A stretch of DNA of 64,000 bases from Natronomonas marina (GTDB lineage: Archaea > Halobacteriota > Halobacteria > Halobacteriales > Haloarculaceae). The DNA lies in contig NZ_CP101154.1 of the NCBI RefSeq assembly GCF_024298905.1, positions 2,604,001 to 2,668,000 of the forward strand, written 5' to 3'. Shown piece after piece: positions 1 through 64,000 of this stretch. Under the pieces are notes generated by a model. The model was given only the letters and a program-made list of their open reading frames with translations. It had not been told where the DNA came from and searched no databases. The position numbers and the translations under genes were made by a program. Within the stretch, counting starts at the first letter, position 1. Every line of letters begins with the position of its first letter.

Positions 1-1051
1 CCCCCCCGGCCGGCGCCTCGTCGACCTCGATTCCCTCGCCGGTGATGGCGAGGAACACGTCGTCGAGCGTCGGCGCGCGGACGTTGAACCCGGTCACGGT
101 CAGCCCCTCGTCGCGGAGCGCGACGAGCAGGTCCGTCCCGTGCTGGCGGGCGGTTTGGGCGGTGACGCTGATGCCCGTCTCGGTCATCTCGACGGAGGCG
201 TCGTCGAACGCCTCGAAGCCGCGGGCGACGGCTGCGGCCCGATTTCGGGCGTCGGCGCCGCCCTCGACGTCGACGTCGAGTATCTCGCCGCCGACCCGTC
301 GCTTGAGGTCGGCCGGCGACCCCTCGGCGACGATGGCGCCGTCGAGGATGACCGCCAGCCGGTCGCACAGCTGGTCGGCCTCCTCGAGGTACTGGGTCGT
401 GAGGAAGATGGTGGTGCCGCGGTCGTTTATCGCCCGGAAGTACTCCCACAGCCGGTTGCGGGCCTTCGGGTCCAGGCCCGTCGTCGGCTCGTCGAGGAAG
501 ACCAGTGGCGGCTCGTGAACCAGCGCCGTCGCGGCGTCGAGCCGCTTCTTCATGCCGCCGGAGAACTCCTCGGCGCGCTTGTCGGCCTCGTCGGCGAGGT
601 CGACGAGGTCCAGCAGGTCGGCGACGCGCCCGTCGCGCTCGCCCCGCGGGACGCCGTAGGCCTCGCAGGCGAACCGGACGTTCTCCTCCGCTGTCAGCTC
701 CGGGTCGATGCTGGTCTCCTGGGCCATGTAGCCGATGGACTCCCGGACCTTCCGGGGCTCGGCCGTCACGTCGAAGCCGTTGACCCGGACGCGCCCGCCG
801 GTCGGCGACAGCAGCGTGGCGAGCACCTTGATCGTGGTCGTCTTGCCCGCGCCGTTCGGCCCGAGGAAGCCGAAGAACTCCCCCTCGGGTATCGTCAGGT
901 CGACGCCGCGAACGGCCTCGGTGCCGTCGGCGTAGGTCAGCCGGAGGTCCTCGACGCCCACGGCGGGCCGACCCTCGGCGGCGGACGCCTCCGTCGGTCG
1001 GTGTCCGTCCCGATGCGCCTCGCCGGGGTCCGTCCGTTCCGGTGGTGTCAC
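1..1051 (-). CDS. ABC transporter ATP-binding protein, DrrA-like (3' end outside window)
   Basis: This is the ATPase of an ABC exporter of the daunorubicin/multidrug (DrrA) type, which energises a separate membrane permease. Reading from the GTG at 1051, Walker A (GPNGAGKTTT) is near residues 64-73. The signature FSGGMKKR, Walker B FLDEPTTGLDP and the H-loop region (LTTQYLEEADQL) follow in the expected order. A C-terminal regulatory extension of the DUF4162 type ends in DDVFLAITGEG. The reading frame is still open at base 1, so the last residues and the stop are missing. About 35 poorly conserved residues precede the ABC domain, so a later start is possible. The permease would be expected just beyond the left edge. 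A CTTTTGT box at 1076-1082 is a plausible promoter element. Confidence 0.9.
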   Translation of the reverse strand, partial: MTPPERTDPGEAHRDGHRPTEASAAEGRPAVGVEDLRLTYADGTEAVRGVDLTIPEGEFFGFLGPNGAGKTTTIKVLATLLSPTGGRVRVNGFDVTAEPRKVRESIGYMAQETSIDPELTAEENVRFACEAYGVPRGERDGRVADLLDLVDLADEADKRAEEFSGGMKKRLDAATALVHEPPLVFLDEPTTGLDPKARNRLWEYFRAINDRGTTIFLTTQYLEEADQLCDRLAVILDGAIVAEGSPADLKRRVGGEILDVDVEGGADARNRAAAVARGFEAFDDASVEMTETGISVTAQTARQHGTDLLVALRDEGLTVTGFNVRAPTLDDVFLAITGEGIEVDEAPAGG

Positions 1052-1082
1052 GCCACACGGGAGGGCCGCCGGAGACAAAAGC

Positions 1083-1130
1083 GTGCAACTTCGAGGTTCG
1101 AGAAATACTTCGAAAGCTGAAGTTACGGGT
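1083..1130. promoter_or_regulatory. Candidate operator: TTCGAA-type inverted sequence upstream of ABC gene
   Basis: The 95-bp gap between the HxlR gene's stop and the ABC gene's start holds AACTTCGAGG...ACTTCGAAAGC...GAAGTT, an imperfect dyad around a TTCGAA core. The same core (ATTCGAAGT) recurs at 1628-1636 in front of the next divergent unit. This suggests, but does not prove, a shared binding site for the HxlR-family regulator encoded between them. Confidence 0.3.
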
Positions 1131-1145
1131 GGTCCCTCTGTCGAC

Positions 1146-1544
1146 TCACAGTTCGTGCTCGATGGCCCAGTGGTGGAGGTGGGCGAAGACGGGGAACAGC
1201 GCCTCGGCCTTCGCGGTCGGCGTGTACTCGACGCGGGGCGGAATCTCGTCGTACGATTCCCGGTCGAGCAGGCCGGCGTCGGTCAACTCCCCGAGTCGCG
1301 TCGACAGCGTGTTCGGCGCGGCGTCGAGTTCACCCTCCAGTTCCGAGAACCGCAGCGACCCCTCGGCGAAGGCGAACGCGCTCAGGACGGCCATCGCGTC
1401 GGTCTTCCCGAGCAGGTCCAGCAGGTCGGCGACCGTCCGCTCGGTTCGCTCTCGCTCCTCGGGGGCCAGAGAGTCCCGGAGCGCCTCGGCCTGCTCGCGG
1501 GAGAGCCCGGAACCCAACTCCGGCACCGCCGGTGGCTCGCTCAT
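1146..1544 (-). CDS. HxlR/winged-helix transcriptional regulator
   Basis: A 132-residue one-domain DNA-binding protein. The core (about residues 45-125) has the winged-helix pattern of the HxlR/MarR-like group: LRFSELEGELDAAPNTLSTRLGEL forms the helix-turn-helix and the RVEYTPTAKAEAL stretch forms the wing. The N-terminal ~40 residues are polar and acidic. It lies just upstream of, and in the same direction as, the ABC exporter gene, and is divergent from the reductase unit at 1674-3168. It probably controls one or both of these. A TATA-like AAATACTTG (1569-1577) sits about 25-33 nt upstream of the start. A GTACG-TC-CGTAC dyad (1577-1588) abuts it, consistent with autoregulation. The ligand is unknown. 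Confidence 0.85.
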   Translation of the reverse strand: MSEPPAVPELGSGLSREQAEALRDSLAPEERERTERTVADLLDLLGKTDAMAVLSAFAFAEGSLRFSELEGELDAAPNTLSTRLGELTDAGLLDRESYDEIPPRVEYTPTAKAEALFPVFAHLHHWAIEHEL

Positions 1545-1568
1545 GGCGGGGAGTGGCGACGGCCGTTG

Positions 1569-1588
1569 AAATACTTGTACGTCCGTAC
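1569..1588 (-). promoter_or_regulatory. Promoter and dyad operator of the HxlR gene
   Basis: Reading toward the HxlR gene, a CAAGTATTT box lies 25-33 nt before the ATG, as expected for leaderless transcripts. A perfect 5-bp-arm dyad (GTACG, 2-nt spacer, CGTAC) at 1577-1588 lies directly against it on the upstream (BRE) side. A protein bound there would hinder TBP/TFB, so autoregulation is a reasonable inference. Confidence 0.4.
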
Positions 1589-1640
1589 TGTCGAGCGAGT
1601 GACTGTCTCGATGCCCTGAAATTCAAAGATTCGAAGTTGC

Positions 1641-1650
1641 AAGTATAAGA
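1641..1650 (+). promoter_or_regulatory. TATA-like promoter element
   Basis: AAGTATAAGA lies 24-33 nt before the ATG at 1674, the usual haloarchaeal TATA position. It would drive the short reductase fragment, the DUF6069-like membrane gene and the NmrA-like gene as one transcript. Confidence 0.5.
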
Positions 1651-1673
1651 CCGACGGGTTCGTACCGACGGGT

Positions 1674-1832
1674 ATGCGACCCACCGTCTTCGGCGCGACC
1701 GGACCCACCGGTCGCCCGCTCGTGAGGCAGGCGCTCGACCGGGCAGACGAGGTGGTCGCCTTCGCGCGCTCGTCGTCGACCATCACGGACGCCCGCGACG
1801 TCGGCGTGACGTCGGCGGAGGGGTCGCCGTGA
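1674..1832 (+). pseudogene. Truncated NAD(P)-binding (NmrA/SDR-like) N-terminal fragment
   Basis: A 52-residue ORF beginning MRPTVFGATGPTGRPLV. The FGATGxTGRPLV pattern is the first beta-strand, glycine-rich loop and helix of an atypical short-chain dehydrogenase (NmrA/SDR) Rossmann fold. The normal protein continues for another ~200 residues. Here the frame stops after about 50 residues, inside a GTGA overlap with the next gene's start. It has its own TATA-like box. It is most likely the 5' remnant of a deleted reductase gene, kept because it couples translation to the following membrane-protein gene. A functional small protein cannot be excluded. Confidence 0.6.
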
Positions 1833-2251
1833 GCGAGGGAGAGACCCGCGCCGGCCGGTTCGCCGGCACGGCCCTCGACCGACTCCCCGTCCGGGGCGCC
1901 CTCGCGGCGGTCGCGGCGGTCGCGGGCAACGTCGCCCTGCTCGTCGCCGCGAACGCCATCGGCGTCGCGCCCGGGTTCCGGCCGCTCGCGGTGCCACCGG
2001 TCGCGTTCCTGTCGGTCGCCGGCGTCGTCGGCGCAACCGTCGTCTACTGGTTCCTCCGCCGCCGCTCGTCCAAGCCCGCCCGGACCTTCCGCCGGGTCGC
2101 CGGCGGCGTCCTCGTCGTCTCCTTCCTGCCGGACGTCGCGCTCCTGTTCGTCGACGAGGCCGCGACCGTCGCGGGCGTGGTGGTCCTGATGGCGATGCAC
2201 GTCGTCGTCGCGGCCGCCTGCGTGGCGCTGCTACCCGGGGAGCCGCGATGA
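1829..2251 (+). CDS. DUF6069-like four-helix membrane protein
   Basis: A 140-residue integral membrane protein starting at a GTG that overlaps the preceding fragment's stop. Four hydrophobic segments are visible (about residues 24-45, 55-78, 90-107 and 113-134), separated by short charged loops including FLRRRSSKPARTFRR. The topology and size match the DUF6069 family of uncharacterised membrane proteins. It overlaps the ATG of the NmrA-like gene by 4 bp, so both are probably co-translated. The function is unknown. Membership of the HxlR-linked unit suggests a redox or stress-related role, but that is inference. Confidence 0.75.
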   Translation: MSEGETRAGRFAGTALDRLPVRGALAAVAAVAGNVALLVAANAIGVAPGFRPLAVPPVAFLSVAGVVGATVVYWFLRRRSSKPARTFRRVAGGVLVVSFLPDVALLFVDEAATVAGVVVLMAMHVVVAAACVALLPGEPR

Positions 2252-3168
2252 ACGGGACGCTCGTCACCGCCGCGACGGGCACCGTCGGCCGCCACGTCGT
2301 CACCGACCTCGCCGACCGCGGCCTCGATGTCGCGGCCGGGACCCGCGACCCCGACCGGGCCGGCGACGTCGCCGCCGGGGCGACGGCCGTCGCGTTCGAT
2401 TTCGAACGGCCGGAAACGTGGGGCGCGGCACTGGCCGACGTCGACGGCCTCTTCCTGGCGCGACCCCCCGGCGTCGCCGTCGGGGACGTGACCGCCTTCG
2501 TCGACGCCGCCGCCCGGGTCGGCGTCGAACACGTCGTCTTCCTCTCGACGCTGGGCGCCGACCGCAACCCGCTGCTGCCGCACCGGCGCATCGAGCGCCA
2601 CGTCGAGAGCGCCGGCGTCGAGTACACCCACCTCCGGGCGTCGTTCTTCGCCCAGAACCTCCACGAGGTCCACGGCCGCGACGTCCGCGAGCGCGACGAG
2701 ATATTCGTGCCGGCCGGGTCGGGCCGGACCAGTTTCGTCGACGCCCGCGACGTGGCCGCGGTCGCCGCACTGGCGCTGGCCGAACCGGGTCACCGGAACG
2801 CCGCCTACGACCTCACCGGGGCCGAGGCGCTCGGCTACGACGAGGTCGCCGCCCGGTTCTCGACAGTGCTGGACCGCGAGATAACGTACGCCGACCCCTC
2901 GGTCCCCGCGTTCGTCTCCCGGATGCGCTCCCGGGGCCACCCGCTCGGCTACGTCCTGCTGATAGTCGGTATATACACCACCGCCCGGCTCGGGCTGGCC
3001 GCCCGCGTCACCGACGACGTCGAGCGATTGCTCGGGCGGCCGCCCCGCGACATCGACGAGTACGTCCGGGACTACGCCGACCGCTTCGGCCCGGAAACCG
3101 GCGCCACGACGCCGGGCGAGGAGGGCCGAACGGTGGCCGACGGGAGCGGGACGGACCCGGGACGCTGA
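2248..3168 (+). CDS. NmrA-like NAD(P)-binding oxidoreductase/regulator
   Basis: A 306-residue Rossmann protein of the atypical-SDR NmrA/QorB group. The N-terminus (LVTAATGTVGRHVV) carries the dinucleotide-binding glycine motif (TGxxGxxG-like). HVVFLSTLGAD is the usual strand-4 region, and the segment TSFVDARDVAAVAALAL is the typical domain-closing motif. The classical SDR YxxxK catalytic pair is not evident, as in NmrA-type sensors and quinone reductases. It is translationally coupled to the upstream membrane protein and divergent from the HxlR regulator. A role in quinone or electrophile response is plausible. The terminal ~25 residues are low-complexity and acidic. Confidence 0.85.
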   Translation: MNGTLVTAATGTVGRHVVTDLADRGLDVAAGTRDPDRAGDVAAGATAVAFDFERPETWGAALADVDGLFLARPPGVAVGDVTAFVDAAARVGVEHVVFLSTLGADRNPLLPHRRIERHVESAGVEYTHLRASFFAQNLHEVHGRDVRERDEIFVPAGSGRTSFVDARDVAAVAALALAEPGHRNAAYDLTGAEALGYDEVAARFSTVLDREITYADPSVPAFVSRMRSRGHPLGYVLLIVGIYTTARLGLAARVTDDVERLLGRPPRDIDEYVRDYADRFGPETGATTPGEEGRTVADGSGTDPGR

Positions 3169-3253
3169 CCGTCGCCGGCCGAACCGGCCGGTTGCGGCTC
3201 CGCTCGTCGGTGAAAACAGCGACGGCGGCGCGAAAGGTGACCGGGCGTCCGAC

Positions 3254-4144
3254 TTACAGCTTGCCGGCCTTCTGTAGCTTCATCAGGTCCTCGGTGTCGA
3301 GGGTCTCGCCTTCCTTGAACTTCTGGTAGATCTCCTCGGCCTCTTCCTTGGCGGCCTCGCGCTCCTCGGCGCGCTCGTCCTTGCGCTCCTCTTCCTCTTC
3401 CTTGTCGAGTTCGCGCAGCCGCTTCTGGACGCGGACGAAGTCCTCGTGGTGGCGGTCGGCGGCCTCCTGGGCGTCGACGAACTTCTCGTGCCACTCGTCG
3501 GCCTCGTCGCGGATGTCGTCGGCCTCACGGTAGGCCTCGATCATCTGGTTGTGGTGCTCCTGGGCCTCGTCGGCGAGTTCGGTGACCTTCTGGTGGTGCT
3601 TGGAGGCCTCGGCGCGGACCTCCTGGGCCTCCTCCTTCAGCTCCTCGAGGTCGCCCGTGGAGTTGAGCTTCTCCTTGCGGTCGGCGAGCTGCTCGCGCTT
3701 CTCCTCGATCTTCTCGATGAGTTCGCGCTCGTCCTCGGTCGACAGGACCTCGGTCTGCTGTTTGAACTCCAGATCCTCGATCTCCTCCTCGAGCTGGTCG
3801 ACGCTCTTGCCCTCGTCGAGTTCGAGGTCCTCCTTCATGTCGTCGACCTTGTCGAAGAGCTCGTTGGCCTCGGCGTTGAGCTCGTTGCGCTTCTCCTTGT
3901 GCTCTTGGACCTGCTCGTTGAGCTCGTCGCGCTTCTCGCGGTGCTCCTGTGCCTCGTCGACCTTCTCGCGGGTCTTGGCGTTGAGGTCGTCGCGTTTCGA
4001 GGCTCGCTCGGAGGCCATCTGGTTCAGCTCGTTCCGCCGGTCGCGGAGCTGCCCGGCGAGCTTGATGAGCTGCCCTTTGGACTTGTTCTCGAGGTCGTCG
4101 TCTGTCAGTTCTACGTTGTCGGACTCGTTGATTGACTCGGCCAT
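3254..4144 (-). CDS. Archaeal coiled-coil protein (COG1340-like)
   Basis: A 296-residue, extremely charged protein made almost wholly of heptad-type coiled coil (about residues 20-285), rich in Glu, Lys, Arg and Gln. Segments such as HREKRDELNEQVQEHKEKRN recur with changes. No signal peptide, membrane span or catalytic motif is seen. The family (COG1340, sometimes mislabelled phosphoserine-phosphatase-like) is widespread in archaea and has no established function; a scaffolding or chromosome-associated role has only been guessed at. It stands alone, divergent from the DUF371 gene. ATG at 4144 is the only sensible start. Confidence 0.85.
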   Translation of the reverse strand: MAESINESDNVELTDDDLENKSKGQLIKLAGQLRDRRNELNQMASERASKRDDLNAKTREKVDEAQEHREKRDELNEQVQEHKEKRNELNAEANELFDKVDDMKEDLELDEGKSVDQLEEEIEDLEFKQQTEVLSTEDERELIEKIEEKREQLADRKEKLNSTGDLEELKEEAQEVRAEASKHHQKVTELADEAQEHHNQMIEAYREADDIRDEADEWHEKFVDAQEAADRHHEDFVRVQKRLRELDKEEEEERKDERAEEREAAKEEAEEIYQKFKEGETLDTEDLMKLQKAGKL

Positions 4145-4300
4145 GGTTATCGTTCTACTCCATTACCGCTCCGGACGCCGACAGCTGCCGCTCGTGGGAA
4201 GGCCGTCGCCGTATAAGGAAGGTTCCCTGTCATTTCGGTCGGCTGGCGATGCTGCCGAACGCCGGACGCGTTCTGGTACCGGATACTACTGGTTTGCTCC

Positions 4301-4311
4301 ATATAAAAATT
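4301..4311 (+). promoter_or_regulatory. TATA-like element in 4145-4462 intergenic region
   Basis: The 318-bp gap between the coiled-coil gene and the DUF371 gene holds no convincing gene. It contains three AT-rich boxes: TATAAGG at about 4211-4217, ATATAAAAATT at 4301-4311 and CATATATAAAC at 4386-4396. The last two face the DUF371 gene and would give a 5' leader of about 40-130 nt, longer than usual for haloarchaea. Confidence 0.35.
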
Positions 4312-4462
4312 GTGGAGGCCCACCCCCGTGAAAACAGTTACCAAGCGGCTGAAACACCGAGTTAGAGGTTCACACGGTTCGCGCATCATATATAAACTCC
4401 CTCGCATACCACGGGACGCCGACGGACGGCCTCAAGTACTCCCGGCGACGACCTTCGGTACC

Positions 4463-4885
4463 GTGAGCGACCCGACCCAGCGTGTACGCGCGAGCGGCCA
4501 CGAGAACGTGACCGCCGAACACGGCAGCACCTTCGAGGTGACGAGCGACGACTGGCTGACGCCCGCGGGCGACTGCATCCTCGGCGTCGAGGCCGACACC
4601 GTGCCGGCGGCGTTCGACGAGGCGTTCGTCGAGGCCTGCCGCTCCCGGACCGCGACGATTACCGCCACGCTGCGGGCCGACGGCTACGAACAGGTCGTCG
4701 AGGGCCGCGGACATCCCGACCTCACCTTCGACGGCGACCGGAGCGCGGTCTGCCGGACGAGCACCCACGTCGACGACCGGACCGTCATGGTCGAGGCCGA
4801 CGCCGCCGCTGCCGACCTCGACCGCGAACTCGTCGCCGCGCTGGCCGACGGCGCGGGCCTCGAGTTCGTCCTCGAGGTGGAGTGA
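4463..4885 (+). CDS. DUF371 family protein
   Basis: A 140-residue soluble protein starting at GTG 4463. The frame extends further upstream, but the conserved domain begins with RASGHENVTAEHGSTFEVT, and this start gives the normal family length. Typical DUF371 features are the HxNVTAxHxTTxE-like N-terminus and the TPxGDCILGVxAD segment (here LTPAGDCILGVEADT). It is a small archaeal beta-barrel-like family of unknown biochemical role. It lies convergent with the methyltransferase gene downstream. Confidence 0.85.
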   Translation: MSDPTQRVRASGHENVTAEHGSTFEVTSDDWLTPAGDCILGVEADTVPAAFDEAFVEACRSRTATITATLRADGYEQVVEGRGHPDLTFDGDRSAVCRTSTHVDDRTVMVEADAAAADLDRELVAALADGAGLEFVLEVE

Positions 4886-4894
4886 GCCGCCGGG

Positions 4895-5500
4895 TTACGG
4901 TCCCGGCGCCGTGCACTCGACGTTGGCGAACGTGGTCCCGGACGCCGCCTCCTCGACGGAGACGGACTCGACGTCGAACCCAGCGGCTTCGACCATCTCG
5001 CGGGCGCAGTCGACCGAGAGGCGGTACTCGACGGTCACCGAATCCCACTTCTCGACCTCGCGGCGGCCGTCGCCGGTCTTGAAACCGACCCGGGCGACCC
5101 CGCCGGGCCGGAGCACCCGCTCGAACTCCGCCAGCGCCGCCGCCATCCCCTCGTAGGGGACGAAGAACACCGACGCTGGACACCAGACGCCGTCGAAACT
5201 GTTCGCCGCGAACCCGAGGTGCCGGAGGTCCATCCGGAGGTACCGCCCCGGTCGGTTCCGGCGGGCGTACTCGACCATCCCGCTCGCACGATCGACGCCG
5301 ACCGGGTCGAGACCCCGGTCGACGAAGTACGCGGCGTCCCGTCCCGGGCCGCACCCGGCGTCGAGCACCCGCGGGCCGTCCAGGGTCTCGACGAACGACT
5401 CCAGGAGCGCCCGGAACGATGCCGGGAGGTCCTCGAGCCCCGTGCGCGAATCGAACTCCTCGGCGACCCGACCGTAGAGTTCCGCCGGCGGTTCGACCAT
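4895..5500 (-). CDS. Class I SAM-dependent methyltransferase
   Basis: A 201-residue protein with a Methyltransf_11/25-type fold. Motif I VLDAGCGPGRDAAYFVDRG binds S-adenosylmethionine and is followed by the acidic strand-2 residue (VGVDRA). Later strands (FDGVWCPASVFFV, VLRPGGVARVGFK) match. The start at 5500 (MVEPPAELYGRVAEEF) fits the family; the upstream extension of the frame looks non-coding. The substrate is unknown. It is divergent from the endonuclease III-like gene with about 120 bp between starts. Confidence 0.85.
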   Translation of the reverse strand: MVEPPAELYGRVAEEFDSRTGLEDLPASFRALLESFVETLDGPRVLDAGCGPGRDAAYFVDRGLDPVGVDRASGMVEYARRNRPGRYLRMDLRHLGFAANSFDGVWCPASVFFVPYEGMAAALAEFERVLRPGGVARVGFKTGDGRREVEKWDSVTVEYRLSVDCAREMVEAAGFDVESVSVEEAASGTTFANVECTAPGP

Positions 5501-5619
5501 CGGCGGGCGTTTCGGGGGAGGTCCGCAAGAACCTTCGGTCCCGCCACGGCCCACCTCTCCACCGGAGGAGGTCGCCGCGACCCGGGAGCCATTTACCCAC
5601 GGCACCCCACCGTCCACCC

Positions 5620-6474
5620 ATGACGGAGGAACCGGCCGAGAACATCTCCGGCGGCCCCGCAGGCGGCGGGACCGACGCGCGGTTCGACCCCGCGACCGCC
5701 GACACTCGCGCCGAGGAGGTGGTCGACCGCCTCGGCGAGCGCTACTGGCAGAAGAGCTACGGCGGCCGGGACGGTTTCGAGTGTCTCGTGCGGACGGTGC
5801 TCAGCCAGAACACCTCCGACAAGGCCAGCCAGCCGGCACACGACGCGCTGATGGAGCGGTACGGCGGCGGCGACCTCGCCGAGGCGCTGTCGACCGCCCC
5901 GCAGGACGAACTCGCCGAGACCATCTCCTCGGCCGGGCTCTACAACCAGAAGTCCCAGACCCTCGTTCGACTGGCCGGCCGAATCGTCGAGGAGTACGGG
6001 GGCGTCCCGGCGTCCGGGGACGCCGAGGACAGCGGGGCTCCGTCCCGCCCGTCCGACGCCTTCGACGAGTTCGTCGCCGCGGGCGACCCCGCCGACGTGC
6101 GCGCGGCGCTGCTCGACATGAAGGGCGTCGGCCCGAAGACCGCCGACTGCGTGCTGCTGTTCGCCGGCGGGCGCGGCGGCGTCTTCCCCGTCGACACCCA
6201 CGTCCACCGCATCGCCCGCCGGATGGGACTCGCACCGGCGGACGCCGACCACGAGGCGGTCCGCGAGCGCCTCGAGGCGGACGTACCCGCCGAAAAGTGC
6301 GGCTTCGGCCACACCGCGATGATACAGTTCGGGCGGGAGTACTGCTCGGCGCGCAAACCCGCCTGTCTCGAGGACCCCGATGCGTGCCCGATGGCCGACG
6401 TCTGCGAGCAGGTCGGCGTCTACCCCGAGACGGGCGAGATGGTCGACCCGAGCGAGGCACCGGAAGCCGAGTAG
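5620..6474 (+). CDS. Endonuclease III-like DNA glycosylase (HhH-GPD, Fe-S)
   Basis: A 284-residue base-excision-repair glycosylase paralogue. It carries the helix-hairpin-helix LLDMKGVGPKTADCVLLFA, with the Lys at the Nth catalytic position, and the catalytic-Asp motif FPVDTHVHRIARR. A C-terminal four-Cys Fe-S loop follows with spacing C-x6-C-x6-C-x5-C instead of the canonical C-x6-C-x2-C-x5-C seen in the second Nth of this window (53203-53886). A ~25-residue polar insertion (about residues 128-152) separates the two halves. It is followed at 85 bp by the Bax1-type nuclease gene in the same direction, suggesting a repair unit. Start ATG 5620. Confidence 0.88.
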   Translation: MTEEPAENISGGPAGGGTDARFDPATADTRAEEVVDRLGERYWQKSYGGRDGFECLVRTVLSQNTSDKASQPAHDALMERYGGGDLAEALSTAPQDELAETISSAGLYNQKSQTLVRLAGRIVEEYGGVPASGDAEDSGAPSRPSDAFDEFVAAGDPADVRAALLDMKGVGPKTADCVLLFAGGRGGVFPVDTHVHRIARRMGLAPADADHEAVRERLEADVPAEKCGFGHTAMIQFGREYCSARKPACLEDPDACPMADVCEQVGVYPETGEMVDPSEAPEAE

Positions 6475-6559
6475 CCCGTGAGAACCCCTGCGGTCGGGGG
6501 TCGACACCGCCACCGGAACGCCGGGGCGTTTTTGTCCGCCGGCGACCGACACCCCGGCA

Positions 6560-8062
6560 GTGCTGACGAAGGACCACCTGCGCGTCTCGCGGGCCGGCGG
6601 CGGCTACCACCCGCGGTTCACCGACCCCGACGACGAGGCGCTGGCCGCCCGCGTCCTCGGTATCTATCAGGGCCACGTCGGCGAGACGCGGGCGACGCTT
6701 TCGGCCGCCCTGACCGACCTCGAACGGGAGACCGAGGACTTCAAACTGGTCCGCGGGCTGGCGAAACTCCTCGAACGGGAGGCGACCTTCGAGACGCGGG
6801 CCCCGCTCGACCCGGTCCGGGCCCGGACGGCCGCCTTCGAGGCCGCCGAATCCGCTGACGGCGTCGTGGCCGAGACGGAACGCAAAGCGGCACTGGCGGC
6901 GGCGGCCGACCGCCTGGGGACCGACGCCGCCGACGTCGAGGCGTCGCTGTTCGCCGACCGCGACGACGAGCAGGTGCTCGTCGCCGTCGAGACCGACTAC
7001 GACCCCGGGAGTCTCCGGGCGCAGTACGACCTCTCGCTGGCCCAGACGGCGCTTTTCGACGCCGTCGAGGTGCGGGTGCGCTCGTCGGACCCGAAGGCGC
7101 TCGTCTCGGCGGTCAAGCGCCTCAGACTGATGTACGAGATTCGCCGGACAGACGAGGGTCGGGAGGTAGTCGTCACCGGACCCGACGCGCTGTTCCGGCG
7201 CTCGCAACGCTACGGCACCCGGTTTGCGCGCCTGTTGCGGACCGTCGCGGCCGCCGAAGATTGGCACCTGGAGGCCGACGTCGACGACCGCGGCACCGAG
7301 CGCACGCTCCGCCTCGAGACGGGCGACGTCACCGTGCCGGGCACCGACCCCGTCGCCGAACCCACCTTCGACAGCGGCGTCGAGTCGGACTTCTACGCCC
7401 GGTTCGACGCCCTGGATTTGGGGTGGGACCTGGTCCGGGAGCCCGAGCCGCTCGCGGCGGGCGAACACGTCGTCATCCCCGACTTCGCCCTCGACTGGGA
7501 GCACTCGGAGTTCCGCGTCTTCTTCGAAATCATGGGCTTCTGGACGCCGGAGTACGTCGAGAAGAAGCTCTCGCGGTTCGCCGACCTGGAGGACGTGGCC
7601 TTCCTCGTCGCCTACGACGAGTCGCTGGGCGTCGGCGAGGCCATCGAGGCGGCGGGCCACCGCGCCGTCCCCTACGCCGGGACGGTCCGAGTGAAGGACG
7701 TCCGGGACGCGCTGCGGCCCTACGAGGACCGGCTCCGGGCCGAGAGCGCCGCCGCGGTGCCCGACGAACTCGTCCCCGACGCCGACGTGGTCACCATCGC
7801 GGCGCTGGCCGACGAGTACGGCGTCCCCGAGTCGGCCATCGAGGACGCCGACGTCCCGGAGCACGAACGCGTCGGGCGGACGCTCGTCCGGCCCGCGGTG
7901 CTGGAGGCCCTGGCGGAGGAGGTCGAGGCGGGGATGGCCCTCTCGGAGGCCGAGACGCTCCTCGACGGACACGGCATCGACGACGCCGGCGCCGTGCTGT
8001 CGGCGCTCGGCTACCGCGTCGAGTGGGAGGGGCTGGGTGGCGGGACGCTGCGCGAAAAGTAG
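6560..8062 (+). CDS. Bax1-type nuclease (DUF790)
   Basis: A 500-residue DUF790 protein. In archaea studied so far, Bax1 binds the helicase XPB and acts as a structure-specific nuclease at bubble or fork DNA. Visible features are the conserved N-terminal opening (MLTKDHLRVSR), a central region (about residues 90-240) of alternating helices, and the nuclease-like segment around residues 305-345: PDFALDWEHSEFRVFFEIMG, then FWTPEYVEKKL. The C-terminus carries helical DNA-binding-like repeats. XPB normally sits next to it, but none is present here; the neighbour is an Nth-like glycosylase. Start is GTG 6560. Confidence 0.85.
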   Translation: MLTKDHLRVSRAGGGYHPRFTDPDDEALAARVLGIYQGHVGETRATLSAALTDLERETEDFKLVRGLAKLLEREATFETRAPLDPVRARTAAFEAAESADGVVAETERKAALAAAADRLGTDAADVEASLFADRDDEQVLVAVETDYDPGSLRAQYDLSLAQTALFDAVEVRVRSSDPKALVSAVKRLRLMYEIRRTDEGREVVVTGPDALFRRSQRYGTRFARLLRTVAAAEDWHLEADVDDRGTERTLRLETGDVTVPGTDPVAEPTFDSGVESDFYARFDALDLGWDLVREPEPLAAGEHVVIPDFALDWEHSEFRVFFEIMGFWTPEYVEKKLSRFADLEDVAFLVAYDESLGVGEAIEAAGHRAVPYAGTVRVKDVRDALRPYEDRLRAESAAAVPDELVPDADVVTIAALADEYGVPESAIEDADVPEHERVGRTLVRPAVLEALAEEVEAGMALSEAETLLDGHGIDDAGAVLSALGYRVEWEGLGGGTLREK

Positions 8063-8145
8063 CCCGACGCACCGCTGGGTCGGTCACGACCGGTGGCGAG
8101 GTGGGAAATCCGCCCGTTACGTGCTCGGAAGAGACACGCGTCCGT

Positions 8146-8415
8146 TCAGGTGGACGCGCGGTCGCTCGTCCACCCGGGGTCGCGGTCCGTCCGGTCGATC
8201 AATTCGGACCGGCACGCCGGACAGTAGTCCGGCACGACCGAGTCGCCGCCCGGAACGTACACCGCACCGCCGCACTCGACGCAGGCGTCCATCTCGATGG
8301 TGACGCAGTCCGCACAGAGGTTGAAGTCGTCGGCCGTCAGCTCGCGCAGCGGTTCGAGTCGTTTGTCGAGGATATACTCGTCGATGACCGTCTGGCAGCT
8401 GTGACACGGTTGCAT
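8146..8415 (-). CDS. Small zinc-ribbon protein with four CxxC motifs
   Basis: An 89-residue protein beginning MQPCHSCQTVIDEYI. Four CxxC knuckles (CHSC, CADC, CVEC, CPAC) could bind two zinc ions. There is no signal peptide or membrane span. The frame is open well upstream of 8415, but that part is Arg/Pro-rich and out of character. Divergent from the cold-shock gene (166 bp between starts). Small multi-zinc proteins are numerous and mostly uncharacterised in haloarchaea; a nucleic-acid or protein-interaction role is likely but not shown. Confidence 0.8.
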   Translation of the reverse strand: MQPCHSCQTVIDEYILDKRLEPLRELTADDFNLCADCVTIEMDACVECGGAVYVPGGDSVVPDYCPACRSELIDRTDRDPGWTSDRAST

Positions 8416-8546
8416 GGCGATGCACCGTCCTCGACGGGTCCGGAGCGTAAATACCCCCGCACGAAAACGGGTCGGCGGGCCGGGGGCGTTCACCGGGGTC
8501 GTCGCCGTCCGCCTCCCGGAGGGGCGTGGTAACTCGACCCTCGGAA

Positions 8547-8555
8547 GGGTTATCC
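8547..8555 (+). promoter_or_regulatory. TATA-like element of the cold-shock gene
   Basis: GGGTTATCC lies 27-35 nt before the ATG at 8582, consistent with a leaderless or near-leaderless haloarchaeal transcript. Confidence 0.4.
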
Positions 8556-8581
8556 CTCCATCGCTCGAACGTCTGTTTGCA

Positions 8582-8788
8582 ATGGCAAACGGTAAGGTTG
8601 ACTTCTTCAACGACACTGGCGGCTACGGTTTCATTTCGACTGACTCGGACGACGTCGACGACGACGAGGACGTTTTCTTCCACATGGAGGACGTGGGCGG
8701 CCCGGACCTCGAGGAAGGACAGGAGGTCGAGTTCGACATCGAATCGTCCCCGAAGGGACCCCGCGCGACGAACCTCGTCCGCAACTAG
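8582..8788 (+). CDS. CspA-family cold-shock protein
   Basis: A 68-residue single cold-shock domain (OB fold). RNP1 is GYGFIST and RNP2 is DVFFHM; the C-terminal GPRATNLV is typical. Compared with bacterial CspA it has an acidic loop (DDVDDDED) before RNP2, a normal halophilic adaptation. It binds single-stranded RNA or DNA and helps RNA folding. It stands alone, with a T/A-rich promoter box just upstream. The start is ATG 8582; in-frame sequence further upstream does not look coding. Confidence 0.95.
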   Translation: MANGKVDFFNDTGGYGFISTDSDDVDDDEDVFFHMEDVGGPDLEEGQEVEFDIESSPKGPRATNLVRN

Positions 8789-8916
8789 CGAGTAATCTCC
8801 CCCGTCGTTCGTAGCGATGGACGGTTATTCGATTTTCGGCCAGTCACGCCACGTAGCGACCGCTCCGCGTGTCCGCTGGCCATAACGAGACACGGTAGCG
8901 ACGGCGCCGTGTGAGT

Positions 8917-9453
8917 TCAGTCCGGCCGCTTCCAGAGTCGCCGACCGGCCGCGACGTACTCGAGGAGTTCGGCGAGGGCGAGCGGTTCGTACCCGAGGAG
9001 TTCGACGCCGACGTTGACCCGCCGGGCGTCCGGGTCGAGAAACGGGTACTCCGCCGGCCGCATGTCGTGGTGGTGGCCGTGAACCAGCCAGCCGTCCCGG
9101 TCCGGCGGCGCGTCCGCTGGGTCGTGGACGCAGTGAAAGCGGTGTCCTCCGGCCTCGAAGCGGTAGGCCTCCCTGACATCGACCGCGTGACTCCGGCGGA
9201 CGCCGTCGTCGTGGTCGCCGGCGACGAACGTCAGGTCGCCGTTGACGCGGTTCAGCCACCGCCGGACGGTCGTCGGCTCCGACGGCACGCAGAAGTCGCC
9301 GACGAAGACCACCTCGTCGGCCTCGTCGACGGCGGCGTTCCACCCCGCCAGGAGCGCGTCGTTCATCTCGCCGACCGACGCGAACGGTCGGTCGGTGTAC
9401 TCCAGCACCTCGCGGTCCCCGAAGTGCGTGTCGGCGAGAAGATACCGGGTCAC
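8917..9453 (-). CDS. Calcineurin-like metallophosphoesterase
   Basis: A 178-residue phosphoesterase of the small YfcE/MJ0936-like type. The metal-binding motifs are in order: LLADTHFGD (DxH), VVFVGDFC (GDxx), FVAGDHDD (GNHD variant with Asp in place of Asn) and WLVHGHHHD (GHxH). The GTG start at 9453 overlaps the stop of the upstream gene by 4 bp. It is the last gene of a three-gene overlapping operon headed by an RNA m5C methyltransferase. The substrate is unknown; family members are phosphodiesterases or phosphatases needing Mn/Fe. Confidence 0.88.
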   Translation of the reverse strand: MTRYLLADTHFGDREVLEYTDRPFASVGEMNDALLAGWNAAVDEADEVVFVGDFCVPSEPTTVRRWLNRVNGDLTFVAGDHDDGVRRSHAVDVREAYRFEAGGHRFHCVHDPADAPPDRDGWLVHGHHHDMRPAEYPFLDPDARRVNVGVELLGYEPLALAELLEYVAAGRRLWKRPD

Positions 9454-9965
9454 AGGTCGCGCCGCCGGCCCTTCGGCATCTGGGAGCGCAACTCGTCGTA
9501 GAGGTAGAGACCGACGCCGATGGGTTCGACCCCGCCAGCTATCTCGTGGGCCGCGACGAGGTAGCCCCAGTCGCCGTCCCAGGCGGGGTCGGTCGTCTCG
9601 CCCCGGAGGAACGCCCGCGCCTCCGCGTCGTCCAGCACGACGACGTTTCTCGTCGCCTCCCGGCCGAACCGCTGGACGGCGTCCGTCGTCGGCTTCCAGT
9701 GCTCCTGGCGGGTCCGCAGGAACGTCATACCGAGGGCCTCGACCGCGGCGGGCGAGTCGAGGTCGGCGGCGAAGGCCCACACCTTCCCCGCGCCCTTCTC
9801 CCAGAAGGTGTGGTCCTCGAACGTCGACGGGTCGAGGCCGAACCGCTCGACCCACCAGTCGACGACCGCCCGGCGGGTCGCCCGGCCCTCGACGGTCCGC
9901 TCGTCGGCCGTCGCCGGCAGGCGGTCGAACACCTGGCCGTCGTTTTCCGTTCGCTCGCCGCTCAC
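9450..9965 (-). CDS. PUA-like companion of NOP2/Sun methyltransferase (DUF7122-like)
   Basis: A 171-residue soluble protein starting at a GTG that overlaps the RNA methyltransferase stop by 4 bp. Conserved-looking blocks are HTFWEKGAGKVWAF, GMTFLRTRQEHWKPTT, DWGYLVAAHE and PKGRRRDL at the C-terminus. The arrangement resembles the C-terminal RNA-binding (PUA or MTase-associated) domain that some NOP2/Sun proteins carry as one chain. I infer it is a split-off RNA-binding subunit. The DUF number is from memory and uncertain. Confidence 0.65.
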   Translation of the reverse strand: MSGERTENDGQVFDRLPATADERTVEGRATRRAVVDWWVERFGLDPSTFEDHTFWEKGAGKVWAFAADLDSPAAVEALGMTFLRTRQEHWKPTTDAVQRFGREATRNVVVLDDAEARAFLRGETTDPAWDGDWGYLVAAHEIAGGVEPIGVGLYLYDELRSQMPKGRRRDL

Positions 9966-10873
9966 GCGCCCACCTCCAGTTTCGCACAGAAGAACCCGCC
10001 TGTGTCCTCGTGGTGGGGGTAGACGCGCTTGGCCCGCCGGACCGACCCGTCGTAGCTGTCGCCCTCCCAGTCGGTGACGCCGGGCGCGTGCTCGAGGGCG
10101 AGGTCGAACTCGACGAGGCCGCAGTCGTACTCCGCGAGTGCGTAGTCGAGGACGGCCTCGTTCTCCTCGGGCGCGAAGGTACACGTCGAGTAGACGACGG
10201 TGCCGCCGGCGCGAGTCACTTCGATGGCGCGGCCGAGGATGGCCTTCTGGACGCCGGCGATGCCCTCGACGTGGTCCAAAGACCAGTTGTCCAGGGCGTC
10301 GGGGTTCTTGCGAACGGTCCCCTCACACGAGCAGGGGACGTCGACGAGCGCGCGGTCGAAGGGATCGCCGTCGAACGGTTTCAGCGAGAAGTTCCGGGCG
10401 TCGGTGTTGGTGACGACGGCGTTGGTGACGCCGCAGCGCTCGGCGTTGGCCCGCAGCGCCGACAGCCGCCCGAGGTCGTTGTCGTTGGCGACGAGCAGGC
10501 CGCGGTCGTCCATCAGCGCCGCCAGCTGTGTCGTCTTGCTCCCCGGCGCCGCACAGGGGTCGAAGACGCGCTCGCCGGGCGCGGGGTCGAGGACGCGGGC
10601 CGGGATGGCCGACACCTCCTCCTGGCCGTACACCCACCCGTGGACGAACGGCCAGGTGTTGCCCGGCGATACGTCGTCCGCCAGACGGAACAGGCCGTCG
10701 TGCCACTCGACGCCCTCGTAGCCGACGCCCGTCTCGTCGAAGGCCCGGCGGACGCGTTCCGGCGTCGCCTTGATCGTGTTCGCGCGGACGACCGACGGCA
10801 GCGGCCGCTCGCAGGCCGCGTGGAACGCCGCCGGCTCGTCCACGAGCGAGTCGTACCTTGCGAGCGGATCCAT
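9962..10873 (-). CDS. RNA (cytosine-5) methyltransferase, NOL1/NOP2/Sun family
   Basis: A 303-residue enzyme that methylates C5 of cytosine in rRNA or tRNA using SAM. The SAM-binding loop is FDPCAAPGSKTTQLAAL. The two conserved cysteines are in motif IV (VDVPCSCEGTVRK) and motif VI (YSTCTFAPEENE). The N-terminal ~80 residues form the usual RNA-recognition cap (RANTIKATPERV). ATG 10873 begins MDPLARYDSL, the family's usual start; the longer open frame is not supported. It is first in an operon with the PUA-like gene and a phosphoesterase, each joined by a GTGA overlap. Confidence 0.92.
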   Translation of the reverse strand: MDPLARYDSLVDEPAAFHAACERPLPSVVRANTIKATPERVRRAFDETGVGYEGVEWHDGLFRLADDVSPGNTWPFVHGWVYGQEEVSAIPARVLDPAPGERVFDPCAAPGSKTTQLAALMDDRGLLVANDNDLGRLSALRANAERCGVTNAVVTNTDARNFSLKPFDGDPFDRALVDVPCSCEGTVRKNPDALDNWSLDHVEGIAGVQKAILGRAIEVTRAGGTVVYSTCTFAPEENEAVLDYALAEYDCGLVEFDLALEHAPGVTDWEGDSYDGSVRRAKRVYPHHEDTGGFFCAKLEVGA

Positions 10874-11038
10874 GGGTGCCGTCGGACGCCCGCGGCTTTG
10901 TCGGTGTCGGTTTCGGCCCTTCCCGGTAGTGGTCGTACGAGTGCGCGTATCGACCAGAACGTTCCACCAGTTGCAGTAACAGCCATCAGAGGTTCGTCGA
11001 CCACGGGGATCGGCTCTCGAACATAGCCCTCCCATCGG

Positions 11039-11085
11039 AAAAAAATATAAGTGTATGATAATCGAGTATATCAGCATACCAGCTC
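11039..11085. promoter_or_regulatory. AT-rich block in intergenic 10874-11146
   Basis: The 273 bp upstream of the methyltransferase gene and left of the insertion sequence contain no gene I can support. A conspicuous AT-rich block (11039-11085, with AAAAATATAAG and CGAGTATATC) stands out against the GC-rich surroundings. It may mark a promoter of whatever lay right of the insertion site, since the lipoprotein gene follows after the element. Confidence 0.3.
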
Positions 11086-11137
11086 GCAAACCGTCGAGGG
11101 GTGGGGATATGGAATGATACTGTCGGGTATGGCTGGT

Positions 11138-11146
11138 TTTCCATCC
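11138..11146. repeat. Left copy of 9-bp target-site duplication
   Basis: TTTCCATCC immediately outside the left terminal repeat; identical to 12215-12223. Confidence 0.8.
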
Positions 11147-12214
11147 GGCGGTGGTGCAGAAGTCCTCACAAGGAAGCGGTAGGACGAAATTGATGTGTCC
11201 AGCAGCAAGTCCGTCCTACCGAGTAACGATACGGTCGAACAGGTTTTCAAAGCACTGGAGACGGAGACAACGGCACTGTTCGAACACCTCGATGTCTCGT
11301 TTCTCACCGACTATCCCGTGTTCGCCCCCGATCCGAGGGGGCGAACACGGGTGCACGACCCACCAGAACTCCTGAAAGGTGTCCTCCACTGCTTCTACCA
11401 CGATATCTACGGTCCTCGTCCGATGGCACGGGAACTCCACAACGAGGACGTCTGGCGACAGTGTGGCTTCGAGCGTCCGCCGTCCCGGCGGACACTCTCA
11501 AGATTCATCACCGACTTCGAACTGGTCGCCGAGGACGTATTCATCGAGTTAGTCCACGAGCTTGCCGAGCAAGTCCCGCTCGGCAAGCTCTTCCGCATCG
11601 ACGGCACAGACATCCCCGTCGATCACCGTGACGAGGATGCTGACTGGAACTACGATCACGCAGAAGACGCCTACTACTACGGCTACGGTTGCTGTGTCGT
11701 CACTGCAGCAGACAATATTCCGGTTGCAGCGGCGTTCACTCCTGGGAAGAAGGTCGATGAGGAGACGGCGATGCGCGTCACGCGTGACGCGCTCGCCGTC
11801 GACACGCCACGCTGGTTCCTCGGTGATTCTGAGTTCGATATGCTGGGGTGGCACGACTGGCTGCTGGAGCAGTCAGTCGTGCCGATATCACCGTACAACC
11901 CACGGAATACAGACGATCCTCCAGACATAGAATACCGCGTCGAAGAACGAATCAAAGCACACAGCGACACAGTTCGTCTCTGGCAGCGCCAACTCGACGA
12001 GACGTATGCAGAACGCTCACGGGTTGAAACAGCGATTGGCGTCTGCAAGGATCTCGGCCTCGGGACCCCGCGGGTCCGAGGCCGAGTACGCGTCAAAGCA
12101 CACGTCTTCATCGCTCTTTGCCTTCGATTGGCCGTTGCACTCGCTAATCACCATCGAGGAAACGATGTCGCCAGCCCAACCATCACGCTATGAGAAAAGT
12201 TCTGCGCCACCGCC
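11147..12214 (+). mobile_element. Insertion sequence (IS4/IS5-type DDE), intact, 1068 bp
   Basis: The element is bounded by imperfect terminal inverted repeats: left GGCGGTGGTGCAGAAGT (11147-11163), right end the complement of GGCGGTGGCGCAGAACT (12198-12214), 15 of 17 matching. Both ends are directly flanked by TTTCCATCC (11138-11146 and 12215-12223), a perfect 9-bp target-site duplication. The single transposase gene fills nearly the whole element. Intact ends, gene and duplication argue for recent, possibly still active, insertion. Confidence 0.88.
11195..12193 (+). CDS. DDE transposase of the insertion sequence
   Basis: A 332-residue transposase of the RNase H-like DDE class. The triad reads D136 (LFRIDGTDIPV), D211 (FLGDSEFDML) and E278 within the Y-x2-R-x3-E-x6-K signature (Y271, R274, E278, K285) diagnostic of the IS4/IS5 groups. 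The N-terminal ~100 residues match the DUF772-like helical DNA-binding domain (ELLKGVLHCFYHDIYG). Start GTG 11195 gives a product that fills the element. No frameshift or stop interrupts it, so it appears functional. Confidence 0.92.
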   Translation: MSSSKSVLPSNDTVEQVFKALETETTALFEHLDVSFLTDYPVFAPDPRGRTRVHDPPELLKGVLHCFYHDIYGPRPMARELHNEDVWRQCGFERPPSRRTLSRFITDFELVAEDVFIELVHELAEQVPLGKLFRIDGTDIPVDHRDEDADWNYDHAEDAYYYGYGCCVVTAADNIPVAAAFTPGKKVDEETAMRVTRDALAVDTPRWFLGDSEFDMLGWHDWLLEQSVVPISPYNPRNTDDPPDIEYRVEERIKAHSDTVRLWQRQLDETYAERSRVETAIGVCKDLGLGTPRVRGRVRVKAHVFIALCLRLAVALANHHRGNDVASPTITL

Positions 12215-12223
12215 TTTCCATCC
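12215..12223. repeat. Right copy of 9-bp target-site duplication
   Basis: TTTCCATCC immediately outside the right terminal repeat; identical to 11138-11146. Confidence 0.8.
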
Positions 12224-12362
12224 ATGAACGAAACACATACTGACACTCCGAGTACTGGCGTTTCGCTGCACTCGAAGTCACGTTCCGCCGCCCGGAAGCA
12301 GCTAACAACCGGTTTTGCGGGCGATCGGCGCTGTTTGAGGCAACAATCCAGTGGAGGCGGAC

Positions 12363-13022
12363 ATGACTGAAGAGGAGCCCGTCGGCCGCCGTCGCCGGAT
12401 TCTCGGGGCGGCCGCCGTAGCTGCCGTCGGCGGTCTCGCCGGGTGTTTCGGCGGGTCAGATGGGGGAGACGACCCGAGCGATACTGATGACGCCAGCGAC
12501 GATGGAGACGGCGACTCGGCGGGGGCCCGCACATGCACCGATGTTACGGACGGATACGAGGCCGAAGACGTCGGCGACAGGCCGATGTTCTTCGACTTCG
12601 AGTACCCGGCGCTGTTCGGCCAACTCGTGTACGATACGACCTCGACACAGGTGATCGCCGGCTCGGAGCAGGACCTCCCGGAGGAGGCGTTTCTCGAAAT
12701 CCTCCTGCAGCAATCCACCGACACCGAGTCGGAGCCCCCGGAGGTAACGAACTACGAGGAGCTCGAGACGGGGTTCAGCCTCGTCACGAACTTCGACGGC
12801 GAGGAGGTCGAGTTCGCCGGGTCCGCGGACCCCGACAGGGCCCAAGTATTCGTCGAGGGAAACCTCCCGTACGAAGTCGATGGCGAGCGGAGCCTATTTC
12901 GGACGAAAATATCGATCCTAGCCCAGAACGACTCCGCCGAGTGCACCGAGGCCTTACGCGAAGCCACCGAACACGTCGTCGAGTCGCTCGCGGTCAACGG
13001 GGATACGACGCTGGGTCAGTGA
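12363..13022 (+). CDS. Twin-arginine lipoprotein of unknown function
   Basis: A 219-residue secreted lipoprotein. The N-terminus has the Tat pattern GRRRRILGAAAVAAVGG and a lipobox LAGC, followed by an acidic, Asp/Gly/Ser-rich linker (about residues 27-55) usual for haloarchaeal anchored proteins. The remaining domain (about residues 56-219) has three Cys and alternating beta/alpha character, with no recognised motif. ATG 12363 is preferred over the upstream in-frame GTG 12351, because the Tat signal then starts close to the N-terminus. The insertion sequence lies about 150 bp upstream and may have displaced its promoter. Confidence 0.8.
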   Translation: MTEEEPVGRRRRILGAAAVAAVGGLAGCFGGSDGGDDPSDTDDASDDGDGDSAGARTCTDVTDGYEAEDVGDRPMFFDFEYPALFGQLVYDTTSTQVIAGSEQDLPEEAFLEILLQQSTDTESEPPEVTNYEELETGFSLVTNFDGEEVEFAGSADPDRAQVFVEGNLPYEVDGERSLFRTKISILAQNDSAECTEALREATEHVVESLAVNGDTTLGQ

Positions 13023-13180
13023 GGGGAGTACGGAAGCAGTCCATGCGACCCTCGGACCACCCACGCCCCTCGTTCCGTGTTGTCACGTCGACCGACGAGA
13101 CGGCTGGGAAACGATCACCCGCAGTGAGATCAGAGAGTGCTGCATCGACGCACTTCCCGAACACTCCTGCTGGCGCACAC

Positions 13181-13187
13181 GCTTAAG
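13181..13187 (+). promoter_or_regulatory. TATA-like promoter element of PAC2 gene
   Basis: GCTTAAG is 25-31 nt before the ATG at 13212, in the leaderless promoter position. Confidence 0.5.
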
Positions 13188-13211
13188 ACGCCGCCACCCG
13201 TTCGCTCGCGC

Positions 13212-13949
13212 ATGGCACACGTCCAGGTACACGCCGACGACATCGACCTCGATTCGCCCATTCTCGTCGAGGGGCTCCCCGGCGCCGGCCTCGTCGGGAA
13301 GATCGCCGCCGACCACCTCGTCAAGCAGTTCGACATGGCGCACTACGGCTCGTTGCACTGCGACGGCCTCCCCGACGTCGCCGTCTACCACGGCGAGTCC
13401 TCCGACGTCCTGCCGCCGGTCCGACTGTACGCCGACGCGGAGCGCGACCTGCTGGTCCTCCAGAGCGACGTGCCCGTCTCGCCGTCCGGCGCGCCGCAGT
13501 TCGCCGACTGCGTCACCGGCTGGTTCGAGGAGAACGACGTCTTCCCGCTGTACCTCAGCGGCCTCCCCGAGGAGAAAGAGGGCGTGCCGGAGCTGTACGG
13601 CGTCGCGACCGGCGACGGCGAGGCGGTCCTCGAGGACGCCGGCCTCGTGCCGCCGCGGGAGAGCGGGCTCGTCTCCGGGCCGACCGGCGCGCTGCTGTCC
13701 CACGCCGGGCGGACCGGTCTCGACGCCGTCGGCCTCATCGTCCAGACCAACCCGCAGTTCCCCGACCCCGAGGCAGCCCGGGTCCTCCTCGAGAGCGGCA
13801 TCGCTCCCATCGCCGACGTCGAGGTCGAAACCGACGCCCTCGTCGAACAGGCCGACGAGATACAGGCGGCCCGCGAGGAACTGGCCCAGCAACTGCAGGA
13901 CGCCGGCGACGAGAGCACGCAGGCTCAGCCCATCCGCGGGTTCCAGTAA
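13212..13949 (+). CDS. PAC2-family proteasome assembly chaperone-like protein
   Basis: A 245-residue soluble protein of the PAC2 (former DUF75) superfamily, homologous to eukaryotic 20S proteasome assembly chaperones. The N-terminal block LDSPILVEGLPGAGLVGKIA, the LVLQSDVPVS strand and GPTGALLSHA are family features. The C-terminal ~35 residues form a charged helix (EQADEIQAAREELAQQL). A chaperone role in archaeal proteasome assembly is inferred from homology. It has a TATA-like box and stands alone. Confidence 0.88.
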   Translation: MAHVQVHADDIDLDSPILVEGLPGAGLVGKIAADHLVKQFDMAHYGSLHCDGLPDVAVYHGESSDVLPPVRLYADAERDLLVLQSDVPVSPSGAPQFADCVTGWFEENDVFPLYLSGLPEEKEGVPELYGVATGDGEAVLEDAGLVPPRESGLVSGPTGALLSHAGRTGLDAVGLIVQTNPQFPDPEAARVLLESGIAPIADVEVETDALVEQADEIQAAREELAQQLQDAGDESTQAQPIRGFQ

Positions 13950-13984
13950 CCGCCGGGACGGGACGTCGCGGTGGAGGGCGCCCG

Positions 13985-13993
13985 TTTTATATT
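13985..13993 (+). promoter_or_regulatory. TATA-box promoter for the 14016 gene
   Basis: TTTTATATT lies 23-31 nt before the ATG at 14016, a strong match to the haloarchaeal TATA element, and it settles the choice of start. Confidence 0.6.
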
Positions 13994-14015
13994 CGTCCAC
14001 CGAGGGAATGGATTC

Positions 14016-14900
14016 ATGGGTGCCGCTCTGGATGCAGTCGGGGACGTGGGTACAGCCCTCAAACAGGGACCGTTGTTGATCGTGGCGGCCGCCATCGCCG
14101 GTATCATCCTCCTGCTCGGGGCACTGATCACGTTCGTCCCGCTCGTCGGACAGATCGTCTACAGTATCATCGTCGTCCCGCTGGTGCTGGTGGGGTTGGT
14201 GGCGATGGCGAACGCCGCGATCGACGACCGGGCAGGTCTCGACGAGTTCACCGACGGCATCGGCGAGTACGGATCGGACGCGATCGGCGCGTACGCCATC
14301 CTGTTCGTGATCCAGTTCGCCGCGGTGTTCGCGCTGCTCGTCGTGGCGCTGGTCGCCGGGATCGGCGTGTTCTCCGCGATCGGCGCCGCGGGCTCCGGCG
14401 ACCCCGGCAGCGGTCTCGATGCGGTAGCCGGCGGTGGCCTCCTCGTGTTCGGGGTCATACTCGTCGTGGGATTCCTCGTGACGCTGCTCCTCGGTCTCGT
14501 CCAGAACTTCCTCGACGTCGCCGTCGTGATCGGCGGGCACGGCGGGACGGACGCGGTCCGGGAATCGGCCGCCCTCGTCCGCGACGGACCGCTGAGCACC
14601 ATCGGCTACCTGCTCGTCCGTGCCGCCGTGACCCTCGTAGCCGGCATCCTCCCGCTGGCGCTGTTCGGCCTCGGAGTCGCGCTCCCCGCCAGCGGGGGAG
14701 ACAGCGGCGCGCTGGCCGGCGCAGGAATCGTCTTCTTTCTGCTGGGTGCGCTGGCACTTCCGTTCCCGTTCGCCGCGTCGTTCGCCTACCACGCCGGGTA
14801 CTACCGGCGCCGTCGGGACGTGTCGAGTCGGGAAGACGCCGGAGCGTCGAGCGGAAACGAGCGGCGTTCCAGCCGGGACGCCGACCCGATGGGCGACTGA
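14016..14900 (+). CDS. Polytopic membrane protein (DUF7847-like)
   Basis: A 294-residue membrane protein with about six hydrophobic spans (roughly residues 20-45, 48-70, 92-125, 138-165, 190-215 and 222-255) and a charged cytoplasmic tail from about residue 262 (YYRRRRDVSS and onward). Gly/Ala/Val-rich helices and the loop GGHGGTDAVRESAALVRDGP resemble haloarchaeal DUF7847/DUF4013-like proteins. The function is unknown. The start at 14016 is fixed by the TATA box; the longer upstream frame would begin before the promoter. Confidence 0.75.
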   Translation: MGAALDAVGDVGTALKQGPLLIVAAAIAGIILLLGALITFVPLVGQIVYSIIVVPLVLVGLVAMANAAIDDRAGLDEFTDGIGEYGSDAIGAYAILFVIQFAAVFALLVVALVAGIGVFSAIGAAGSGDPGSGLDAVAGGGLLVFGVILVVGFLVTLLLGLVQNFLDVAVVIGGHGGTDAVRESAALVRDGPLSTIGYLLVRAAVTLVAGILPLALFGLGVALPASGGDSGALAGAGIVFFLLGALALPFPFAASFAYHAGYYRRRRDVSSREDAGASSGNERRSSRDADPMGD

Positions 14901-15079
14901 CGGCGGGTCGTCGCCATCCCCGGCGTCGACGTGGACGTACTCGCAGGGGGTGAAACGTTCGGCCGGCGGCGAGAGACACCCGACGAGGTATCCCGACCGC
15001 GCCGGGAGAAACTCGCCGAGACGAGTTCCAGTGGCGGAGACGCACAGCTTTCTTTTACTCGGCTGACATTCGTGGGTGC

Positions 15080-15775
15080 ATGGCATCGACCAACATGGGG
15101 TGTGTCGGCCGGCCGGTGGCACTCCGCGGGACGCTTCGCCGCTGGCAGCACGGCCTCGAGCGCGGCCGCATCCGCGAACACCTCCGTCGGACCGAGGCGG
15201 CGCTCCGGGACGCGAATCACGACGACCTCGCGCCCCGACAGCGTCGCCGCCGGAGGCGGCATCTCGACCGCCTGGCGGACTACCAGCGGCGCGGCGAGTT
15301 CCCGACCAATCGCACAGTCCCCGAGCGGACGCCGCTGTTCGTCGGCGACGACGAGGTGCCGTGTGCGGTGGCGCACCTGCTCCTCGAGGACGGCCGCGAG
15401 GACCTCGTCGCGGCCGTGATGGACGAGGAGCCGACCGTCCGCATCGAGGACCTGCCCGCCGACCATCCCGTCGTCGAGTGGCTCGAAGCGAACGGCCTGA
15501 CGCGGGCGGAGGCCGCCCGCATCCAGCCGGCCTATCCCGAGGGCGTCCAGTTCGCGACCTCCTGCGGGCCGGTACCCTGCTGGTTTGCGGGCGCGCTCGT
15601 CACCCTCGTCGGGACGGCCGTGGCGGCAGCCTCCGAGTTGGTGGGCTATCGGCTCGCGTCCGGGCTGTTCCCCGACAACGCGCTCAAGCGCCGGGGCCTG
15701 CTGGCGTACGTGACCATCATGAACCTGCTGCTCGCGCCGCTCGTGGCGCTGGTGCTGTTCGCGCTGTTCCCATGA
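15080..15775 (+). CDS. Conserved-type haloarchaeal protein with two C-terminal membrane spans
   Basis: 231 residues that I do not recognise. The N-terminal ~140 residues are soluble, very Arg-rich at first (RRTEAALRDANH, then RQRRRRRRHLDRL), followed by an acidic part containing VPCAVAHLLLEDGRED. Two hydrophobic segments close the protein (about residues 168-192 and 208-230). No signal peptide is present. Its ATGA overlap with the next gene shows co-translation. The Arg-rich helix could bind nucleic acid or lipid head groups; this is speculation. Confidence 0.65.
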   Translation: MASTNMGCVGRPVALRGTLRRWQHGLERGRIREHLRRTEAALRDANHDDLAPRQRRRRRRHLDRLADYQRRGEFPTNRTVPERTPLFVGDDEVPCAVAHLLLEDGREDLVAAVMDEEPTVRIEDLPADHPVVEWLEANGLTRAEAARIQPAYPEGVQFATSCGPVPCWFAGALVTLVGTAVAAASELVGYRLASGLFPDNALKRRGLLAYVTIMNLLLAPLVALVLFALFP

Positions 15776-16656
15776 CCACGACCGGAATCCGGACGGCGGC
15801 GTACGTGACTGGCCTGACGCTTGTCGTCGGCGCCCTCGGCGGCCTGGTCGCCGCGATGACCGTGTTCGTGCCCCTGGACCGGTCGACGTCGCTCGTCGAG
15901 GCCCGTCTCGGTGCGACGGTCGTCTGGGCGCTCTGGGCGTCGCTCGGGCTCCTGTACCTGGTCGGCCCACTCTTCCTGGCCGTCGGATGGGCTCGCGAGG
16001 ACGACCGCTGGGTCGCCCACGGCCTGGTCAGCGCCGGCGCAGTTCTGGGACTCCCGGTCGCGTTCGCGGCGTTCACACTCGGTAACAGGGTGGTAGTCCA
16101 GCGGGGTGGGGTCGTGCTGACCGGGGGCCTCCTCCTCGTCGGCATCGTGGGAGCGGCAGGGGCACTCCTGATGGGCGGCCGATGGCTGCTCCGGGAGACG
16201 GCCGTCGGCGTCTCGGGCGTCCCGCTCGCGCTGGTCGCCGTCTGCCTGCTCGCGTTCGTCGCCGTGCTTCCGGTCGCCACCGGGGTCGCCGCCGACCTCA
16301 CCGCGGACTACCCCGGCAAGGGGCTGGCGCAGTTCGACGTCGAGGAGCGCACGACGGCCGACGGGACCCGGGTTGTCGTCTTCACCCACGACGGTGGCGA
16401 CCCGCTCCCAGCGACTGGACTCCGCATCGTCGGCGAGGGGTTCGCGGACGCCGACGCGAGCGCGGACCAGACCGCGCCGGGGGCCTGGAAGGGCGAGGCG
16501 TCCGGCGAGTTTCCGCGCCGCGAGGGCGACTACGTCGTCGAGGGGGACGCGGTGACGGTCGCCGTCGGAGCCGAGTGTCAAATCCGGGTCGTCCGGGTCG
16601 AAACCGGCAACAGCCGCACGCTCCGTCCCCACGACTGCAGCGACGACGAGGGCTGA
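15772..16656 (+). CDS. Six-span membrane protein with C-terminal pilin-like beta domain
   Basis: 294 residues. Six hydrophobic segments occupy about residues 8-180. The C-terminal ~110 residues are a beta-rich extracytoplasmic domain starting LAQFDVEERTTADGTRVVVF. The pattern THDGGDPLPATGLRIVG resembles the C-terminal domain of haloarchaeal type IV pilins (THxGGDxV.A..L.V). It starts in an ATGA overlap with the preceding gene. The function is unknown; a pilin-like domain on a polytopic anchor is unusual. Confidence 0.65.
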   Translation: MTTTGIRTAAYVTGLTLVVGALGGLVAAMTVFVPLDRSTSLVEARLGATVVWALWASLGLLYLVGPLFLAVGWAREDDRWVAHGLVSAGAVLGLPVAFAAFTLGNRVVVQRGGVVLTGGLLLVGIVGAAGALLMGGRWLLRETAVGVSGVPLALVAVCLLAFVAVLPVATGVAADLTADYPGKGLAQFDVEERTTADGTRVVVFTHDGGDPLPATGLRIVGEGFADADASADQTAPGAWKGEASGEFPRREGDYVVEGDAVTVAVGAECQIRVVRVETGNSRTLRPHDCSDDEG

Positions 16657-16700
16657 CGGCCGATACCAAGGCCTTTGACGGAGGCCGAACGAGTGCCGGT

Positions 16701-17198
16701 ATGCCGCCGATTCACGACGACCAGCGGGTCGCGGTCATCGCCGATTCGCAGAACCTCTATCACACGGCCCACAGTCTCTACTCCCGGAACCTCGACTACA
16801 CGGAACTGCTCGACGCCGCGGTCGACGACCGCGAACTCGTCCGCGCCATCGCCTACGTCATCCGCGCGGACTCGCCCTCCGAGGAGGACTTCTTCGAGGC
16901 GCTGCGGGACATCGGCTTCGAGACGAAGATCAAGGACATCAAGACGTTCGCCGACGGGAGCCAGAAGGCCAACTGGGACCTCGGGATGTGTCTCGACGCC
17001 GTGACGCTGGCGTCGAAGGTGGACGCTGTCGTCCTCTGTAGCGGGGACGGCGACTTCGAGCGACTCTGTTACCACCTCCGCCACGAGGGGGTGCGGACGG
17101 AGGTGTTCGGCTTCGGCTCCTCGACGGCCGAGGAGCTGGTCGACGCGGCCGATTCGTTCGTCGACATGAGCGAAAACGAAGAACGGTTCCTGCTGTAG
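16701..17198 (+). CDS. NYN-domain (LabA/DUF88) protein, PIN-like nuclease
   Basis: A 165-residue protein of the NYN group of PIN-like RNases. Conserved acidic residues are seen in VAVIADSQNLYHTA (first Asp-x-Asn motif), KANWDLGMCLDAVTLA (second Asp) and VVLCSGDGDFERL (SGDxDF motif), forming the metal site. It likely acts on RNA. It follows the two membrane-protein genes by 44 bp and could belong to their transcript. ATG 16701 is chosen because the conserved domain begins right after it. Confidence 0.88.
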   Translation: MPPIHDDQRVAVIADSQNLYHTAHSLYSRNLDYTELLDAAVDDRELVRAIAYVIRADSPSEEDFFEALRDIGFETKIKDIKTFADGSQKANWDLGMCLDAVTLASKVDAVVLCSGDGDFERLCYHLRHEGVRTEVFGFGSSTAEELVDAADSFVDMSENEERFLL

Positions 17199-17906
17199 CT
17201 ACACCGGCGTTTGTTCGACGCCGGCCTGCCCGGAGCCGTCGCCGCCGCCCGTCGCCGCCAGGTACCCGTCGGCCCAGAGGTTGGCCGCGACGATGAGCGC
17301 GTAGAAATTGAGGAAGACGCCGACCAGCCCCCCGAGGAACGGGATGATGTTGAGGACGCCCGCGACCAGGCCCGCGGCGAGGAAGACGCCGACCGAGATC
17401 AGCCACGGCACCGCGAAGTCGCTGTCGAAGCCGACCTCGCGGATGGTACCGACGTCGAAGGCCGCGCCGAAGCTGTCCTTGTGGACGAAGTTGACGATGC
17501 CGACCACCGCGAGGTAGCCAAAGATAAGCGACAGGACGAACCCGACGAGCAACCCGACCATCAGCGTTCCGAACCCGGCAGCAGCGCCAGCGTCGCTCCC
17601 GGTCAGCAGGGCGATGATCGCGGTCCCGACCGTGAAGCCGAGCACCGCAAGCGGGATCAGCATGTAGATCAGCCCGACGACGAAGACCTTCAGGCCGTCG
17701 ACGATCAGTTCGCCCCAGTCGCCGAACGTCGGCGGTTCTGGCTCGCCGTCGAGGTTCGACTGTATCGCACGGACGAGGTAGCCGTAGGCGATAAACGCCG
17801 GGATGACGAGGAAGCTGAGAAGCAACATTACCCCCCCGATGAGTACGGTCACTATCCAGTCGTCACTTTCCGTGGGATACGTTATCGCGTCTTCTATCGA
17901 CGACAT
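17199..17906 (-). CDS. DUF4013 membrane protein
   Basis: A 235-residue polytopic protein with about five to six hydrophobic segments. DUF4013 features are FIAYGYLVRAIQSNLDG, PPTFGDWGELIVDGLKVFVV and a terminal NFYALIVAANLWADGY. The family is common in archaea and of unknown function. The start at 17906 is set by a TATA box (17931-17945). Convergent with the NYN gene with no gap. Confidence 0.85.
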   Translation of the reverse strand: MSSIEDAITYPTESDDWIVTVLIGGVMLLLSFLVIPAFIAYGYLVRAIQSNLDGEPEPPTFGDWGELIVDGLKVFVVGLIYMLIPLAVLGFTVGTAIIALLTGSDAGAAAGFGTLMVGLLVGFVLSLIFGYLAVVGIVNFVHKDSFGAAFDVGTIREVGFDSDFAVPWLISVGVFLAAGLVAGVLNIIPFLGGLVGVFLNFYALIVAANLWADGYLAATGGGDGSGQAGVEQTPV

Positions 17907-17930
17907 AGGGGCAAATGTATCCGACGGGTA

Positions 17931-17945
17931 CTTATAAATATATGA
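17931..17945 (-). promoter_or_regulatory. TATA-box promoter of DUF4013 gene
   Basis: The stretch reads CTTATAAATATATGA on the top strand. Toward the gene, TTTATAAG lies about 25-32 nt before the ATG at 17906. Confidence 0.6.
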
Positions 17946-18059
17946 TATTTTACTGATGGTTTTGCCGTTTCGTCGGGGCAAACCCGTCTTACCGTTCCGG
18001 AATGTCGACGTAACGTTCAGTTGTCATTTCTGTGTCGGGTGCGCCCGGGCCGGGAGTCG

Positions 18060-19334
18060 CTACGGCCGGCGTGCGGCGGTTTCGACGATGGCCTCGGTCA
18101 GCACGTCGACGCCGATGGCGATGGATTCCTCGTCGACGTCGAAGGTGGCGGTGTGGTGGCCGCCGGGGTGGTCGGTACCGACGCCGACGTAGGTGGCCAG
18201 CCCCCCGTTGTCCTGGACGCGCTGCATCAGGAAGGTGGCGTCCTCGCTGCCGCCCAGTTCGCCGCGACGGGTCGCCCGCGTCACGTCCGGGTGCGACGCC
18301 GAGGCGTCGTGGACGAGGTCGACCAGTTCCGCGTCGCTCTCGGCGGAGGGCGCCTCGCCCTCGACGTCGATGTCGACCTCGCAGTCGTGGCTGAGGGCGG
18401 CGCCCTCCATCGCCTTCCGCGCCCGGTCGAAGGTGAAGTCACGAATCTCGGTCGTGGTGCCGCGGGCCTCGCCGTGGACGAACGCCTCCTCAGGGATGAT
18501 GTTGGAGGCGGAGCCACCGCCGACCCGGCCGGCGTTGATGCGGGAGGCGCCGTCGCTGTGCCGCGGGATGGCGTAGAGGTTCGACACCGCCGTCGCCATC
18601 GCCTGGACGGCGTTGCGGCCGGCCTCCGGCTTGGCCCCGGCGTGGCTGGGTTCGCCCTCGAAGGTGGCGTAGAACTGCGTCACCGCGAGGATGTCGCCGA
18701 TGCCGGCGACCACCTCGCCGGTCGGGTAGTCCAGACCGACGTGGACGGCGTAGAGGTAGTCGACGTCGTCGAGGTGGCCCGACTCGGCCATCGGCTTGCC
18801 GCCGCCGATGACCTCCTCGGCGGGCTGGAAGAACACCTTCAGCGTCCCCGAGAAGTCACTGTCCTTCACCGCCTCCAGCACCCCGATACCGATGGTCGCG
18901 TGGGCGTCGTGGCCGCAGGCGTGCATCGCGCCGGTCTCCGAGCGGAACCCCTCGCGGGCGGGTTCGTGGGCCTCGTCGGTCGACTCCTCGCGCGGCAGGC
19001 CGTCGATGTCGACCCGAAGGCCGACCGTCGGTCCCTCGCCCATCTCGAGGACCGCGATACAGCCGGTCCAGCCGCCGGCCATCGACTCCAGGAGGTCCTC
19101 GTCGACGCCGGCCTCGCGGGCCCGCTCGTACCACGGTTCGAGGTCGGCATCGTCGGGCACCGAGAGCCGCTCGTCGGCCAGGACGTCGCGGCCGACGATG
19201 CAGTCGTCGACGCCGACGCGCTCCAGTTCCGCGACGACGCGGGCGGTCGTCCGGAACTCCTTCCAGGCGGGTTCGGGGTGGCGGTGCAACTCGCGCCGCA
19301 ACGCGACGAGACGCTCCTCGCGGTCCGCGTGCAT
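18060..19334 (-). CDS. M20-family amidohydrolase/peptidase (AbgB-like)
   Basis: A 424-residue cytosolic metallohydrolase of the M20D group (aminoacylase, carboxypeptidase, p-aminobenzoyl-glutamate hydrolase subunits). Metal and catalytic motifs are present: HRHPEPAWKEF near the N-terminus, LRVDIDGLPREE, MHACGHDAHATIGIG, FFQPAEEVIGGGKPM and a C-terminal HPGGHHTATFDVDE. It hydrolyses an N-acyl or amide bond of a small substrate; the substrate is not determinable. The start at 19334 begins MHADREERLVALRRELHRHP, which fits the family. It stands alone, divergent from a lipoprotein gene. Confidence 0.9.
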   Translation of the reverse strand: MHADREERLVALRRELHRHPEPAWKEFRTTARVVAELERVGVDDCIVGRDVLADERLSVPDDADLEPWYERAREAGVDEDLLESMAGGWTGCIAVLEMGEGPTVGLRVDIDGLPREESTDEAHEPAREGFRSETGAMHACGHDAHATIGIGVLEAVKDSDFSGTLKVFFQPAEEVIGGGKPMAESGHLDDVDYLYAVHVGLDYPTGEVVAGIGDILAVTQFYATFEGEPSHAGAKPEAGRNAVQAMATAVSNLYAIPRHSDGASRINAGRVGGGSASNIIPEEAFVHGEARGTTTEIRDFTFDRARKAMEGAALSHDCEVDIDVEGEAPSAESDAELVDLVHDASASHPDVTRATRRGELGGSEDATFLMQRVQDNGGLATYVGVGTDHPGGHHTATFDVDEESIAIGVDVLTEAIVETAARRP

Positions 19335-19443
19335 ACCCGACCCAGGCGGCCCGTCGGCATAAGCCTCCGGCGTCGCCGTCTCGACGACGCGCGGCGCGGC
19401 GACGACGCGACACGCTCTTTGAGTCCCGGGGAGTACGGCGGGT

Positions 19444-19947
19444 ATGGACGTTCCCGTCACCCGTCGCCGGGCCCTCCTGGGAGCGGCCGCCGGGGTCGCG
19501 GCGCTGGCCGGCTGTAGCGACCCGCCCAGGCGGACCTCGACGGCGGTCTTCGTGACGAACGTCACCGACTCGGAGTTCACGGTGACGGTCCGGCTGTACG
19601 AACTCCCGGACTGGGCGGCGACCCGCGAGGGCGCCGGAACCGAGACCGGAGAGGAACCGACCGACGCCGGGGGGACGCCGACGGGCACCGCCGCCGACAC
19701 CCCGACGGCGACCGGCGAGCGGCCGCCGACCGACGAACTCGAGGAGGTGCTCGTCCAGCGGGAGACCCTGGCGCCGGAGGGTTCCTTTGGGGTGCCGGGC
19801 GAGGGGCTGCCGGACGGCGACCTCCGTGTGCTGGTGACGACGACGGACGGGCAGTCCGACAGCCACGACTGGGCGCGACTCGACGAGCGCTCGACGCTGG
19901 ACGTCCGGATCGCCGACAGTGCGATCCGGTTCACCGAACTGGATTAG
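19444..19947 (+). CDS. Small twin-arginine lipoprotein
   Basis: 167 residues. The N-terminus TRRRALLGAAAGVAALAGCS is a Tat signal ending in a lipobox. A Thr/Gly/Glu-rich linker (about residues 60-98) separates two beta-rich pieces: VFVTNVTDSEFTVTVRLYE and a C-terminal LDVRIADSAIRF. No enzymatic motif is seen. The 3' end overlaps the convergent S10-like gene by 4 bp. Confidence 0.75.
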   Translation: MDVPVTRRRALLGAAAGVAALAGCSDPPRRTSTAVFVTNVTDSEFTVTVRLYELPDWAATREGAGTETGEEPTDAGGTPTGTAADTPTATGERPPTDELEEVLVQRETLAPEGSFGVPGEGLPDGDLRVLVTTTDGQSDSHDWARLDERSTLDVRIADSAIRFTELD

Positions 19948-20273
19948 CGGCCGTCGGGCGCGGAGACCCGCTCGACGTCGACGTCGAGGTGGACCCCCTC
20001 GGGGAACGGTTCCTCGGCGACCGTCCGGGCGAACTCGTCGTGGCCGACGACCTCCAGGCGCCGGATGTAGACGGTGTAGCGCCACGGCGAAAAGCGCGGG
20101 CCAGACGCGGAGAGTCGCCTGGACTGCGGGACGCTGTAGTCCACCGGCGACGCCGCGTGCGGCCCCTTCAACTCGACGCCCTTCCGTTCGGCGCGCTCCT
20201 TGATGTCCCCGACGACGCGCTCGAGGACGGCCCGGTCGCCGCTCTGGAGCGTCAGGGTGGTGACGAAGGGCAT
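19944..20273 (-). CDS. uS10/mL48-like ribosomal protein S10 paralogue
   Basis: A 109-residue protein with the overall layout of ribosomal protein S10: an N-terminal strand, a helix RAVLERVVGDIKERAERKGV, then VELKGPHAASPVDYSVPQSR, corresponding to the extended loop that carries the conserved GP and P residues. The C-terminus is more acidic (HLDVDVERVSAPDGR) than ribosomal S10. It is not in a ribosomal operon but beside a Nudix gene. It is probably a haloarchaeal S10-fold paralogue of unknown role; ribosomal binding is possible. Confidence 0.7.
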   Translation of the reverse strand: MPFVTTLTLQSGDRAVLERVVGDIKERAERKGVELKGPHAASPVDYSVPQSRRLSASGPRFSPWRYTVYIRRLEVVGHDEFARTVAEEPFPEGVHLDVDVERVSAPDGR

Positions 20274-20372
20274 GTCCTCCCGTGGACGCTCGACGGGTAA
20301 AAACGCACCTATCGACGCGACCGCGAGCGGCGTCCGATATTCCTTTACCGTCCGACCATCTACGTAGCGGTA

Positions 20373-20798
20373 ATGATAGAGGCCACGAGCGCGGGAGCCA
20401 TCCTCTTTCGCGACACGCGTGGCCGGCGTGAGTACCTGCTGTTGAAGTCCCGCCCCGGCGACTGGGAGTTCCCCAAAGGCGGCGTCGAGGGCGAGGAGGA
20501 ACTTCAGCAGACCGCCATCCGCGAAGTGAAAGAGGAGGCCGGAATCGCTGACTTCCGGCTACTGGACGGCTTCCGAAAAGACTACGACTACGTGTTCGAG
20601 GCGAACGGCAAGACGATTCACAAGACGGTCCACCTGTTCGTCGCCAAATCCTTCGAGGCGTCCGCCGAACTCTCGGAGGAGCACCGCGACATGCAGTGGC
20701 GCGACTACGAACAGGCCATCAACACCATCACCCAGGACGGACCCCGCGACATACTGGAGGACGCCCACGACTTCATCGACGACAACTACGAGGAGTAG
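20373..20798 (+). CDS. Nudix hydrolase, diadenosine tetraphosphatase-like
   Basis: 141 residues with an intact Nudix box at residues 36-58 (G-x5-E-x7-RE-V-x-EE-x-GI). The N-terminus ATSAGAILFRD and the KSRPGDWEFPKGG segment are typical of archaeal Ap4A-type hydrolases. It cleaves nucleoside diphosphate-linked compounds with Mg2+; Ap4A is the best guess. A TTTACC promoter-like box lies about 25-30 nt upstream. It stands alone and converges with the kinase gene. Confidence 0.9.
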   Translation: MIEATSAGAILFRDTRGRREYLLLKSRPGDWEFPKGGVEGEEELQQTAIREVKEEAGIADFRLLDGFRKDYDYVFEANGKTIHKTVHLFVAKSFEASAELSEEHRDMQWRDYEQAINTITQDGPRDILEDAHDFIDDNYEE

Positions 20799-20820
20799 CG
20801 GTCGTTTACAGCCGACAGCA

Positions 20821-21624
20821 TCAGTCAGCCGCCCGCTCGATTTCGCCCTTCACCTCGGCCGCCTCGAAATCGTGGTCCGGCCGCAGGTTCACGAAGTCGA
20901 GGAACTCGCGGGCGGCCAGTATGTCCTCCGTCGAGTAGTGCTCTCGGGCGGCGTCGACGGCCGGCCGTGCGTCGACGTGCGGCGTCAGCGACGCCAGCGC
21001 ACACGCCAGATCGTAGGCCTTGGCGTCCTCGATTGCCTGCACGCGGGTCGCGTCGATGAAGTACAGCACCTCCTCGCCGTCGTCGGGCGCGACGAGGACG
21101 TTCTCCGCCCGGAGGTCACCGTGGGCGAGTTCCGCCTCGTGCATCCGCGCGAGGTTCTCGAACAGCGCCGGCGCGAACGCCGCGATTTCGGCCTCGGGAA
21201 GTTCGTCCAGCGTCCGGAACTCCGGCAGGTACTCCAAGACGAGCACGCCGAGACCGTCGTGCTCGAAGGCCTCCTTCGGTTCCGGGGCGTTGACCCCGAG
21301 TTCCCGCATCGCCTGCGTCGCCGCGAGTTCGTGCTGGGCCATCTCTACCGGCGTCGAGAAGTGCTCGAAGAACCCCTCCGTGCCCGACGAGAAGGCCCCG
21401 ATGTTCCGGCCCGTCGTCAGCACCGCGTGCACCAGCGAGTGCTGGTCGGCGATCACCTTCACGAACCAGCGGTCCTCGACCACGAGCGGGACCGACAGCC
21501 AGTTGTTCGCCTCCAGACGCTCGAACTCCGCCGACGGCTCCCCGTAGCGGTCGGCGACGTCCTCCGCGACCGCGGCCAGCGTCGCTTCCGGGACGCTCTC
21601 TCGCAGGAGCCGTCGGATGGGCAT
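20821..21624 (-). CDS. RIO-like/atypical protein kinase
   Basis: A 267-residue kinase-fold protein. VPLVVEDRWFVKVIADQ holds the likely ATP-binding Lys (strand beta3). VLVLEYLPEFRTLDE is the hinge region, AHGDLRAENVLVAP the catalytic loop (H-x-D-x4-N), and LYFIDATRV the metal-binding Asp, in place of DFG. This resembles RIO and Kae1-associated kinases. The glycine-rich loop is poorly marked, as in RIO kinases. The start at 21624 (MPIRRLLRESVPEATLAAV) suits the fold; the longer frame is noncoding. The substrate is unknown. Confidence 0.8.
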   Translation of the reverse strand: MPIRRLLRESVPEATLAAVAEDVADRYGEPSAEFERLEANNWLSVPLVVEDRWFVKVIADQHSLVHAVLTTGRNIGAFSSGTEGFFEHFSTPVEMAQHELAATQAMRELGVNAPEPKEAFEHDGLGVLVLEYLPEFRTLDELPEAEIAAFAPALFENLARMHEAELAHGDLRAENVLVAPDDGEEVLYFIDATRVQAIEDAKAYDLACALASLTPHVDARPAVDAAREHYSTEDILAAREFLDFVNLRPDHDFEAAEVKGEIERAAD

Positions 21625-21739
21625 CCTTTCGACGTAGCGGACGGCGGGTCTTAAGTCGTGTCCTCGAACCGACCGCGGCGTCCGAACTGCCGCGCCGTGG
21701 CCGATAAACGGGTCGTCCGCCGCGTCGCGTGCCGGCACG

Positions 21740-21747
21740 TTTATTTT
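21740..21747 (+). promoter_or_regulatory. TATA-like promoter of acyl-CoA dehydrogenase gene
   Basis: TTTATTTT lies 23-30 nt before the ATG at 21770. Confidence 0.5.
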
Positions 21748-21769
21748 CGCGTGCCCGTAGGGTTCGCGT

Positions 21770-22912
21770 ATGGATTTCACCCTCCCCGACGAACACGAGA
21801 TGATCCAGGGTGTGGTTCGTGACTTCTGCGAGGCGGAGATCGAACCCATCGCACAGGAAATCGAGGAGGAACACCGCTTCCCCGAGGAGGTATTCGAGGA
21901 GTTGGCCGATCTCGACCTGATGGGCGTCCCCGTCGCCGAGGAGTACGGCGGCGCCGGCGGTGACTACCTCATGTACGCCGTGGTCGCCGAGGAACTCGGC
22001 CGCGTCTCCGGATCGATCGGCCTCTCGTACGTCGCCCACACGTCGCTGGGGCTGATGCCGATAATCAACTTCGGCACCGAAGAACAGATCGAGAAGTGGG
22101 GCCGCCCGCTCGCGGAGGGCGAGGGCATGGGCGCGTGGGCGCTGACCGAACCCTCCTCGGGGTCGGACGCCTCGGACATGGACACGATGGCCGAGAAGGA
22201 CGGCGACGAGTACGTCATCGACGGCACCAAGCAGTTCATCACGAACGCGAGCGTCGCAAACAGCGTCCTCGTGAAGGCAGTTACCGACCCCGGCGCCGGC
22301 TACGACGGCATCTCGACGTTCATCGTCGACCCCGAGAACGACGACGGCTTCGAGGTCACGAACGTCTGGGACAAGATGGGGCTGAACGCCTCCCCGACCT
22401 GCGAGATTCAACTCGATAACGTCCGCATCCCCGAAGAGCGCCTGCTCGGCGAGGAGGGCGACGGCTGGGACCAGACGAAAAAGACGCTCGACGGCGGCCG
22501 CATCTCCATCGCCGCGCTGTCGACGGGCCTGGGGCAGGGCGCCTTCGACGCCGCCCGCGAGTACGCCACCGAGCGCGAGCAGTTCGACCGGCCCATCTCG
22601 AAGTTCGACGCCATCCGCGACATGATCGTCTCGATGGACCGCAAGGTCGAGCGAGCCCGTCTCCTGACCCACAAGGCGGCGACGATGTACGACGACGGCG
22701 AGGACGTCACCAGGCTGTCCTCGCTGGCGAAACTGGACGCCTCCGAGATCTGCCGCGAGGTGGCGGAGGACGCCGTCCAGGTCCACGGCGGCTACGGCTA
22801 CACCACCGACTTCCCGCCCCAGCGGTTCTACCGCGACGCCAAACTGATGGAGATCGGCGAGGGGACGAGCGAGATTCAGCACCTCGTCCTGGGTCGAGAA
22901 CTGGGTCTCTAG
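21770..22912 (+). CDS. Acyl-CoA dehydrogenase
   Basis: A 380-residue FAD flavoprotein of the short/branched-chain acyl-CoA dehydrogenase group, catalysing alpha,beta-dehydrogenation of acyl-CoA and passing electrons to ETF. It has the N-terminal helical domain (LPDEHEMIQGVVRDF), the signature AWALTEPSSGSDASDM, the middle beta domain (INSxxVANS-like NASVANSVLVKAV) and the C-terminal VHGGYGYTTDFPPQRFYRDA with GEGTSEIQ. Length and motifs are complete. The TAG stop is directly followed by the repeat module described at 22913. Confidence 0.95.
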   Translation: MDFTLPDEHEMIQGVVRDFCEAEIEPIAQEIEEEHRFPEEVFEELADLDLMGVPVAEEYGGAGGDYLMYAVVAEELGRVSGSIGLSYVAHTSLGLMPIINFGTEEQIEKWGRPLAEGEGMGAWALTEPSSGSDASDMDTMAEKDGDEYVIDGTKQFITNASVANSVLVKAVTDPGAGYDGISTFIVDPENDDGFEVTNVWDKMGLNASPTCEIQLDNVRIPEERLLGEEGDGWDQTKKTLDGGRISIAALSTGLGQGAFDAAREYATEREQFDRPISKFDAIRDMIVSMDRKVERARLLTHKAATMYDDGEDVTRLSSLAKLDASEICREVAEDAVQVHGGYGYTTDFPPQRFYRDAKLMEIGEGTSEIQHLVLGRELGL

Positions 22913-22990
22913 ACCCACTTTTTGCACGCGAACGCGGGTCGCGCCGCAGGCGCGACACCGGTTCGTGGCAAAAACTTGGGGAAAAATAGC
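22913..22990 (+). repeat. Post-gene repeat module, left copy (T-run, GC stem, AACTTGGGGAAAA box)
   Basis: Starting at the base after the acyl-CoA dehydrogenase stop, ACCCACTTTTT (22913-22923) is followed by a GC-rich partial inverted repeat and then CAAAAACTTGGGGAAAAAT (22969-22987). The same two boxes in the same order follow the stop of the NAD-kinase-like gene on the other strand (25839 down to 25753). Sequence between the boxes is not conserved. The T-run could be a transcription terminator; the second box is unexplained. Confidence 0.65.
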
Positions 22991-23223
22991 TCCTCGCTCC
23001 CTCCGGTCGCTCGTCGCTACCGGCGCTCGGTCGCTGTGCTCCCTCACGCCGGAGAACCGCCTCGGGGGCGACCTTCGGACGCCCCCTCGGCGGATTTCGA
23101 GTCCGAACGTCGAATCGGTCGATATAGGGGATACACATACCAGTGTACAACTCAATCTAGTGCTTCATCAACGAAAAACCGATAGATCCTCTATATAGAA
23201 AATATGTCACAAGCATCTAAAAG
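22991..23223. other. Noncoding gap between repeat module and regulator gene
   Basis: No gene seen. The first ~100 bp continue GC-rich with CTCGCTCCCTCCGGTCGCTCG-like repetition. From about 23110 the composition turns AT-rich (GTACAACTCAATC, CTATATAGAAAATATG) up to the end of the regulator gene, marking the left edge of an island of foreign composition. Confidence 0.5.
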
Positions 23224-23895
23224 TCACGACTGAAGTTCTACGAGCGCCTTGATAAGTTTCACTTCCGCTTTCTGGAGGTGTTCACTGACCGTGTTGGCCG
23301 CGCACCCAAGCTCTTCGGCTAATTCTGCGTGAGTTGTCTCTCGGGGATGCTGATAGTACCCGTGTTCGAACGCGGTAAAAACCGCCTCACGCTGCCGATT
23401 GCTCAGTTCAAAAAATGGGTCCGTCCGTTGCGACGGACGTGACCCAATGTTCTCGATTGTCACGTCGATAGTCCGTGGTGCGGCGTCAACCGCGGTTTGC
23501 AGTGCCGAAGCGTCTCCCACCACCTCACCTCTTGTTTCGAAGTCGCTGTACACGACTGGAGACCTGACGAGCAACCCCGCTCGCGCCGTCAACACGAGAA
23601 ACGTCCTAAAGAACGGGAGTGCGTCGGGATTCGCCGTGACCAACACGTACCCCGAACCACCGGTAGAAGTGGGTGCCGCGACATCCTCGATTCCATCGGT
23701 GCCACGCGCTGCATCAACGAACACACTCGTGTCACCGTCAACGTCGTACAGAACAGTTGCTAGGTCCTCTGCTGCAAGATTCCAGTCAACGAGACGCAGT
23801 TGCGAGACCGCTGGCGACTCTGTCACCGTGGCGTAAAATGACGGAAGGACTGTGGGAGCCAGCGACGCTGAAACCTGAAGTCGAGTCAACGACAT
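23224..23895 (-). CDS. HTH_10 (bacterio-opsin activator-like) transcription regulator
   Basis: A 223-residue regulator. The C-terminal ~55 residues are the HTH_10 domain found in Bat-like haloarchaeal regulators: LSNRQREAVFTAFEHGYY, then HAELAEELGCAANTVSEHLQ, then KAEVKLIKAL. The N-terminal ~160 residues are a beta/alpha sensor part (bacterioopsin-activator GAF/HTH-associated type) without PAS or GAF motifs I can name. It is divergent from, and shares a TATA region with, the amidohydrolase gene, so it likely regulates it. Its base composition is clearly lower in G+C than flanking genes, suggesting acquisition. Confidence 0.88.
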   Translation of the reverse strand: MSLTRLQVSASLAPTVLPSFYATVTESPAVSQLRLVDWNLAAEDLATVLYDVDGDTSVFVDAARGTDGIEDVAAPTSTGGSGYVLVTANPDALPFFRTFLVLTARAGLLVRSPVVYSDFETRGEVVGDASALQTAVDAAPRTIDVTIENIGSRPSQRTDPFFELSNRQREAVFTAFEHGYYQHPRETTHAELAEELGCAANTVSEHLQKAEVKLIKALVELQS

Positions 23896-23928
23896 CGGCA
23901 GAGCGTACCTCTCATTTCACCAGCTCTG

Positions 23929-23936
23929 TTTAAAAA
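23929..23936. promoter_or_regulatory. Shared divergent TATA element TTTAAAAA
   Basis: The only TATA-like sequence between the divergent regulator and amidohydrolase genes. It is 34-41 nt upstream of the regulator start and 56-63 nt upstream of ATG 23992, but only 5 nt from ATG 23941. This argues for 23992 as the amidohydrolase start and for coordinated control. Confidence 0.45.
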
Positions 23937-23991
23937 TCCCATGACAATACTCGGCAGTAGGCTCACCGGACGACCCCTCTTACCTCCAATT

Positions 23992-25506
23992 ATGACGCCA
24001 GATGCCGCTGAGTTGGGAGACAACACTGAGGTCGCGGTCAACGACGCGGATCTCGTAGTACACGACGCAGTGGTTGTGACTGTAGACGAAGATAACAGAA
24101 TCTACCGGAACGGCACGGTTGTAGTCGAAGACGGTGTCCTCACCGACGTGCGAACGACACGAGACGGTGACCGAGACTGTGACGCCGACCGTGTCATCGA
24201 CGGCAAGGGCACCCTCGTGATGCCGGGGCTCGTCAACGCACACACCCACCTGGAGCTGACGCCATTGCTCGGCGCGTTCAGTGACCTCGACCTATTGGAG
24301 ATGATGAGCGGAATGACCGCCATTTTCGGTCACATCGCTGACGGCGAATACGACTACCTTACCGACGCGGGATACGAACTCGCCGCACTCAACTTCCTCG
24401 CAGGCGGTGTCACGACCGTCAACTCGATGGACGTACGTCCCAGCGGGGGCGCAGAGACGTTCGGCGAGGCTGGCCTCCGCGGATTCTTTGGGATGGCGCT
24501 CTCCGATCTCTTCTGGGACGTCCCGGTCGATAAGCAGTTCGAACGCGCCCGCGAGTTTATTGACGAGTACCACGGTGCGTACGGCGGCCGCATCCGGGCA
24601 ACGATCAATCCCCATGATGACTGGTCGTGTACACGAGCGCTGTGGGAGCGTACTGCCGCCCTCGCTGACGAATATCCTGATCTACTCGTTCACACGCATC
24701 TGCTCGAACTGGAGGCGAGTAATACGATGGCGCGGTCAAATGGTGCCGAGGACTCGCTCGACCTGCTTGACGACATCGGTCTCCTTGACGATCGGCTGGT
24801 GGCCGCTCACTTCCGGCTGGCCAACAACGAGGATATCCAGCGAACTGCTGACGCGAACGCGTCGGTTGCACACTGCCCGTCGATTTTCGCGTACTGGAAC
24901 ACGGACGGCGACGTGCAGTGGACGCCTGTGCCGGAGCTTCGGGACGCGAGCGTCGATGTTGGGCTGGGCATCGACGACCATTACTGGCACGACTCCTACA
25001 GCCTGTTCGGCGAAGCACGGCAGGCCCGGCTCGCAGCTAATCTCAAACGGTCAACGGGGCAGTACCACTCAATGGAGCTGGTGCGGATGCTCACCATCGA
25101 AGGGGCAGCGGCACTCGGAATTGATGACGAGGTCGGGAGTCTCGAACCCGGGAAGTGCGCCGACGTCATCGTGCTTGACATCGAGAAGCCGAAGTTCATC
25201 CCCGTGACCAATATCCCGGCACAGATCGTCAACAACGCGGTACCCGCCGACGTGAAGACAGTCATCGTGGACGGTGACGTGCTGATGCGAGACGGTGATG
25301 TGAAAACAATGGATACCGACGCCGTGCGTGAGCAGGTCGAATCTGCCGTTGAGCGTTTCGAGTCGGAGACGGACTGGGAACTCGGGGTCGGCGGGAGTGA
25401 CCCGCCGAGTAAGTTGAATGTTGCCCACGACCTGCCGAAGCGCGGCCCCAGTCAGTTGCTCGGACGGCTCGCGTTCCAGTCGGCTAAGGATCAATTCCCA
25501 TTCTGA
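23992..25506 (+). CDS. Amidohydrolase of the Atz/Trz (chlorohydrolase/deaminase) family
   Basis: A cytosolic metal-dependent hydrolase of 504 residues from ATG 23992; an in-frame ATG at 23941 would add 17. Family features are the opening ADLVVHDAVVVTVDEDN, metal motif GLVNAHTHLEL, LLVHTHLLEL, the third His region LVAAHFRL, AHCPSIF and the metal Asp in GLGIDDHYWHDS; the C-terminal beta strip is GSLEPGKCADVIVLD. Relatives deaminate or dechlorinate triazines, guanine, S-adenosylhomocysteine or cytosine-like heterocycles. The substrate here is unknown. Composition is AT-richer than average. Divergent from an HTH_10 regulator, forming an apparent acquired catabolic pair. Confidence 0.88.
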   Translation: MTPDAAELGDNTEVAVNDADLVVHDAVVVTVDEDNRIYRNGTVVVEDGVLTDVRTTRDGDRDCDADRVIDGKGTLVMPGLVNAHTHLELTPLLGAFSDLDLLEMMSGMTAIFGHIADGEYDYLTDAGYELAALNFLAGGVTTVNSMDVRPSGGAETFGEAGLRGFFGMALSDLFWDVPVDKQFERAREFIDEYHGAYGGRIRATINPHDDWSCTRALWERTAALADEYPDLLVHTHLLELEASNTMARSNGAEDSLDLLDDIGLLDDRLVAAHFRLANNEDIQRTADANASVAHCPSIFAYWNTDGDVQWTPVPELRDASVDVGLGIDDHYWHDSYSLFGEARQARLAANLKRSTGQYHSMELVRMLTIEGAAALGIDDEVGSLEPGKCADVIVLDIEKPKFIPVTNIPAQIVNNAVPADVKTVIVDGDVLMRDGDVKTMDTDAVREQVESAVERFESETDWELGVGGSDPPSKLNVAHDLPKRGPSQLLGRLAFQSAKDQFPF

Positions 25507-25680
25507 GAGGGTGTCATAGAACTGCCTCAGGAGATGTGCGTACCGGTGACATTCGGCGGCCAGCGGTATCTAGACGCCGAAGACGTGATTCACCTCATCA
25601 GATTCTCCGACAGTCCGCTGGATTGCTAAGTACGCAAGCCCATTCTCGCAGCCGATTCGGATACGGACAACCGAAATTAT
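25507..25680 (-). other. Noncoding, possibly decayed coding remnant
   Basis: AT-richer sequence between the amidohydrolase stop and the right repeat module. On the minus strand a short frame reads VRIRIGCENGLAYLAIQ, then ESDEVNHVFGV and a stop, followed without ATG by more open codons ending RQFYDTL. It looks protein-like but has no start or complete domain, so it may be a decayed gene or element end. The function cannot be named. Confidence 0.35.
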
Positions 25681-25752
25681 TCCGCGAGCATACCGCGACG
25701 AGCGAAGCGAGTCGCGGTTTCGCCGGCGGCGAACGCAGTGAGCCGCCGGGGG

Positions 25753-25839
25753 ATTTTTCCCCAAGTTTTTACGAGGAGTGGTTCCCGCAGCGCGACCCGC
25801 AGGGTCGCGCGAGGAAACCCGACGAAGTAAAAAGTGGGT
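25753..25839 (-). repeat. Post-gene repeat module, right copy
   Basis: On the minus strand, directly after the stop of the NAD-kinase-like gene: ACCCACTTTTT (25839-25829), a GC-rich perfect-looking stem (GCGCGACC / GGTCGCGC, about 25796-25810), then AAAAACTTGGGGAAAAAT (25770-25753). It is the inverted counterpart of the module at 22913-22990, so the 23-25.7 kb island lies between two oppositely oriented copies. Beyond it (25681-25752) are further inverted GC repeats (CCGGCGGCGAACGC / AGTGAGCCGCCGGG). Confidence 0.65.
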
Positions 25840-26964
25840 TTAGACGACCTTCAGCAGCCGTCGCTCGAACTTCCCGACCCGGACGCGCTGCCAGCCCCGC
25901 AACCGCTCGTCGAGCCGGGGGTCGCCGGTGTCCACCCGGAGGACGCCGATGTCGTCGAGTTTCTGTTTCGAGGCGATGACCTCGATTTCCGAACGACGGA
26001 TGACCGCGGGCGAAATCTGGTCGTTGCCGCGGCCGAAGATGAACCCCTGGCCGCCGATGGGCGAGACGACGACGACGTTGCGCTCGCCGAGGTGGTCGAG
26101 GATGTCGGACTCGCTGGCGTCGGCGGCGACGACGTCGCCGTCCCGCCAGACGTCGACCCCGAGCGGCGAGCCGTTGAAGCCGAGTTCGGTCTTGACGGCG
26201 TCGACCGTCGACCCCGGGCCGAGGACGTAGGTGGCTCCGCCGGAGCCGGCGGCGTCCCGGCCCGCCCGCGAGGACGGCGTCGTCCGAACCTCGTCGTCGA
26301 GGATGTCCCCGGCGACGGCCTCGGCCAGCGCCTCGACGGTGCCGCCGCCGATCTGTTTCGAGGACTGGATTTCGTCGCCGACGGGCACCTCCGCAAGCGC
26401 CTTCAGTTCGGTCGTCACGTCGCCGCCGCGGTAGGCGTCCTCGTCGATGTCGTTGACCTCGCGGGTCTCGGTTCGGTCGAAGGTGGCGGCGATGCGGCCG
26501 GCGGCCCGCGGGGTGACCGCGAACACCGACGAGTAGACCTTCACGCCGCCGGGGACGCCGAGTATCGGTACCTCGGTGCCGGCGTCGGCCAGCGTCTCGG
26601 CGACGTCGACGGCGGTACCGTCGCCGCCGACGAAAAGCAGGAGGTCGATGTCGGCCTCGAGGAGTCGCCGGACGGCCTCGCGGGTGTCGGCGGCGCTGGT
26701 CTCCTCGCCGTCGGGGTGGCCGACGACGGTCGGCGAGAAGCCGGCAGCGACGGCCTCGTCTTCGCCCATCTCGCCGCCGTAAGTGTAGAGGTCGACCTCG
26801 GTGGGCTGTTCCCCGAGGTGTTCCAGCGCCGCACGGGCCCGCGAGGGCGAGCGGGGGTCGGCGCCGCGCCGGCGTGCCTCCTCGACCTTGTTGTCGGTGC
26901 CCTTCAGCCCGACCCGGCCCCCCATGCCGGCGATGGGGTTGACGACCAGCCCGATTCGTCGCAT
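25840..26964 (-). CDS. ATP-NAD/AcoX kinase family protein
   Basis: A 374-residue protein of the COG3199 branch of the NAD-kinase superfamily. RRIGLVVNPIAGMGGRVGLK is the N-terminal nucleotide-binding strand and loop. LLLFVGGDGTAVDVAE holds the GGDGT phosphate-binding motif. GVPGGVKVYSSVFAVTP and VVVSPIGGQGFIFGRGN follow as in the family. It probably phosphorylates NAD or a related diphosphate compound; the exact substrate is not settled for this branch. ATG 26964 (MRRIGLVV) is the evident start. The TAA stop abuts a repeat module. Confidence 0.88.
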   Translation of the reverse strand: MRRIGLVVNPIAGMGGRVGLKGTDNKVEEARRRGADPRSPSRARAALEHLGEQPTEVDLYTYGGEMGEDEAVAAGFSPTVVGHPDGEETSAADTREAVRRLLEADIDLLLFVGGDGTAVDVAETLADAGTEVPILGVPGGVKVYSSVFAVTPRAAGRIAATFDRTETREVNDIDEDAYRGGDVTTELKALAEVPVGDEIQSSKQIGGGTVEALAEAVAGDILDDEVRTTPSSRAGRDAAGSGGATYVLGPGSTVDAVKTELGFNGSPLGVDVWRDGDVVAADASESDILDHLGERNVVVVSPIGGQGFIFGRGNDQISPAVIRRSEIEVIASKQKLDDIGVLRVDTGDPRLDERLRGWQRVRVGKFERRLLKVV

Positions 26965-27130
26965 ACCGGACCACGGGTCGCCGCGGGCAAAAACGGCGCG
27001 GTCCGGGCGGCGGTCGCGAGGCGGCCAGCGGTCGCCTCGACGCGAACGGCGAGCGGAGCGAGCCACGCCCGCGAGCCGCCCCCGGCGGCGAAGGGAATCG
27101 ATTAAGGTCCCTCCCGGGCAACCGCCGCGC

Positions 27131-27247
27131 ATGTACTTCCCCCTGCAGGAGGGCGTCCAGACGGGCGTCGTCGCCGCCAGCGGCTGGGCCGTGCTGCTGT
27201 CGAGTCTCGCCATCACCGTCGGCTGGCTCTGGTACCTCTACCGGTAG
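27131..27247 (+). CDS. 38-residue single-span membrane microprotein
   Basis: ATG 27131 opens a 38-residue ORF: MYFPLQEGVQTGVVAASGW, then a hydrophobic stretch ending WLWYLYR. One membrane helix (about residues 14-36) is predicted by eye. It lies between the NAD-kinase-like and CinA genes, and its TAG ends one base before the convergent CinA stop. A TTAAGG box at about 27102-27107 is at the right distance for a promoter. Tiny membrane ORFs of this style are often conserved in haloarchaea, but homology is unchecked. Confidence 0.6.
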   Translation: MYFPLQEGVQTGVVAASGWAVLLSSLAITVGWLWYLYR

Positions 27248-27934
27248 CTAGGCCACCTCGACGTTGGCGCGGAGCCACTCCGTGGCCGCCTCCAGTTCCG
27301 TCTCGTCGGTGGCCTGTAGCTTCACCCGGACGTCGTCGCCGGGGTAGCTCCCGACGATGACGTCGAAGCGTTCCTGCAGTTCCGCAAAGCGGTCGACGAG
27401 CGCGCTCTCCGGTTCGTCGACGACGAGGAAGTCAACGTGGCGCTCCTCGCCCTCGAACTCCCCGGCGACGGCCTCGAACATCGCCTTCATCTCGGCGGGG
27501 ACCCCCGGGAGGACGTAGACGTTCTCGACGACACAGCCGGGGGCGACCCCTTCGACGTTGTGGAGCGGGCGAGCGCCGGCCGGGATGTCGGCGGTCCCTG
27601 CCGCGAGGTCCTCGCGGGCGTAGCCGCCCTCGCTCGCCAGCCGTTCGAGGACCGCCTCGCTGGGTTCGAGCGTCCGGCCGACGGCCGCGGCGACGCCCTC
27701 CATCGTCAGGTCGTCGTGGGTCGGGCCGAGACCGCCGGTGGTCACGACGGCATCGTAGGCGGCGCGGTACTCGTTGACGGTGCGGGCGATGTCGGCCACG
27801 CGGTCGGGGACGACGGTGACCCGCTCGACGTTCACGCCGCGCTCGGCGAGCCGTTCGCCGAGCCACGCGGCGTTCGTGTTGACGGTGTCGCCGGCCAGCA
27901 ACTCGTCGCCGACGCACACCAGCGCGACGTCCAT
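27248..27934 (-). CDS. CinA-like molybdopterin-binding (MoCF) domain protein
   Basis: A 228-residue protein comprising only the N-terminal MoaB/Mog-like domain of CinA. CVGDELLAGDTVNTNAAWL, then VTTGGLGPTHDDLT (the conserved GGLGPTxDDxT), and LPGVPAEMKAMFE are diagnostic. The C-terminal nicotinamide-nucleotide amidohydrolase domain of bacterial CinA is absent, as is usual in archaea. In related proteins this domain has ADP-ribose pyrophosphatase-type activity; a role in NAD repair is plausible, and an NAD-kinase-like gene is close by. Confidence 0.9.
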   Translation of the reverse strand: MDVALVCVGDELLAGDTVNTNAAWLGERLAERGVNVERVTVVPDRVADIARTVNEYRAAYDAVVTTGGLGPTHDDLTMEGVAAAVGRTLEPSEAVLERLASEGGYAREDLAAGTADIPAGARPLHNVEGVAPGCVVENVYVLPGVPAEMKAMFEAVAGEFEGEERHVDFLVVDEPESALVDRFAELQERFDVIVGSYPGDDVRVKLQATDETELEAATEWLRANVEVA

Positions 27935-27994
27935 GGAGGAAGGTGGGACCGCAAGCGCCTAAACCGCACGGGTCCGCCCGGCGAGTACCCCAGG

Positions 27995-28834
27995 TCAGCC
28001 CATCCCGGGCGGCGGGTCGCGGCCGTCGTCCTCGTAGTCGACGTCGATGCCTTCAGTCTGGCGGCGCTTCTTGGCCTGCTGGACCTGCAGGTAGTAGTAG
28101 CCCGTCCCGACGAGGCCGACGAGCAGTGCGACCGCCGCGAGCCCGCCGAACAGCCAGACGTCCCGGTTCAGGTACCACCGGACGACGAGCACCGACGTGT
28201 CGAGTTCCTCCCAGGTGAGGTGGACCCGGTCGCCGACCGTCTCGCGGCCGTCGTTCGGCGGCCGGACCTGCGACAGGAGCGGGAGCGAGGCGTCGGTGTT
28301 CGGCGGCAACACGAGTTCGAAGCTCCCGTTGACGGGCGGCCGGATGGCGAGTTCCTTGCCGCTCTTCGAGACGGTGAAGGCGAGTTGGCCCTCCTCGGCC
28401 GGCAGATCGATCTTCGTTCGTTTGTTGGTGGTGTTGACGGTGAGCGTGTCGACGGAGTCGTTCTCCCCGTTCGGATACACCCGCCTGGGACCCGTCGCGT
28501 TCCTCTCGTAGCGGACGACCGTCCCGTTGGGGAATCTCGATTCGTTGGCGTACCGGAACTGGAGCGCGCGTATCGCCAGCGGCTGCTCGACGGTGAGGGA
28601 GTCGGTGGTGTAGAGTGCGATCGATTCGTTGCTGTCGGCCTTCGAGACGTTGTAGACCGCGGTGTAGTTGTTCTCGTTGACGACGATGTAGGCGTCCCGG
28701 TCGGTGTCGAACTCGTAGGTGGCGTCCTGCGAGAGGTCCGACGGGCTCGCGGCGTCGCCGCCGAACGGCGTCACGCACCCGGCCAGCCCGACCAACACGA
28801 GGAAGGCGGCCGCGGCGAGGAGGCGTCGGTTCAT
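27995..28834 (-). CDS. DUF5803-like lipoprotein with C-terminal membrane anchor
   Basis: A 279-residue surface protein. The N-terminal signal LLAAAAFLVLVGLAGCVTP ends in a lipobox. A beta-rich domain of ~190 residues with several N-glycosylation sequons (NYT, NVS, NES, NAT, NTT) faces outside. A membrane helix (about residues 233-256) precedes a short KKRRQ-containing acidic tail. This architecture matches haloarchaeal DUF5803. It lies downstream of DUF2110 and TFE genes in the same direction. The function is unknown. Confidence 0.82.
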   Translation of the reverse strand: MNRRLLAAAAFLVLVGLAGCVTPFGGDAASPSDLSQDATYEFDTDRDAYIVVNENNYTAVYNVSKADSNESIALYTTDSLTVEQPLAIRALQFRYANESRFPNGTVVRYERNATGPRRVYPNGENDSVDTLTVNTTNKRTKIDLPAEEGQLAFTVSKSGKELAIRPPVNGSFELVLPPNTDASLPLLSQVRPPNDGRETVGDRVHLTWEELDTSVLVVRWYLNRDVWLFGGLAAVALLVGLVGTGYYYLQVQQAKKRRQTEGIDVDYEDDGRDPPPGMG

Positions 28835-28835
28835 C

Positions 28836-29507
28836 TCAGGGAACGACCGCGAGCAGTTCCGACCGGAGGTGTGGGCCGACGTCCGCCAGCAGTCCCGGTG
28901 CGTCGGTGCCCTCCCGACAGACGATGCTCTGCTCCAGCAGGCCGAGCCGCTCGACGGTGACGATGTCCTCGGCGTGGCCGGCCCGGTTGACCGTCGCCCT
29001 GACCTCCGCCCGCGTCGCGCTGTTTACGTTGACCCGGTCGGTGCCACGGGTCCACTCGTAGAGGCGGTCCCGCTCGTCGTCGGCGAGTCGGGCGGGGCCG
29101 TCCTCCGCTTCGACGAACCGCAACGGGACGTGCTGGACGAGGCCGAACCGCTTGCGCACCTGGGCGGGCGAGCCCTGCCCGAGGCCGAGTTCCTCGGCCG
29201 GCACCCGGACCTCCTCGCCGGCGTCCAGGACGAACCCCTCGTCGTCCCACGACTCCAGCGTCCCAACGTGGGTCTCGCCGGTCTCGCGGTGGGGCGTGAT
29301 CGCGCCCCACTCCGCCGCGAGTAGGTTCCGGGCGACGGTGGCATCCTCGCCGGTGACGGTGACCGAGGGAAACTCGTCGTCGCGGAGGCCGAGCGTGAAC
29401 TCGACGTCGAGGTCGGCCAGGTCGTTGGCGACGAGCGACTCCAGGGAGTCCAGCGCCCGCCGGCGGGCCTCGCCCTCGACGTAGACCTTCGTGGCGAGGA
29501 CGACCAT
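28836..29507 (-). CDS. DUF2110 family protein
   Basis: 223 residues. MVVLATKVYVEGEARRRALD is the typical opening, and the central segment ATRAEVRATVNRAGHAEDIV with EQSIVCREGTDAPGLL is conserved-looking. The protein is soluble and acidic. The gene's ATG shares one base with the TFE stop (TGATG), so the two are translationally coupled. Co-occurrence with TFE suggests an RNA polymerase or transcription-linked role, which is inference; no catalytic motif is evident. Confidence 0.85.
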   Translation of the reverse strand: MVVLATKVYVEGEARRRALDSLESLVANDLADLDVEFTLGLRDDEFPSVTVTGEDATVARNLLAAEWGAITPHRETGETHVGTLESWDDEGFVLDAGEEVRVPAEELGLGQGSPAQVRKRFGLVQHVPLRFVEAEDGPARLADDERDRLYEWTRGTDRVNVNSATRAEVRATVNRAGHAEDIVTVERLGLLEQSIVCREGTDAPGLLADVGPHLRSELLAVVP

Positions 29508-30040
29508 CAGGCTTCCACGCGTTCGTCGTCGACGTTCAGTTCGTCTCGCAGTTCCTCGATGCGGGCGTCCATCGCGCTGACGAGCCGCTGGTTGTCCATC
29601 GTCTCGAGTTGGGCGCCACACTGGGGACACTCGAAGCCGAACTCCATGGCCTCGCCGAACTCGAAGCGGAGCTGGCACTGCCCACAGAGGTAGAACTCGT
29701 TGTCCCGCTCGTAGGCGCGACGCTCCTCCAGCGCCTCGAGCAGGCGGTGCATCTCCTCTTCGAGCTGTTCGGGGACGTTCTCGTACTCGAAGGTCCACAG
29801 GTACGTGAGCCACCCCGAGTCCTCGTCCCGGAGCCGGCGGTACGAGGCCAGGTCGTTCTCGTAGAGGATGAACAGCGCCCGGCGGACGTCGTTGAGCTCG
29901 AGCCCGAGCTCCTCCGCGAGCTCCTCGTCGGTGACCTCGCCGTCCGGCGGCGCGGCGGCGACGGGCATCCCCGTCGGACCGACGAGCTCGTGGAGGTACT
30001 TCTGAATCACGGGGTCGTTCAGCAGTTCCTCAAAAGCCAT
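29507..30040 (-). CDS. tfe: Transcription initiation factor TFE, alpha subunit
   Basis: A 177-residue homologue of the N-terminal part of eukaryotic TFIIE-alpha. It helps RNA polymerase open the promoter. The winged helix covers about residues 1-95 (VTDEELAEELGLELNDVRRALFI and neighbours). The zinc ribbon is CGQC...CPQC at about residues 118-145, followed by an acidic tail. It heads a cluster TFE-DUF2110-DUF5803, the first two overlapping by one base. Confidence 0.94.
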   Translation of the reverse strand: MAFEELLNDPVIQKYLHELVGPTGMPVAAAPPDGEVTDEELAEELGLELNDVRRALFILYENDLASYRRLRDEDSGWLTYLWTFEYENVPEQLEEEMHRLLEALEERRAYERDNEFYLCGQCQLRFEFGEAMEFGFECPQCGAQLETMDNQRLVSAMDARIEELRDELNVDDERVEA

Positions 30041-30091
30041 TGGGTGTAGTTCGGCCGCGCAGTCCCTTTAAATCTCCGTTCGCGGCCGCCG

Positions 30092-30631
30092 CTACTCGTC
30101 GACGGGCTCGACCAGTTTGCCCGTCGCCTTCGGGACGACCCGGTGGCTCGCGTCGGTCCACTCGCGGTCGAGTTCCCGGCCCTCGAAGAGCCGGTCGAGG
30201 AAGACCGCGAGGCCGGCCACCTCCGAGTGGGGCTGGTTGGTCACGCCGACGTTGAAGTCGGCCGCCTCGTAGACGTCGAAGGGTACCTTCTCGGACCCGA
30301 CGACGACGACCAGCGGTCCCGTCTCGTGGGCCGCCCGAACCTCGCCTTCGACCTCCTGGAGCGGCAGCCCGTACATCGTCAGATGGACGACGCTACCCTC
30401 CCACTCCCGGAGAAGCCGCCGGTGGCCGTCCGTCACCTCGACCGCGAAGGGGCCGCCGAAGCGGTCGACCACCTCCTCGACGGTCGCCTTCGGGTCGGAG
30501 GCCTCACCCGCGATGACGACCCGGTCGGCGCCGAGTGCGCGCGCGGTGAGCCCCACATGGGTGGTCATCCGGTTGTCCCGCCCGGGCCGGTGCCCGAGAC
30601 GGAGGACGACCACCTCGTGTTCTCCCTGCAT
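30092..30631 (-). CDS. tRNA (cytidine(56)-2'-O)-methyltransferase (aTrm56, SPOUT)
   Basis: 179 residues. The signature VLRLGHRPGRDNRMTTHV is diagnostic of archaeal Trm56, which 2'-O-methylates C56 in the tRNA T-loop with SAM. The SPOUT knot region appears as VVVVGSEKVPFDVYEAAD and VGVTNQPHSEVAGLAVFLD. Length is normal. It lies just upstream of the TFE gene in the same direction with a ~50-bp gap; both serve information processing. Confidence 0.93.
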   Translation of the reverse strand: MQGEHEVVVLRLGHRPGRDNRMTTHVGLTARALGADRVVIAGEASDPKATVEEVVDRFGGPFAVEVTDGHRRLLREWEGSVVHLTMYGLPLQEVEGEVRAAHETGPLVVVVGSEKVPFDVYEAADFNVGVTNQPHSEVAGLAVFLDRLFEGRELDREWTDASHRVVPKATGKLVEPVDE

Positions 30632-30728
30632 GCGAGGTCCTTCTCGGGGAACGCGTTAGGGGGTTTCGATGCCGCGCCGGACGCAGCGCTTCGAAACCGA
30701 CTTGTCGGTGTCCCCCGATCGGCCGACA

Positions 30729-31664
30729 ATGGAACTCTCCGAGAAGCGCATCTGCGTCACGGGCGGCGGCGGCTTCGTCGGCTCGCACCTCGCGGACCGC
30801 CTCGTCGCCGACAACGACGTCGTCGTCGTCGACCGCTTCGGGAACGGCCGCCGCGAGTGGGTGCCCGGCGAGGCCGAGGTCGTCGAGGGCGACCTGCGAA
30901 ACGAGGACGTGGTCGCCGAGGCCATCGACGACGAGACGGACGCCGTCTTTCACTTCGCGGCCGACAAGGCCGTCAACACCGACGACCCGACCGGCCAGTT
31001 CCGGCTGAACACCGAGATGACGGCCAACGTCGCCGCGCGGATGGACGAGGTCGGCTGTGAGAACGTCGCCTTCACCTCCTCGTCGACGGTGTACGGCGAG
31101 GCGCCGCGGCCGACCCCGGAGGACTACGCGCCGCTGGAGCCCATCAGCACCTACGCCGCCGCCAAACTGGCCGAGGAGTCGCTCCTGTCGGTGTACGCCC
31201 ACAGCCACGACTTCACCGTCTGGACGTTCCGGTTCGCCAACATCGTCGGCCCCCGGCTCCAGCTCGGCGCCGTCGTCCCCGACTTCATCGACAAGCTACG
31301 GGACGACCCCACCGAACTGGAAATCCTCGGTGACGGCCGCCAGGAGAAGTCCTACATGCACATCTCCGAGTGCGTCGAGGCGATGTGTCACGTCGTCGAG
31401 CACGCCGACGCCCCGGTCAACACCTACAACCTCGGCACCCGGACGACGACGTCGGTGCGGACCATCGCCGACATCGTCGCCGACGAGATGGGGCTGGACC
31501 CCGAGTACAGTTTCACCGGCGGGGACCGCGGCTGGACCGGCGACGTCCCCCGGATGCGCCTCTCCATCGAGAAACTCGCGGGTCTCGGCTTCGAGCCCGA
31601 CGACTCCTCCGACGAGGCGGTCCGGCGGGCGACCCGCGAACTGTTAGAGGCCGACCTCCGGTAG
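30729..31664 (+). CDS. NAD-dependent sugar-nucleotide epimerase/dehydratase
   Basis: A 311-residue extended SDR. CVTGGGGFVGSHLADRL is the NAD-binding glycine motif. FTSSSTVYGEA and the YxxxK catalytic pair in STYAAAKLAEE are present. RFANIVGPR and a C-terminal substrate domain follow. It resembles archaeal UDP-glucose 4-epimerase or nucleotide-sugar dehydratases used in glycan synthesis. Which sugar is converted cannot be told. The start is ATG 30729; the earlier in-frame start lacks conservation. Confidence 0.9.
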   Translation: MELSEKRICVTGGGGFVGSHLADRLVADNDVVVVDRFGNGRREWVPGEAEVVEGDLRNEDVVAEAIDDETDAVFHFAADKAVNTDDPTGQFRLNTEMTANVAARMDEVGCENVAFTSSSTVYGEAPRPTPEDYAPLEPISTYAAAKLAEESLLSVYAHSHDFTVWTFRFANIVGPRLQLGAVVPDFIDKLRDDPTELEILGDGRQEKSYMHISECVEAMCHVVEHADAPVNTYNLGTRTTTSVRTIADIVADEMGLDPEYSFTGGDRGWTGDVPRMRLSIEKLAGLGFEPDDSSDEAVRRATRELLEADLR

Positions 31665-31991
31665 TCACACGGAGAAGGGCGTCCGCGCGGTAATCTCGTG
31701 GTCGACGACCCGAAGCGTCGCCTCGGCGGTGTAGTCGCCCGGCGCGGGGTCGGGCCACGTCTCCTCGAAGGCGGCCGACTCGCCCGGCTGGAGTTCCGCG
31801 CTCGTGAGCGCCTGTGCGAACATCCGGCCGTCGCTGTAGCGCCAGACCTCCTCGTCGCCCTCGAAGACGGCGAAGTCGGCCTTGCAGGCGTCCCGAAAGG
31901 TGAGTTCGACGATACGGTCGCCGCCGTTTTCGACGGTGAAACTGAAGGAGACGCCGTCGCCGACGGTCACCCCGAGCGACGCATCGAGCAT
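31665..31991 (-). CDS. BsuPI-type proteinase inhibitor domain protein
   Basis: A 108-residue all-beta protein. FSFTVENGGDRIVELTFRDA, then FAVFEGDEEVWRYSDGRMFA and QPGESAAFEETWPDPAPGDY fit the BsuPI intracellular proteinase-inhibitor family (immunoglobulin-like fold). No signal peptide is visible, so it is probably cytoplasmic. Its stop immediately abuts the convergent epimerase stop. The target protease is unknown; the domain also occurs in proteins that are not inhibitors. Confidence 0.82.
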   Translation of the reverse strand: MLDASLGVTVGDGVSFSFTVENGGDRIVELTFRDACKADFAVFEGDEEVWRYSDGRMFAQALTSAELQPGESAAFEETWPDPAPGDYTAEATLRVVDHEITARTPFSV

Positions 31992-32126
31992 GCCGCCGCT
32001 TGGCGCGCCTCCCCCAAAGAACTATCTCAGCGTCCGAGCGCCGCGAGTCCCCGCCTGCAAGCTGCCGTCGATCGGTACCCACCCGCGACGGGAACGCCTA
32101 AACCGACGAGCGGCCTACATCCCCTC

Positions 32127-32894
32127 GTGCAGGTCGTCGGCTACGACACGGGCGAGGGCGGCGGTCGGGAGGCTGCACTCCGGGTCGCCGCCGACGGCGT
32201 CGTCGAGCGCGAGCCGCTGTCGACGGGGCGACGGCTCGCGTACACGCTCGGCGAGCGCCGGTGTGCGGGCACGTTCGACGGCGACGATCACGTCGCCTGC
32301 GAGAACCCGACGGCGCCGTACTGTGCGGCCCACGACTCGACGTGGGTCTGTGCGAAGTGCACCGGGACCTGTCTGAAAGCCGAGATGGACTGTCACACCG
32401 AGCACGCGGTGTACCTGGCGGCCTTCGCGCCGTCGACGTTCAAGGTCGGTGTGACGAAGCGCCCGCGACTCGAAACCCGGCTCCGCGAGCAGGGCGCCGA
32501 CAGGGGCGCGCACCTCTACACCGTCGCCAACGGCCGAATTGCCCGAGAAATCGAGTCCGAACTGGCCGCCGACGTTCCCGTGCCCGACGCCGTCCGCGTG
32601 GCGACGAAGATAGACGGGATGGGGCGGTCCGTCGACGGGGACGCCTGGGAGCGCCTGCTGGCGGCGTTCGACGTCCGCCAGCGGTTCGACCTCGAGTACG
32701 GACTGGACCTCGATTCCGCGCCGGTGGCCGAGACGCTCGCCTCGGGTACCGTCCGGGGGACCAAGGGTCGGGTGCTCGTCCTCGAACGGACCGGCGGCGT
32801 CTTCGCAGTCGACATGCGCGACCTCCTCGGGTACGAACTCCGGGAGGGGACCTCCTCGCGGGAGGTCCAGTCGAGCCTCGGTACCTTCGGCTGA
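32127..32894 (+). CDS. DUF2797 protein
   Basis: A 255-residue protein with a Cys-rich zinc-like region: RRCAG near residue 46, then CENPTAPYC and VCAKCTGTCLKAEMDC, followed by HAVYLAAFAPSTFKVGVTKR. The last segment resembles a GIY-YIG-like nuclease core (VYLA...KVGVTKR), which is typical of DUF2797. The GTG start at 32127 is chosen because it directly precedes the conserved opening VQVVGYDTG. The biochemical role is unknown; a nucleic-acid transaction is possible. Confidence 0.85.
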   Translation: MQVVGYDTGEGGGREAALRVAADGVVEREPLSTGRRLAYTLGERRCAGTFDGDDHVACENPTAPYCAAHDSTWVCAKCTGTCLKAEMDCHTEHAVYLAAFAPSTFKVGVTKRPRLETRLREQGADRGAHLYTVANGRIAREIESELAADVPVPDAVRVATKIDGMGRSVDGDAWERLLAAFDVRQRFDLEYGLDLDSAPVAETLASGTVRGTKGRVLVLERTGGVFAVDMRDLLGYELREGTSSREVQSSLGTFG

Positions 32895-32933
32895 GGGGGA
32901 AAGCACTTACCGGGGGCCGTGGCACGTTCTGGC

Positions 32934-33935
32934 ATGCGACCCGAAGCCCTCCTCGGAGCCGCGGCGGCGGCCGCCGTCCTGGTCGCCGTCGCGCTCGCGG
33001 CCTTCGTGCCGGGGTTCGTCAGCGCTCCGGCCCCCGACGCGGACGAACCGCCAGCCAGGTTCGACGTCGCCGAGATGACCCTCGCCGCGGGCGAGGTGAC
33101 CGGCGAGACGGCGACCCTGGAGACGACCGTCTACCTCCGGCACCGCGGCGGTGCGGCCGACAACGTCAGCGTCGTCGCCCGCGCGACCGACCGCGAGAGC
33201 GGTCTGGTCGTGAACACGACGCGGCGCGACCTGGGGACCGTCGACGACGAGGGCGAACGCGAGGTCCCGCTGGCCGTGACCGTTCCCCGCGAGGGCGGCT
33301 ACGAGGTGACGACGCTGCTGTACGTCGACGGCGAGCGCGTCGACAGGGCGAGCGCACGCGTCAGCGGCGTCGGCGCGTTGACGCCGCCGTACGCCCGGTC
33401 GTCGGTCCGGTTCCACGAGTTTGCCAGCCAGCCCTCCGTGGAGTACCGCGTCGAGTCCGTCGCGGACGACGCCGCGACGCTGAACGTCACCAGTTACCTG
33501 ACGAACGGCGGCGACGACCCCGAGTCGGGACTGAAACTCGTCGTCACCGCCCGACAGGCCGACTCGAACGTCGTCGCCGCCCGGAGCGACGCCCGCCTCG
33601 GAGGTCTGGAACCCGGACGGACGGCGACCCCGGACGTCCGCCTGACGGTCCCTGACGGCTACAACTACTACCTCGACGTGACCCTGTGGCGCGACGGCGT
33701 CGTCCTCGAGTCGACGCGGACGGTCGCCAACCTCGACCCCCAGGAGACGCTGTCGGTCAACGAGACGCGGCGCGAGGTCGCCTTCGAGGCCAGCGACTTC
33801 GAGACCGGCGGTGGCGGCGGACCACCGCAGCCGACGGAGGCCGACACCGGGGGCGGCGCACCGGGCTTCGGTCCCGCCGCCGTCGTCGTCGCCCTCGTGG
33901 CCGGACTGTTGGCGACGCGGAGGTGGTCGGCGTGA
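32934..33935 (+). CDS. Secreted surface protein with PGF-type C-terminal anchor (DUF7490-like)
   Basis: 333 residues: N-terminal signal/membrane segment (LLGAAAAAAVLVAVALAAFVP), two repeated beta-sandwich-like halves, and a C-terminus with a Gly/Pro/Thr linker then APGFGPAAVVVALVAGLLA and an Arg-containing end. PGF followed by a membrane helix is the PGF-CTERM sorting signal processed by archaeosortase. Sequons (NVS, NTT, NVT) suggest glycosylation. ATG 32934 is preferred to GTG 32919. The stop overlaps the next GTG start (GTGA). Confidence 0.82.
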   Translation: MRPEALLGAAAAAAVLVAVALAAFVPGFVSAPAPDADEPPARFDVAEMTLAAGEVTGETATLETTVYLRHRGGAADNVSVVARATDRESGLVVNTTRRDLGTVDDEGEREVPLAVTVPREGGYEVTTLLYVDGERVDRASARVSGVGALTPPYARSSVRFHEFASQPSVEYRVESVADDAATLNVTSYLTNGGDDPESGLKLVVTARQADSNVVAARSDARLGGLEPGRTATPDVRLTVPDGYNYYLDVTLWRDGVVLESTRTVANLDPQETLSVNETRREVAFEASDFETGGGGGPPQPTEADTGGGAPGFGPAAVVVALVAGLLATRRWSA

Positions 33936-34231
33936 GCGACGGCGTCGAGGAGCGCGAGGTGCCGGACGCCGAGTCCGACCCGGACGGCACCGACGGGGGC
34001 GGCGGCTCGCGGGTCGACGCCGAGGGGATCGTCCCCTACGTCCGGTGGGGGGCGCTGCTCGCGCTGGGCGTCCTCGCGGTCGTCGCGGCGGCGGGTCTCT
34101 ACGGGAGCCTCTCGTCGATCATCAGCGTCTGGATCGGCGAACGCTACCGGCCCATCGCCCGCGCGGTGTTCAACTTCGGGGTGCTCTGCGTCGCTGCCGC
34201 CGGGATGGCCGTCCTGCTGCGGCGGCGGTAG
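33932..34231 (+). CDS. Small two-span membrane protein
   Basis: 99 residues from a GTG overlapping the preceding stop. An acidic N-terminal tail (about residues 1-34) is followed by two hydrophobic spans (about 38-60 and 73-93), and the protein ends in a poly-Arg tail. It probably partners the PGF-anchored surface protein with which it is co-translated (DUF8060-like by memory). The function is unknown. Confidence 0.7.
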   Translation: MSDGVEEREVPDAESDPDGTDGGGGSRVDAEGIVPYVRWGALLALGVLAVVAAAGLYGSLSSIISVWIGERYRPIARAVFNFGVLCVAAAGMAVLLRRR

Positions 34232-34281
34232 CCGGCAGCGAGACCTGCAGACTTTTCTGCCGGGAGCCGAAACGGTGGTGC

Positions 34282-34713
34282 ATGACGGACGACGAAGACG
34301 CGTCAGAGGATGTCAGCACGGAAGAAAGCGAGGAGAGCGGCGAGGAGAAGTCCTTCCGCGAGCGGGTCGAGGAGATCCGACAGCAGCGCGCCGACGAGCG
34401 CGAAGGCGAGGAGGGTGAGGGGCTGAGCCGCGAGGAGAAGATGGAGGAGATGATGGGCGGCGGCGGTCCCGGCGGCATGGGCGGTGGCCCTGGCGGCATG
34501 GGCGGCGGCGGTGGCAGCCCCTTCGCCCAGATGATGGGCGGTATGATGGGCGGCGGCGGCCCCGGCGGCGCCATGGGCGGCGGTCCCGGCGGTCCCGGCG
34601 GCCGCGGCGAGGAGGACAACGAGGAGCTCGTCCGCGAGGTCCGCAAGGTCCGCGACGAACTCCACGACATTCGCCGCGAGATCGAACGCGTCGCCGACGC
34701 CCTCGAGGACTGA
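34282..34713 (+). CDS. Gly/Met-rich low-complexity protein with terminal coiled coil
   Basis: 143 residues. The N-terminal third is extremely acidic (Asp/Glu/Ser), then KSFRERVEEIRQQRADERE is helical. Residues ~57-108 are almost wholly Gly, Met and Pro in repeats of MGGGGPGG type with FAQMMGGMMG. The C-terminal ~30 residues (ELVREVRKVRDELHDIRREI) form a heptad coiled coil. There is no signal or membrane span. The Gly/Met tract is reminiscent of chaperonin GGM tails, but here it sits mid-protein. I do not recognise the family. Confidence 0.75.
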   Translation: MTDDEDASEDVSTEESEESGEEKSFRERVEEIRQQRADEREGEEGEGLSREEKMEEMMGGGGPGGMGGGPGGMGGGGGSPFAQMMGGMMGGGGPGGAMGGGPGGPGGRGEEDNEELVREVRKVRDELHDIRREIERVADALED

Positions 34714-34745
34714 CCCCGCGAGTCGGTCACGTTCGCGTTCCAACC

Positions 34746-34751
34746 GTTTTT
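34746..34751 (+). terminator. T-run likely terminator
   Basis: TTTTTT about 33 nt after the stop at 34713, between two co-directional genes. Archaeal terminators are often simple T-runs. It also lies 36-41 nt before the next ATG, so a promoter role cannot be excluded. Confidence 0.35.
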
Positions 34752-34786
34752 TCAGCCTGCGCGCACAGCCGGGCGTACGTTCCGAT

Positions 34787-36358
34787 ATGGGGGATCTGAA
34801 ACCGGACACGCTGGCACGGGGGATTCTCGGCGCCAGTCCGGACCTGTGTTACGCCGTGGACCGCGAGGGGCGGCTGCTGTGGTGGAACGAGACGGTCGCC
34901 GAGACGACCGGCTACGACGAGTCGACCCTCGAGGGGCTGGAGGTCTTCGAGGTCCTGCCGCCGGACCAGCGCGAGGACGCACGCACCGCCTTCGAGCACG
35001 CAGGGTCGTTCCCGCCCGACGTGACGGTCACCTTCGACGTTCTCACGGCCGACGGCGAGTGTGTCCCCCACGAGTTCAACGGCGCGAAGCTCGACATCGA
35101 CGGCCGGACCGTGATCGTCGGCATCGGGCGCGACGTCTCGGAGCGCCGCGAGCGCGAACGACGGCTCCGGCGGCGACGCGACGAACTCGAGCGGCTCAAC
35201 CGGATCGGCCGAACCGTCCACGAGGTGGTTCAGGCGGTTACGGACGCCGCCACTCGCGCGGGCGTCGAGGAGGTGACCTGCGAGCGGCTGGCCGACTGCG
35301 AGCTGTACCAGTCCGTCTGGATCGGCCGCAACGACCACGCCGACGTCGTCGAACCGCGTGCCGGCGTCGGTACCAGCGAGGAGTTCCTCGACGTCGTCGA
35401 GCGCCTCAACGGGACCGACTGGAACCGGCCGGCCCGCGTCGCCGTCGAGACGGAGACCCCGCAGGTCGTCCAGGGTCTCTCGGACCTGCCGACGGCCGCG
35501 AGGGAGGCCGCCGAGCGGTTCGGTATCGCCTCCGGCATCGCGGTCCCGGTCGTTCACCGCGACCACGTCGAGGGCGTCCTCTGCATCTACTCCTCGCGGG
35601 ACGACGCGTTCAGCGAGCGCGAACGGAAAGCACTCGGCCGGCTCGGCTCCGTCGTGGGCTTCGCTATCCACGCGACCCAGACCGAGCGGCTGTTGCTCTC
35701 GGAGTCGACCACGGAGCTTCGGTTCCGGGTGACGGCCCCCGATGGACTGCTCGCGCCCGTCTCCGAGCTGGCCGACGGGGCCTGCCACCACGAGTGGTCC
35801 ACACCCACCGAGTCGGGGAACTACCGCCACTACGTGACCGTACCCGGGTCCGACTCGGAGGCCGTCCCCGACGGCCTCGCCGAGCGGTCGACGGTGGAGT
35901 CGGTCTCGCGGGTCGGGTCCGACGGCGACGACGACGTCTTCGAGGTGATAACGAACGAATCGCTCGTCCACCGGCTGCTGGACGCCGGAGCGGTCACGAC
36001 GGACCTCGTGTCCGAGGACGGTGTCTCGACGGTCGTCGCGGAGGTTCCCGGCGAGGTACCGGTCCGACCGGTCGTCGAGGCGGCCGAGGAGAGCGACGAC
36101 GCGGAGCTGGTCTCGAAGCGAACCCTCGACCGGACGGTCCGCACCGCCGAGGAGTTCCACGACCCGCTCGCCCGTCGGCTCACCGACCGCCAGCAGGCCG
36201 CGCTCAGACACGCCTACTTCGGCGGCTACTTTTCGTGGCCACGGGAGGCCACCGCCGAGGAACTCGCCGACGCCATGGACATCTCCTCGCCCACCCTGCA
36301 CTACCACCTCCGGCAGGCCGAGGAGGCCCTCGTCGAGGCGTACCTCCAGCAGAAGTGA
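34787..36358 (+). CDS. PAS-GAF-HTH_10 sensor/regulator (Bat-like)
   Basis: A 523-residue cytoplasmic sensor-regulator. A PAS domain (about residues 10-120; DLCYAVDREGRLLWWNETVAETTGYDES) is followed by a coiled linker and a GAF domain (about 145-300). Next comes a bacterio-opsin-activator-type beta region (about 310-460), and the HTH_10 domain ends the chain (LTDRQQAALRHAYFGGYFSW, then EELADAMDISSPTLHYHLRQ). One-component regulators of this layout respond to light, oxygen or redox state in haloarchaea. No target is evident from the context. Confidence 0.92.
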   Translation: MGDLKPDTLARGILGASPDLCYAVDREGRLLWWNETVAETTGYDESTLEGLEVFEVLPPDQREDARTAFEHAGSFPPDVTVTFDVLTADGECVPHEFNGAKLDIDGRTVIVGIGRDVSERRERERRLRRRRDELERLNRIGRTVHEVVQAVTDAATRAGVEEVTCERLADCELYQSVWIGRNDHADVVEPRAGVGTSEEFLDVVERLNGTDWNRPARVAVETETPQVVQGLSDLPTAAREAAERFGIASGIAVPVVHRDHVEGVLCIYSSRDDAFSERERKALGRLGSVVGFAIHATQTERLLLSESTTELRFRVTAPDGLLAPVSELADGACHHEWSTPTESGNYRHYVTVPGSDSEAVPDGLAERSTVESVSRVGSDGDDDVFEVITNESLVHRLLDAGAVTTDLVSEDGVSTVVAEVPGEVPVRPVVEAAEESDDAELVSKRTLDRTVRTAEEFHDPLARRLTDRQQAALRHAYFGGYFSWPREATAEELADAMDISSPTLHYHLRQAEEALVEAYLQQK

Positions 36359-36373
36359 CCGCCGGGGCGCTCC

Positions 36374-36589
36374 TCAGACGTCGAGGAAGACCAGAAGGCC
36401 GAACAGCGCGACGACGACCCCGGAGACCCGCGTGACAGTCACCTTCCAGTCGGCGGGTTCGACCTCCGACCACGACCGCTCGCTGCCGATGGCGTCGAGG
36501 CGCTCCTCGAACCGGGCGAAGCGGTACGGGCGGAGCGCGCTCCCGAGTCCGAACGCGAGCAGGAGCCCGCCGACCACGGGATTGACCAT
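36374..36589 (-). CDS. Small two-span membrane protein
   Basis: 71 residues starting MVNPVVGGLLLAFGLGSAL. One span lies at the N-terminus and one at the C-terminus (VTVTRVSGVVVALFGLLVFL), with a charged loop (RFEERLDAIGSERSWSEVEP) between them. The start is set by ATATAACTAT on the minus strand at 36611-36620. The topology resembles the small DUF6199-like membrane proteins, an uncertain match. Function unknown. Confidence 0.7.
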   Translation of the reverse strand: MVNPVVGGLLLAFGLGSALRPYRFARFEERLDAIGSERSWSEVEPADWKVTVTRVSGVVVALFGLLVFLDV

Positions 36590-36610
36590 ATTTCGACGAC
36601 TTTTCGCTCG

Positions 36611-36620
36611 ATAGTTATAT
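36611..36620 (-). promoter_or_regulatory. TATA box of small membrane protein gene
   Basis: Minus-strand ATATAACTAT, 22-31 nt before the ATG at 36589. Confidence 0.5.
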
Positions 36621-36956
36621 CCTGTGGACGGGGCCTCGTTGCGGAGCGACGAAGCCGAGCCGGAGCGGTCGGATCCCGTTTCTAGGCCGCTAGAGAAACC
36701 GTTGATGCGAGTCGCGGACGGTAAATCGGGTGGAGGATCGTTCGACGGCGGTCGGGCGGTCGGTAACTCCCGTCCCGTCGGGCCCGCGAGGGCGAACGGA
36801 GCGAGCCACGACCGGGAATCCCGGTCGTGCCCGCCCCGGATTTCCTCCGGTGGGGATGCATCCGCCTCGTCTCGGCGGGCGTCGGTCCCGCCGACGGGGG
36901 AGGCGGCCGCGGGAGGGTCCCTGCGGCGCTTTGCGGCCTCGGCGGCCGGCACCGAT
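36621..36956. other. Gene-free GC-rich interval with short repeats
   Basis: No supported gene. It contains the GCGAACGGAGCGAGCCACG repeat type (36792-36810) also met near 27047-27066, the perfect inverted repeat CACGACCGGGA / TCCCGGTCGTG (36807-36829) and other GC-rich repetition. Open frames through it are low-complexity and look like by-products of composition. Confidence 0.5.
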
Positions 36957-38105
36957 TCAGAGGTAGCCGGCATCGGCGAGCCGTTCGACGCCCTCCTCGA
37001 GCCGTTCTTCGCTGGCCGCGTAGGAGAGTCGCGCGTAGCCGGGCGTCCCGAAGGCGCTGCCCGGCACCGTCGCGACGTGGGCCTCCTCGAGGGCGCCCTC
37101 GCACCATTCCTGATCGTCGCCCGCGACCGGCAGCATCATGTAGAAGGCGCCGTCCGGGACGGGGACGTCGACGCCGTACTCGGCGAAGCGGTCGACGAGC
37201 ATGTCCCGGCGGTCCCGGAACGCGTCGCGCATCTCGGCGACGGCGCCGTTCGTTCCCTCCAGGGCCGCGACGCCGGCGTGCTGGACGAAGTTGGCCGCAC
37301 ACGACACCGAGTGCGAGTGCAGTTTGCCGGCCTGATCGACGAGCTGCTCCGGCGCCGCCAGGTAGCCCAGCCGCCAGCCCGTCATCGAGTAGGCCTTCGA
37401 GAAGCCGTTGATGGTGACCGTCCGGTCTCCCATGCCGTCCAGCGACCCCAGCGACGTCTGCTCGACGCCGTAGGTGATGGCGTCGTATATCTCGTCGGAG
37501 ACGACCGTGACGTCGTGGTCGACCGCCAGGTCGCGGACGCCCGCCAGGGCCGCGTCCTCGAAGACGGCGCCGGAGGGGTTCGACGGCGAGTTGACGACGA
37601 GCAGGTCGGTGTCGTCGGAGACGAGTTCGCCCAGTTCGTCGACGGCGCCGGCTAGCTGGAAGTCGTGCGGCGACAGATCCAGCCGCGAGACGTCGGCACC
37701 GGCCAACTTCGCCATGGCCTCGTAGCTGACCCACGCCGGGTCGAGCAGCACCACCTCGTCGCCCTCCTGGACGAGCGCCTGGAACGTCTCGTAGAGGGCC
37801 TGCTTGGCGCCGGGCGTGACGATGATTTCGTCGGTAGTGTACTCGAGACCGTCGGCCGCGAGTTTCTCGGCGATGGCCGTCTTCAGTCGCGGGATGCCGT
37901 TCGAGGGCGTGTACCCGGTGTGGCCCTCGTCCATCGCGCGCTTGCCGGCCTCGACGACGTTCTCCGGCGTCGGGAAGTCCGGTTCGCCGACCGAGAGGTC
38001 GACGACGTCGACTCCCTCGGCCTCCAGGTCGGACGCCAGGTTGCTGATGGCGAGCGTCGCGCTCGGTTCGACACGTTCGACGCGGTCCGCGAATTCCATT
38101 GTCAT
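36957..38105 (-). CDS. Class I/II aminotransferase (aspartate aminotransferase type)
   Basis: A 382-residue PLP enzyme. The N-terminus DVVDLSVGEPDFPTPENVVE and GYTPSNGIPRLKTAIAEKL are subgroup I-gamma features. VNSPSNPSGAVF, VVSDEIYDAITY and the PLP lysine motif INGFSKAYSMTGWRLGYL follow, and the C-terminal YARLSYA holds the substrate-carboxylate Arg. It transfers the amino group from aspartate or an aromatic or other amino acid to 2-oxoglutarate. Its ATG overlaps the ribH stop (ATGA). The start could also be the second ATG, two codons in. Confidence 0.93.
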   Translation of the reverse strand: MTMEFADRVERVEPSATLAISNLASDLEAEGVDVVDLSVGEPDFPTPENVVEAGKRAMDEGHTGYTPSNGIPRLKTAIAEKLAADGLEYTTDEIIVTPGAKQALYETFQALVQEGDEVVLLDPAWVSYEAMAKLAGADVSRLDLSPHDFQLAGAVDELGELVSDDTDLLVVNSPSNPSGAVFEDAALAGVRDLAVDHDVTVVSDEIYDAITYGVEQTSLGSLDGMGDRTVTINGFSKAYSMTGWRLGYLAAPEQLVDQAGKLHSHSVSCAANFVQHAGVAALEGTNGAVAEMRDAFRDRRDMLVDRFAEYGVDVPVPDGAFYMMLPVAGDDQEWCEGALEEAHVATVPGSAFGTPGYARLSYAASEERLEEGVERLADAGYL

Positions 38106-38515
38106 TGTTGGAGTTCCTCTGCGAGTGAAATAGCGCTCTCGACGGCGGTGGCGCCGTACTCGACCCGCTCTTCGGCCTCGGCGGTGCTCATCCCCGGTCC
38201 CGTGACGCCGAAGGCGACCGGCGTGTCCCGCTCCAGCGACACGTCGGTCAGCCCCTGGGCGGCCGCGTCAGCGATGACCCGGTCGTGGTCCGTGTCGCCG
38301 GTGATGATGGCGCCGAGCACGGCGACGGCGTCGACGTCGTCGCGGCGGGCCAGCCGGTCGGCCGCCAGCGGTGCGTCGTAGGCGCCGGGTACCTCGAGGG
38401 TCTCGACGATTTCGGCGCCGGCCTCGCGTGCCGCCTCCCGCCCCCGGTCGGCCATCTCGTGGGTTATCGGCCGCTCCTTGTTGAACTGCGCGACCACCAG
38501 TCCGAGCGCTACCAT
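38102..38515 (-). CDS. ribH: 6,7-dimethyl-8-ribityllumazine synthase
   Basis: 137 residues. It condenses 5-amino-6-ribitylaminouracil with dihydroxybutanone phosphate in riboflavin synthesis. Motifs are VVAQFNKERPIT (N-terminal Asn/Phe region), EVPGAYDAPLAADRL, and VLGAIITGDTDHDRVIADAA carrying the catalytic His and the phosphate loop. Its length is that of archaeal lumazine synthases. It is co-translated with the downstream aminotransferase; other rib genes are not in the window. Confidence 0.94.
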   Translation of the reverse strand: MVALGLVVAQFNKERPITHEMADRGREAAREAGAEIVETLEVPGAYDAPLAADRLARRDDVDAVAVLGAIITGDTDHDRVIADAAAQGLTDVSLERDTPVAFGVTGPGMSTAEAEERVEYGATAVESAISLAEELQQ

Positions 38516-38622
38516 GAGTCGGGGTGGGCGACGGCCGCTAAAAGAACTGCCGGAAGCGGGCGTCGGTGGGGCCGAGAACGGACGGACAACACGGACCGTG
38601 CGACACCCTCCGGCCGCGGCCC

Positions 38623-39357
38623 TCAGTCTTCGAGGACCACCGCCATCATCACCTCGTCGACGAACGCGCCGTCGATGCGGTAGTGGTCCCGGCGGATGGC
38701 CTCGGTGTTCCAGCCGTGATCCTCGAGGAACTCGATGCCGGCGGCGTTGGTCGCGGGGACGCTGTTGTACACCTTGTGGAAGCCGCGTGCCTCGGCCCAC
38801 GACAGCGCCCGCTCCATGAGGCGGCTGCCGATGCCGTCGCTGCGGTACTCCTCGAGGACGCCGAGCGTGAGTTCGGCGTTGTGTGCCAGTTTCTCCAGGT
38901 GCGGTCGCTCGACGCCGCACCACGCGACCACCTCCTCGTCGATCGTGCCGACGAAGAACCGCCGGTGGTCGAGGTCCTCGCGCATCAGGGCGCTGTCGCC
39001 CGCGAGTTGCTTTGCGACGTCCTCGGCGACGATGTAGCGTTTCTCGTCTGCCACCTGCTTCATCACGCCGACGACGCCGGAGATATCACCCTGGCGAGCG
39101 GGCCGGATGGTGACCTCCGCGCCGTCGATGCGGTGGTGCTCGGCGCCCGCCGCGTCCACGGCCGACCGGAGACGGCCGTCGACCTCCTCGATGACGCCGT
39201 CGCGTTTCATCACCGCTACGAGCTGTCTGTACCGGTCGGGGTCGGTCAGAAGCTCCGCCTCGACGAGTTCGTCGTAGGTCGCGCCGCCCCGCTCGTCGAC
39301 GAACTCGTAGAGTCGCCGTCGATCCCTGGTGTCGAACGTCGGTCGCTGTGCTGGCAT
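38623..39357 (-). CDS. GNAT acetyltransferase with N-terminal winged-helix-like region
   Basis: 244 residues. The C-terminal ~150 residues are a GNAT fold: VTIRPARQGDISGVVGVM, then AELTLGVLEEYRSDGIGSRLM (acetyl-CoA-binding R/Q-x-x-G-x-G/A type loop) and FHKVYNSVPATNAAGIEFLE. The N-terminal ~75 residues (RRLYEFVDERGGATYDELVE, QLVAVMKRDGVIEEV) resemble a winged helix. It could acetylate a protein or small amine; the target is unknown. It has a long upstream gap shared with the divergent glycosyltransferase gene. Confidence 0.85.
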   Translation of the reverse strand: MPAQRPTFDTRDRRRLYEFVDERGGATYDELVEAELLTDPDRYRQLVAVMKRDGVIEEVDGRLRSAVDAAGAEHHRIDGAEVTIRPARQGDISGVVGVMKQVADEKRYIVAEDVAKQLAGDSALMREDLDHRRFFVGTIDEEVVAWCGVERPHLEKLAHNAELTLGVLEEYRSDGIGSRLMERALSWAEARGFHKVYNSVPATNAAGIEFLEDHGWNTEAIRRDHYRIDGAFVDEVMMAVVLED

Positions 39358-39462
39358 AGTTCCGGTCCCCTTGGGACCCCAGCAGTTTGAATCTTGTTAT
39401 CCGGTAACACACAACAGGATGGACCGGAAGGCTTCTAATCCCGACGACAGCAGTATCGCCCG

Positions 39463-41202
39463 ATGAACGTTCGTCGGGACCGGACGGCGCTGGCGGTGGT
39501 CGGACTCGCCGTTCTCGCGCTCCTTTTCCGGCTCGCCTTCCTCGGGAACCGCGTCGCCCACTTCGACGAGGGGCGGGTCGCCTACTGGATAATCGAGTAC
39601 AGCGAGACGGGCGTGCTGTTCTACCGGCCCGTCATCCACGGCCCGCTGTTGCACCTCCTCAACGACGACCTGTTCGCACTGTTGGGCGCGACCGACTTCG
39701 CGATGCGGCTGGTGCCGGCGCTCGTCGGCGGTCTGCTGCCGCTCGTGGCGCTTCTCTTCCGGCACCGGCTCCGCGAGGAGTCCGTCGTCGCACTGGCGCT
39801 ACTGCTCGCGCTGAATCCCGTGTTGCTGTACTACTCGCGGTTCATGCGCGGGGACGTGATTGCGGGCGGGCTCTCCTTTCTCGCCTTCGCCTGTTTCGTC
39901 CGGGCTATCGACTTCGACGACGGCCGCTACCTCTACGGGGCGACCTTCGCGCTGGCGGTCGGCATCGGCGCCAAGGAGAACGTCATCGCGTACCTGCTGG
40001 CGTTCCTCGGCGCGACGGCGCTGCTGCTCCACCACCGCCTGCTCTTTGCGCGGTTCACCGACGCGACGCCGGTTTCGGTCCTGGGACGGTACCTGCGGTG
40101 GGCCGGCCGCGGCCTCCGCCGCCACGCCGGCAGCATCGCCGGCAGCGTCGCCCTCTTTTTCGCCACCGTCGTCTACATCTACGCCCCGCGGGGCAGCCTC
40201 CCGTCGAGGGAGACCTTCTACTTCTCCTGTAACAGGTCCCCGATAGACGGGTACTTCGACGTCGCGGCGGCACCGACGCTGGGCGAGGCTCTCGCCAACC
40301 CGCTGCGACTGCCCGAACTGGTCGCCTTCACGCTCGGGTCGACCGCCGAACTGTACGGCTGCCAGTGGATAACGCCGCGAACGAAGGACCCGAACCCCTA
40401 CATCGAGTACCTCGGGGGGCTGTCGGCGACGACGGCCGAGACGTCGACGGCGCTGATCCTCCTGGCCGTCGCCGGCTTCCTCGGGACGCTGTACGCCGGC
40501 GACCGACCCGACGACCTGGTCTCGTTCAGCTTCTACTGGGGGGCGGCCTCGGTGGTCGGCTACCCCTTCATCACGGACATCGGCGGCGCCGGCTGGCTGG
40601 TCGTCCACGTCGTCCTCCCGCTGTCGATCCCGGCCGCCGTCGCCCTCGGCGTCCTCCTCCGGTGGGGCCGGGACGCCCGCGCCGACGGGGACACCGTCAG
40701 CCTCGCGCTCGTCGGCGTCGTCGTCGTGCTCGTCGTCGCCTCGATGGGAGCGACCGCCTACGCGACCAGTTTCCAGAACCCCCAGTCCGACGACAACCCG
40801 CTGGTGCAGTACGCCCAGCCGTCGGGCGACCTCGAGCCGACGATTGCGGACATCCAGCGGCTGGCCGACGAGAACGAGGGCACCGACGTCGTCCTCTACG
40901 GCCCGCACCTGCACAACCCGGTCGACGACGAACTGGAGCGCCGACCGACCTGTTCGAACTGGTTCAACGCTCTGCCGCTGCCGTGGTACTTCGAGGCCGG
41001 GGACGTGTCGGCCGACTGTGCGGAAAACGGCGCCGCTCTCGACGACGCCCTCGAGGAGAACCCCCCGGTCGTCGTCGCCTACGAGAAGGAACGGGCCGCC
41101 GTCGACGAACGCATCGACGACCGCTACGAGGCCCGGGTCCACTTCATGCGGAGCGACGACGTTCCGTTCGTCTTCTACGTCGACGAGTCCCGGCTGGAGT
41201 GA
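39463..41202 (+). CDS. Flippase activity-associated protein Agl23-like (GT39/PMT fold)
   Basis: A 579-residue membrane protein with about 11-12 spans in the first ~430 residues and an extracytoplasmic C-terminal domain (about 440-579). The first outer loop has HFDEGRVAYW, the PMT/GT39-type acidic motif, and PVIHGPLLHLLN follows. This pattern matches the archaeal TIGR03663 family linked to N-glycosylation flippases. It probably uses polyprenyl-phosphate sugars or helps flip lipid-linked glycans. No flippase or oligosaccharyltransferase lies next to it here. Confidence 0.85.
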   Translation: MNVRRDRTALAVVGLAVLALLFRLAFLGNRVAHFDEGRVAYWIIEYSETGVLFYRPVIHGPLLHLLNDDLFALLGATDFAMRLVPALVGGLLPLVALLFRHRLREESVVALALLLALNPVLLYYSRFMRGDVIAGGLSFLAFACFVRAIDFDDGRYLYGATFALAVGIGAKENVIAYLLAFLGATALLLHHRLLFARFTDATPVSVLGRYLRWAGRGLRRHAGSIAGSVALFFATVVYIYAPRGSLPSRETFYFSCNRSPIDGYFDVAAAPTLGEALANPLRLPELVAFTLGSTAELYGCQWITPRTKDPNPYIEYLGGLSATTAETSTALILLAVAGFLGTLYAGDRPDDLVSFSFYWGAASVVGYPFITDIGGAGWLVVHVVLPLSIPAAVALGVLLRWGRDARADGDTVSLALVGVVVVLVVASMGATAYATSFQNPQSDDNPLVQYAQPSGDLEPTIADIQRLADENEGTDVVLYGPHLHNPVDDELERRPTCSNWFNALPLPWYFEAGDVSADCAENGAALDDALEENPPVVVAYEKERAAVDERIDDRYEARVHFMRSDDVPFVFYVDESRLE

Positions 41203-41228
41203 CCCGGACGCGAGTCGGGGGGTCGGGT

Positions 41229-41798
41229 TCAGTCGTCGCCGGCCGCGTCGACGACGACGACCTCGCCGTCGACGACGTCGACGTTGATGAGCGTCTTCGC
41301 GGAGTAGGGCGACCCATCGAGTTCGTTCTGTCCGCCGACCTTCTTGATGACGGCGACGACGTCGATGAGGTTCGCGCCGATGTCCTCGAGGGCGTCGCAG
41401 ATGGCCGACAGCGTCCCGCCCGTCGAGAGGACGTCGTCCAGCACGAGCACGTTGTCGCCGGCCTCGACGTCGTTGATGTACATCTGGTTCTCGGAGTAGC
41501 CCGTCTTCTGGAACAGCGGGGTCTCCCCGTCCAGCCCGTACTCCCGCTTGCGGATGACGACCAGTGGGATGTCGGTCATCAGCGAGACGGCCGTCGAGAT
41601 GTGGATGCCCATCGCCGCGGGCGTGACTATCTTGTCGACGTCGTCCAGTTGCGCCTTCCGGATGATCTTGATGACGATTTCGCGCAGCAGGCTCGGCTCG
41701 AGCATCGGGACGCCGTCGCTTATCGGGTGGACGAAGTAGTGGTAGCCGTCCTTCTCGATTATCGGCGCCTCCAGCAGCGACTGCCGAAGCTGGTCCAT
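41229..41798 (-). CDS. hpt: Hypoxanthine/guanine phosphoribosyltransferase
   Basis: 189 residues. The PRPP-binding motif [13 protein letters not shown] lies at residues 117-129. [25 protein letters not shown] and the archaeal-type opening [20 protein letters not shown] are as in the archaeal Hpt (PurR/Xpt-like) group. It salvages purine bases to nucleotides with PRPP. Length is full. Its start is followed at ~40 bp by the convergently placed stop of the large membrane protein on the same strand. Confidence 0.93.
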
Positions 41799-41838
41799 GT
41801 AGCGCGTAGTCGAAGCCGGAAATAAAAGCTGACGATAG

Positions 41839-43683
41839 CTACCCGAACGGCACCGCCCGCGGGCCGACGAACGCGAAGTGCCACAGCCCCGCGAGAACGA
41901 CGAAGGCGGTCCCGGCGGCGGCGGCGAGTCCCAGCGCGACGGCGCCGAAGCGGTCGAACCGGCGGTCGACCCCGTCGGCCACCGCCCACCCGACGACGAG
42001 GGCGGCCGTCCCGAGTCCGACCAGGGCGTGGGTCTGGACCGCCTCGCCTATCGTCGCGTCGATGGCCCACAGGTAGACGACCAGTAGCTGTCCGCCGACG
42101 AAGACGCCGGCCGCATACGAGAACGCACAGAGCCGCGTCCGCGCTTCGACGACCCGCCGGACCGACGGTATCCGGGCGAGCCCGTAGACCGAAAGCGGGA
42201 ACAGCGCAAGCAGGTACCGGACGGTGATGCTGGCGTGGATCGGGAGCCGGGGCAGGTAGACCAGAAGGACCGCCAGCGCGTAGACGACGGCGAAGGCGTC
42301 GACCGTCCCGAGCGCCGAGAGCCCGCGGTTCGTCCGGACCGCCCGGAGCCGGGCGCGGAGGTCGACCCGGGCGGCGACCAGCGGAACGGCCACGAGCGCC
42401 GCTGCAAGCGGCATCGCCTCGAGGAAGGCAAGTCGGACGGCCTCGCCGGCGTCCCGCCGTGCGATGTCGGCGATGTAGCCGCCCCGGAGGAACGTCGCGT
42501 AGAGGGTCTCCGGCTCCGAGAGAACTGCCTCGATGCCCCGCGAGTAGAGTTCGATCACGAAGTCGGCGGCGCCGACGAGCGCGTCCAGCGTCTCGCTGCC
42601 GGTCTCCGGGGCGGGGGCTCCGCCGGCGGAGCCCCCGCCCGTCGCGCCGGCACCGCCGCCGGCCCCACCGCCCTCCCCGCCGGTAACCTCGCTCCCCCTG
42701 GCGGCGAGACTGCCGCTGCCGCCCGCCGACAGCGTCCGTGGGGGCTCGGCGGGATTGCCGGTGACGAGGTAGTTCGTGACGAACATCGGGAGCGTCGAGA
42801 CGAGGGCGACGGTGCCGGCGGTCGCAAGCGACCGGAGACGCCGGCCGCCTGTCGGGACGTCGACGGCCAGGAGCGCGACGAGCAGGAAGACGCCCTCGGC
42901 GGCGCTAACCCAGGCAGCGACCCCGACGGGGACGTACGACAGCGCCCGGAACCGGGTGTCGACCGAGCCCCCCTCGCGGCTCCGGTAGAGACAGTACATC
43001 GAGGCGACCGCACACAGCGTCACGGGGACGTGCCGTTTCGGGAACTGCGCCCAGAAGCCGATCGGCGTCGCCACGACGACGGCCAGACCCGCGGCGACGC
43101 CGACCCGCCGGCCGTAGGCGCGACCGAGCAGCCGGTAGAGAACGACGCCGACGAAGGCCGCGGCGACGATGGTCTGGGCCTGCAGGGCGAGCAGGTACCG
43201 CTGGTCCGGGGCGACCGGCGTCGCGCCGGCGACGCTACCGACGAAGGCGACGAGCGCGATCGCGCTGCCCGCGTAGGCGCCGACCCGGGGGCGACCGAGT
43301 TCCCGCCCGACCAGCACCGAAAGCGAGAGCAGCGACAGCCCCCAGACCGCCGACAGCGTCACCCGGAGGTCGGTGACGGCGGCCAGCGCCTCGACCACCC
43401 ACAGGAACGGCATCGCCAAGAGGACCTGTCCGTAGTTGCGGCCGTAGTGCTGGCCGTCCCGGAGCGCCATGCCCGGCGTCCGCAGCGACCCGCCGTACAC
43501 CGCGCGGTCGACGTAGAGGTGCCCCTCGGAGACGGCCACCAGCGTGTTGGCGACGGTGTAGGTGTCAGTGATGAGCGCCCCGACACGCCAGCACAGCAGG
43601 TACGTCGACACCGCAGCCAGGAAGACCACTACCCCGAGTCGATCGCCGAAGACGGCCCGACCGAGGCGGCGCCGAACGCTCAT
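41839..43683 (-). CDS. Large polytopic membrane protein, glycosyltransferase-like
   Basis: 614 residues with about 12 membrane spans. The first outer loop contains [20 protein letters not shown] and [21 protein letters not shown] long Gly/Ala-rich hydrophilic loop (about residues 320-362) interrupts the spans, and [21 protein letters not shown] is typical of the PMT-like multi-span glycosyltransferases. I cannot identify the exact family. The ATG overlaps the stop of the upstream small-protein gene by 4 bp. Confidence 0.72.
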
Positions 43684-44156
43684 TCCCGTACCTCGACGGT
43701 GACCTCGGTCGCACCGAGTCGCCGCCGCCCTCCGTCGTCGATGACGTGAATCTCGATGGTGCCGTCGTAGCTGTCCGCCTCGATCCGGTCGGCGGGTATC
43801 GTCGACGGCCGCATGGTGAGTCGGTGCCGGCCGGCCTCCTCGACGACGGTGAGACTCGTCGTCGAGTGGTTCAGCCCCGGAACCGAAAGCGAGTACGAGA
43901 AGTACGGTCGGCCGGAGACGTCCTCGATCGACAGCTGGATCGGGGGTCCACGGAGGCTGTAGCCGCCCTCGCCGTAGTTCTTCGCCTCGAGGGTTCCCCG
44001 TTCGGGGACATCCTCGACCGTCACGTCGGCGCTGCCGGTGCCCGGCGCTGCGGGCTCGGAACTCGTCAGCGAGAATCCCAAAAGCGGGCCCGAGACGACC
44101 GCGGCACCGACGAGAACCACGGCAGTCGCGGCGACGGCGGCCCTGTCCGATCGCAT
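43680..44156 (-). CDS. Membrane-anchored beta-rich extracytoplasmic protein
   Basis: 158 residues. An N-terminal hydrophobic segment (about 7-29; VAATAVVLVGAAVVSGPLLG) is a signal anchor. The rest is a beta-sandwich-like domain with alternating hydrophobic strands (IQLSIEDVSGRPYFSYSLSV, RHRLTMRPSTI, IEIHVIDDGG). The promoter is the TATA box at 44181-44190, fixing ATG 44156. It is co-translated with the large glycosyltransferase-like protein, so it may be its accessory subunit. Function unknown. Confidence 0.72.
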   Translation of the reverse strand: MRSDRAAVAATAVVLVGAAVVSGPLLGFSLTSSEPAAPGTGSADVTVEDVPERGTLEAKNYGEGGYSLRGPPIQLSIEDVSGRPYFSYSLSVPGLNHSTTSLTVVEEAGRHRLTMRPSTIPADRIEADSYDGTIEIHVIDDGGRRRLGATEVTVEVRE

Positions 44157-44180
44157 CGGGACAGGACAACGGGGCCGCGG

Positions 44181-44190
44181 ATATAAACTC
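44181..44190 (-). promoter_or_regulatory. TATA box for 44156 gene
   Basis: Minus-strand GAGTTTATAT, 25-34 nt before the ATG, a leaderless-type promoter. Confidence 0.6.
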
Positions 44191-44295
44191 GTCGGCACTC
44201 GGGTCCGGGACCGCGCCGCTCGGCGGCGGGGGAGTCCCCGCGGCCGCCGCGTGTACGCCTCGCGGACCGCGACCGGCGACGGACGAACCCGCGGC

Positions 44296-44577
44296 CTATC
44301 CGGCTCCGACAGCCCCGCCGTCCGGCGTAGTTCCGCCGACTCCCTTTTCGGCGCGGTCGGTACGGGCGGGCGGCTCGCCGGCCTCGTGCGGCGTCTCGAC
44401 CGTTCCCGTCGACCCGTCGTACACGTCGCCGAACTCGACCGTCGGGGCCGTCGAGGCGAGTTCGCCGGAGACGACGTAGATACACGCACCGAGGACTACC
44501 GACAGCAGTCCGATCACCGCGACCATCCGGAGCACGCCAGCAGCCAGCGAGCGTGCAGTGTTCACGTTTTCCGACAT
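44296..44577 (-). CDS. Small membrane protein, unknown
   Basis: 93 residues. One hydrophobic segment (about residues 12-38; VLRMVAVIGLLSVVLGACIYVV broken by few polar residues) is followed by a soluble tail rich in Gly, Thr, Glu and Pro with VEFGDVYDGSTGTVETPHEAG. The short size and disordered end make it less certain than its neighbours. It lies upstream of the anchored beta protein and 100 bp from the CoaBC stop, on the same strand. Confidence 0.55.
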   Translation of the reverse strand: MSENVNTARSLAAGVLRMVAVIGLLSVVLGACIYVVSGELASTAPTVEFGDVYDGSTGTVETPHEAGEPPARTDRAEKGVGGTTPDGGAVGAG

Positions 44578-44676
44578 CGTCGAACAGGCGCCGGGAGACT
44601 CCGGCGTGAATCGACGTAGGCGCTCCCGCAGTAAAACCCCGATTTCGGTTTCGGCGCTCGAAATCCGCCAGGGACC

Positions 44677-45834
44677 TCAGCCGTCGAGGACCGCGACGAG
44701 TTCCTCGGCGACGTGGGCGCCCACCTCGGCCTTCGATCCCTCGTACTCGCGGACGTCGTCGGCCCGGACGACGAGGACCCGCGTCGTCGACTCGCCCATG
44801 ACCGCCGCGTCGTTGGCGACGACGAACGACAGGTCGGCCCGTTCGAGCGTCGCCCGCGCCGCCTCGACCATCGCGTCGTCGTCGCCGTTCGTCTCCACCT
44901 TGAACCCGACGATGGGGAGGTCCGGGTGCGCCTCGCGGACGGAGTCGATGAGCTTCGGCGTCGGCTCCAGTTCGAGGGTGAGGTCCTGCCCGGAGCGTAT
45001 CTTCTCGTCGGCGGCCGCGACGGTGTAGTCGCCGATGGCGGCCGCCGAAATCAGGGCGTCGGCGTCGTCGGCCACCCCCTCGACGGCCGCGAGCATCTCG
45101 GCGGCGCTCTCGACGGACAGCGTCTCGGCGTACGGCACCTCGGAACCGTCGTGGACGAGCGTCACCTCGGCGCCGCGGGCGTAGCAGGCCTTCGCCACCG
45201 CCCGACCGGTCCGGCCGGAGGCGCGGTTCGTGATGAGGCGGACGGGGTCGACGGTCTCGCTCGTCGCGCCGCTGGTGACGACGACGTGGGTGCCCGCGAG
45301 GGGGCGGTCGCCGCTCGCGCGGGCCGTCTCGAGGACGATGGCCTCCTCGCTGGCTATCTTGGCCTTCCCCTCCTCGATGCGCGGGTCGACGAAGGAGACG
45401 CCCCACGACTCTATGGTCTCGATGGCCTCCAGTACGCCGGGGTGGTCGTACATCGGTTCGTGCATCGCGGGCGCGACGACGACCGGCACGTCGGCGCCCA
45501 GCGCCGTCGTCGCGGTCGTCGTGACGGGCGAGTCGTCGACGGCGGCCGCCACCTTCCCGACGGTGTTGGCCGTCGATGGCGCTATCAGGAGCACGTCGGC
45601 CCAGCCGTCGTAGCCGCACAGCTCGACGTGTTCGACCGAGCCGGTAATCTCGGTGACGACGGGGTTGTCGGTTGCGAACTCCAGCGCCCAGGGGTGGACG
45701 ATACCGCGGGCGGCGTCGGTCGTCACTGCCCGCACCTCCGCGCCCTGCCGCCGGAGTTCGTGGGCCAATTCGACCGTCTTCACCGCCGCGATGGAGCCGG
45801 TCACCCCGAGGGCGACCCGAACGTCGTCGAGCAT
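44677..45834 (-). CDS. coaBC: Bifunctional phosphopantothenoylcysteine decarboxylase/phosphopantothenate-cysteine ligase
   Basis: A 385-residue two-domain enzyme of CoA biosynthesis. The N-terminal flavoprotein CoaC domain (about 1-175) has GVTGSIAAVKTVELAHELR, LLIAPSTANTVGKVAAAVDD and VVVAPAMHEPMYDHPGV. The C-terminal CoaB domain (about 190-385) has VVTSGATSETVDPVRLITNR, LISAAAIGDYTV and the EKIRSG...LELEPTPKLI lysine region. It makes 4'-phosphopantetheine from 4'-phosphopantothenate, cysteine and CTP. It is divergent from the SCP-2 gene, with no operon partner. Confidence 0.94.
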   Translation of the reverse strand: MLDDVRVALGVTGSIAAVKTVELAHELRRQGAEVRAVTTDAARGIVHPWALEFATDNPVVTEITGSVEHVELCGYDGWADVLLIAPSTANTVGKVAAAVDDSPVTTTATTALGADVPVVVAPAMHEPMYDHPGVLEAIETIESWGVSFVDPRIEEGKAKIASEEAIVLETARASGDRPLAGTHVVVTSGATSETVDPVRLITNRASGRTGRAVAKACYARGAEVTLVHDGSEVPYAETLSVESAAEMLAAVEGVADDADALISAAAIGDYTVAAADEKIRSGQDLTLELEPTPKLIDSVREAHPDLPIVGFKVETNGDDDAMVEAARATLERADLSFVVANDAAVMGESTTRVLVVRADDVREYEGSKAEVGAHVAEELVAVLDG

Positions 45835-45985
45835 CGTCGTGGCTTTCGCGGCCCCGGCGTAATAACTACCGTGGACGTCGGCGCGGCCGGCGGGGCGGCA
45901 CGGCGGTCACGACGGGAGCCTCGTATTAAAGGTACTTCGCATAAACGGGACAACGCCGAACCCGTTGTGGGTTTTCCGCCTGGGT

Positions 45986-46417
45986 ATGGCGCTGCAATTC
46001 CCAAGCGACGGGGACGCGTGGATCACCGAGTACGGCGAGTTGCTCGACGAGAACGACGACTACAGCGAGGCCGGCGAGGGCTGGGGCGCCGGCTTCAACG
46101 GCGACTTCCTGTTCGTCGTCGAACCGGACGACGCCTACGGCGGCGAGGAGGTCTACTTCTTCCTCGGCCTGGAGGACGGCGACTGCACCGACGCCTACGA
46201 GGTCGCCGATCCCGACGACGAGGAGTACGGCTTCGTCTTCCGGGGACCCTACACCAACTGGAAGCGGCTCTTCGAGGGCGAACTCGGTCCCGTCGACGGG
46301 ATGATGTCCGGCGAGTTCGAGATCGAGGGCGACATGCAGAAGGTGCTGCAGTACAGCGAGGCCGCAGTCGAGATGACCGAGACGGGCCGCGGCATCGACA
46401 CCGAGTTCGAACACTGA
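45986..46417 (+). CDS. SCP-2 sterol-transfer-like protein
   Basis: A 143-residue acidic soluble protein with the SCP-2 fold pattern: MALQFPSDGDAWITEYGELL, then FLFVVEPDD, GEFEIEGDMQKVLQYSEAAV and a short C-terminal helix. In archaea such proteins may bind hydrophobic ligands or acyl-CoA, without known partners. ATG 45986 is favoured; TATA-like boxes are seen at about 45922-45930 and 45940-45947. The 3' end lies just before an IS605-like remnant. Confidence 0.82.
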   Translation: MALQFPSDGDAWITEYGELLDENDDYSEAGEGWGAGFNGDFLFVVEPDDAYGGEEVYFFLGLEDGDCTDAYEVADPDDEEYGFVFRGPYTNWKRLFEGELGPVDGMMSGEFEIEGDMQKVLQYSEAAVEMTETGRGIDTEFEH

Positions 46418-46419
46418 GA

Positions 46420-46860
46420 GGGTCGTGCTTGACCTCCTCCCACGGCTGACGCCGTGGGATTCCCACGTTGGGAGTTTCAGGTTTGCAGTCTCGTCGGCAT
46501 GACGGGACTGCTGGCGGGGCCAAGCCGCCGTTACTCCTATCCCGGCATGGGATTCAGAGGTACCGTGTGTCGGAATCCACAGCCAGCGGCCCCGAAGGGG
46601 ATTCCTTCAGATTCAGACGTGGTGTGGCCCGAATCCCGATATTATCCGTTTATTCGGGCGGCTCGACCGCCTCGGTACGGCCTTTTTACGCCCTACTCAA
46701 CTATAAAACTCCGGGGCTGCGCACCCTCGTGGATAGATTCCCAGTTGTCGGCTTCATCCCTACCCGTGAACGGGTGGGCTTTCGCTTCGCTACCGCTGTA
46801 AGGAATTACAGCCTGACGGAGACGAAACGCCGAATCTCGACGTCCGAGGTGTCGAATGGC
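46420..46860 (-). mobile_element. IS200/IS605 (TnpB-type) end remnant or PATE-like non-autonomous element
   Basis: The 586-bp gap 46418-47003 has no gene. It contains CTTGACCTCCTCCCACGGC-TGAC-GCCGTGGGATTCCCACG (hairpin 46439-46458, 8-bp stem), which has the look of the right end of haloarchaeal IS605/TnpB elements read on the minus strand. More stems follow: ACCCGT-GA-ACGGGT (46762-46775) and CTGTAA-GGAA-TTACAG (46796-46811). The interval is AT-richer than its neighbours and holds no open tnpB frame. It is most likely a decayed or miniature element. The outer limits are approximate. Confidence 0.55.
46439..46458 (-). repeat. Terminal hairpin CCCACGGC-TGAC-GCCGTGGG
   Basis: Perfect 8-bp stem with a 4-nt loop, of the subterminal palindrome type recognised by HUH transposase TnpA at the right end of IS200/IS605 elements. 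Confidence 0.6.
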
Positions 46861-47003
46861 TAACTGCCCCCGAAAATAGTTTCGCACGACCCTAGGAGGC
46901 GGGCCATCGCTGGCGGTCCGACCGGCCGAGAGGGGCACGTTTGGACGTGTTTGTCAGAACCTTTTGTACGCCGTAGCGGGACCAGCGGGTGTGAGCCACA
47001 CCC

Positions 47004-50000
47004 ATGAGTGAAGAGGACAGATTCTCGGACTCGCCGGTTTCGCGGCGACGGTTCTTCCAGCTGTCGGCCGCGGTCGGCGCGTCGCTCGCACTGCCCGGCA
47101 ACGCGACCGCCTCGACCGCCGCCGAGGCGTTCACGGCGGAGTACCAGTACGTACTGAACCACACGCCGGCGGAGTACGCCGTCCCGACGCTGGTCCGCTT
47201 CTCCGACCCGACGGGACCGACGGCCCTGGAGGGGCTGGTCGGCGGCGACGGCGACGTCCACACCACGACCGAACCCGAGCCGGCGGCGTACGCCCCGCTG
47301 ACGGCCACCGAGGCCGAGACGGTGGCGGACCTGCCGACGGCCTCGGAGTTCCAGTTCGCCCCCGGATCGAACCCGTTCTGGCGCATCGGCTACTATCCGC
47401 TCGGCGTCTTCCCGGAGCCCCGCCGCTCCGTCGATTACATCGGCTTCGAGCAACTGAAGGACGGCCTCGGCGTCCTCGAAGAGCGCTATCCCGACCGTAT
47501 CCGGGTGAGGAACGTCGGTCGGTCGCCGGGCCACACGAACAACCTCACCGGTCGCCCCGACCCGAAGGGGATGTACGTCGTCGAGTTGACCAACTTCGAC
47601 TCCGCGACGGACTTCGAGGACAAGGAGAAGGTCTTCTTCTCCTGCTCGCTGCACGGCCTGGAGATGGCCGGCCGCGAAACCGCCGCCCGCGTCCTCGAAA
47701 ACGTCGCCCGCTCCTCCGAGCCGGACGTCCCCGGCAGCGACGCGAAGATCGAACCACTGCTGGACGACGTCGTCGTCATCATGGGCTTCACCAACCCCGA
47801 CGGGTGGGCGGCCCGGAACCCCCAGTACGACTCCGGCTGGCAGGTCGGCGGGCCGGGCACGCAGTTCCCGCGCGTCCCCGGTGCGCCGCTGTTCGAGCGG
47901 GGCAACGCCGAGGTGTTCGACACCAACCGCCAGTACCCCGTCGTCGGCTACGTCGATCCGGTCCACTTCCCGGCGGCACCGGCCAACTACGAGGGCGAAG
48001 AGCCCTCCTTCGTCGACGAGAAGGTGCCGGACGCGAAGGCCCTGGTCGACTACTTCCAGGACTACGAGAACCTCAACTACGGCGCGGACCTCCACGGCGG
48101 CCCCGTCTTCAACAACTTCGTTTTGGGCCTCATCTCCCAGGACCAGTTCAACACCCGCGAACTGCACGAGGTCTACGAGATGTGTCTCAACATCGACGAC
48201 ACGCTGGCGGAGGCGCTCAGCACCTGGGAGACGGTCGGACAGGCCCGCGTCGACCTGGTCGGTGACCAGCAGTTCGTCCCGGCGCTCTTCGGCGTCGTCC
48301 CCGAGAGCGCCTTCGATTATGCGACCATTTACGACACCATCGGCTACACGGTGTCGGGGGCGTTCCTCGACTGGATGGCCCACCCCGAGCCCATCGGGCT
48401 GGACATGACGACGCTGGACTTCGAGATGTCGTTCAACCACATGCTCGGCGGGAACGTCTACAACCCCGAGCTGTTCGAGATGGAGGTGACGGGCTACCGG
48501 GCGGCCATCCGGACCATCACCGACTTCGCGGTCAACAACTCCGAGACGCCGACCACCGAGGAGAACTTCTCGACCCGCACTGAAACCGGGGGCGAGTCGG
48601 TCGCCTACGTCACCACCGGTGAGGTGGGCACCGAAGCGGACGCGCTGCGGCGGACCCACGAACAACTCAGTTTCGACCCCGACACCGAGACCTACCGGAC
48701 GACCGAGGAGGCCGAGCTAACCGGCGGCCTCACCGAGTTCGGCTTCGACGTCGAGGAGGGCCTCCACAGCATGGGCGTCCATCTCCACGGACAGAACGCC
48801 CTCGCCGACCTCGAACTCGTGTCGCCGGACGGCGAGGTCGTCCGCTCCTTCGAGGGCGTCACCGACGAGCGCGTCGGCGGGAAGTGCTGTGGACTCCCCG
48901 AGTTCACCGTCAGTGAGCCGCAGGCCGGTACCTGGACGCTGCGGGCGAGCAACTATCTGGACGCCGGCGTGCCCGTCGAGATGCAGCAGTGGGCGATGGC
49001 CGCCGACGCCAACCCCGACCCCGAGAGCGTCGACAACTGGGGCGGCGAGGGCTACGAGCAGGCCGCCTACGACGTGACGCCGTTCGAGTTCTTCCGGGAC
49101 TACGAGTCCGCCGAGAAGCGGGGGGTCCTCCGGGAGTTCATCCAGGACGGCGGCACGCTCGAACCGGTCACCGTCGATGAGGTCAAGTCGGGGGCGCTCT
49201 CGGAGTACGACCACGCCGTCGTCATCCACGACTACGTCTCGCCGACCGAGCGCATCTCGGAGGGCGTCTCCGAGAACGCGAAGGACGGCGTCACCGGGGG
49301 CGTCACCGACGACGCCTACACCAGCGCACTCGACGAGTTCGTCGACTCCGGCGGCAACCTCGTGGTGACCGACACCGGCAGCTACGTCCTGCCGGAACTG
49401 GACAACGACCTCTTCGACGGGTCGGCCCTGGAGGGGAACGTCCAGCGGCAGTTCCTCGACGTCGCCCGGTTCACCGCCAAGAACCTCGATCACCCGCTTT
49501 TCAGCGGCGACGTCCGGGGGATTCAGAACCAGCTGTGGAAGGTCCAGCCGCTCGGCTACCCGACGACCGGGGGCGCGCCGATGGACCTCCTCGACGAGGC
49601 CGCCTTCACCGAGGCCGCCGCCGGCGTCGGCTCGATCGCCGGCCGGACGAACGGCCTGGTGGCGACCGCCTCCGTCACCGAAAGCGAAAGCTCCGGCCGG
49701 GGAATCCACTACATCTCCTCGCTGCTGCCGCCGGCGACGCAGGCCAACCTCCACCCGTTCGGCCTCCAGAACTACACGCCGACGTTCCTCGGGTACATCC
49801 TGTTCACGTCGGCGCTGGGCTTCCAGCAGGTCCGCGAGACCGGCGAGACGACCCGCACGTACGGCCGTGGCGACGAGTGGGAGGTCGGCGGCATCGGCGG
49901 CGGTGGCGGCGCCGACCTCAGCGTCACCGGGAGCCGGACGACCGACAGCCAGTTCCAGTTCGGCAGCCGCATCGAGCGGGTCGAGTTGACCGTCGAGTCG

Positions 50001-50312
50001 GTCGACACCGAGGCCGACGGCGTCGAGATTCGTGACCGGTTCCCCGATAGCTGGGAGTTCAACGAGACGTTCAGCGACGGCACCAGCCCCGACGGCGAGA
50101 GCTACGTCACCTTCGAGGACGAGACGACCGACCCAGCGGAACTGGAGGGGACGACGTTCACGTACTTCGTCGAGACCCCCAGCGGGCTCGAAAGCTCCGG
50201 GTCCTACACGGTCGGTCCCGGCGTCGCCATCGCGCTCGACACCGAGGGGGACGTCTCCGACGAGTTCGCCGGAACGAAGACCATCTACGTCCTCGGCGCC
50301 GACGCCGTCTGA
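47004..50312 (+). CDS. Secreted M14 zinc carboxypeptidase, very long
   Basis: A 1102-residue exported metallopeptidase. The Tat signal SRRRFFQLSAAVGASLALPG covers residues 13-32. The M14 catalytic domain spans about 140-520: FFSCSLHGLEMAGRET has zinc ligands H217 and E220, and GADLHGGPVFNNF has H364. A beta-rich P-type domain follows (about 570-680, ELTGGLTEFGFDVEEGLHS). Next is a GATase-like alpha/beta region (about 700-930, YDHAVVIHDYV, GGNLVVTDTGSYVL). The C-terminal ~140 residues are Ig-like strands. It is an extracellular peptidase, far longer than typical 300-400-residue M14 enzymes. The start is ATG 47004, and an RGD-free acidic surface is in keeping with halophily. Confidence 0.9.
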   Translation: MSEEDRFSDSPVSRRRFFQLSAAVGASLALPGNATASTAAEAFTAEYQYVLNHTPAEYAVPTLVRFSDPTGPTALEGLVGGDGDVHTTTEPEPAAYAPLTATEAETVADLPTASEFQFAPGSNPFWRIGYYPLGVFPEPRRSVDYIGFEQLKDGLGVLEERYPDRIRVRNVGRSPGHTNNLTGRPDPKGMYVVELTNFDSATDFEDKEKVFFSCSLHGLEMAGRETAARVLENVARSSEPDVPGSDAKIEPLLDDVVVIMGFTNPDGWAARNPQYDSGWQVGGPGTQFPRVPGAPLFERGNAEVFDTNRQYPVVGYVDPVHFPAAPANYEGEEPSFVDEKVPDAKALVDYFQDYENLNYGADLHGGPVFNNFVLGLISQDQFNTRELHEVYEMCLNIDDTLAEALSTWETVGQARVDLVGDQQFVPALFGVVPESAFDYATIYDTIGYTVSGAFLDWMAHPEPIGLDMTTLDFEMSFNHMLGGNVYNPELFEMEVTGYRAAIRTITDFAVNNSETPTTEENFSTRTETGGESVAYVTTGEVGTEADALRRTHEQLSFDPDTETYRTTEEAELTGGLTEFGFDVEEGLHSMGVHLHGQNALADLELVSPDGEVVRSFEGVTDERVGGKCCGLPEFTVSEPQAGTWTLRASNYLDAGVPVEMQQWAMAADANPDPESVDNWGGEGYEQAAYDVTPFEFFRDYESAEKRGVLREFIQDGGTLEPVTVDEVKSGALSEYDHAVVIHDYVSPTERISEGVSENAKDGVTGGVTDDAYTSALDEFVDSGGNLVVTDTGSYVLPELDNDLFDGSALEGNVQRQFLDVARFTAKNLDHPLFSGDVRGIQNQLWKVQPLGYPTTGGAPMDLLDEAAFTEAAAGVGSIAGRTNGLVATASVTESESSGRGIHYISSLLPPATQANLHPFGLQNYTPTFLGYILFTSALGFQQVRETGETTRTYGRGDEWEVGGIGGGGGADLSVTGSRTTDSQFQFGSRIERVELTVESVDTEADGVEIRDRFPDSWEFNETFSDGTSPDGESYVTFEDETTDPAELEGTTFTYFVETPSGLESSGSYTVGPGVAIALDTEGDVSDEFAGTKTIYVLGADAV

Positions 50313-50332
50313 CCGCCGGCGCGGTCCGCACC

Positions 50333-50338
50333 TTTTTT
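50333..50338 (+). terminator. T-run after the M14 gene
   Basis: TTTTTT about 20 nt after the stop and 26-31 nt before the next ATG; terminator, promoter element, or both. Confidence 0.3.
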
Positions 50339-50363
50339 CGCCGTACCGCCCCGAGTCGTGGGC

Positions 50364-51359
50364 ATGTCCGACCACGCCCTCGTCGTCGGCGGCACACGAT
50401 TCATCGGCCGACACACCGTCGAGGAGTTCCTCGACGCCGGCTACGACGTGACGATACTCAACCGCGGCAACCACGACAACCCCTTCGCCGACGACGAGGC
50501 CGTCGCCCACCTCGAGGGCGACCGGACCGACGAGGCCGACGTCCGGCGGGCAGGGATGACGGTCGACCCCGACGTCGTCGTCGACTGCGTCGCCTACCAC
50601 CCCCGTGACGTCCACACCGCGACCGACGTCTTCGCCGACGCCGACGCCTACGTCTACGTCTCCTCGGGGGCGGCCTACGGCGAGGAACGGATTCCGAAAC
50701 GGGAAGACGAGACGCCGCTGTGCGACTGTTCGCCGGAGGAGGCCGTCGACGACTCGATGGAGAGCTACGGCCCCCGGAAGGCCGAGGGCGACCGGGCGGT
50801 CTTCGCGGCCGCCGACCGCGGCGTCCGCGCGATGTCGGTCCGACCGCCGGTGGTCTACGGCCCTCACGACTACACCGAACGCTTCGACTACTGGATCGAC
50901 CGGGTGGACAATCACGACCGGGTCGTGGTGCCGGGCGACGGGACGAACCTCTGGCACCTCGTCTACGTGAGGGACGTCGCGGCGGCGCTGCGGACGGTCG
51001 CCGAGAACGGCGACGCGGGCGAAGCGTACAACGTCGGGGACGGCCACGCGCCGACGCTCGGCGAGTGGGTCGAACTGCTCGCGGCGGCCTGCGACACCGA
51101 CGTGGAGGCGGTCCACGCCGGCGAGCGGGAACTGGGGACCGTGGGGCTGTCGACCGGGGACTTCCCGATATACCGGAACCCGCCGCACCTGCTGTCGACG
51201 GCGAAACTCCGCGGCCTCGGCTGGGAGCCGACCCCCCACGGGGAGGCGCTTTCGGCGACGGTCGAGGAGCACCGCGCCTCCGACCGGACCGGCCGGGAGA
51301 ACGGTCCCGACCGAGAGACCGAAGAACGGCTCATCGACGTGCTCGGGACCGTCGAGTAG
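50364..51359 (+). CDS. NAD-dependent epimerase/dehydratase family protein
   Basis: 331 residues. ALVVGGTRFIGRHTVEEFL is a typical atypical-SDR glycine motif (GGTRFIGR), with TILNRGNHDNPF and VYVSSGAAYGEE. YGPRKAEGDRAVFA occupies the catalytic YxxxK area, with Arg/Lys shifted. The C-terminal segment SFYDR-like part is replaced by YTERFDYWIDRV. It is close to reductases/epimerases of the CSP41/isoflavone-reductase group. ATG 50364 is preferred to GTG 50358. No operon partner is obvious. Confidence 0.88.
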   Translation: MSDHALVVGGTRFIGRHTVEEFLDAGYDVTILNRGNHDNPFADDEAVAHLEGDRTDEADVRRAGMTVDPDVVVDCVAYHPRDVHTATDVFADADAYVYVSSGAAYGEERIPKREDETPLCDCSPEEAVDDSMESYGPRKAEGDRAVFAAADRGVRAMSVRPPVVYGPHDYTERFDYWIDRVDNHDRVVVPGDGTNLWHLVYVRDVAAALRTVAENGDAGEAYNVGDGHAPTLGEWVELLAAACDTDVEAVHAGERELGTVGLSTGDFPIYRNPPHLLSTAKLRGLGWEPTPHGEALSATVEEHRASDRTGRENGPDRETEERLIDVLGTVE

Positions 51360-51372
51360 CCGACGGCAGCGC

Positions 51373-51888
51373 TCAGCCGTCCCCGAGCGCGACGCCCTCG
51401 CCGTAGACTCGCTCGGCGAACAGCAGCGCGACCAGCCCGAAGATGATGACCGTGTAGGCGATGGCCGCATAGAGGGCGTCCAGTTCGGTCGAGTACTCGC
51501 CGGTGCGGAAGATGATGGCCTTCCTGACCATCGCTATGACGCCGGTGTAGATGATGAGCTTGACGATGCGGCGGGTCTCGGTCTCCTCGACGTAGGCCAG
51601 CACCGTCTGGTAGACCTCGACGATGATGAGCAACAGCAGCCCGGTGTCGATGAACCCGATAACGACGTTCGGATCGGTTATTTCACCGCTCTGGACGGCC
51701 ATCGCTATCTGGAGACACAGGTCGATGACGCCGATGGCGAAAAGCAGCGCGAACACCGAGGCGGCGGCCAGTTCGACGCCGTGGACGAACCGGTCGGTCA
51801 GCACGGAGTAGCGCTCGGCGAGGCCGCTCGCCGAGTCCTCGTCGGTCGCCGGGGCCGCCGGCGGGGTCGGTTGGTCGTCGTCGCTCAT
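51373..51888 (-). CDS. PsiE-family (phosphate-starvation-inducible) membrane protein
   Basis: 171 residues with four membrane spans (about 42-66, 78-103, 112-134 and 142-164). The pattern VVIGFIDTGLLLLIIVEVYQTVLAYV and IVKLIIYTGVIAMVRKAII with TGEYS is diagnostic of the PsiE family. The N-terminal ~35 residues are acidic and disordered. The role is unknown beyond induction by phosphate limitation in bacteria. ATG 51888 is chosen over the in-frame ATG nine codons upstream. Confidence 0.88.
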   Translation of the reverse strand: MSDDDQPTPPAAPATDEDSASGLAERYSVLTDRFVHGVELAAASVFALLFAIGVIDLCLQIAMAVQSGEITDPNVVIGFIDTGLLLLIIVEVYQTVLAYVEETETRRIVKLIIYTGVIAMVRKAIIFRTGEYSTELDALYAAIAYTVIIFGLVALLFAERVYGEGVALGDG

Positions 51889-51956
51889 GATGGTCGTGGC
51901 CGCCCGTGGCTCCACACCGACGCACGCCGGTCGGGAGTACGGGCGTTCGCGGGCCT

Positions 51957-51963
51957 GTTTTTT
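51957..51963. terminator. T-run in 51889-52077 intergenic region
   Basis: TTTTTTT in a 189-bp interval between divergent genes psiE-like and egsA; no gene is seen. TTTAGTCC at 52050-52057 is a plausible egsA promoter box. Confidence 0.3.
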
Positions 51964-52077
51964 CCCAGGACCGGACCGACCTAAATCTCCGGAAAGGGGA
52001 AATCCACCGCGCTCGCGGGACAGTCAGCCGGTGGGCCGGAGGCCAAAGGTTTAGTCCCGCCCTCTCGGAGTCAGGCT

Positions 52078-53139
52078 ATGTTCGGCAAGTCGAAGTGGAT
52101 ACGCCTGCCCCGGAGCGTCGTCCTGGGGCACGGCGTCCTCGACCGGACCGTCGAGGCCGTCGACGAACTCTACCTCGACGGCCGGCCCCTCATCGTCACC
52201 AGCCCGACGCCGAAGGCGCTGGCCGGCGACCGCCTCGTGGCCGCCTTCGAGGAGGCCGGCTTCAATCCCGCCATCACCACCGTCGAGGACGCAACCTTCT
52301 CGTCGGTCGAGGCCGTCCTCGAGACGGCCGAGTCGGTCGACGCCGGCTTCCTCATCGGGCTCGGCGGCGGCAAGCCCATCGACATCGCGAAGATGGCCGC
52401 CGACGAGCGGGGCTGTGGCTTCGTCTCGGTGCCGACCGCCGCCAGCCACGACGGCATCGTCTCGGGCCGGGGGTCGGTCCCGGAGGGCGACACCCGACAT
52501 TCGGTCGCCGCCCACCCGCCGCTGGCGGTCGTCGCCGACACCGAGCTCATCGCCGAGGCGCCCTGGCGGCTCACGACCGCCGGCTGTGCGGACATCGTCT
52601 CGAACTACACCGCCGTCAAGGACTGGCAACTCGCCCACCGGTTGAAGAACGTCGAGTACAGCGAGTACGCCGGCGCGCTGTCGCAGATGACCGCCGAACT
52701 GCTGGTGGACCGGGCCGACTCCATCAAGCGCGGCTTAGAGGAGTCCGCCTGGGTCGTCGCCAAGGCGCTGGTCTCCTCCGGCGTGGCGATGTCCATCGCG
52801 GGGTCCTCGCGGCCGGCCTCCGGCGCCGAACACCTCATCTCCCACCAGCTGGACCGTATCGCGCCCGGCGCGGCGCTGCACGGCCACCAGGTCGGCGTCG
52901 CCGCCATCGTCACCGAGTACCTCCACACCGGCGAGGGCGGCGACTGGCGGCGCGTCCGGGACGCGCTGGCCGACATCGGCGCGCCGACGACCGCCGCCGA
53001 CCTCGACGTCGACGACGAGCAGTTCGTCGAGGCGATGACGTCGGCCCACGAAATCCGGGACCGCTACACCATCCTCGGCGACGGCATCGAGGAGTCGGCG
53101 GCCATCGAGGCGGCGACGGTCACCGGTGTCCTCCGGTAG
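52078..53139 (+). CDS. egsA: Glycerol-1-phosphate dehydrogenase [NAD(P)+]
   Basis: A 353-residue enzyme making sn-glycerol-1-phosphate from dihydroxyacetone phosphate, the stereo-defining step of archaeal membrane lipids. The fold is iron-alcohol-dehydrogenase-like: FLIGLGGGKPIDIAKMAA binds the nicotinamide cofactor, PTAASHDGIVSGR forms the substrate loop, and SGAEHLISHQLDRI with LHGHQVGVAAI supplies metal-binding His residues. It is full length. A TTTAGTCC box 21-28 nt upstream fits the promoter. It is followed by endonuclease III on the same strand. Confidence 0.95.
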   Translation: MFGKSKWIRLPRSVVLGHGVLDRTVEAVDELYLDGRPLIVTSPTPKALAGDRLVAAFEEAGFNPAITTVEDATFSSVEAVLETAESVDAGFLIGLGGGKPIDIAKMAADERGCGFVSVPTAASHDGIVSGRGSVPEGDTRHSVAAHPPLAVVADTELIAEAPWRLTTAGCADIVSNYTAVKDWQLAHRLKNVEYSEYAGALSQMTAELLVDRADSIKRGLEESAWVVAKALVSSGVAMSIAGSSRPASGAEHLISHQLDRIAPGAALHGHQVGVAAIVTEYLHTGEGGDWRRVRDALADIGAPTTAADLDVDDEQFVEAMTSAHEIRDRYTILGDGIEESAAIEAATVTGVLR

Positions 53140-53202
53140 CGGGCAGCGCCGGGACGCGTCCTCGACCCGAACGCCAAAGGTGACGGCCGCCCGCCCTACC
53201 GT

Positions 53203-53886
53203 ATGGGAACGGCGCTCGATTCACGAGACGGCCAGGTCGCCGAAGTGCTCGACCGGCTCTACGAGGAGTACCCCGACCCCGAGATATCGCTGAACTTCTC
53301 GACGCGGCTGGAACTGCTCGTCGCGGTCGTCCTCTCGGCGCAGTGTACCGACGAGCGGGTCAACGCGGTCACGGCGGACCTCTTCGAGAAGTACGACGGT
53401 CCAGAGGCGTACGCCGCCGCCGACGTCGAGGAACTGGCCGCCGACATCGACTCCATCACCTACTACAACAACAAGGCCGGCTACATCAGGTCGGCCTGCG
53501 GGGACATCGTCGAGAAACACGACGGCGAGGTGCCCGACACCATGTCCGAGTTGACCGACCTCGCCGGCGTCGGCCGCAAGACCGCCAACGTCGTCCTCCA
53601 GCACGGCCACGACCTCACCGAGGGCATCGTCGTCGACACCCACGTCCAGCGCATCTCGCGCCGACTCGGGCTGACCGACGAGGAGCGCCCCGAGGCCATC
53701 GAGGAGGACCTCATGGGAATCGTCCCCCGCGAGGACTGGAAGGAGTTCACCCACCTGCTCATCAGCCACGGCCGGGCGACGTGTACGGCGCGGAACCCCG
53801 ACTGCGAGGACTGCGTGCTGGAGGACGTCTGCCCCTCCTCGAAACTGGATAGCGACGTCGACCTGGCCGACGGCAGCGAGTGGTGA
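53203..53886 (+). CDS. nth: Endonuclease III (thymine glycol DNA glycosylase/AP lyase)
   Basis: A 227-residue canonical Nth. ELLVAVVLSAQCTDERVN is the N-terminal core, LTDLAGVGRKTANVVLQ is the HhH with catalytic Lys, VVDTHVQRISRRLG has the catalytic Asp, and the Fe-S loop C-TARNPD-C-ED-C-VLEDV-C has the standard C-x6-C-x2-C-x5-C spacing. It removes oxidised pyrimidines and cleaves the abasic site. A divergent paralogue with altered Cys spacing is at 5620-6474. Confidence 0.95.
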   Translation: MGTALDSRDGQVAEVLDRLYEEYPDPEISLNFSTRLELLVAVVLSAQCTDERVNAVTADLFEKYDGPEAYAAADVEELAADIDSITYYNNKAGYIRSACGDIVEKHDGEVPDTMSELTDLAGVGRKTANVVLQHGHDLTEGIVVDTHVQRISRRLGLTDEERPEAIEEDLMGIVPREDWKEFTHLLISHGRATCTARNPDCEDCVLEDVCPSSKLDSDVDLADGSEW

Positions 53887-53927
53887 CGGCGGGACGACAG
53901 GCACGGGCACGGGACGTCGGGTCGCGG

Positions 53928-54401
53928 TCACCGGAGCAGCAGCGTTCCGACGGCGACGACGGTCAGCGGCGTCAGCGACACCGCAGCGGTGACGACGCCG
54001 GGGGACTTCGGCGCGAGGAACTCCCCCTGCTCGCGGGCGAAGCGCGGTCGGGCGGCGATGGCGAGGTCGCCGCTGGAGAGCGACCCCCAGAAGGAGAGCG
54101 CGAAGAGCGCCGGGACGACGAGCGGCGACCCCGGCGGGAGCACGCCACCGAGGCCCCACGCCGCCGCGAGCGCCAGCGGGAGCGGGGCCACCGCCACGGC
54201 GCGGATGAGCGGCGTCGGGGTGTCGGCCGAAAGCGTCGCGTTGACACGGGCGAGCGGGACGGCCTCCCCCTCCCACGACGGGAGGACGCTCACCTCCGTC
54301 TCCAGCCGGAAGAGCCACGCCAGCAGGACGTGCCCGAGTTCGTGCGGCAGAACGAGCGCGGCGACGGCCGACCGGACCGCCCGCTCGCGGGTAATTCCCA
54401 T
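53928..54401 (-). CDS. Small HExxH membrane metalloprotease-like protein
   Basis: 157 residues with four or five hydrophobic segments and the zinc-binding HELGH at about residues 20-24, within VLPHELGHVLLAWLF. The placement of HExxH in an N-terminal membrane helix recalls site-2-protease (M50) or DUF3267-like proteins, but the second metal motif (NxxPxPxLDG) is not obvious. It may be a minimal or degenerate protease or a non-catalytic metal protein. It runs opposite to nth, whose stop is 42 bp away. Confidence 0.72.
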   Translation of the reverse strand: MGITRERAVRSAVAALVLPHELGHVLLAWLFRLETEVSVLPSWEGEAVPLARVNATLSADTPTPLIRAVAVAPLPLALAAAWGLGGVLPPGSPLVVPALFALSFWGSLSSGDLAIAARPRFAREQGEFLAPKSPGVVTAAVSLTPLTVVAVGTLLLR

Positions 54402-54478
54402 ACCGGACCGAGGGGCCGGAGCGTCTTCAACCGCTCGTCCGGCGGGTCGACGCTGGCTGCCCGGCCGCGAACCGCCGC

Positions 54479-54970
54479 TCAGAGGTACCGCAGGACGTAC
54501 CGGAAGAAGCCGGTGAGGAAGGCGACGATCCAGCAGGCAGTGTAGCCGAAGACGCCGATGCGGAGGCGCCGCCGCCAGAACTTCATGTTCTCGTCGCCGA
54601 TTTCGTCCAGCAGGACGTCCTCGTCGTACTCGGTGTAGAGGTCGTGTTCGTACTTCGCGCGGAAGATGCGGACGATGCCGGTGAAGCCGAACGCGAGGAA
54701 GGCGTACGCCTGCAGGCCGAAGAAGGCGTGGACGGCCGCGAACCCGCCGAGTTGCTCGAGGAGGCGGGGCAACATCCAGAAGAGCAGCGGCACGGTCGTC
54801 AGCGTCAGCCCCGTGAAGATGAACTTCAGGTGGTAGGTGAGGACGCCCCAGGTGATCTCCTCGTTGTCGATCATTATCCAGGCGCCGTACAGAAAGCACG
54901 GAAAGCTGGCGGCGACGGCGACGAGGACGGCGGTTGCGACCTGGGCGTCGGAGAACGTTCCAACTGGCAC
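54479..54970 (-). CDS. Four-span membrane protein (DUF7321-like)
   Basis: 163 residues from GTG 54970 (MPVGTFSDAQVATAVLVAVA). Hydrophobic spans are at about 12-32, 48-68, 78-102 and 138-158. A charged cytosolic loop carries KYEHDLYTEYDEDVLLDEIG. Its style matches other small respiratory-cluster companion proteins of haloarchaea; the bc cluster begins 1.2 kb downstream on the other strand. The annotated DUF number is from memory. Function unknown. Confidence 0.72.
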   Translation of the reverse strand: MPVGTFSDAQVATAVLVAVAASFPCFLYGAWIMIDNEEITWGVLTYHLKFIFTGLTLTTVPLLFWMLPRLLEQLGGFAAVHAFFGLQAYAFLAFGFTGIVRIFRAKYEHDLYTEYDEDVLLDEIGDENMKFWRRRLRIGVFGYTACWIVAFLTGFFRYVLRYL

Positions 54971-55053
54971 TACAGAGCCTACTCGTCGCGGGAAAATCAG
55001 GGTGTCGAAGCCGTCACCCGGGGCCGGCCGGGCCGACATCCACTCTCGACCGT

Positions 55054-55992
55054 TCACCGCTCGTATCGAGACATCGAGGACCGCACCTGGAGCGGCAGCT
55101 GCGACAGCAGGTGTTCCCGACCGAAGGCGTCCGGGCCGGTGACCACGCCGGCCTTGAGCAGCGACCAGCCGAAGTTGACCCGGAAGTAATCACGGACGAG
55201 CGGTTCGGGGAGGTGTTCGGTCAGCGTGTCGTGTATCGCTTCCCCTCGCTTCCGGGCCGTCTCACAGCCTGGCTCCGGGTAGAACTCGTGGGCGAAGAAG
55301 GCGTACGCCTGCGGCGACTCGAAGAACCCGTCGAGGAGTTCCCCGATCGGTGCCGTGGCGACCGATCCCTCCCGGAGACGCTCCTCGTCGATCGCATCGT
55401 CGAACGCGCCGAGCGAGCGGGCCTCGAGGGACTCCTCACCGTCGAAGCGGTCCCCCTCCCGGAAGAACTCGATACAGCAGTCGGGATACCCGTGGAGGCG
55501 ACCCTGATAGGCGTCGAAGTCGCCGCGGGCGTCGTCGACCGTCGCCTCGACGTTCCGGGCGACTATCTCCTCCCGTTCCGGCGGGTCGTCGCCGAAGAAG
55601 TAGACGCGGGCGCCGTACTTCACCTCGCCGTCGAGCCGCATCCACTCGGGGACCACGTACGACGTCGCCGGGTAGTTCCGTCGCAGGTACTGGACCTCCG
55701 GGAGCCGTTCGAGGACGTTCCGGAGGCGTTCCGAGGCCGTCCGGAGGTGCTCCGTCGTAAGCGAGGGGAAGTCGACGTATATCTCGTCCCAGACGTCGCG
55801 GGACTCCCGGACGATGTCGAGTCGGTTCTCGAAGAACTCCGATCCGTCCATCCCCTGCAGCGCCGCCGCCTGCAGGCGGAAGTACCGGTCGGTCAACTGG
55901 AGGCTCGCGCCGCGACGGTCGCCCTCGAGGACCGTCAGGGCGTCCATCGCCAGTATGCTCGGTAGCGCGTTCACGTCGGTCAGTCGAGCCAT
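55054..55992 (-). CDS. DUF483 family protein
   Basis: A 312-residue soluble protein. HGYPDCCIEFFREGDRF is the hallmark DUF483 pattern (GYPxCC). YFRVNFGWSLLKAGVV and PSLTTEHLRTASERLRNVLE are further features. The family is archaeal and uncharacterised; the paired Cys suggest metal or redox binding. The start at 55992 (MARLTDVNALPSILAMDAL) is used; the longer frame upstream is Ser-rich and noncoding-like. Downstream, 84 bp separate it from the membrane protein start. Confidence 0.82.
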   Translation of the reverse strand: MARLTDVNALPSILAMDALTVLEGDRRGASLQLTDRYFRLQAAALQGMDGSEFFENRLDIVRESRDVWDEIYVDFPSLTTEHLRTASERLRNVLERLPEVQYLRRNYPATSYVVPEWMRLDGEVKYGARVYFFGDDPPEREEIVARNVEATVDDARGDFDAYQGRLHGYPDCCIEFFREGDRFDGEESLEARSLGAFDDAIDEERLREGSVATAPIGELLDGFFESPQAYAFFAHEFYPEPGCETARKRGEAIHDTLTEHLPEPLVRDYFRVNFGWSLLKAGVVTGPDAFGREHLLSQLPLQVRSSMSRYER

Positions 55993-56110
55993 ACGCCGTC
56001 GTAACTCGGTTTTCCGTGTCGCCAGGATATAATTCCCCGGGTCGTCTGCGACGAAGCCGTGTGGACCGGACCGCGCGCTCGCGCCGTCCCCGCTGGTCCC
56101 GGCGTTCGGA

Positions 56111-56120
56111 ATACGTAAAT
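56111..56120 (+). promoter_or_regulatory. Promoter element of the bc-complex cluster
   Basis: AATACGTAAA lies 24-33 nt before the ATG at 56144, the first gene of the respiratory cluster. Confidence 0.45.
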
Positions 56121-56143
56121 GGCGGCCGGACGAAGGGTCGACG

Positions 56144-57070
56144 ATGGCTAATTCCGGCGACTCGCCGCCCACGGACGCCCCCGAGATGTCCGAGGCCGAC
56201 CCGGAGACGGAGGGCGACGCCGGGCGTCGAGCGGACGACGGGGGCAGCGAGGAGCTATCGACCGAGGAACTGCGGGCGCGCGTCGAGGAGCAGTACGACT
56301 TCGAGGAGTTCGGCGCCGAGGAGATGTCCGAGATGAGCGTCGAGGAGTGGGAGGCCGTCTTCGACCCCGACTCGTGGCTCACGGGCACGGAGTTGCTCGA
56401 CCGGGTCGAAAAGGAGTTGCGCGGGAACGTCCAGCGGCGGGAGGTGTTCGCCGTCGTCGAACGGGTCGGCGAGGGCGACGACGACCGGGTGGTCGCCTAC
56501 TCCGACGAGGGGTACGTCCTCGTCCGGCCGGACGGCACCGTCCAGGGCACCGGGACCATCCTCCGGGACGTCGAACCGATGGTCGCGCTCTGCTCGATGG
56601 AGTCCTACGACGTGCCCGAGGTCGGCGAGGACGCCGGCCTCCCGCATCCGGACAGCGTCGCGGAGGGCAGCGGCGACTTCGGCAACCGGATGTTACAGGT
56701 CGTCGCCGCCGCGACGATGCTGTCGGGCGTGGCGTTCGTCGTCGTGTGGCTCGGCAGCGTCGTCGGGGCAATCGACATCGGCTTCGCCGGTGCCATCGTC
56801 CTGACCATCGGCATCCTCTTCTTGATCGTCGGCGGCTTCCTCTTCCTGACAGTCGCCAACGCGCGCCTCTCGGACCGGATGCGCGCCGAGCAGTACCGCG
56901 ACCGGTTGCGGGCGGTCGGCGCCGGCAGCGAGGGCCGGCCCGACTTCCTGCCCGACGAAGCCTTCGAGACCGGCGGCCGGCGCCTGGAGGAGGCCATGGA
57001 GCGGGTCCACCGCGAGGCGCTGGAGGAGACCGAAGCGGACGGAGAGCTGTCCGGCGACGAGGGGCGCTGA
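56144..57070 (+). CDS. Membrane protein associated with bc-type complex (DUF7319-like)
   Basis: 308 residues. The N-terminal ~90 residues are very acidic, then a soluble domain (about 85-165; RREVFAVVERVGEGDDDRVV, YVLVRPDGTVQGTGTI). Two strong membrane spans follow (about 188-212 and 216-242), and a charged C-terminal tail closes it. It is the first gene of the halocyanin-Rieske-cytochrome b cluster and probably an accessory or assembly subunit. No cofactor motif is visible. Confidence 0.78.
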   Translation: MANSGDSPPTDAPEMSEADPETEGDAGRRADDGGSEELSTEELRARVEEQYDFEEFGAEEMSEMSVEEWEAVFDPDSWLTGTELLDRVEKELRGNVQRREVFAVVERVGEGDDDRVVAYSDEGYVLVRPDGTVQGTGTILRDVEPMVALCSMESYDVPEVGEDAGLPHPDSVAEGSGDFGNRMLQVVAAATMLSGVAFVVVWLGSVVGAIDIGFAGAIVLTIGILFLIVGGFLFLTVANARLSDRMRAEQYRDRLRAVGAGSEGRPDFLPDEAFETGGRRLEEAMERVHREALEETEADGELSGDEGR

Positions 57071-57159
57071 CGCCGTTGGCGGCGGGTCGTTTCGAGAACA
57101 CCCCGTAAAACACCTCAGACGGTTGATTAGCGGCAGCGCGTGCGCCCGCCATCGGTGGG

Positions 57160-57165
57160 TTTAAG
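57160..57165 (+). promoter_or_regulatory. Internal promoter (TTTAAG) before halocyanin
   Basis: TTTAAG lies 27-32 nt before the ATG at 57192 and follows a 121-bp gap, indicating that the halocyanin-to-PetD unit can be transcribed independently of the upstream gene. Confidence 0.5.
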
Positions 57166-57191
57166 CGGGAACGGTCCTGACGTTGTGGTGT

Positions 57192-57860
57192 ATGAAACGG
57201 CGGGACTTCATGCGCGCCGCTGGCGGTACGACGGCCGCAGCGGGCGCGACCGTGGGCGCGGCCGGCCCGGCCGCAGCCGCGGGTGGCGGCGGCGAGGGCG
57301 GAGGCGAAAGCGGCGGCAGGACCGTGCCGGCGTTCGGCTCCTACCTCGACGACGCCAACCTGTACAGCGAGGAGAGCATCGTCGACGCGCGGGACCAAGA
57401 CTCCGTGACCATCTCGGTCGGGGCCGGTGACGGCCTCGCCTTCGACCCCCCGGCCATCTGGATTTCGCCCGGCACGACCGTCACCTGGGAGTGGACCGGT
57501 GAGGGCGGCACTCACAACGTCGTCGCAAACGAGGGACCCGCGGGGCTCGACAGTGGTTCCGCCGTCGAGTCCAGCAGCGCGACCTACGAATTCGAGTTCA
57601 CCGAGGACCACGCCGGCATCACGACCTACCGGTGCATCCCCCACGAGACGAGCGGGATGAAGGGTGCCGTCGCTGTCGGCGACGACGTCGAGACGACGAC
57701 GCTGGCCGGCGCCGACGTCAAGGAGCCAATCGAGTTCGGCGTCGACATCCACGAACACTGGGTCGGCGTCAGCGTGATGCTGCTGATGTCGGTGTCGATG
57801 GTGTTCACGTTCTTCACGCTCAAGTACGGCGAGTCGCCGCACACGAGCGGAGGTGACTGA
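57192..57860 (+). CDS. Halocyanin (blue copper protein) with C-terminal membrane anchor
   Basis: 222 residues. A Tat signal (MKRRDFMRAAGGTTAAAGA) and Gly-rich linker precede a plastocyanin-type cupredoxin (about 70-170). Copper ligands are His in EGGTHNVVAN and the Cys-His-Met cluster RCIPHETSGM. A C-terminal helix (VGVSVMLLMSVSMVFTFFTL) anchors it on the outer face. It likely takes electrons from the Rieske/cytochrome b complex as the mobile or tethered acceptor. It is immediately followed by the next cluster gene (1-bp spacing). Confidence 0.93.
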   Translation: MKRRDFMRAAGGTTAAAGATVGAAGPAAAAGGGGEGGGESGGRTVPAFGSYLDDANLYSEESIVDARDQDSVTISVGAGDGLAFDPPAIWISPGTTVTWEWTGEGGTHNVVANEGPAGLDSGSAVESSSATYEFEFTEDHAGITTYRCIPHETSGMKGAVAVGDDVETTTLAGADVKEPIEFGVDIHEHWVGVSVMLLMSVSMVFTFFTLKYGESPHTSGGD

Positions 57861-57861
57861 G

Positions 57862-58257
57862 ATGTCCGACAACAGCTACGGCGCGATACACCGCTACGAG
57901 CCGGCCCGCGAGAGCACCGTGGCGGCCATCACCATCGTCCTGCTGTCGATAATGCAGATCGTTCTCGTCGGCCTGTTCACGTTCGGGCTGACGGCGGGTT
58001 GGGCGGTCGGTGCGGCGACCGGAACCGAGGCCGGGAACGTGCTTCTCGGCCTCCTGCTTGCGGGCGTGTTAATCAACCTCGCGTTCATCCTGCTTCTGTA
58101 CCGCAAGGAGTTCCTCCCGGACGTGATGGTCGTCAAGAAGCGGCGGCGCAAGTGGGAGGACCTCTACATCGAGGAAGACGACATGTACGGCGAAGAAATT
58201 ACCGACGGCGCGGTCGACAAGCTGAAACGCGCCGTCTACCCATACTACAAGAAATAA
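57862..58257 (+). CDS. Small membrane subunit (DUF7318-like) of bc-type complex
   Basis: 131 residues from ATG 57862 (MSDNSYGAIHRYEPARESTV). Two membrane spans (about 21-42 and 50-75) are followed by a charged tail rich in Arg, Lys and Glu (KKRRRKWEDLYIEEDDMYG). The in-frame GTG at 57853 is less likely, since it would overlap the halocyanin stop. The stop overlaps the Rieske ATG by one base (TAATG). Probably a small subunit or assembly factor of the complex. Confidence 0.82.
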   Translation: MSDNSYGAIHRYEPARESTVAAITIVLLSIMQIVLVGLFTFGLTAGWAVGAATGTEAGNVLLGLLLAGVLINLAFILLLYRKEFLPDVMVVKKRRRKWEDLYIEEDDMYGEEITDGAVDKLKRAVYPYYKK

Positions 58258-59108
58258 TGAGCGACGACAAGTATCCGAGCGAGTCCGGCCGGCGGCGGTT
58301 CGTCAAGGGCGTCGTCGGGAGCGCGGCGCTGTCAGGCGTCGGCGTCGGCGGTGCCGCGAGCATCAACCTCGCGACCCAGCCCGGCGGCGGCGGTGGCGGC
58401 CCGACACAGTACGTCGGCATCACCCTCCTCGGCGGCCCGGCACCCCGCGGGATGCCGTACATCCCCATCGAAATCGAGGACAACGGCGACATCCGCGGCG
58501 TCTGGCCGGAGGCCGAGCAGGTGAGCCAGGGCGGTACCACGTTCCAGGTCGCCGAGACGGAAATCGGCGGCCAGACCTACTCGACGGAGTGGTTCCAGTA
58601 CTGCGGCCGCCAGAACGCCGAGGGCGTCCAGCCGGGCACCGAGGCGGACAACTACTTCCTGTCGTTGGCCTCCGGCGACACGGCCTACGACTGGCAGGCC
58701 GAGGAACTCTCGGAGGGCGACCGGCTCAACATCGAGCACTTCTCCGATTACGAGACGTGGGGCAACGACGTCGGCGACGAGGGCGTCGGCAAGCCCGCAC
58801 AGGCCACCTGGCGCTCGCAGGGACTGGAGGGCCAGCTCCCGGTAACCGTCATCCGGAGTACGCGAATCGAGGAGAAGGCCCAGCGGGACGACGAGGTCGG
58901 CCAGTGGTACTCCGGGGCCTCCAGCCAGGGCGTCATCGCGTACCTGAACGTCTGTACGCACTTCTGCTGTGTTCCCGGCTACAAGGAATCGACCAGTTCG
59001 GCGCAGTACAACGCCGAGAACGGCGTCTACTGCCAGTGCCACCAGTCGCGGTACGACCCGTTCAGCCCGGAGTTCGGGACCTTCGTGTCCCTCCCCAGAC
59101 CTGACTGA
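58257..59108 (+). CDS. petA: Rieske iron-sulfur protein of quinol oxidising complex
   Basis: 283 residues. The Tat signal ESGRRRFVKGVVGSAALSG anchors the N-terminus. The 2Fe-2S Rieske box reads CTHFCC (box 1) and CQCHQS (box 2), with YDPFSPEFG after it. In most homologues box 1 is C-x-H-x-G-C; here the Gly is Cys, a pattern I remember in other haloarchaea. A long insert (about residues 50-220) separates anchor and cluster domain. It accepts electrons from quinol and passes them to halocyanin. One base overlaps the previous stop. Confidence 0.92.
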   Translation: MSDDKYPSESGRRRFVKGVVGSAALSGVGVGGAASINLATQPGGGGGGPTQYVGITLLGGPAPRGMPYIPIEIEDNGDIRGVWPEAEQVSQGGTTFQVAETEIGGQTYSTEWFQYCGRQNAEGVQPGTEADNYFLSLASGDTAYDWQAEELSEGDRLNIEHFSDYETWGNDVGDEGVGKPAQATWRSQGLEGQLPVTVIRSTRIEEKAQRDDEVGQWYSGASSQGVIAYLNVCTHFCCVPGYKESTSSAQYNAENGVYCQCHQSRYDPFSPEFGTFVSLPRPD

Positions 59109-59110
59109 CA

Positions 59111-59920
59111 ATGAGCCTCGAACGCAAAGACGAACACGACCACGAAGCGTGGATGGAGAACAAGGACCTCTCGCCCATCGAGGAGGTCTACCTCACCACG
59201 CTCATCTGGCTCGACCGGCGGCTCCGCATCGTCGACTACCTCGAGTTGCTGGAGGACATGTACTACAAGACGAACCTCCAGATGCCGAAGAGCCACACCG
59301 AGCAGTACAACCTCGACAACAAGTTCTGGTACTGGTACCCCCTGTACGCGCTGGGGTCGTTCAGTACCATCGCCTACGTCGTCGCCTCGATAACCGGCGC
59401 GCTGCTGGGCTTCTACTACGCGCCCTCGACGCAGGCGCTCGGCCAGGAGACGCTCAGAACGGTCGCGTACTCGAACGTGCTTTTCATCATGGGCGATCTG
59501 AACTTCGGGCTGTTCCTCCGGAGCCTCCATCGGTGGTCGGCCCAGGTGATGACCGCGGCCGTCTTCCTGCACATGCTGCGGGTGTACTTCACCGGGGCGT
59601 ACAAGGAGCCCCGCGAACTGAACTGGATCATCGGCATCGTCCTCATCTCGCTGACGATGGTGTTCGGTTACACGGGCTACCTGCTGCCGTGGAGCCAGCT
59701 TTCCTACTGGGCCGGGCAGATCGGCGTCGAGATGGCGCTGTCCATCCCGCTCATCGGCGAGTGGGTCGCACAGCTCATCTTCGGCGGCTTCACGCTCGGG
59801 GAGGCGACGCTACAGCGGATGTACATACTGCACGTCTTCCTGTTGCCGTTCGTCGTGACGGCGCTCATCGCCGTCCACATCGGCATCGTCTGGATGCAGG
59901 GCATCGCGGAACCCCACTGA
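59111..59920 (+). CDS. petB: Cytochrome b6-like subunit (N-terminal cytochrome b)
   Basis: A 269-residue heme-b membrane protein with four or five spans. Heme-binding His pairs are visible: LHRW to FLHML, 14 residues apart, and LHVF to VHIG, 15 apart. The 14/15 spacing is that of b6f-type complexes rather than the 14/14 of mitochondrial bc1. Conserved GYTGYLLPWSQLSYWA is the Qo-linked motif. It belongs to the split cytochrome b with the following gene, as in b6f. Confidence 0.93.
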   Translation: MSLERKDEHDHEAWMENKDLSPIEEVYLTTLIWLDRRLRIVDYLELLEDMYYKTNLQMPKSHTEQYNLDNKFWYWYPLYALGSFSTIAYVVASITGALLGFYYAPSTQALGQETLRTVAYSNVLFIMGDLNFGLFLRSLHRWSAQVMTAAVFLHMLRVYFTGAYKEPRELNWIIGIVLISLTMVFGYTGYLLPWSQLSYWAGQIGVEMALSIPLIGEWVAQLIFGGFTLGEATLQRMYILHVFLLPFVVTALIAVHIGIVWMQGIAEPH

Positions 59921-59924
59921 AACA

Positions 59925-60713
59925 ATGAGCGAGGAAGAACCCAAAACCGACGGCGGAACCGACGCACAGACGGATGGCGGGACGGGCATCGTCCCCCAGG
60001 ACGATCAGGCGCCGACCTGGTCCGAACGGAAGGAGCGCACCCAGGGACTGCCGCGGCTGACCTACGAGTACTTCGAGCGGTCCCGCCGCGAGGACGAGGA
60101 CCTCCGGCAGGCCTCCGACTACGTCGAGCGGGACGTGCTGGCGTTCCCGACGTGGCCCCACGAGATGATACGGAACCTGGCGATCACCTCCTTCTTCGTC
60201 GGCATCATCGTCTTCGTCTCGGCGGCGGTGCCCCCGCACCTGCCGGGGCCGGCCAACGCCAACTCGACGCCGGCGGTCATCCTGCCGGACTGGTATCTCT
60301 ACTGGTCGTTCGGGCTGCTGAAGCTGACGCCGCTGAACCCCGAACTGGCGCTGCTCGGCGGCGAGAAGCTCGTCAGCGACCGCGTCTACGGCGTCGTCGC
60401 CAACCTCATCGTGGTCGGGGTCATCGCCATCGTCCCGTTCCTCAACAAGGGCAGTGCCCGCCGACCGGTCGAGGAGCCCTTCTGGGCGGCCGTCGGCGTC
60501 GGGGGCGTCGTCTTCGCGTTCACCATCGCCGTGCTGGCCGTCAAGAACCTCGTGACCGGCACGTTCCCGCTCGGCAACCACGAGCTGTTCGACCTGACGT
60601 TCCTGCTGCCGCTGGTGGCGACGTTCCTCACCTACGCGGTGCTGAAGACGATGCGCGAGGGGTACATGTTCGAGCTCAACCGCCGGTACTACCGGCTCCG
60701 TCCGCCGAAGTAA
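59925..60713 (+). CDS. petD: Cytochrome b C-terminal / subunit IV-like protein
   Basis: 262 residues. An acidic N-terminal extension (about 1-70) precedes four spans. ILPDWYLYWSFGLLKL carries the Qo-site motif as PDWY in place of the usual PEWY. KLVSDRVYGVVANLIVVGVI and LLPLVATFLTYAVLKTM complete the b-type C-terminal half. It is separated from PetB by only four bases, so one transcript and equal stoichiometry are expected. Confidence 0.92.
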   Translation: MSEEEPKTDGGTDAQTDGGTGIVPQDDQAPTWSERKERTQGLPRLTYEYFERSRREDEDLRQASDYVERDVLAFPTWPHEMIRNLAITSFFVGIIVFVSAAVPPHLPGPANANSTPAVILPDWYLYWSFGLLKLTPLNPELALLGGEKLVSDRVYGVVANLIVVGVIAIVPFLNKGSARRPVEEPFWAAVGVGGVVFAFTIAVLAVKNLVTGTFPLGNHELFDLTFLLPLVATFLTYAVLKTMREGYMFELNRRYYRLRPPK

Positions 60714-60724
60714 CCCGGTTCCGG

Positions 60725-60735
60725 CAGTTTTACTC
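60725..60735 (+). promoter_or_regulatory. TATA-like element before 60759 gene
   Basis: CAGTTTTACTC lies 24-34 nt before the ATG at 60759, suggesting a second promoter inside the cluster. Confidence 0.4.
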
Positions 60736-60758
60736 CCGCGGCAGCCCACCGTTCGACA

Positions 60759-61130
60759 ATGACCGACGAGCAAGGCGAGGAGTCGCCGGACCGCCCCGAG
60801 GACCGTCCGGAGGGGGAGTCACCGAACGATCCCGATCCGGCCGACGGGCCGGGCGGCCGCGACGTCGTCGTCCCGCTGCGGATGTACAAGACGGTCACCG
60901 TCTTCTCGACGCTCATCGCTATCGTCTCCATTCTCGCCGGGTTCTTCCTGCTGGACCGGGGGACCCAGCGTGCGACCGCCAGCCTCGAGGAGATCAACCT
61001 CCCGCTGGTCGCCGTGGCGCTCGCGCTCATCGTCGGCGGCAGCGCCGTCTACGCGTTCTCGACGCGATTTCGGACCGCGGGAATGGGAAAGCCTAAGGAC
61101 GAGACGGACGAACGCTCGGATAATGGCTGA
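60759..61130 (+). CDS. Two-span membrane protein (DUF7315-like) of bc-type cluster
   Basis: 123 residues: a Glu/Asp/Pro-rich N-terminal tail (about 1-40) with DVVVPLRMYKTVTVFSTLIA leading into the first span, then a second span at about 82-105. The C-terminus KPKDETDERSDNG is acidic. Its stop lies 8 bp inside the next gene. It probably forms part of, or assembles, the quinol-oxidising complex; no direct functional evidence. Confidence 0.8.
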   Translation: MTDEQGEESPDRPEDRPEGESPNDPDPADGPGGRDVVVPLRMYKTVTVFSTLIAIVSILAGFFLLDRGTQRATASLEEINLPLVAVALALIVGGSAVYAFSTRFRTAGMGKPKDETDERSDNG

Positions 61131-61395
61131 CGAATTCGCCAAGGGCTTTGCGATACTCACCGGCGGCGGGATGGTGTGGATGGCCGTCTCGGCGTGGCTG
61201 ACGACCGAGAGCTTCGAGGGGACCCAGCTCATCGCACAGCCGCCGGAGGACCCCGGTACGTACGCCGAACTCGCCTTGCTACTGCGTGACATCACCACCT
61301 GGTTCATCGTCTTCGGCGTACTCGCCTTCTGGATCGCCATTCCCGCGGCCCGCGAAGTTCGGGCGTACCTCGAAGAGGACGCCGAGAGCGCCTGA
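61123..61395 (+). CDS. Two-span membrane protein (DUF7314-like)
   Basis: 90 residues from ATG 61123 (MADEFAKGFAILTGGGMVWM). Two spans (about 6-24 and 58-80) flank a loop with the FEGTQLIAQPPEDPGTYAEL sequence. It overlaps the preceding gene by 8 bp, so translation is coupled. Part of the bc cluster's small-protein set; function unknown. Confidence 0.8.
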   Translation: MADEFAKGFAILTGGGMVWMAVSAWLTTESFEGTQLIAQPPEDPGTYAELALLLRDITTWFIVFGVLAFWIAIPAAREVRAYLEEDAESA

Positions 61396-61604
61396 AAGCG
61401 ACGCACCGATCCGTCACGGTCGAAGCGCCGAGTTCTCGAGAGCGGCCGTCTCCCGGAGTGGCGACGCCGGCGTTCGGCGACCACTGCGACGGTGGCGCCG
61501 GGCGATCACGACGGACGACCACCGAGCGGAAGGACCAACGGGACGCGAAAAGCACGGACGAACGTACGGGACGGGAAACCGCTACTGCGAGAACGGGGGA
61601 CGAT

Positions 61605-62042
61605 TCAGACGACGGCGCTCCAGTAGGGCTTGACGAGGAAGAAGAGCGCCTGGTAGGCGATGTACATGAGCGCGACGGCGGAGGCACCGATGGCACCCCA
61701 GGGTCGTTCGATCTCCCAGCCCTGTCGGGCCTCGACCTTCCGGGACTCGAACTCGAAGAAGTCCGTCAGGAAGAGCCCGACCACCAGGAGCGTGACGATC
61801 ATCCCGGCGTGGCGCTCGACGGTGAGGTAGTAGAAGGCCCCGACGACCAGAAGGAAGTTCGTCGCGACGCGGAGCGGGTGGCGGCTGATGGCGTCGGCCC
61901 CCTCCTCGGCGCGGTCGGCGATGCGGTTGTACTCGATGCCCCGGCCGACCACGTTGAGGACGATGAGGACGAGCATCACGTAGCCGATCACCGGCGCGAG
62001 GTAGGTGTCGACCGGGCCGAACAGCGTCACCGATGGGTCCAT
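61605..62042 (-). CDS. Membrane protein at the bc cluster edge (DUF7313-like)
   Basis: 145 residues, about three or four spans (roughly 15-35, 58-76, 80-98 and 118-138). The loop YNRIADRAEEGADAISRHPL is cytosolic and charged. It is encoded opposite to the cluster and converges on it with a 209-bp noncoding gap (61396-61604, nothing recognised). I place it with the respiratory cluster by position and style only. Confidence 0.75.
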   Translation of the reverse strand: MDPSVTLFGPVDTYLAPVIGYVMLVLIVLNVVGRGIEYNRIADRAEEGADAISRHPLRVATNFLLVVGAFYYLTVERHAGMIVTLLVVGLFLTDFFEFESRKVEARQGWEIERPWGAIGASAVALMYIAYQALFFLVKPYWSAVV

Positions 62043-62154
62043 ATCTATTCGTCTACGCGGCGTCCATTAATGTGTTTCCAAATTCCGGGGGCCAGCCGAC
62101 TCGGAACGTGAAAGGGCCGGAACCGTTTTCCTCGGTGGGTCGGTGGAGGAGGGC

Positions 62155-63291
62155 ATGGGCGGGGGAAACCGGTGGCCGAAGATCAGAGCGGGGCTGTTGA
62201 ACGTCCCCGCGTGGGTCGTGAGCGGCATCGGGCTCGTCCTCGCCGGGCTCTCGCTTTGGTACCTCATCGTCGTCCGGGCCTACTACGTCAGCGGCGGCCT
62301 GCTGGACCCGACGCCGGCCGTCGTGCTGGAACTCATCGAGATATCGCTGCTCGGCGGCTTTTCGCTGGTGCTGGTGTATGCGGGCTACTGGCTCGCCAGT
62401 TCGCAGTTCGACCGCCGCCGCCTCTGGTGGGCCGGGCTCTGGACGCTCATCGGGCTGACCGGCATCCTCGCTATCGTCGTCCTGGTGAACTCGATGCAAC
62501 TGGTCCAGGGCGAGAGCCTCTCGGAGCCGACGTTCATCCAGACCATCCTGCTGGCGGCGGGCGGCGGCGCGATAGCCGGCCTGCTCATCGGCATCTCGAC
62601 GGTCAAGGAGACCGTCGAGGCCCAGCGGGCCGAGCGACAGCGCGACACGCTGCTGTTCGTGAACGAACTGCTCCGGCACAACGTCCTCAACGGGATGCAG
62701 GTCGTCAAGGGCAACTCGGAGCTGCTCAAGGAGCACGTCGACGAGGAGGGCCGCCCGCTGCTGGAGACCACAAACGAGCGCGCCGAGAGCATCGTCGAAC
62801 TCGTCCGGAACGTCCGCGTGCTCGTCGACTCGGTCTCCCGGGCGATGCCGCTCCGGGACGTCGAACTGGCGACAACGGTCGGCCGGACCGTCTCGGAGTC
62901 CAGCGGCGCCTATCCCGACGCCGAGTTCGAGGTCGACGTGCCCGCCGACCTGGCGGTCCGGGGCGACGACCTGCTCGGCGCGGTGCTGGAGAATCTGCTC
63001 GCCAACGCCGTCGACCACAACGACGCCGAGACGCCGCGCGTCGTCGTCACCGCCGAACGGGACGGCGACGTGGTCGAACTTCGCGTCTCGGACAACGGCC
63101 CCGGCATCCCGGCCGACGAGCGCGAGCGGTACTTCGAGGCGGGCCAGCAGGACGACTCCAGCGTCGGCCAGGGGCTGGGCCTGTACCTGGTCGAGACGCT
63201 CGTCGAGCGGTACGGCGGCGACGTGTGGATTACCGACAACGATCCGCGAGGAACGACCGTCGGCGTCGAATTACGGCGGGCCGGCGGCTAG
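62155..63291 (+). CDS. Membrane-bound sensor histidine kinase
   Basis: 378 residues. Four to five N-terminal spans (about residues 15-165) form an archaeal-type membrane sensor with no extracytoplasmic domain. The HisKA-like helix has NELLRHNVLNGMQVVKGN with the phospho-acceptor His. The HATPase domain shows N box ENLLANAVDHND, G1 DNGPGIP and G2 GQGLGLYLVETL. No receiver or regulator is adjacent. ATG 62155 or GTG 62143 are both possible starts. It converges with the prenyl synthase gene, overlapping by 4 bp. Confidence 0.92.
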   Translation: MGGGNRWPKIRAGLLNVPAWVVSGIGLVLAGLSLWYLIVVRAYYVSGGLLDPTPAVVLELIEISLLGGFSLVLVYAGYWLASSQFDRRRLWWAGLWTLIGLTGILAIVVLVNSMQLVQGESLSEPTFIQTILLAAGGGAIAGLLIGISTVKETVEAQRAERQRDTLLFVNELLRHNVLNGMQVVKGNSELLKEHVDEEGRPLLETTNERAESIVELVRNVRVLVDSVSRAMPLRDVELATTVGRTVSESSGAYPDAEFEVDVPADLAVRGDDLLGAVLENLLANAVDHNDAETPRVVVTAERDGDVVELRVSDNGPGIPADERERYFEAGQQDDSSVGQGLGLYLVETLVERYGGDVWITDNDPRGTTVGVELRRAGG

Positions 63292-64000
63292 GTTTCCCGC
63301 TGGACGACGAAATCGGCGAACCCCTCGAGTTCGGCCCTGGGGCCGGGATCGAGGCCGAGTCCCTCGAGGTGGGTCTTCGCACTCGTGGCGAGGTCCTCGG
63401 CGACCCCGCGGGCGTACTGGACGCTGCCGGCCTCCTCGAGGATGGCGATGGCCTCGCGGACCTCCTCGTCGGTGTTGTCCTCGGCCCACAGCAGTTCCTC
63501 GAGGCGGGCGACCTCGGCCGGCGGGGCGTGCTCGGCCGCGTGGATGACCATCAGCGTCTTCTTGCCCTCCCGGACGTCGTTGCCGGTCCCCTTGCCGAAC
63601 TCGCCGCCCTCCTCCATGGCGTGTTCGACGTCGAGGACGTCGTCGGCGATCTGGAAGGCGACGGCCATCTCCTCGGCGTAGCTGGCGACGGCGGCCTCGG
63701 CGTCGCAGTTGTCGGTGACGATGGCGGCCAGTCGGGCGACGATGCGGCCGAGACAGCCGGTCTTGCAGGCGCACATCTCGAGGTACTCGGCCTCCGAGAC
63801 GTGGACGGCCTTGTCGTTGTGCCAGCAGATGTCCATTCCCTGGCCGAGATGCGTCCGGTTGAGTTCGTGGGTCAGCATCTCGTAGGCGGCCAGTCGCGTC
63901 TCGGCCGGCAGGTCCGCCGGATCGCGGGTGATGACCTTCAGCGGCAGGAAGTACATCGCGTTGCCGGCGTTCAGCGCGACGTCGGTGCCGTGGGCCTGGT
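63288..64000 (-). CDS. Polyprenyl (geranylgeranyl) diphosphate synthase, 5' part outside window
   Basis: The frame is open to the right edge, so the N-terminus is missing (about 237 residues seen). HGTDVALNAGNAMYFLPLKV is the usual sequence following the first aspartate-rich motif, which itself lies outside. The second aspartate-rich motif is FQIADDVLDVEH. GKGTGNDVREGKKTLMVIH continues the family pattern. It elongates isoprenoid diphosphates for archaeal lipids and fits functionally with egsA elsewhere in the window. The stop overlaps the convergent kinase stop. Confidence 0.93.
   Translation of the reverse strand, partial: QAHGTDVALNAGNAMYFLPLKVITRDPADLPAETRLAAYEMLTHELNRTHLGQGMDICWHNDKAVHVSEAEYLEMCACKTGCLGRIVARLAAIVTDNCDAEAAVASYAEEMAVAFQIADDVLDVEHAMEEGGEFGKGTGNDVREGKKTLMVIHAAEHAPPAEVARLEELLWAEDNTDEEVREAIAILEEAGSVQYARGVAEDLATSAKTHLEGLGLDPGPRAELEGFADFVVQRET

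What the first reader, a model, noticed from the sequence alone, without database searches (positions are those of the whole stretch)
22913..22990. Recurring post-stop module: T-run, GC stem, then AAAAACTTGGGGAAAAAT
Two unrelated genes on opposite strands each have, starting right after the stop, ACCCACTTTTT then, 45-57 nt on, the same 18-nt box AAAAACTTGGGGAAAAAT (22970-22987 and 25770-25753). Intervening sequence is not conserved apart from being GC-rich and palindromic. Shared flanking boxes with variable stems point to selection on the boxes, perhaps as a transcription terminator or RNA-processing signal, or a mobile repeat family that targets gene ends.
Basis: partly seen in the sequence, partly recalled or inferred. 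Interest (0 to 1): 0.6.

Follow-up and report, generated by a model that had tools for sequence, protein, structure and literature searches.

The report
Haloarchaeal gene-end hairpin repeat
Right behind the stop codons of two genes sits a repeated DNA element made of a T-run and several hairpins; it recurs at gene ends across salt-loving archaea and most likely acts as a stop sign for transcription that also spreads between genes.

Summary
The 'boxes' are not free-standing motifs: CCCAC-TTTTT and AAAAACTTGGG are the two strands of one closing helix. The element is longer than reported: T5, hairpin H1, A5, closing strand, A-run, hairpins H2/H3, end G(G/T)ATGCT, usually 130-240 bp.

The own genome holds 4 exact copies plus 19 one-base variants. 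The family occurs across haloarchaeal families, with almost no hits for the reversed pattern. The closing helix covaries: CCCAC/GTGGG, CGAC/GTCG, CGAA/TTCG, GAAC/GTTC.

In the own genome the left end lies 0-5 nt after a stop codon in 21 of 22 copies, against 3% for random intergenic placement. Two exceptions elsewhere follow copies of tRNA 3' ends.

Copies come and go at syntenic sites, and similar stems recur at unrelated genes. A few are flanked by 27-81 bp direct repeats of the neighbouring gene's 3' end. Only about 5% of gene ends carry one, even in stretches chosen around copies.

Best reading: a repeat-borne, probably bidirectional terminator cassette. Architecture and placement are shown; termination is inferred. 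No Rfam or literature match was found.

The parts
22913..22923 (+). Element 1, left strand of closing helix (ACCCAC) and T5 tract, directly behind the stop TAG 22910-22912
   Evidence: Sequence; pairs with 22970-22980 in the fold; same position in other copies
22924..22969 (+). Element 1, variable hairpin H1
   Evidence: Fold z -6.6 for 22913-22990
22970..22987 (+). Element 1, A5 tract, right strand of closing helix and second A-run (the 18-mer); on the - strand it reads ATTTTTCCCCAAGTTTTT
22988..23098 (+). Element 1, downstream hairpins and right end GGCGGATTTC (divergent form of GCGGATGCT)
   Evidence: Comparison with other copies, fold, end position; boundary approximate
25829..25839 (-). 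Element 2, left strand of closing helix and T5 tract, directly behind the stop at 25842-25840
25771..25828 (-). Element 2, variable hairpin H1; a similar H1 follows an unrelated gene in G122
   Evidence: Fold z -5.3; H1 alignment score 53 over 58 nt with unrelated flanks
25753..25770 (-). Element 2, A5 tract, right strand of closing helix and second A-run (the 18-mer)
25685..25752 (-). Element 2, hairpins H2 and H3, CGAAA linker and right end TATGCTCG
21770..22912 (+). Gene in front of element 1: acyl-CoA dehydrogenase
   Evidence: Pfam PF00441, PF02770, PF02771
25840..26964 (-). Gene in front of element 2: NAD-kinase-like protein (start codon uncertain)
   Evidence: Pfam PF01513, PF20143; gene call

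Best explanation
Both sites are copies of a haloarchaeal family of modular, multi-hairpin intergenic elements. SHOWN: each copy starts with a 4-5 nt strand and a T5 tract directly behind a gene end. It then carries a variable hairpin H1, an A5 tract, the complementary strand that closes the helix, a second A-run, and one to three further hairpins ending in G(G/T)ATGCT. SHOWN: the closing helix covaries, and the stems differ between copies but stay self-complementary. SHOWN: copies differ in presence between related genomes, and similar stems occur at non-orthologous genes. INFERRED: the T5 tract 4-9 nt after the stop is a U-tract transcription terminator for the gene in front. The two T5 tracts on the opposite strand (TTTTTCCCCAAGTTTTT), preceded there by H3/H2, do the same for transcription coming the other way. 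INFERRED: the family disperses as a REP/MITE-like repeat, by an unknown route that sometimes duplicates 27-81 bp of the neighbouring gene end.
For: Multi-copy and not chance. Left end 0-5 nt after a stop in 21/22 own-genome copies, 14/24 in G003 and 4/5 in G122 within 12 nt, against 3.2-3.5% for random intergenic insertion. T run starts 4-9 nt after the stop in 21/22. CCAC(N)TTTT within 30 nt of a stop came with the box in 22 of 23 cases, the exception being a truncated copy. Two outliers follow tRNA 3'-end copies. Covariation of closing helix, H1, H2 and H3. Convergent gaps favoured, no divergent ones in G000. A T5C tract stops 95% of transcripts in a Haloferax reporter (PMC7237163). Dispersal.
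Against: No RNA data. For the gene in front, the T5 precedes the hairpins, so the hairpins are not needed for a plain U-tract terminator and their role is unexplained. Only about 5% of gene ends have the element even in enriched samples and a congener has none in 400 kb, so it is dispensable. Some G003 copies lie in divergent or antisense positions. No mobilising enzyme was identified, and only a few of 46 copies show long direct repeats.
Confidence: 0.62

Rival explanations
1. A purely selfish REP/MITE-like repeat. Its location behind stop codons reflects where insertion is tolerated or targeted, and the T-runs have no termination role.
For: Patchy presence within one genus; syntenic sites with and without it; similar stems at unrelated genes; direct repeats of gene ends around some copies; five own-genome copies share a further stretch beyond the right end.
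Against: Tolerance alone does not explain 0-5 nt from the stop also in wide tandem gaps, nor presence directly behind tRNA 3' ends, nor the same architecture with a changed but still paired closing helix at the KaiC-like gene end of ten congeners.
Confidence: 0.22
2. An RNA-processing or 3'-end stability element: the whole element is transcribed and its hairpins protect or mark the mRNA end.
For: Covarying stems and conserved short linkers such as GGGGAAAA, GTGAAA and TATGCT.
Against: T5 directly behind the stop should end most transcripts before the hairpins are made, if it works as in Haloferax (PMC7237163). DNA-level reasons for hairpins, such as mobility, are equally possible.
Confidence: 0.12
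3. Chance similarity of two GC-rich palindromes flanked by A/T runs.
For: GC-rich palindromes are common between haloarchaeal genes (seen).
Against: Many copies against almost none for the reversed pattern; placement; covariation.
Confidence: 0.005

Closest known systems
Archaeal U-tract terminators (T5C type of Haloferax volcanii, PMC7237163; U-tract plus aCPSF1 in Methanococcus, abstract of PMC8716108)
   Same: A T5 tract a few nt behind the gene, with a C one or two bases further on; excess at gene ends.
   Different: Here the T5 is part of a covarying helix and a larger repeated multi-hairpin element, present at few genes, with T5 tracts on both strands.
Rho-independent terminators of bacteria, including bidirectional ones
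   Same: On the - strand of the element, GC hairpins are followed by T-runs.
   Different: For the gene in front, the T-run comes before, not after, the hairpin; the hairpins are long and multiple.
REP/BIME repeats (RAYT-mobilised) and MITEs of bacteria
   Same: Short, non-coding, palindromic, intergenic, multi-copy, mosaic, patchy between relatives.
   Different: Stems differ almost completely between many copies while short linkers are shared; fixed position behind stop codons; direct repeats, where present, are long and variable (27-81 bp) and consist of gene 3' ends; no partner transposase identified.

Membership tests
Archaeal U-tract terminator | T tract of about 5 close behind the gene | tested here: met
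   T run starts 4-9 nt after the stop in 21 of 22 own-genome hits
Archaeal U-tract terminator | RNA 3' ends at the T tract and termination in a reporter | not testable with these tools
   No RNA data; T5C works in Haloferax (PMC7237163)
Bacterial-type Rho-independent terminator | GC hairpin directly followed by a U-run on the transcribed strand | tested here: not met
   For the gene in front the T5 precedes H1. On the opposite strand T-runs do follow H2/H3
REP/BIME repeats | Dispersed intergenic palindromic repeat in many copies | tested here: met
   none inside called genes in the G000 sample
REP/BIME repeats | Associated RAYT transposase and conserved foot tetranucleotide | not tested
   No transposase profile was run against copy number
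MITE | Short target-site duplication of fixed length | tested here: not met
   Only a few of 46 copies have direct repeats, and these are long and variable
MITE | Terminal inverted repeats and a related autonomous transposon | tested here: inconclusive
   The closing helix is inverted but internal to the element; left end CCAC and right end ATGCTGG are not clear inverted repeats; no autonomous partner sought
Any Rfam family | Match to a covariance model of Rfam 15 | tested here: not met
   No match over the elements at E<=1; the only hit (SSRC10, E 0.16, below gathering score) lies inside the HTH gene

The most novel reading that the evidence does not exclude
A mobile terminator cassette: an element that inserts beside a hairpin at gene 3' ends, duplicating a variable stretch of the host gene's end (27-81 bp, as in target-primed or repair-like insertion). 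It carries outward-facing U-tracts that insulate genes, and its stems are rewritten while their pairing is kept, so gene ends in haloarchaea are remodelled by a transmissible terminator family.
Probability: 0.22. Interest if true: 0.78.

Novelty: new variant of a known kind. Interest (0 to 1): 0.55.

Why it matters
Termination in haloarchaea is described mainly as T-stretches. A repeat family that supplies outward T-runs on both sides of covarying hairpins, flush with stop codons, and that is gained and lost between close relatives would show how gene ends and convergent gene borders evolve. It would also give ready-made test objects for archaeal termination. It is a caution, too, that a conserved box can be one strand of a helix rather than a protein site.

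Tried and rejected
Exact-box search as a family definition: too narrow, because genomes use other versions of the closing helix. Idea that genomes without the box use a substitute box after most genes: no such post-stop motif in 400 kb of G123. Strict vertical inheritance as the sole explanation: rejected by presence/absence at syntenic pairs and by shared stems at unrelated genes. Rfam: nothing over the elements. Literature: none of six box sequences occurs in any held paper, and searches for haloarchaeal repeats or palindromic terminators gave no description; the library is open-access only, and one paper sought by DOI was not held. A first codon-only gene caller put the NAD kinase gene on the wrong strand and was replaced.

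Full report
OBSERVATION. The two sites are exactly as described. The 13-mer core has 2 exact hits in the window against 0.13 expected with 2 mismatches allowed, and 4 exact hits in the 3.99 Mb genome with none for the reversed pattern. Folding shows that ACCCACTTTTT and AAAAACTTGGGG are the two strands of one hairpin base; the hairpins fold far better than shuffles (z -6.6, -5.3).

THE FAMILY IN THE OWN GENOME. Allowing mismatches reveals 20 more places at one mismatch, 19 of them AAAACGTGGGGAAAA; AAAACKTGGGGAAAA counts 23. The other two TTGGGG copies follow genes whose C-termini read like an acyl-CoA dehydrogenase and a succinyl-CoA synthetase alpha subunit (names by eye). Aligned by eye, the copies share more than the box: box, then a TATGCGCG or AACT-type linker, hairpin H2, a GCTACGGCG or GTGAAA/CGAAA linker, H3, GGAACCGC-H4 in many, and an end GCGGATGCTGG or GTATGCTGG. 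H2 and H3 arms match their own partners better than swapped ones (H2 -26.4 against -21.3, H3 -16.0 against -11.6 kcal/mol).

DISTRIBUTION. In the own family 63 of 146 genomes hold exact copies, with one reversed-control hit. In the order the box with K is common in families f1, f9, f3 and f7, and rare or absent in f2, f4, f5 and f10. A looser pattern AAAAACKTNNNNGAAAA finds 121 of 213 genomes including members of those families, again with few controls. Named records with the module include Haloarcula, Halosimplex, Natronomonas, Halapricum, Salinibaculum, Halococcus and Halobacterium. Most bacterial hits were not examined and are taken as chance for an A-rich 16-mer in 257 billion bases. The window's genus is probably Natronomonas: the G118 element at the pyrF locus has the same sequence as one in Natronomonas gomsonensis (inference).

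COVARIATION. At the KaiC-like gene end, congeners carry CCCAC-T..A5-CGTGGG, CGAAC-T5..A5-CTTCG, GAACC-T5..A5-CGTTC, CGACC-T6..A6-CGTCG and CACCC..GGGTG. Over 153 boxes chosen without reference to the arm, 104 pair with their own arm, against a mean of 69 and a maximum of 79 when arms are shuffled. The sequences are related, so this is not a probability, but the arm types change as sets. H1 halves of 89 distinct stems pair at -28.0 against -16.7 kcal/mol when swapped; these H1s were collected with both boxes required.

POSITION. Genes were called with a Markov-model script, which misses some AT-rich genes such as 23224-23895. In G000 the left end lies 0-5 nt after a same-strand stop in 21 of 22 copies; in G003 14 of 24 and in G122 4 of 5 lie within 12 nt; random intergenic insertion gives 3.2-3.5%. 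G000 and G003 stretches were chosen around box hits; the G122 and G123 stretches were not. Two outliers lie directly behind a duplicated tRNA 3' end, apparently an attachment-site copy (the tRNA next to the G122 copy was read by eye). Convergent gaps are favoured (13 of 22 in G000, where the sample has only 32 such gaps of 100 nt or more against 80 tandem), and divergent gaps are avoided in G000 (0 of 22; 3 of 24 in G003).

GAIN, LOSS AND DISPERSAL. The NAD-kinase-like gene carries an element in 4 of 15 readable genomes of the genus, plus a decayed one in G122; the acyl-CoA dehydrogenase gene only in G000 of 11. The convergent pyrF/zinc-finger pair has a 200-nt gap with the element in G000, gaps of 0-31 nt without it in four congeners, and apparent remnants in G117 and G125. 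In genus g2, ileS (38 bp), hisH (56 bp), gltA (about 80 bp, by eye) and one further gene (75 bp) have the element between two copies of the gene's 3' end in G003. Alignment scores are 28, 41 and 65 for the three that were scored; the null 99th percentile is 15.5 and the null maximum 30.5, so the ileS case alone is not decisive. Orthologs show a single copy of [gene end + H3] in G006 (hisH) and G005 (ileS), against the element between two copies in G005 (hisH) and G006 (ileS), with the same outer flank (read by eye). The direction of change is not proven, but a direct repeat flanking an insert needs an insertion or duplication event. Stems at least about 86% alike occur at 16 pairs of sites with unrelated upstream flanks, one of them window element 2 and a copy in G122.

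MECHANISM. The T5 right behind the stop, with a C two bases further on, resembles the T5C terminator that stops 95% of transcripts in a Haloferax reporter (PMC7237163). On the opposite strand two T5 runs follow H3/H2. The simplest reading is an outward-facing, bidirectional U-tract terminator. The hairpins are not required for that reading; they may separate the two T-runs, protect ends, or be what the dispersal machinery recognises. This step is inference. Because only 22 of 458 gene ends carry it even in enriched stretches, it is a supplementary, not the general, terminator.

PRIOR KNOWLEDGE. No Rfam match lies over the elements, and no paper in the held library contains any of six box versions. 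The library holds open-access papers only, so a prior description cannot be excluded.

Noticed in passing
window 23100-25685: The two elements, in inverted orientation, flank a 2.6 kb stretch of lower GC (0.579 against 0.685 for the window) with an HTH_10 regulator and an amidohydrolase; possibly acquired DNA bounded by elements.
   Followed up: partly
L187, L194, L197, L201, L204 (own genome): Five copies share a further stretch containing TCGTTTCAGTTT..GTGAATC at a fixed 29-32 nt beyond GGATGC, not found without the element in the samples.
   Followed up: partly
L190 and L194: Copies apparently interrupted by the same gene (protein MTGREKEVVRHLSEED..., probably a transposase by its repeated occurrence); L186 also lacks its left half.
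   Followed up: no
L219 near 9579-10000 and G122:C1 near 212000: Duplicated tRNA 3' ends with the element right behind the second copy, looking like attachment-site scars of integrated elements.
   Followed up: partly
G003 loci L206, L217, L218, L220, L222: A second intergenic repeat containing CAGCAGGCCTGCCCTTCC often follows the element in genome G003 and also forms the 25 bp direct repeat around the L218 copy.
   Followed up: no
window 23000-23080 and 25690-25750, and most copies: Many hairpins have the form GCTC-N-CT(T/G/C)CG-N'-TCGC with a covarying N pair; on the other strand this gives tandem G-A mismatches (GCGA..TGAGC), a known stable hairpin type (own knowledge for the stability).
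   Followed up: no
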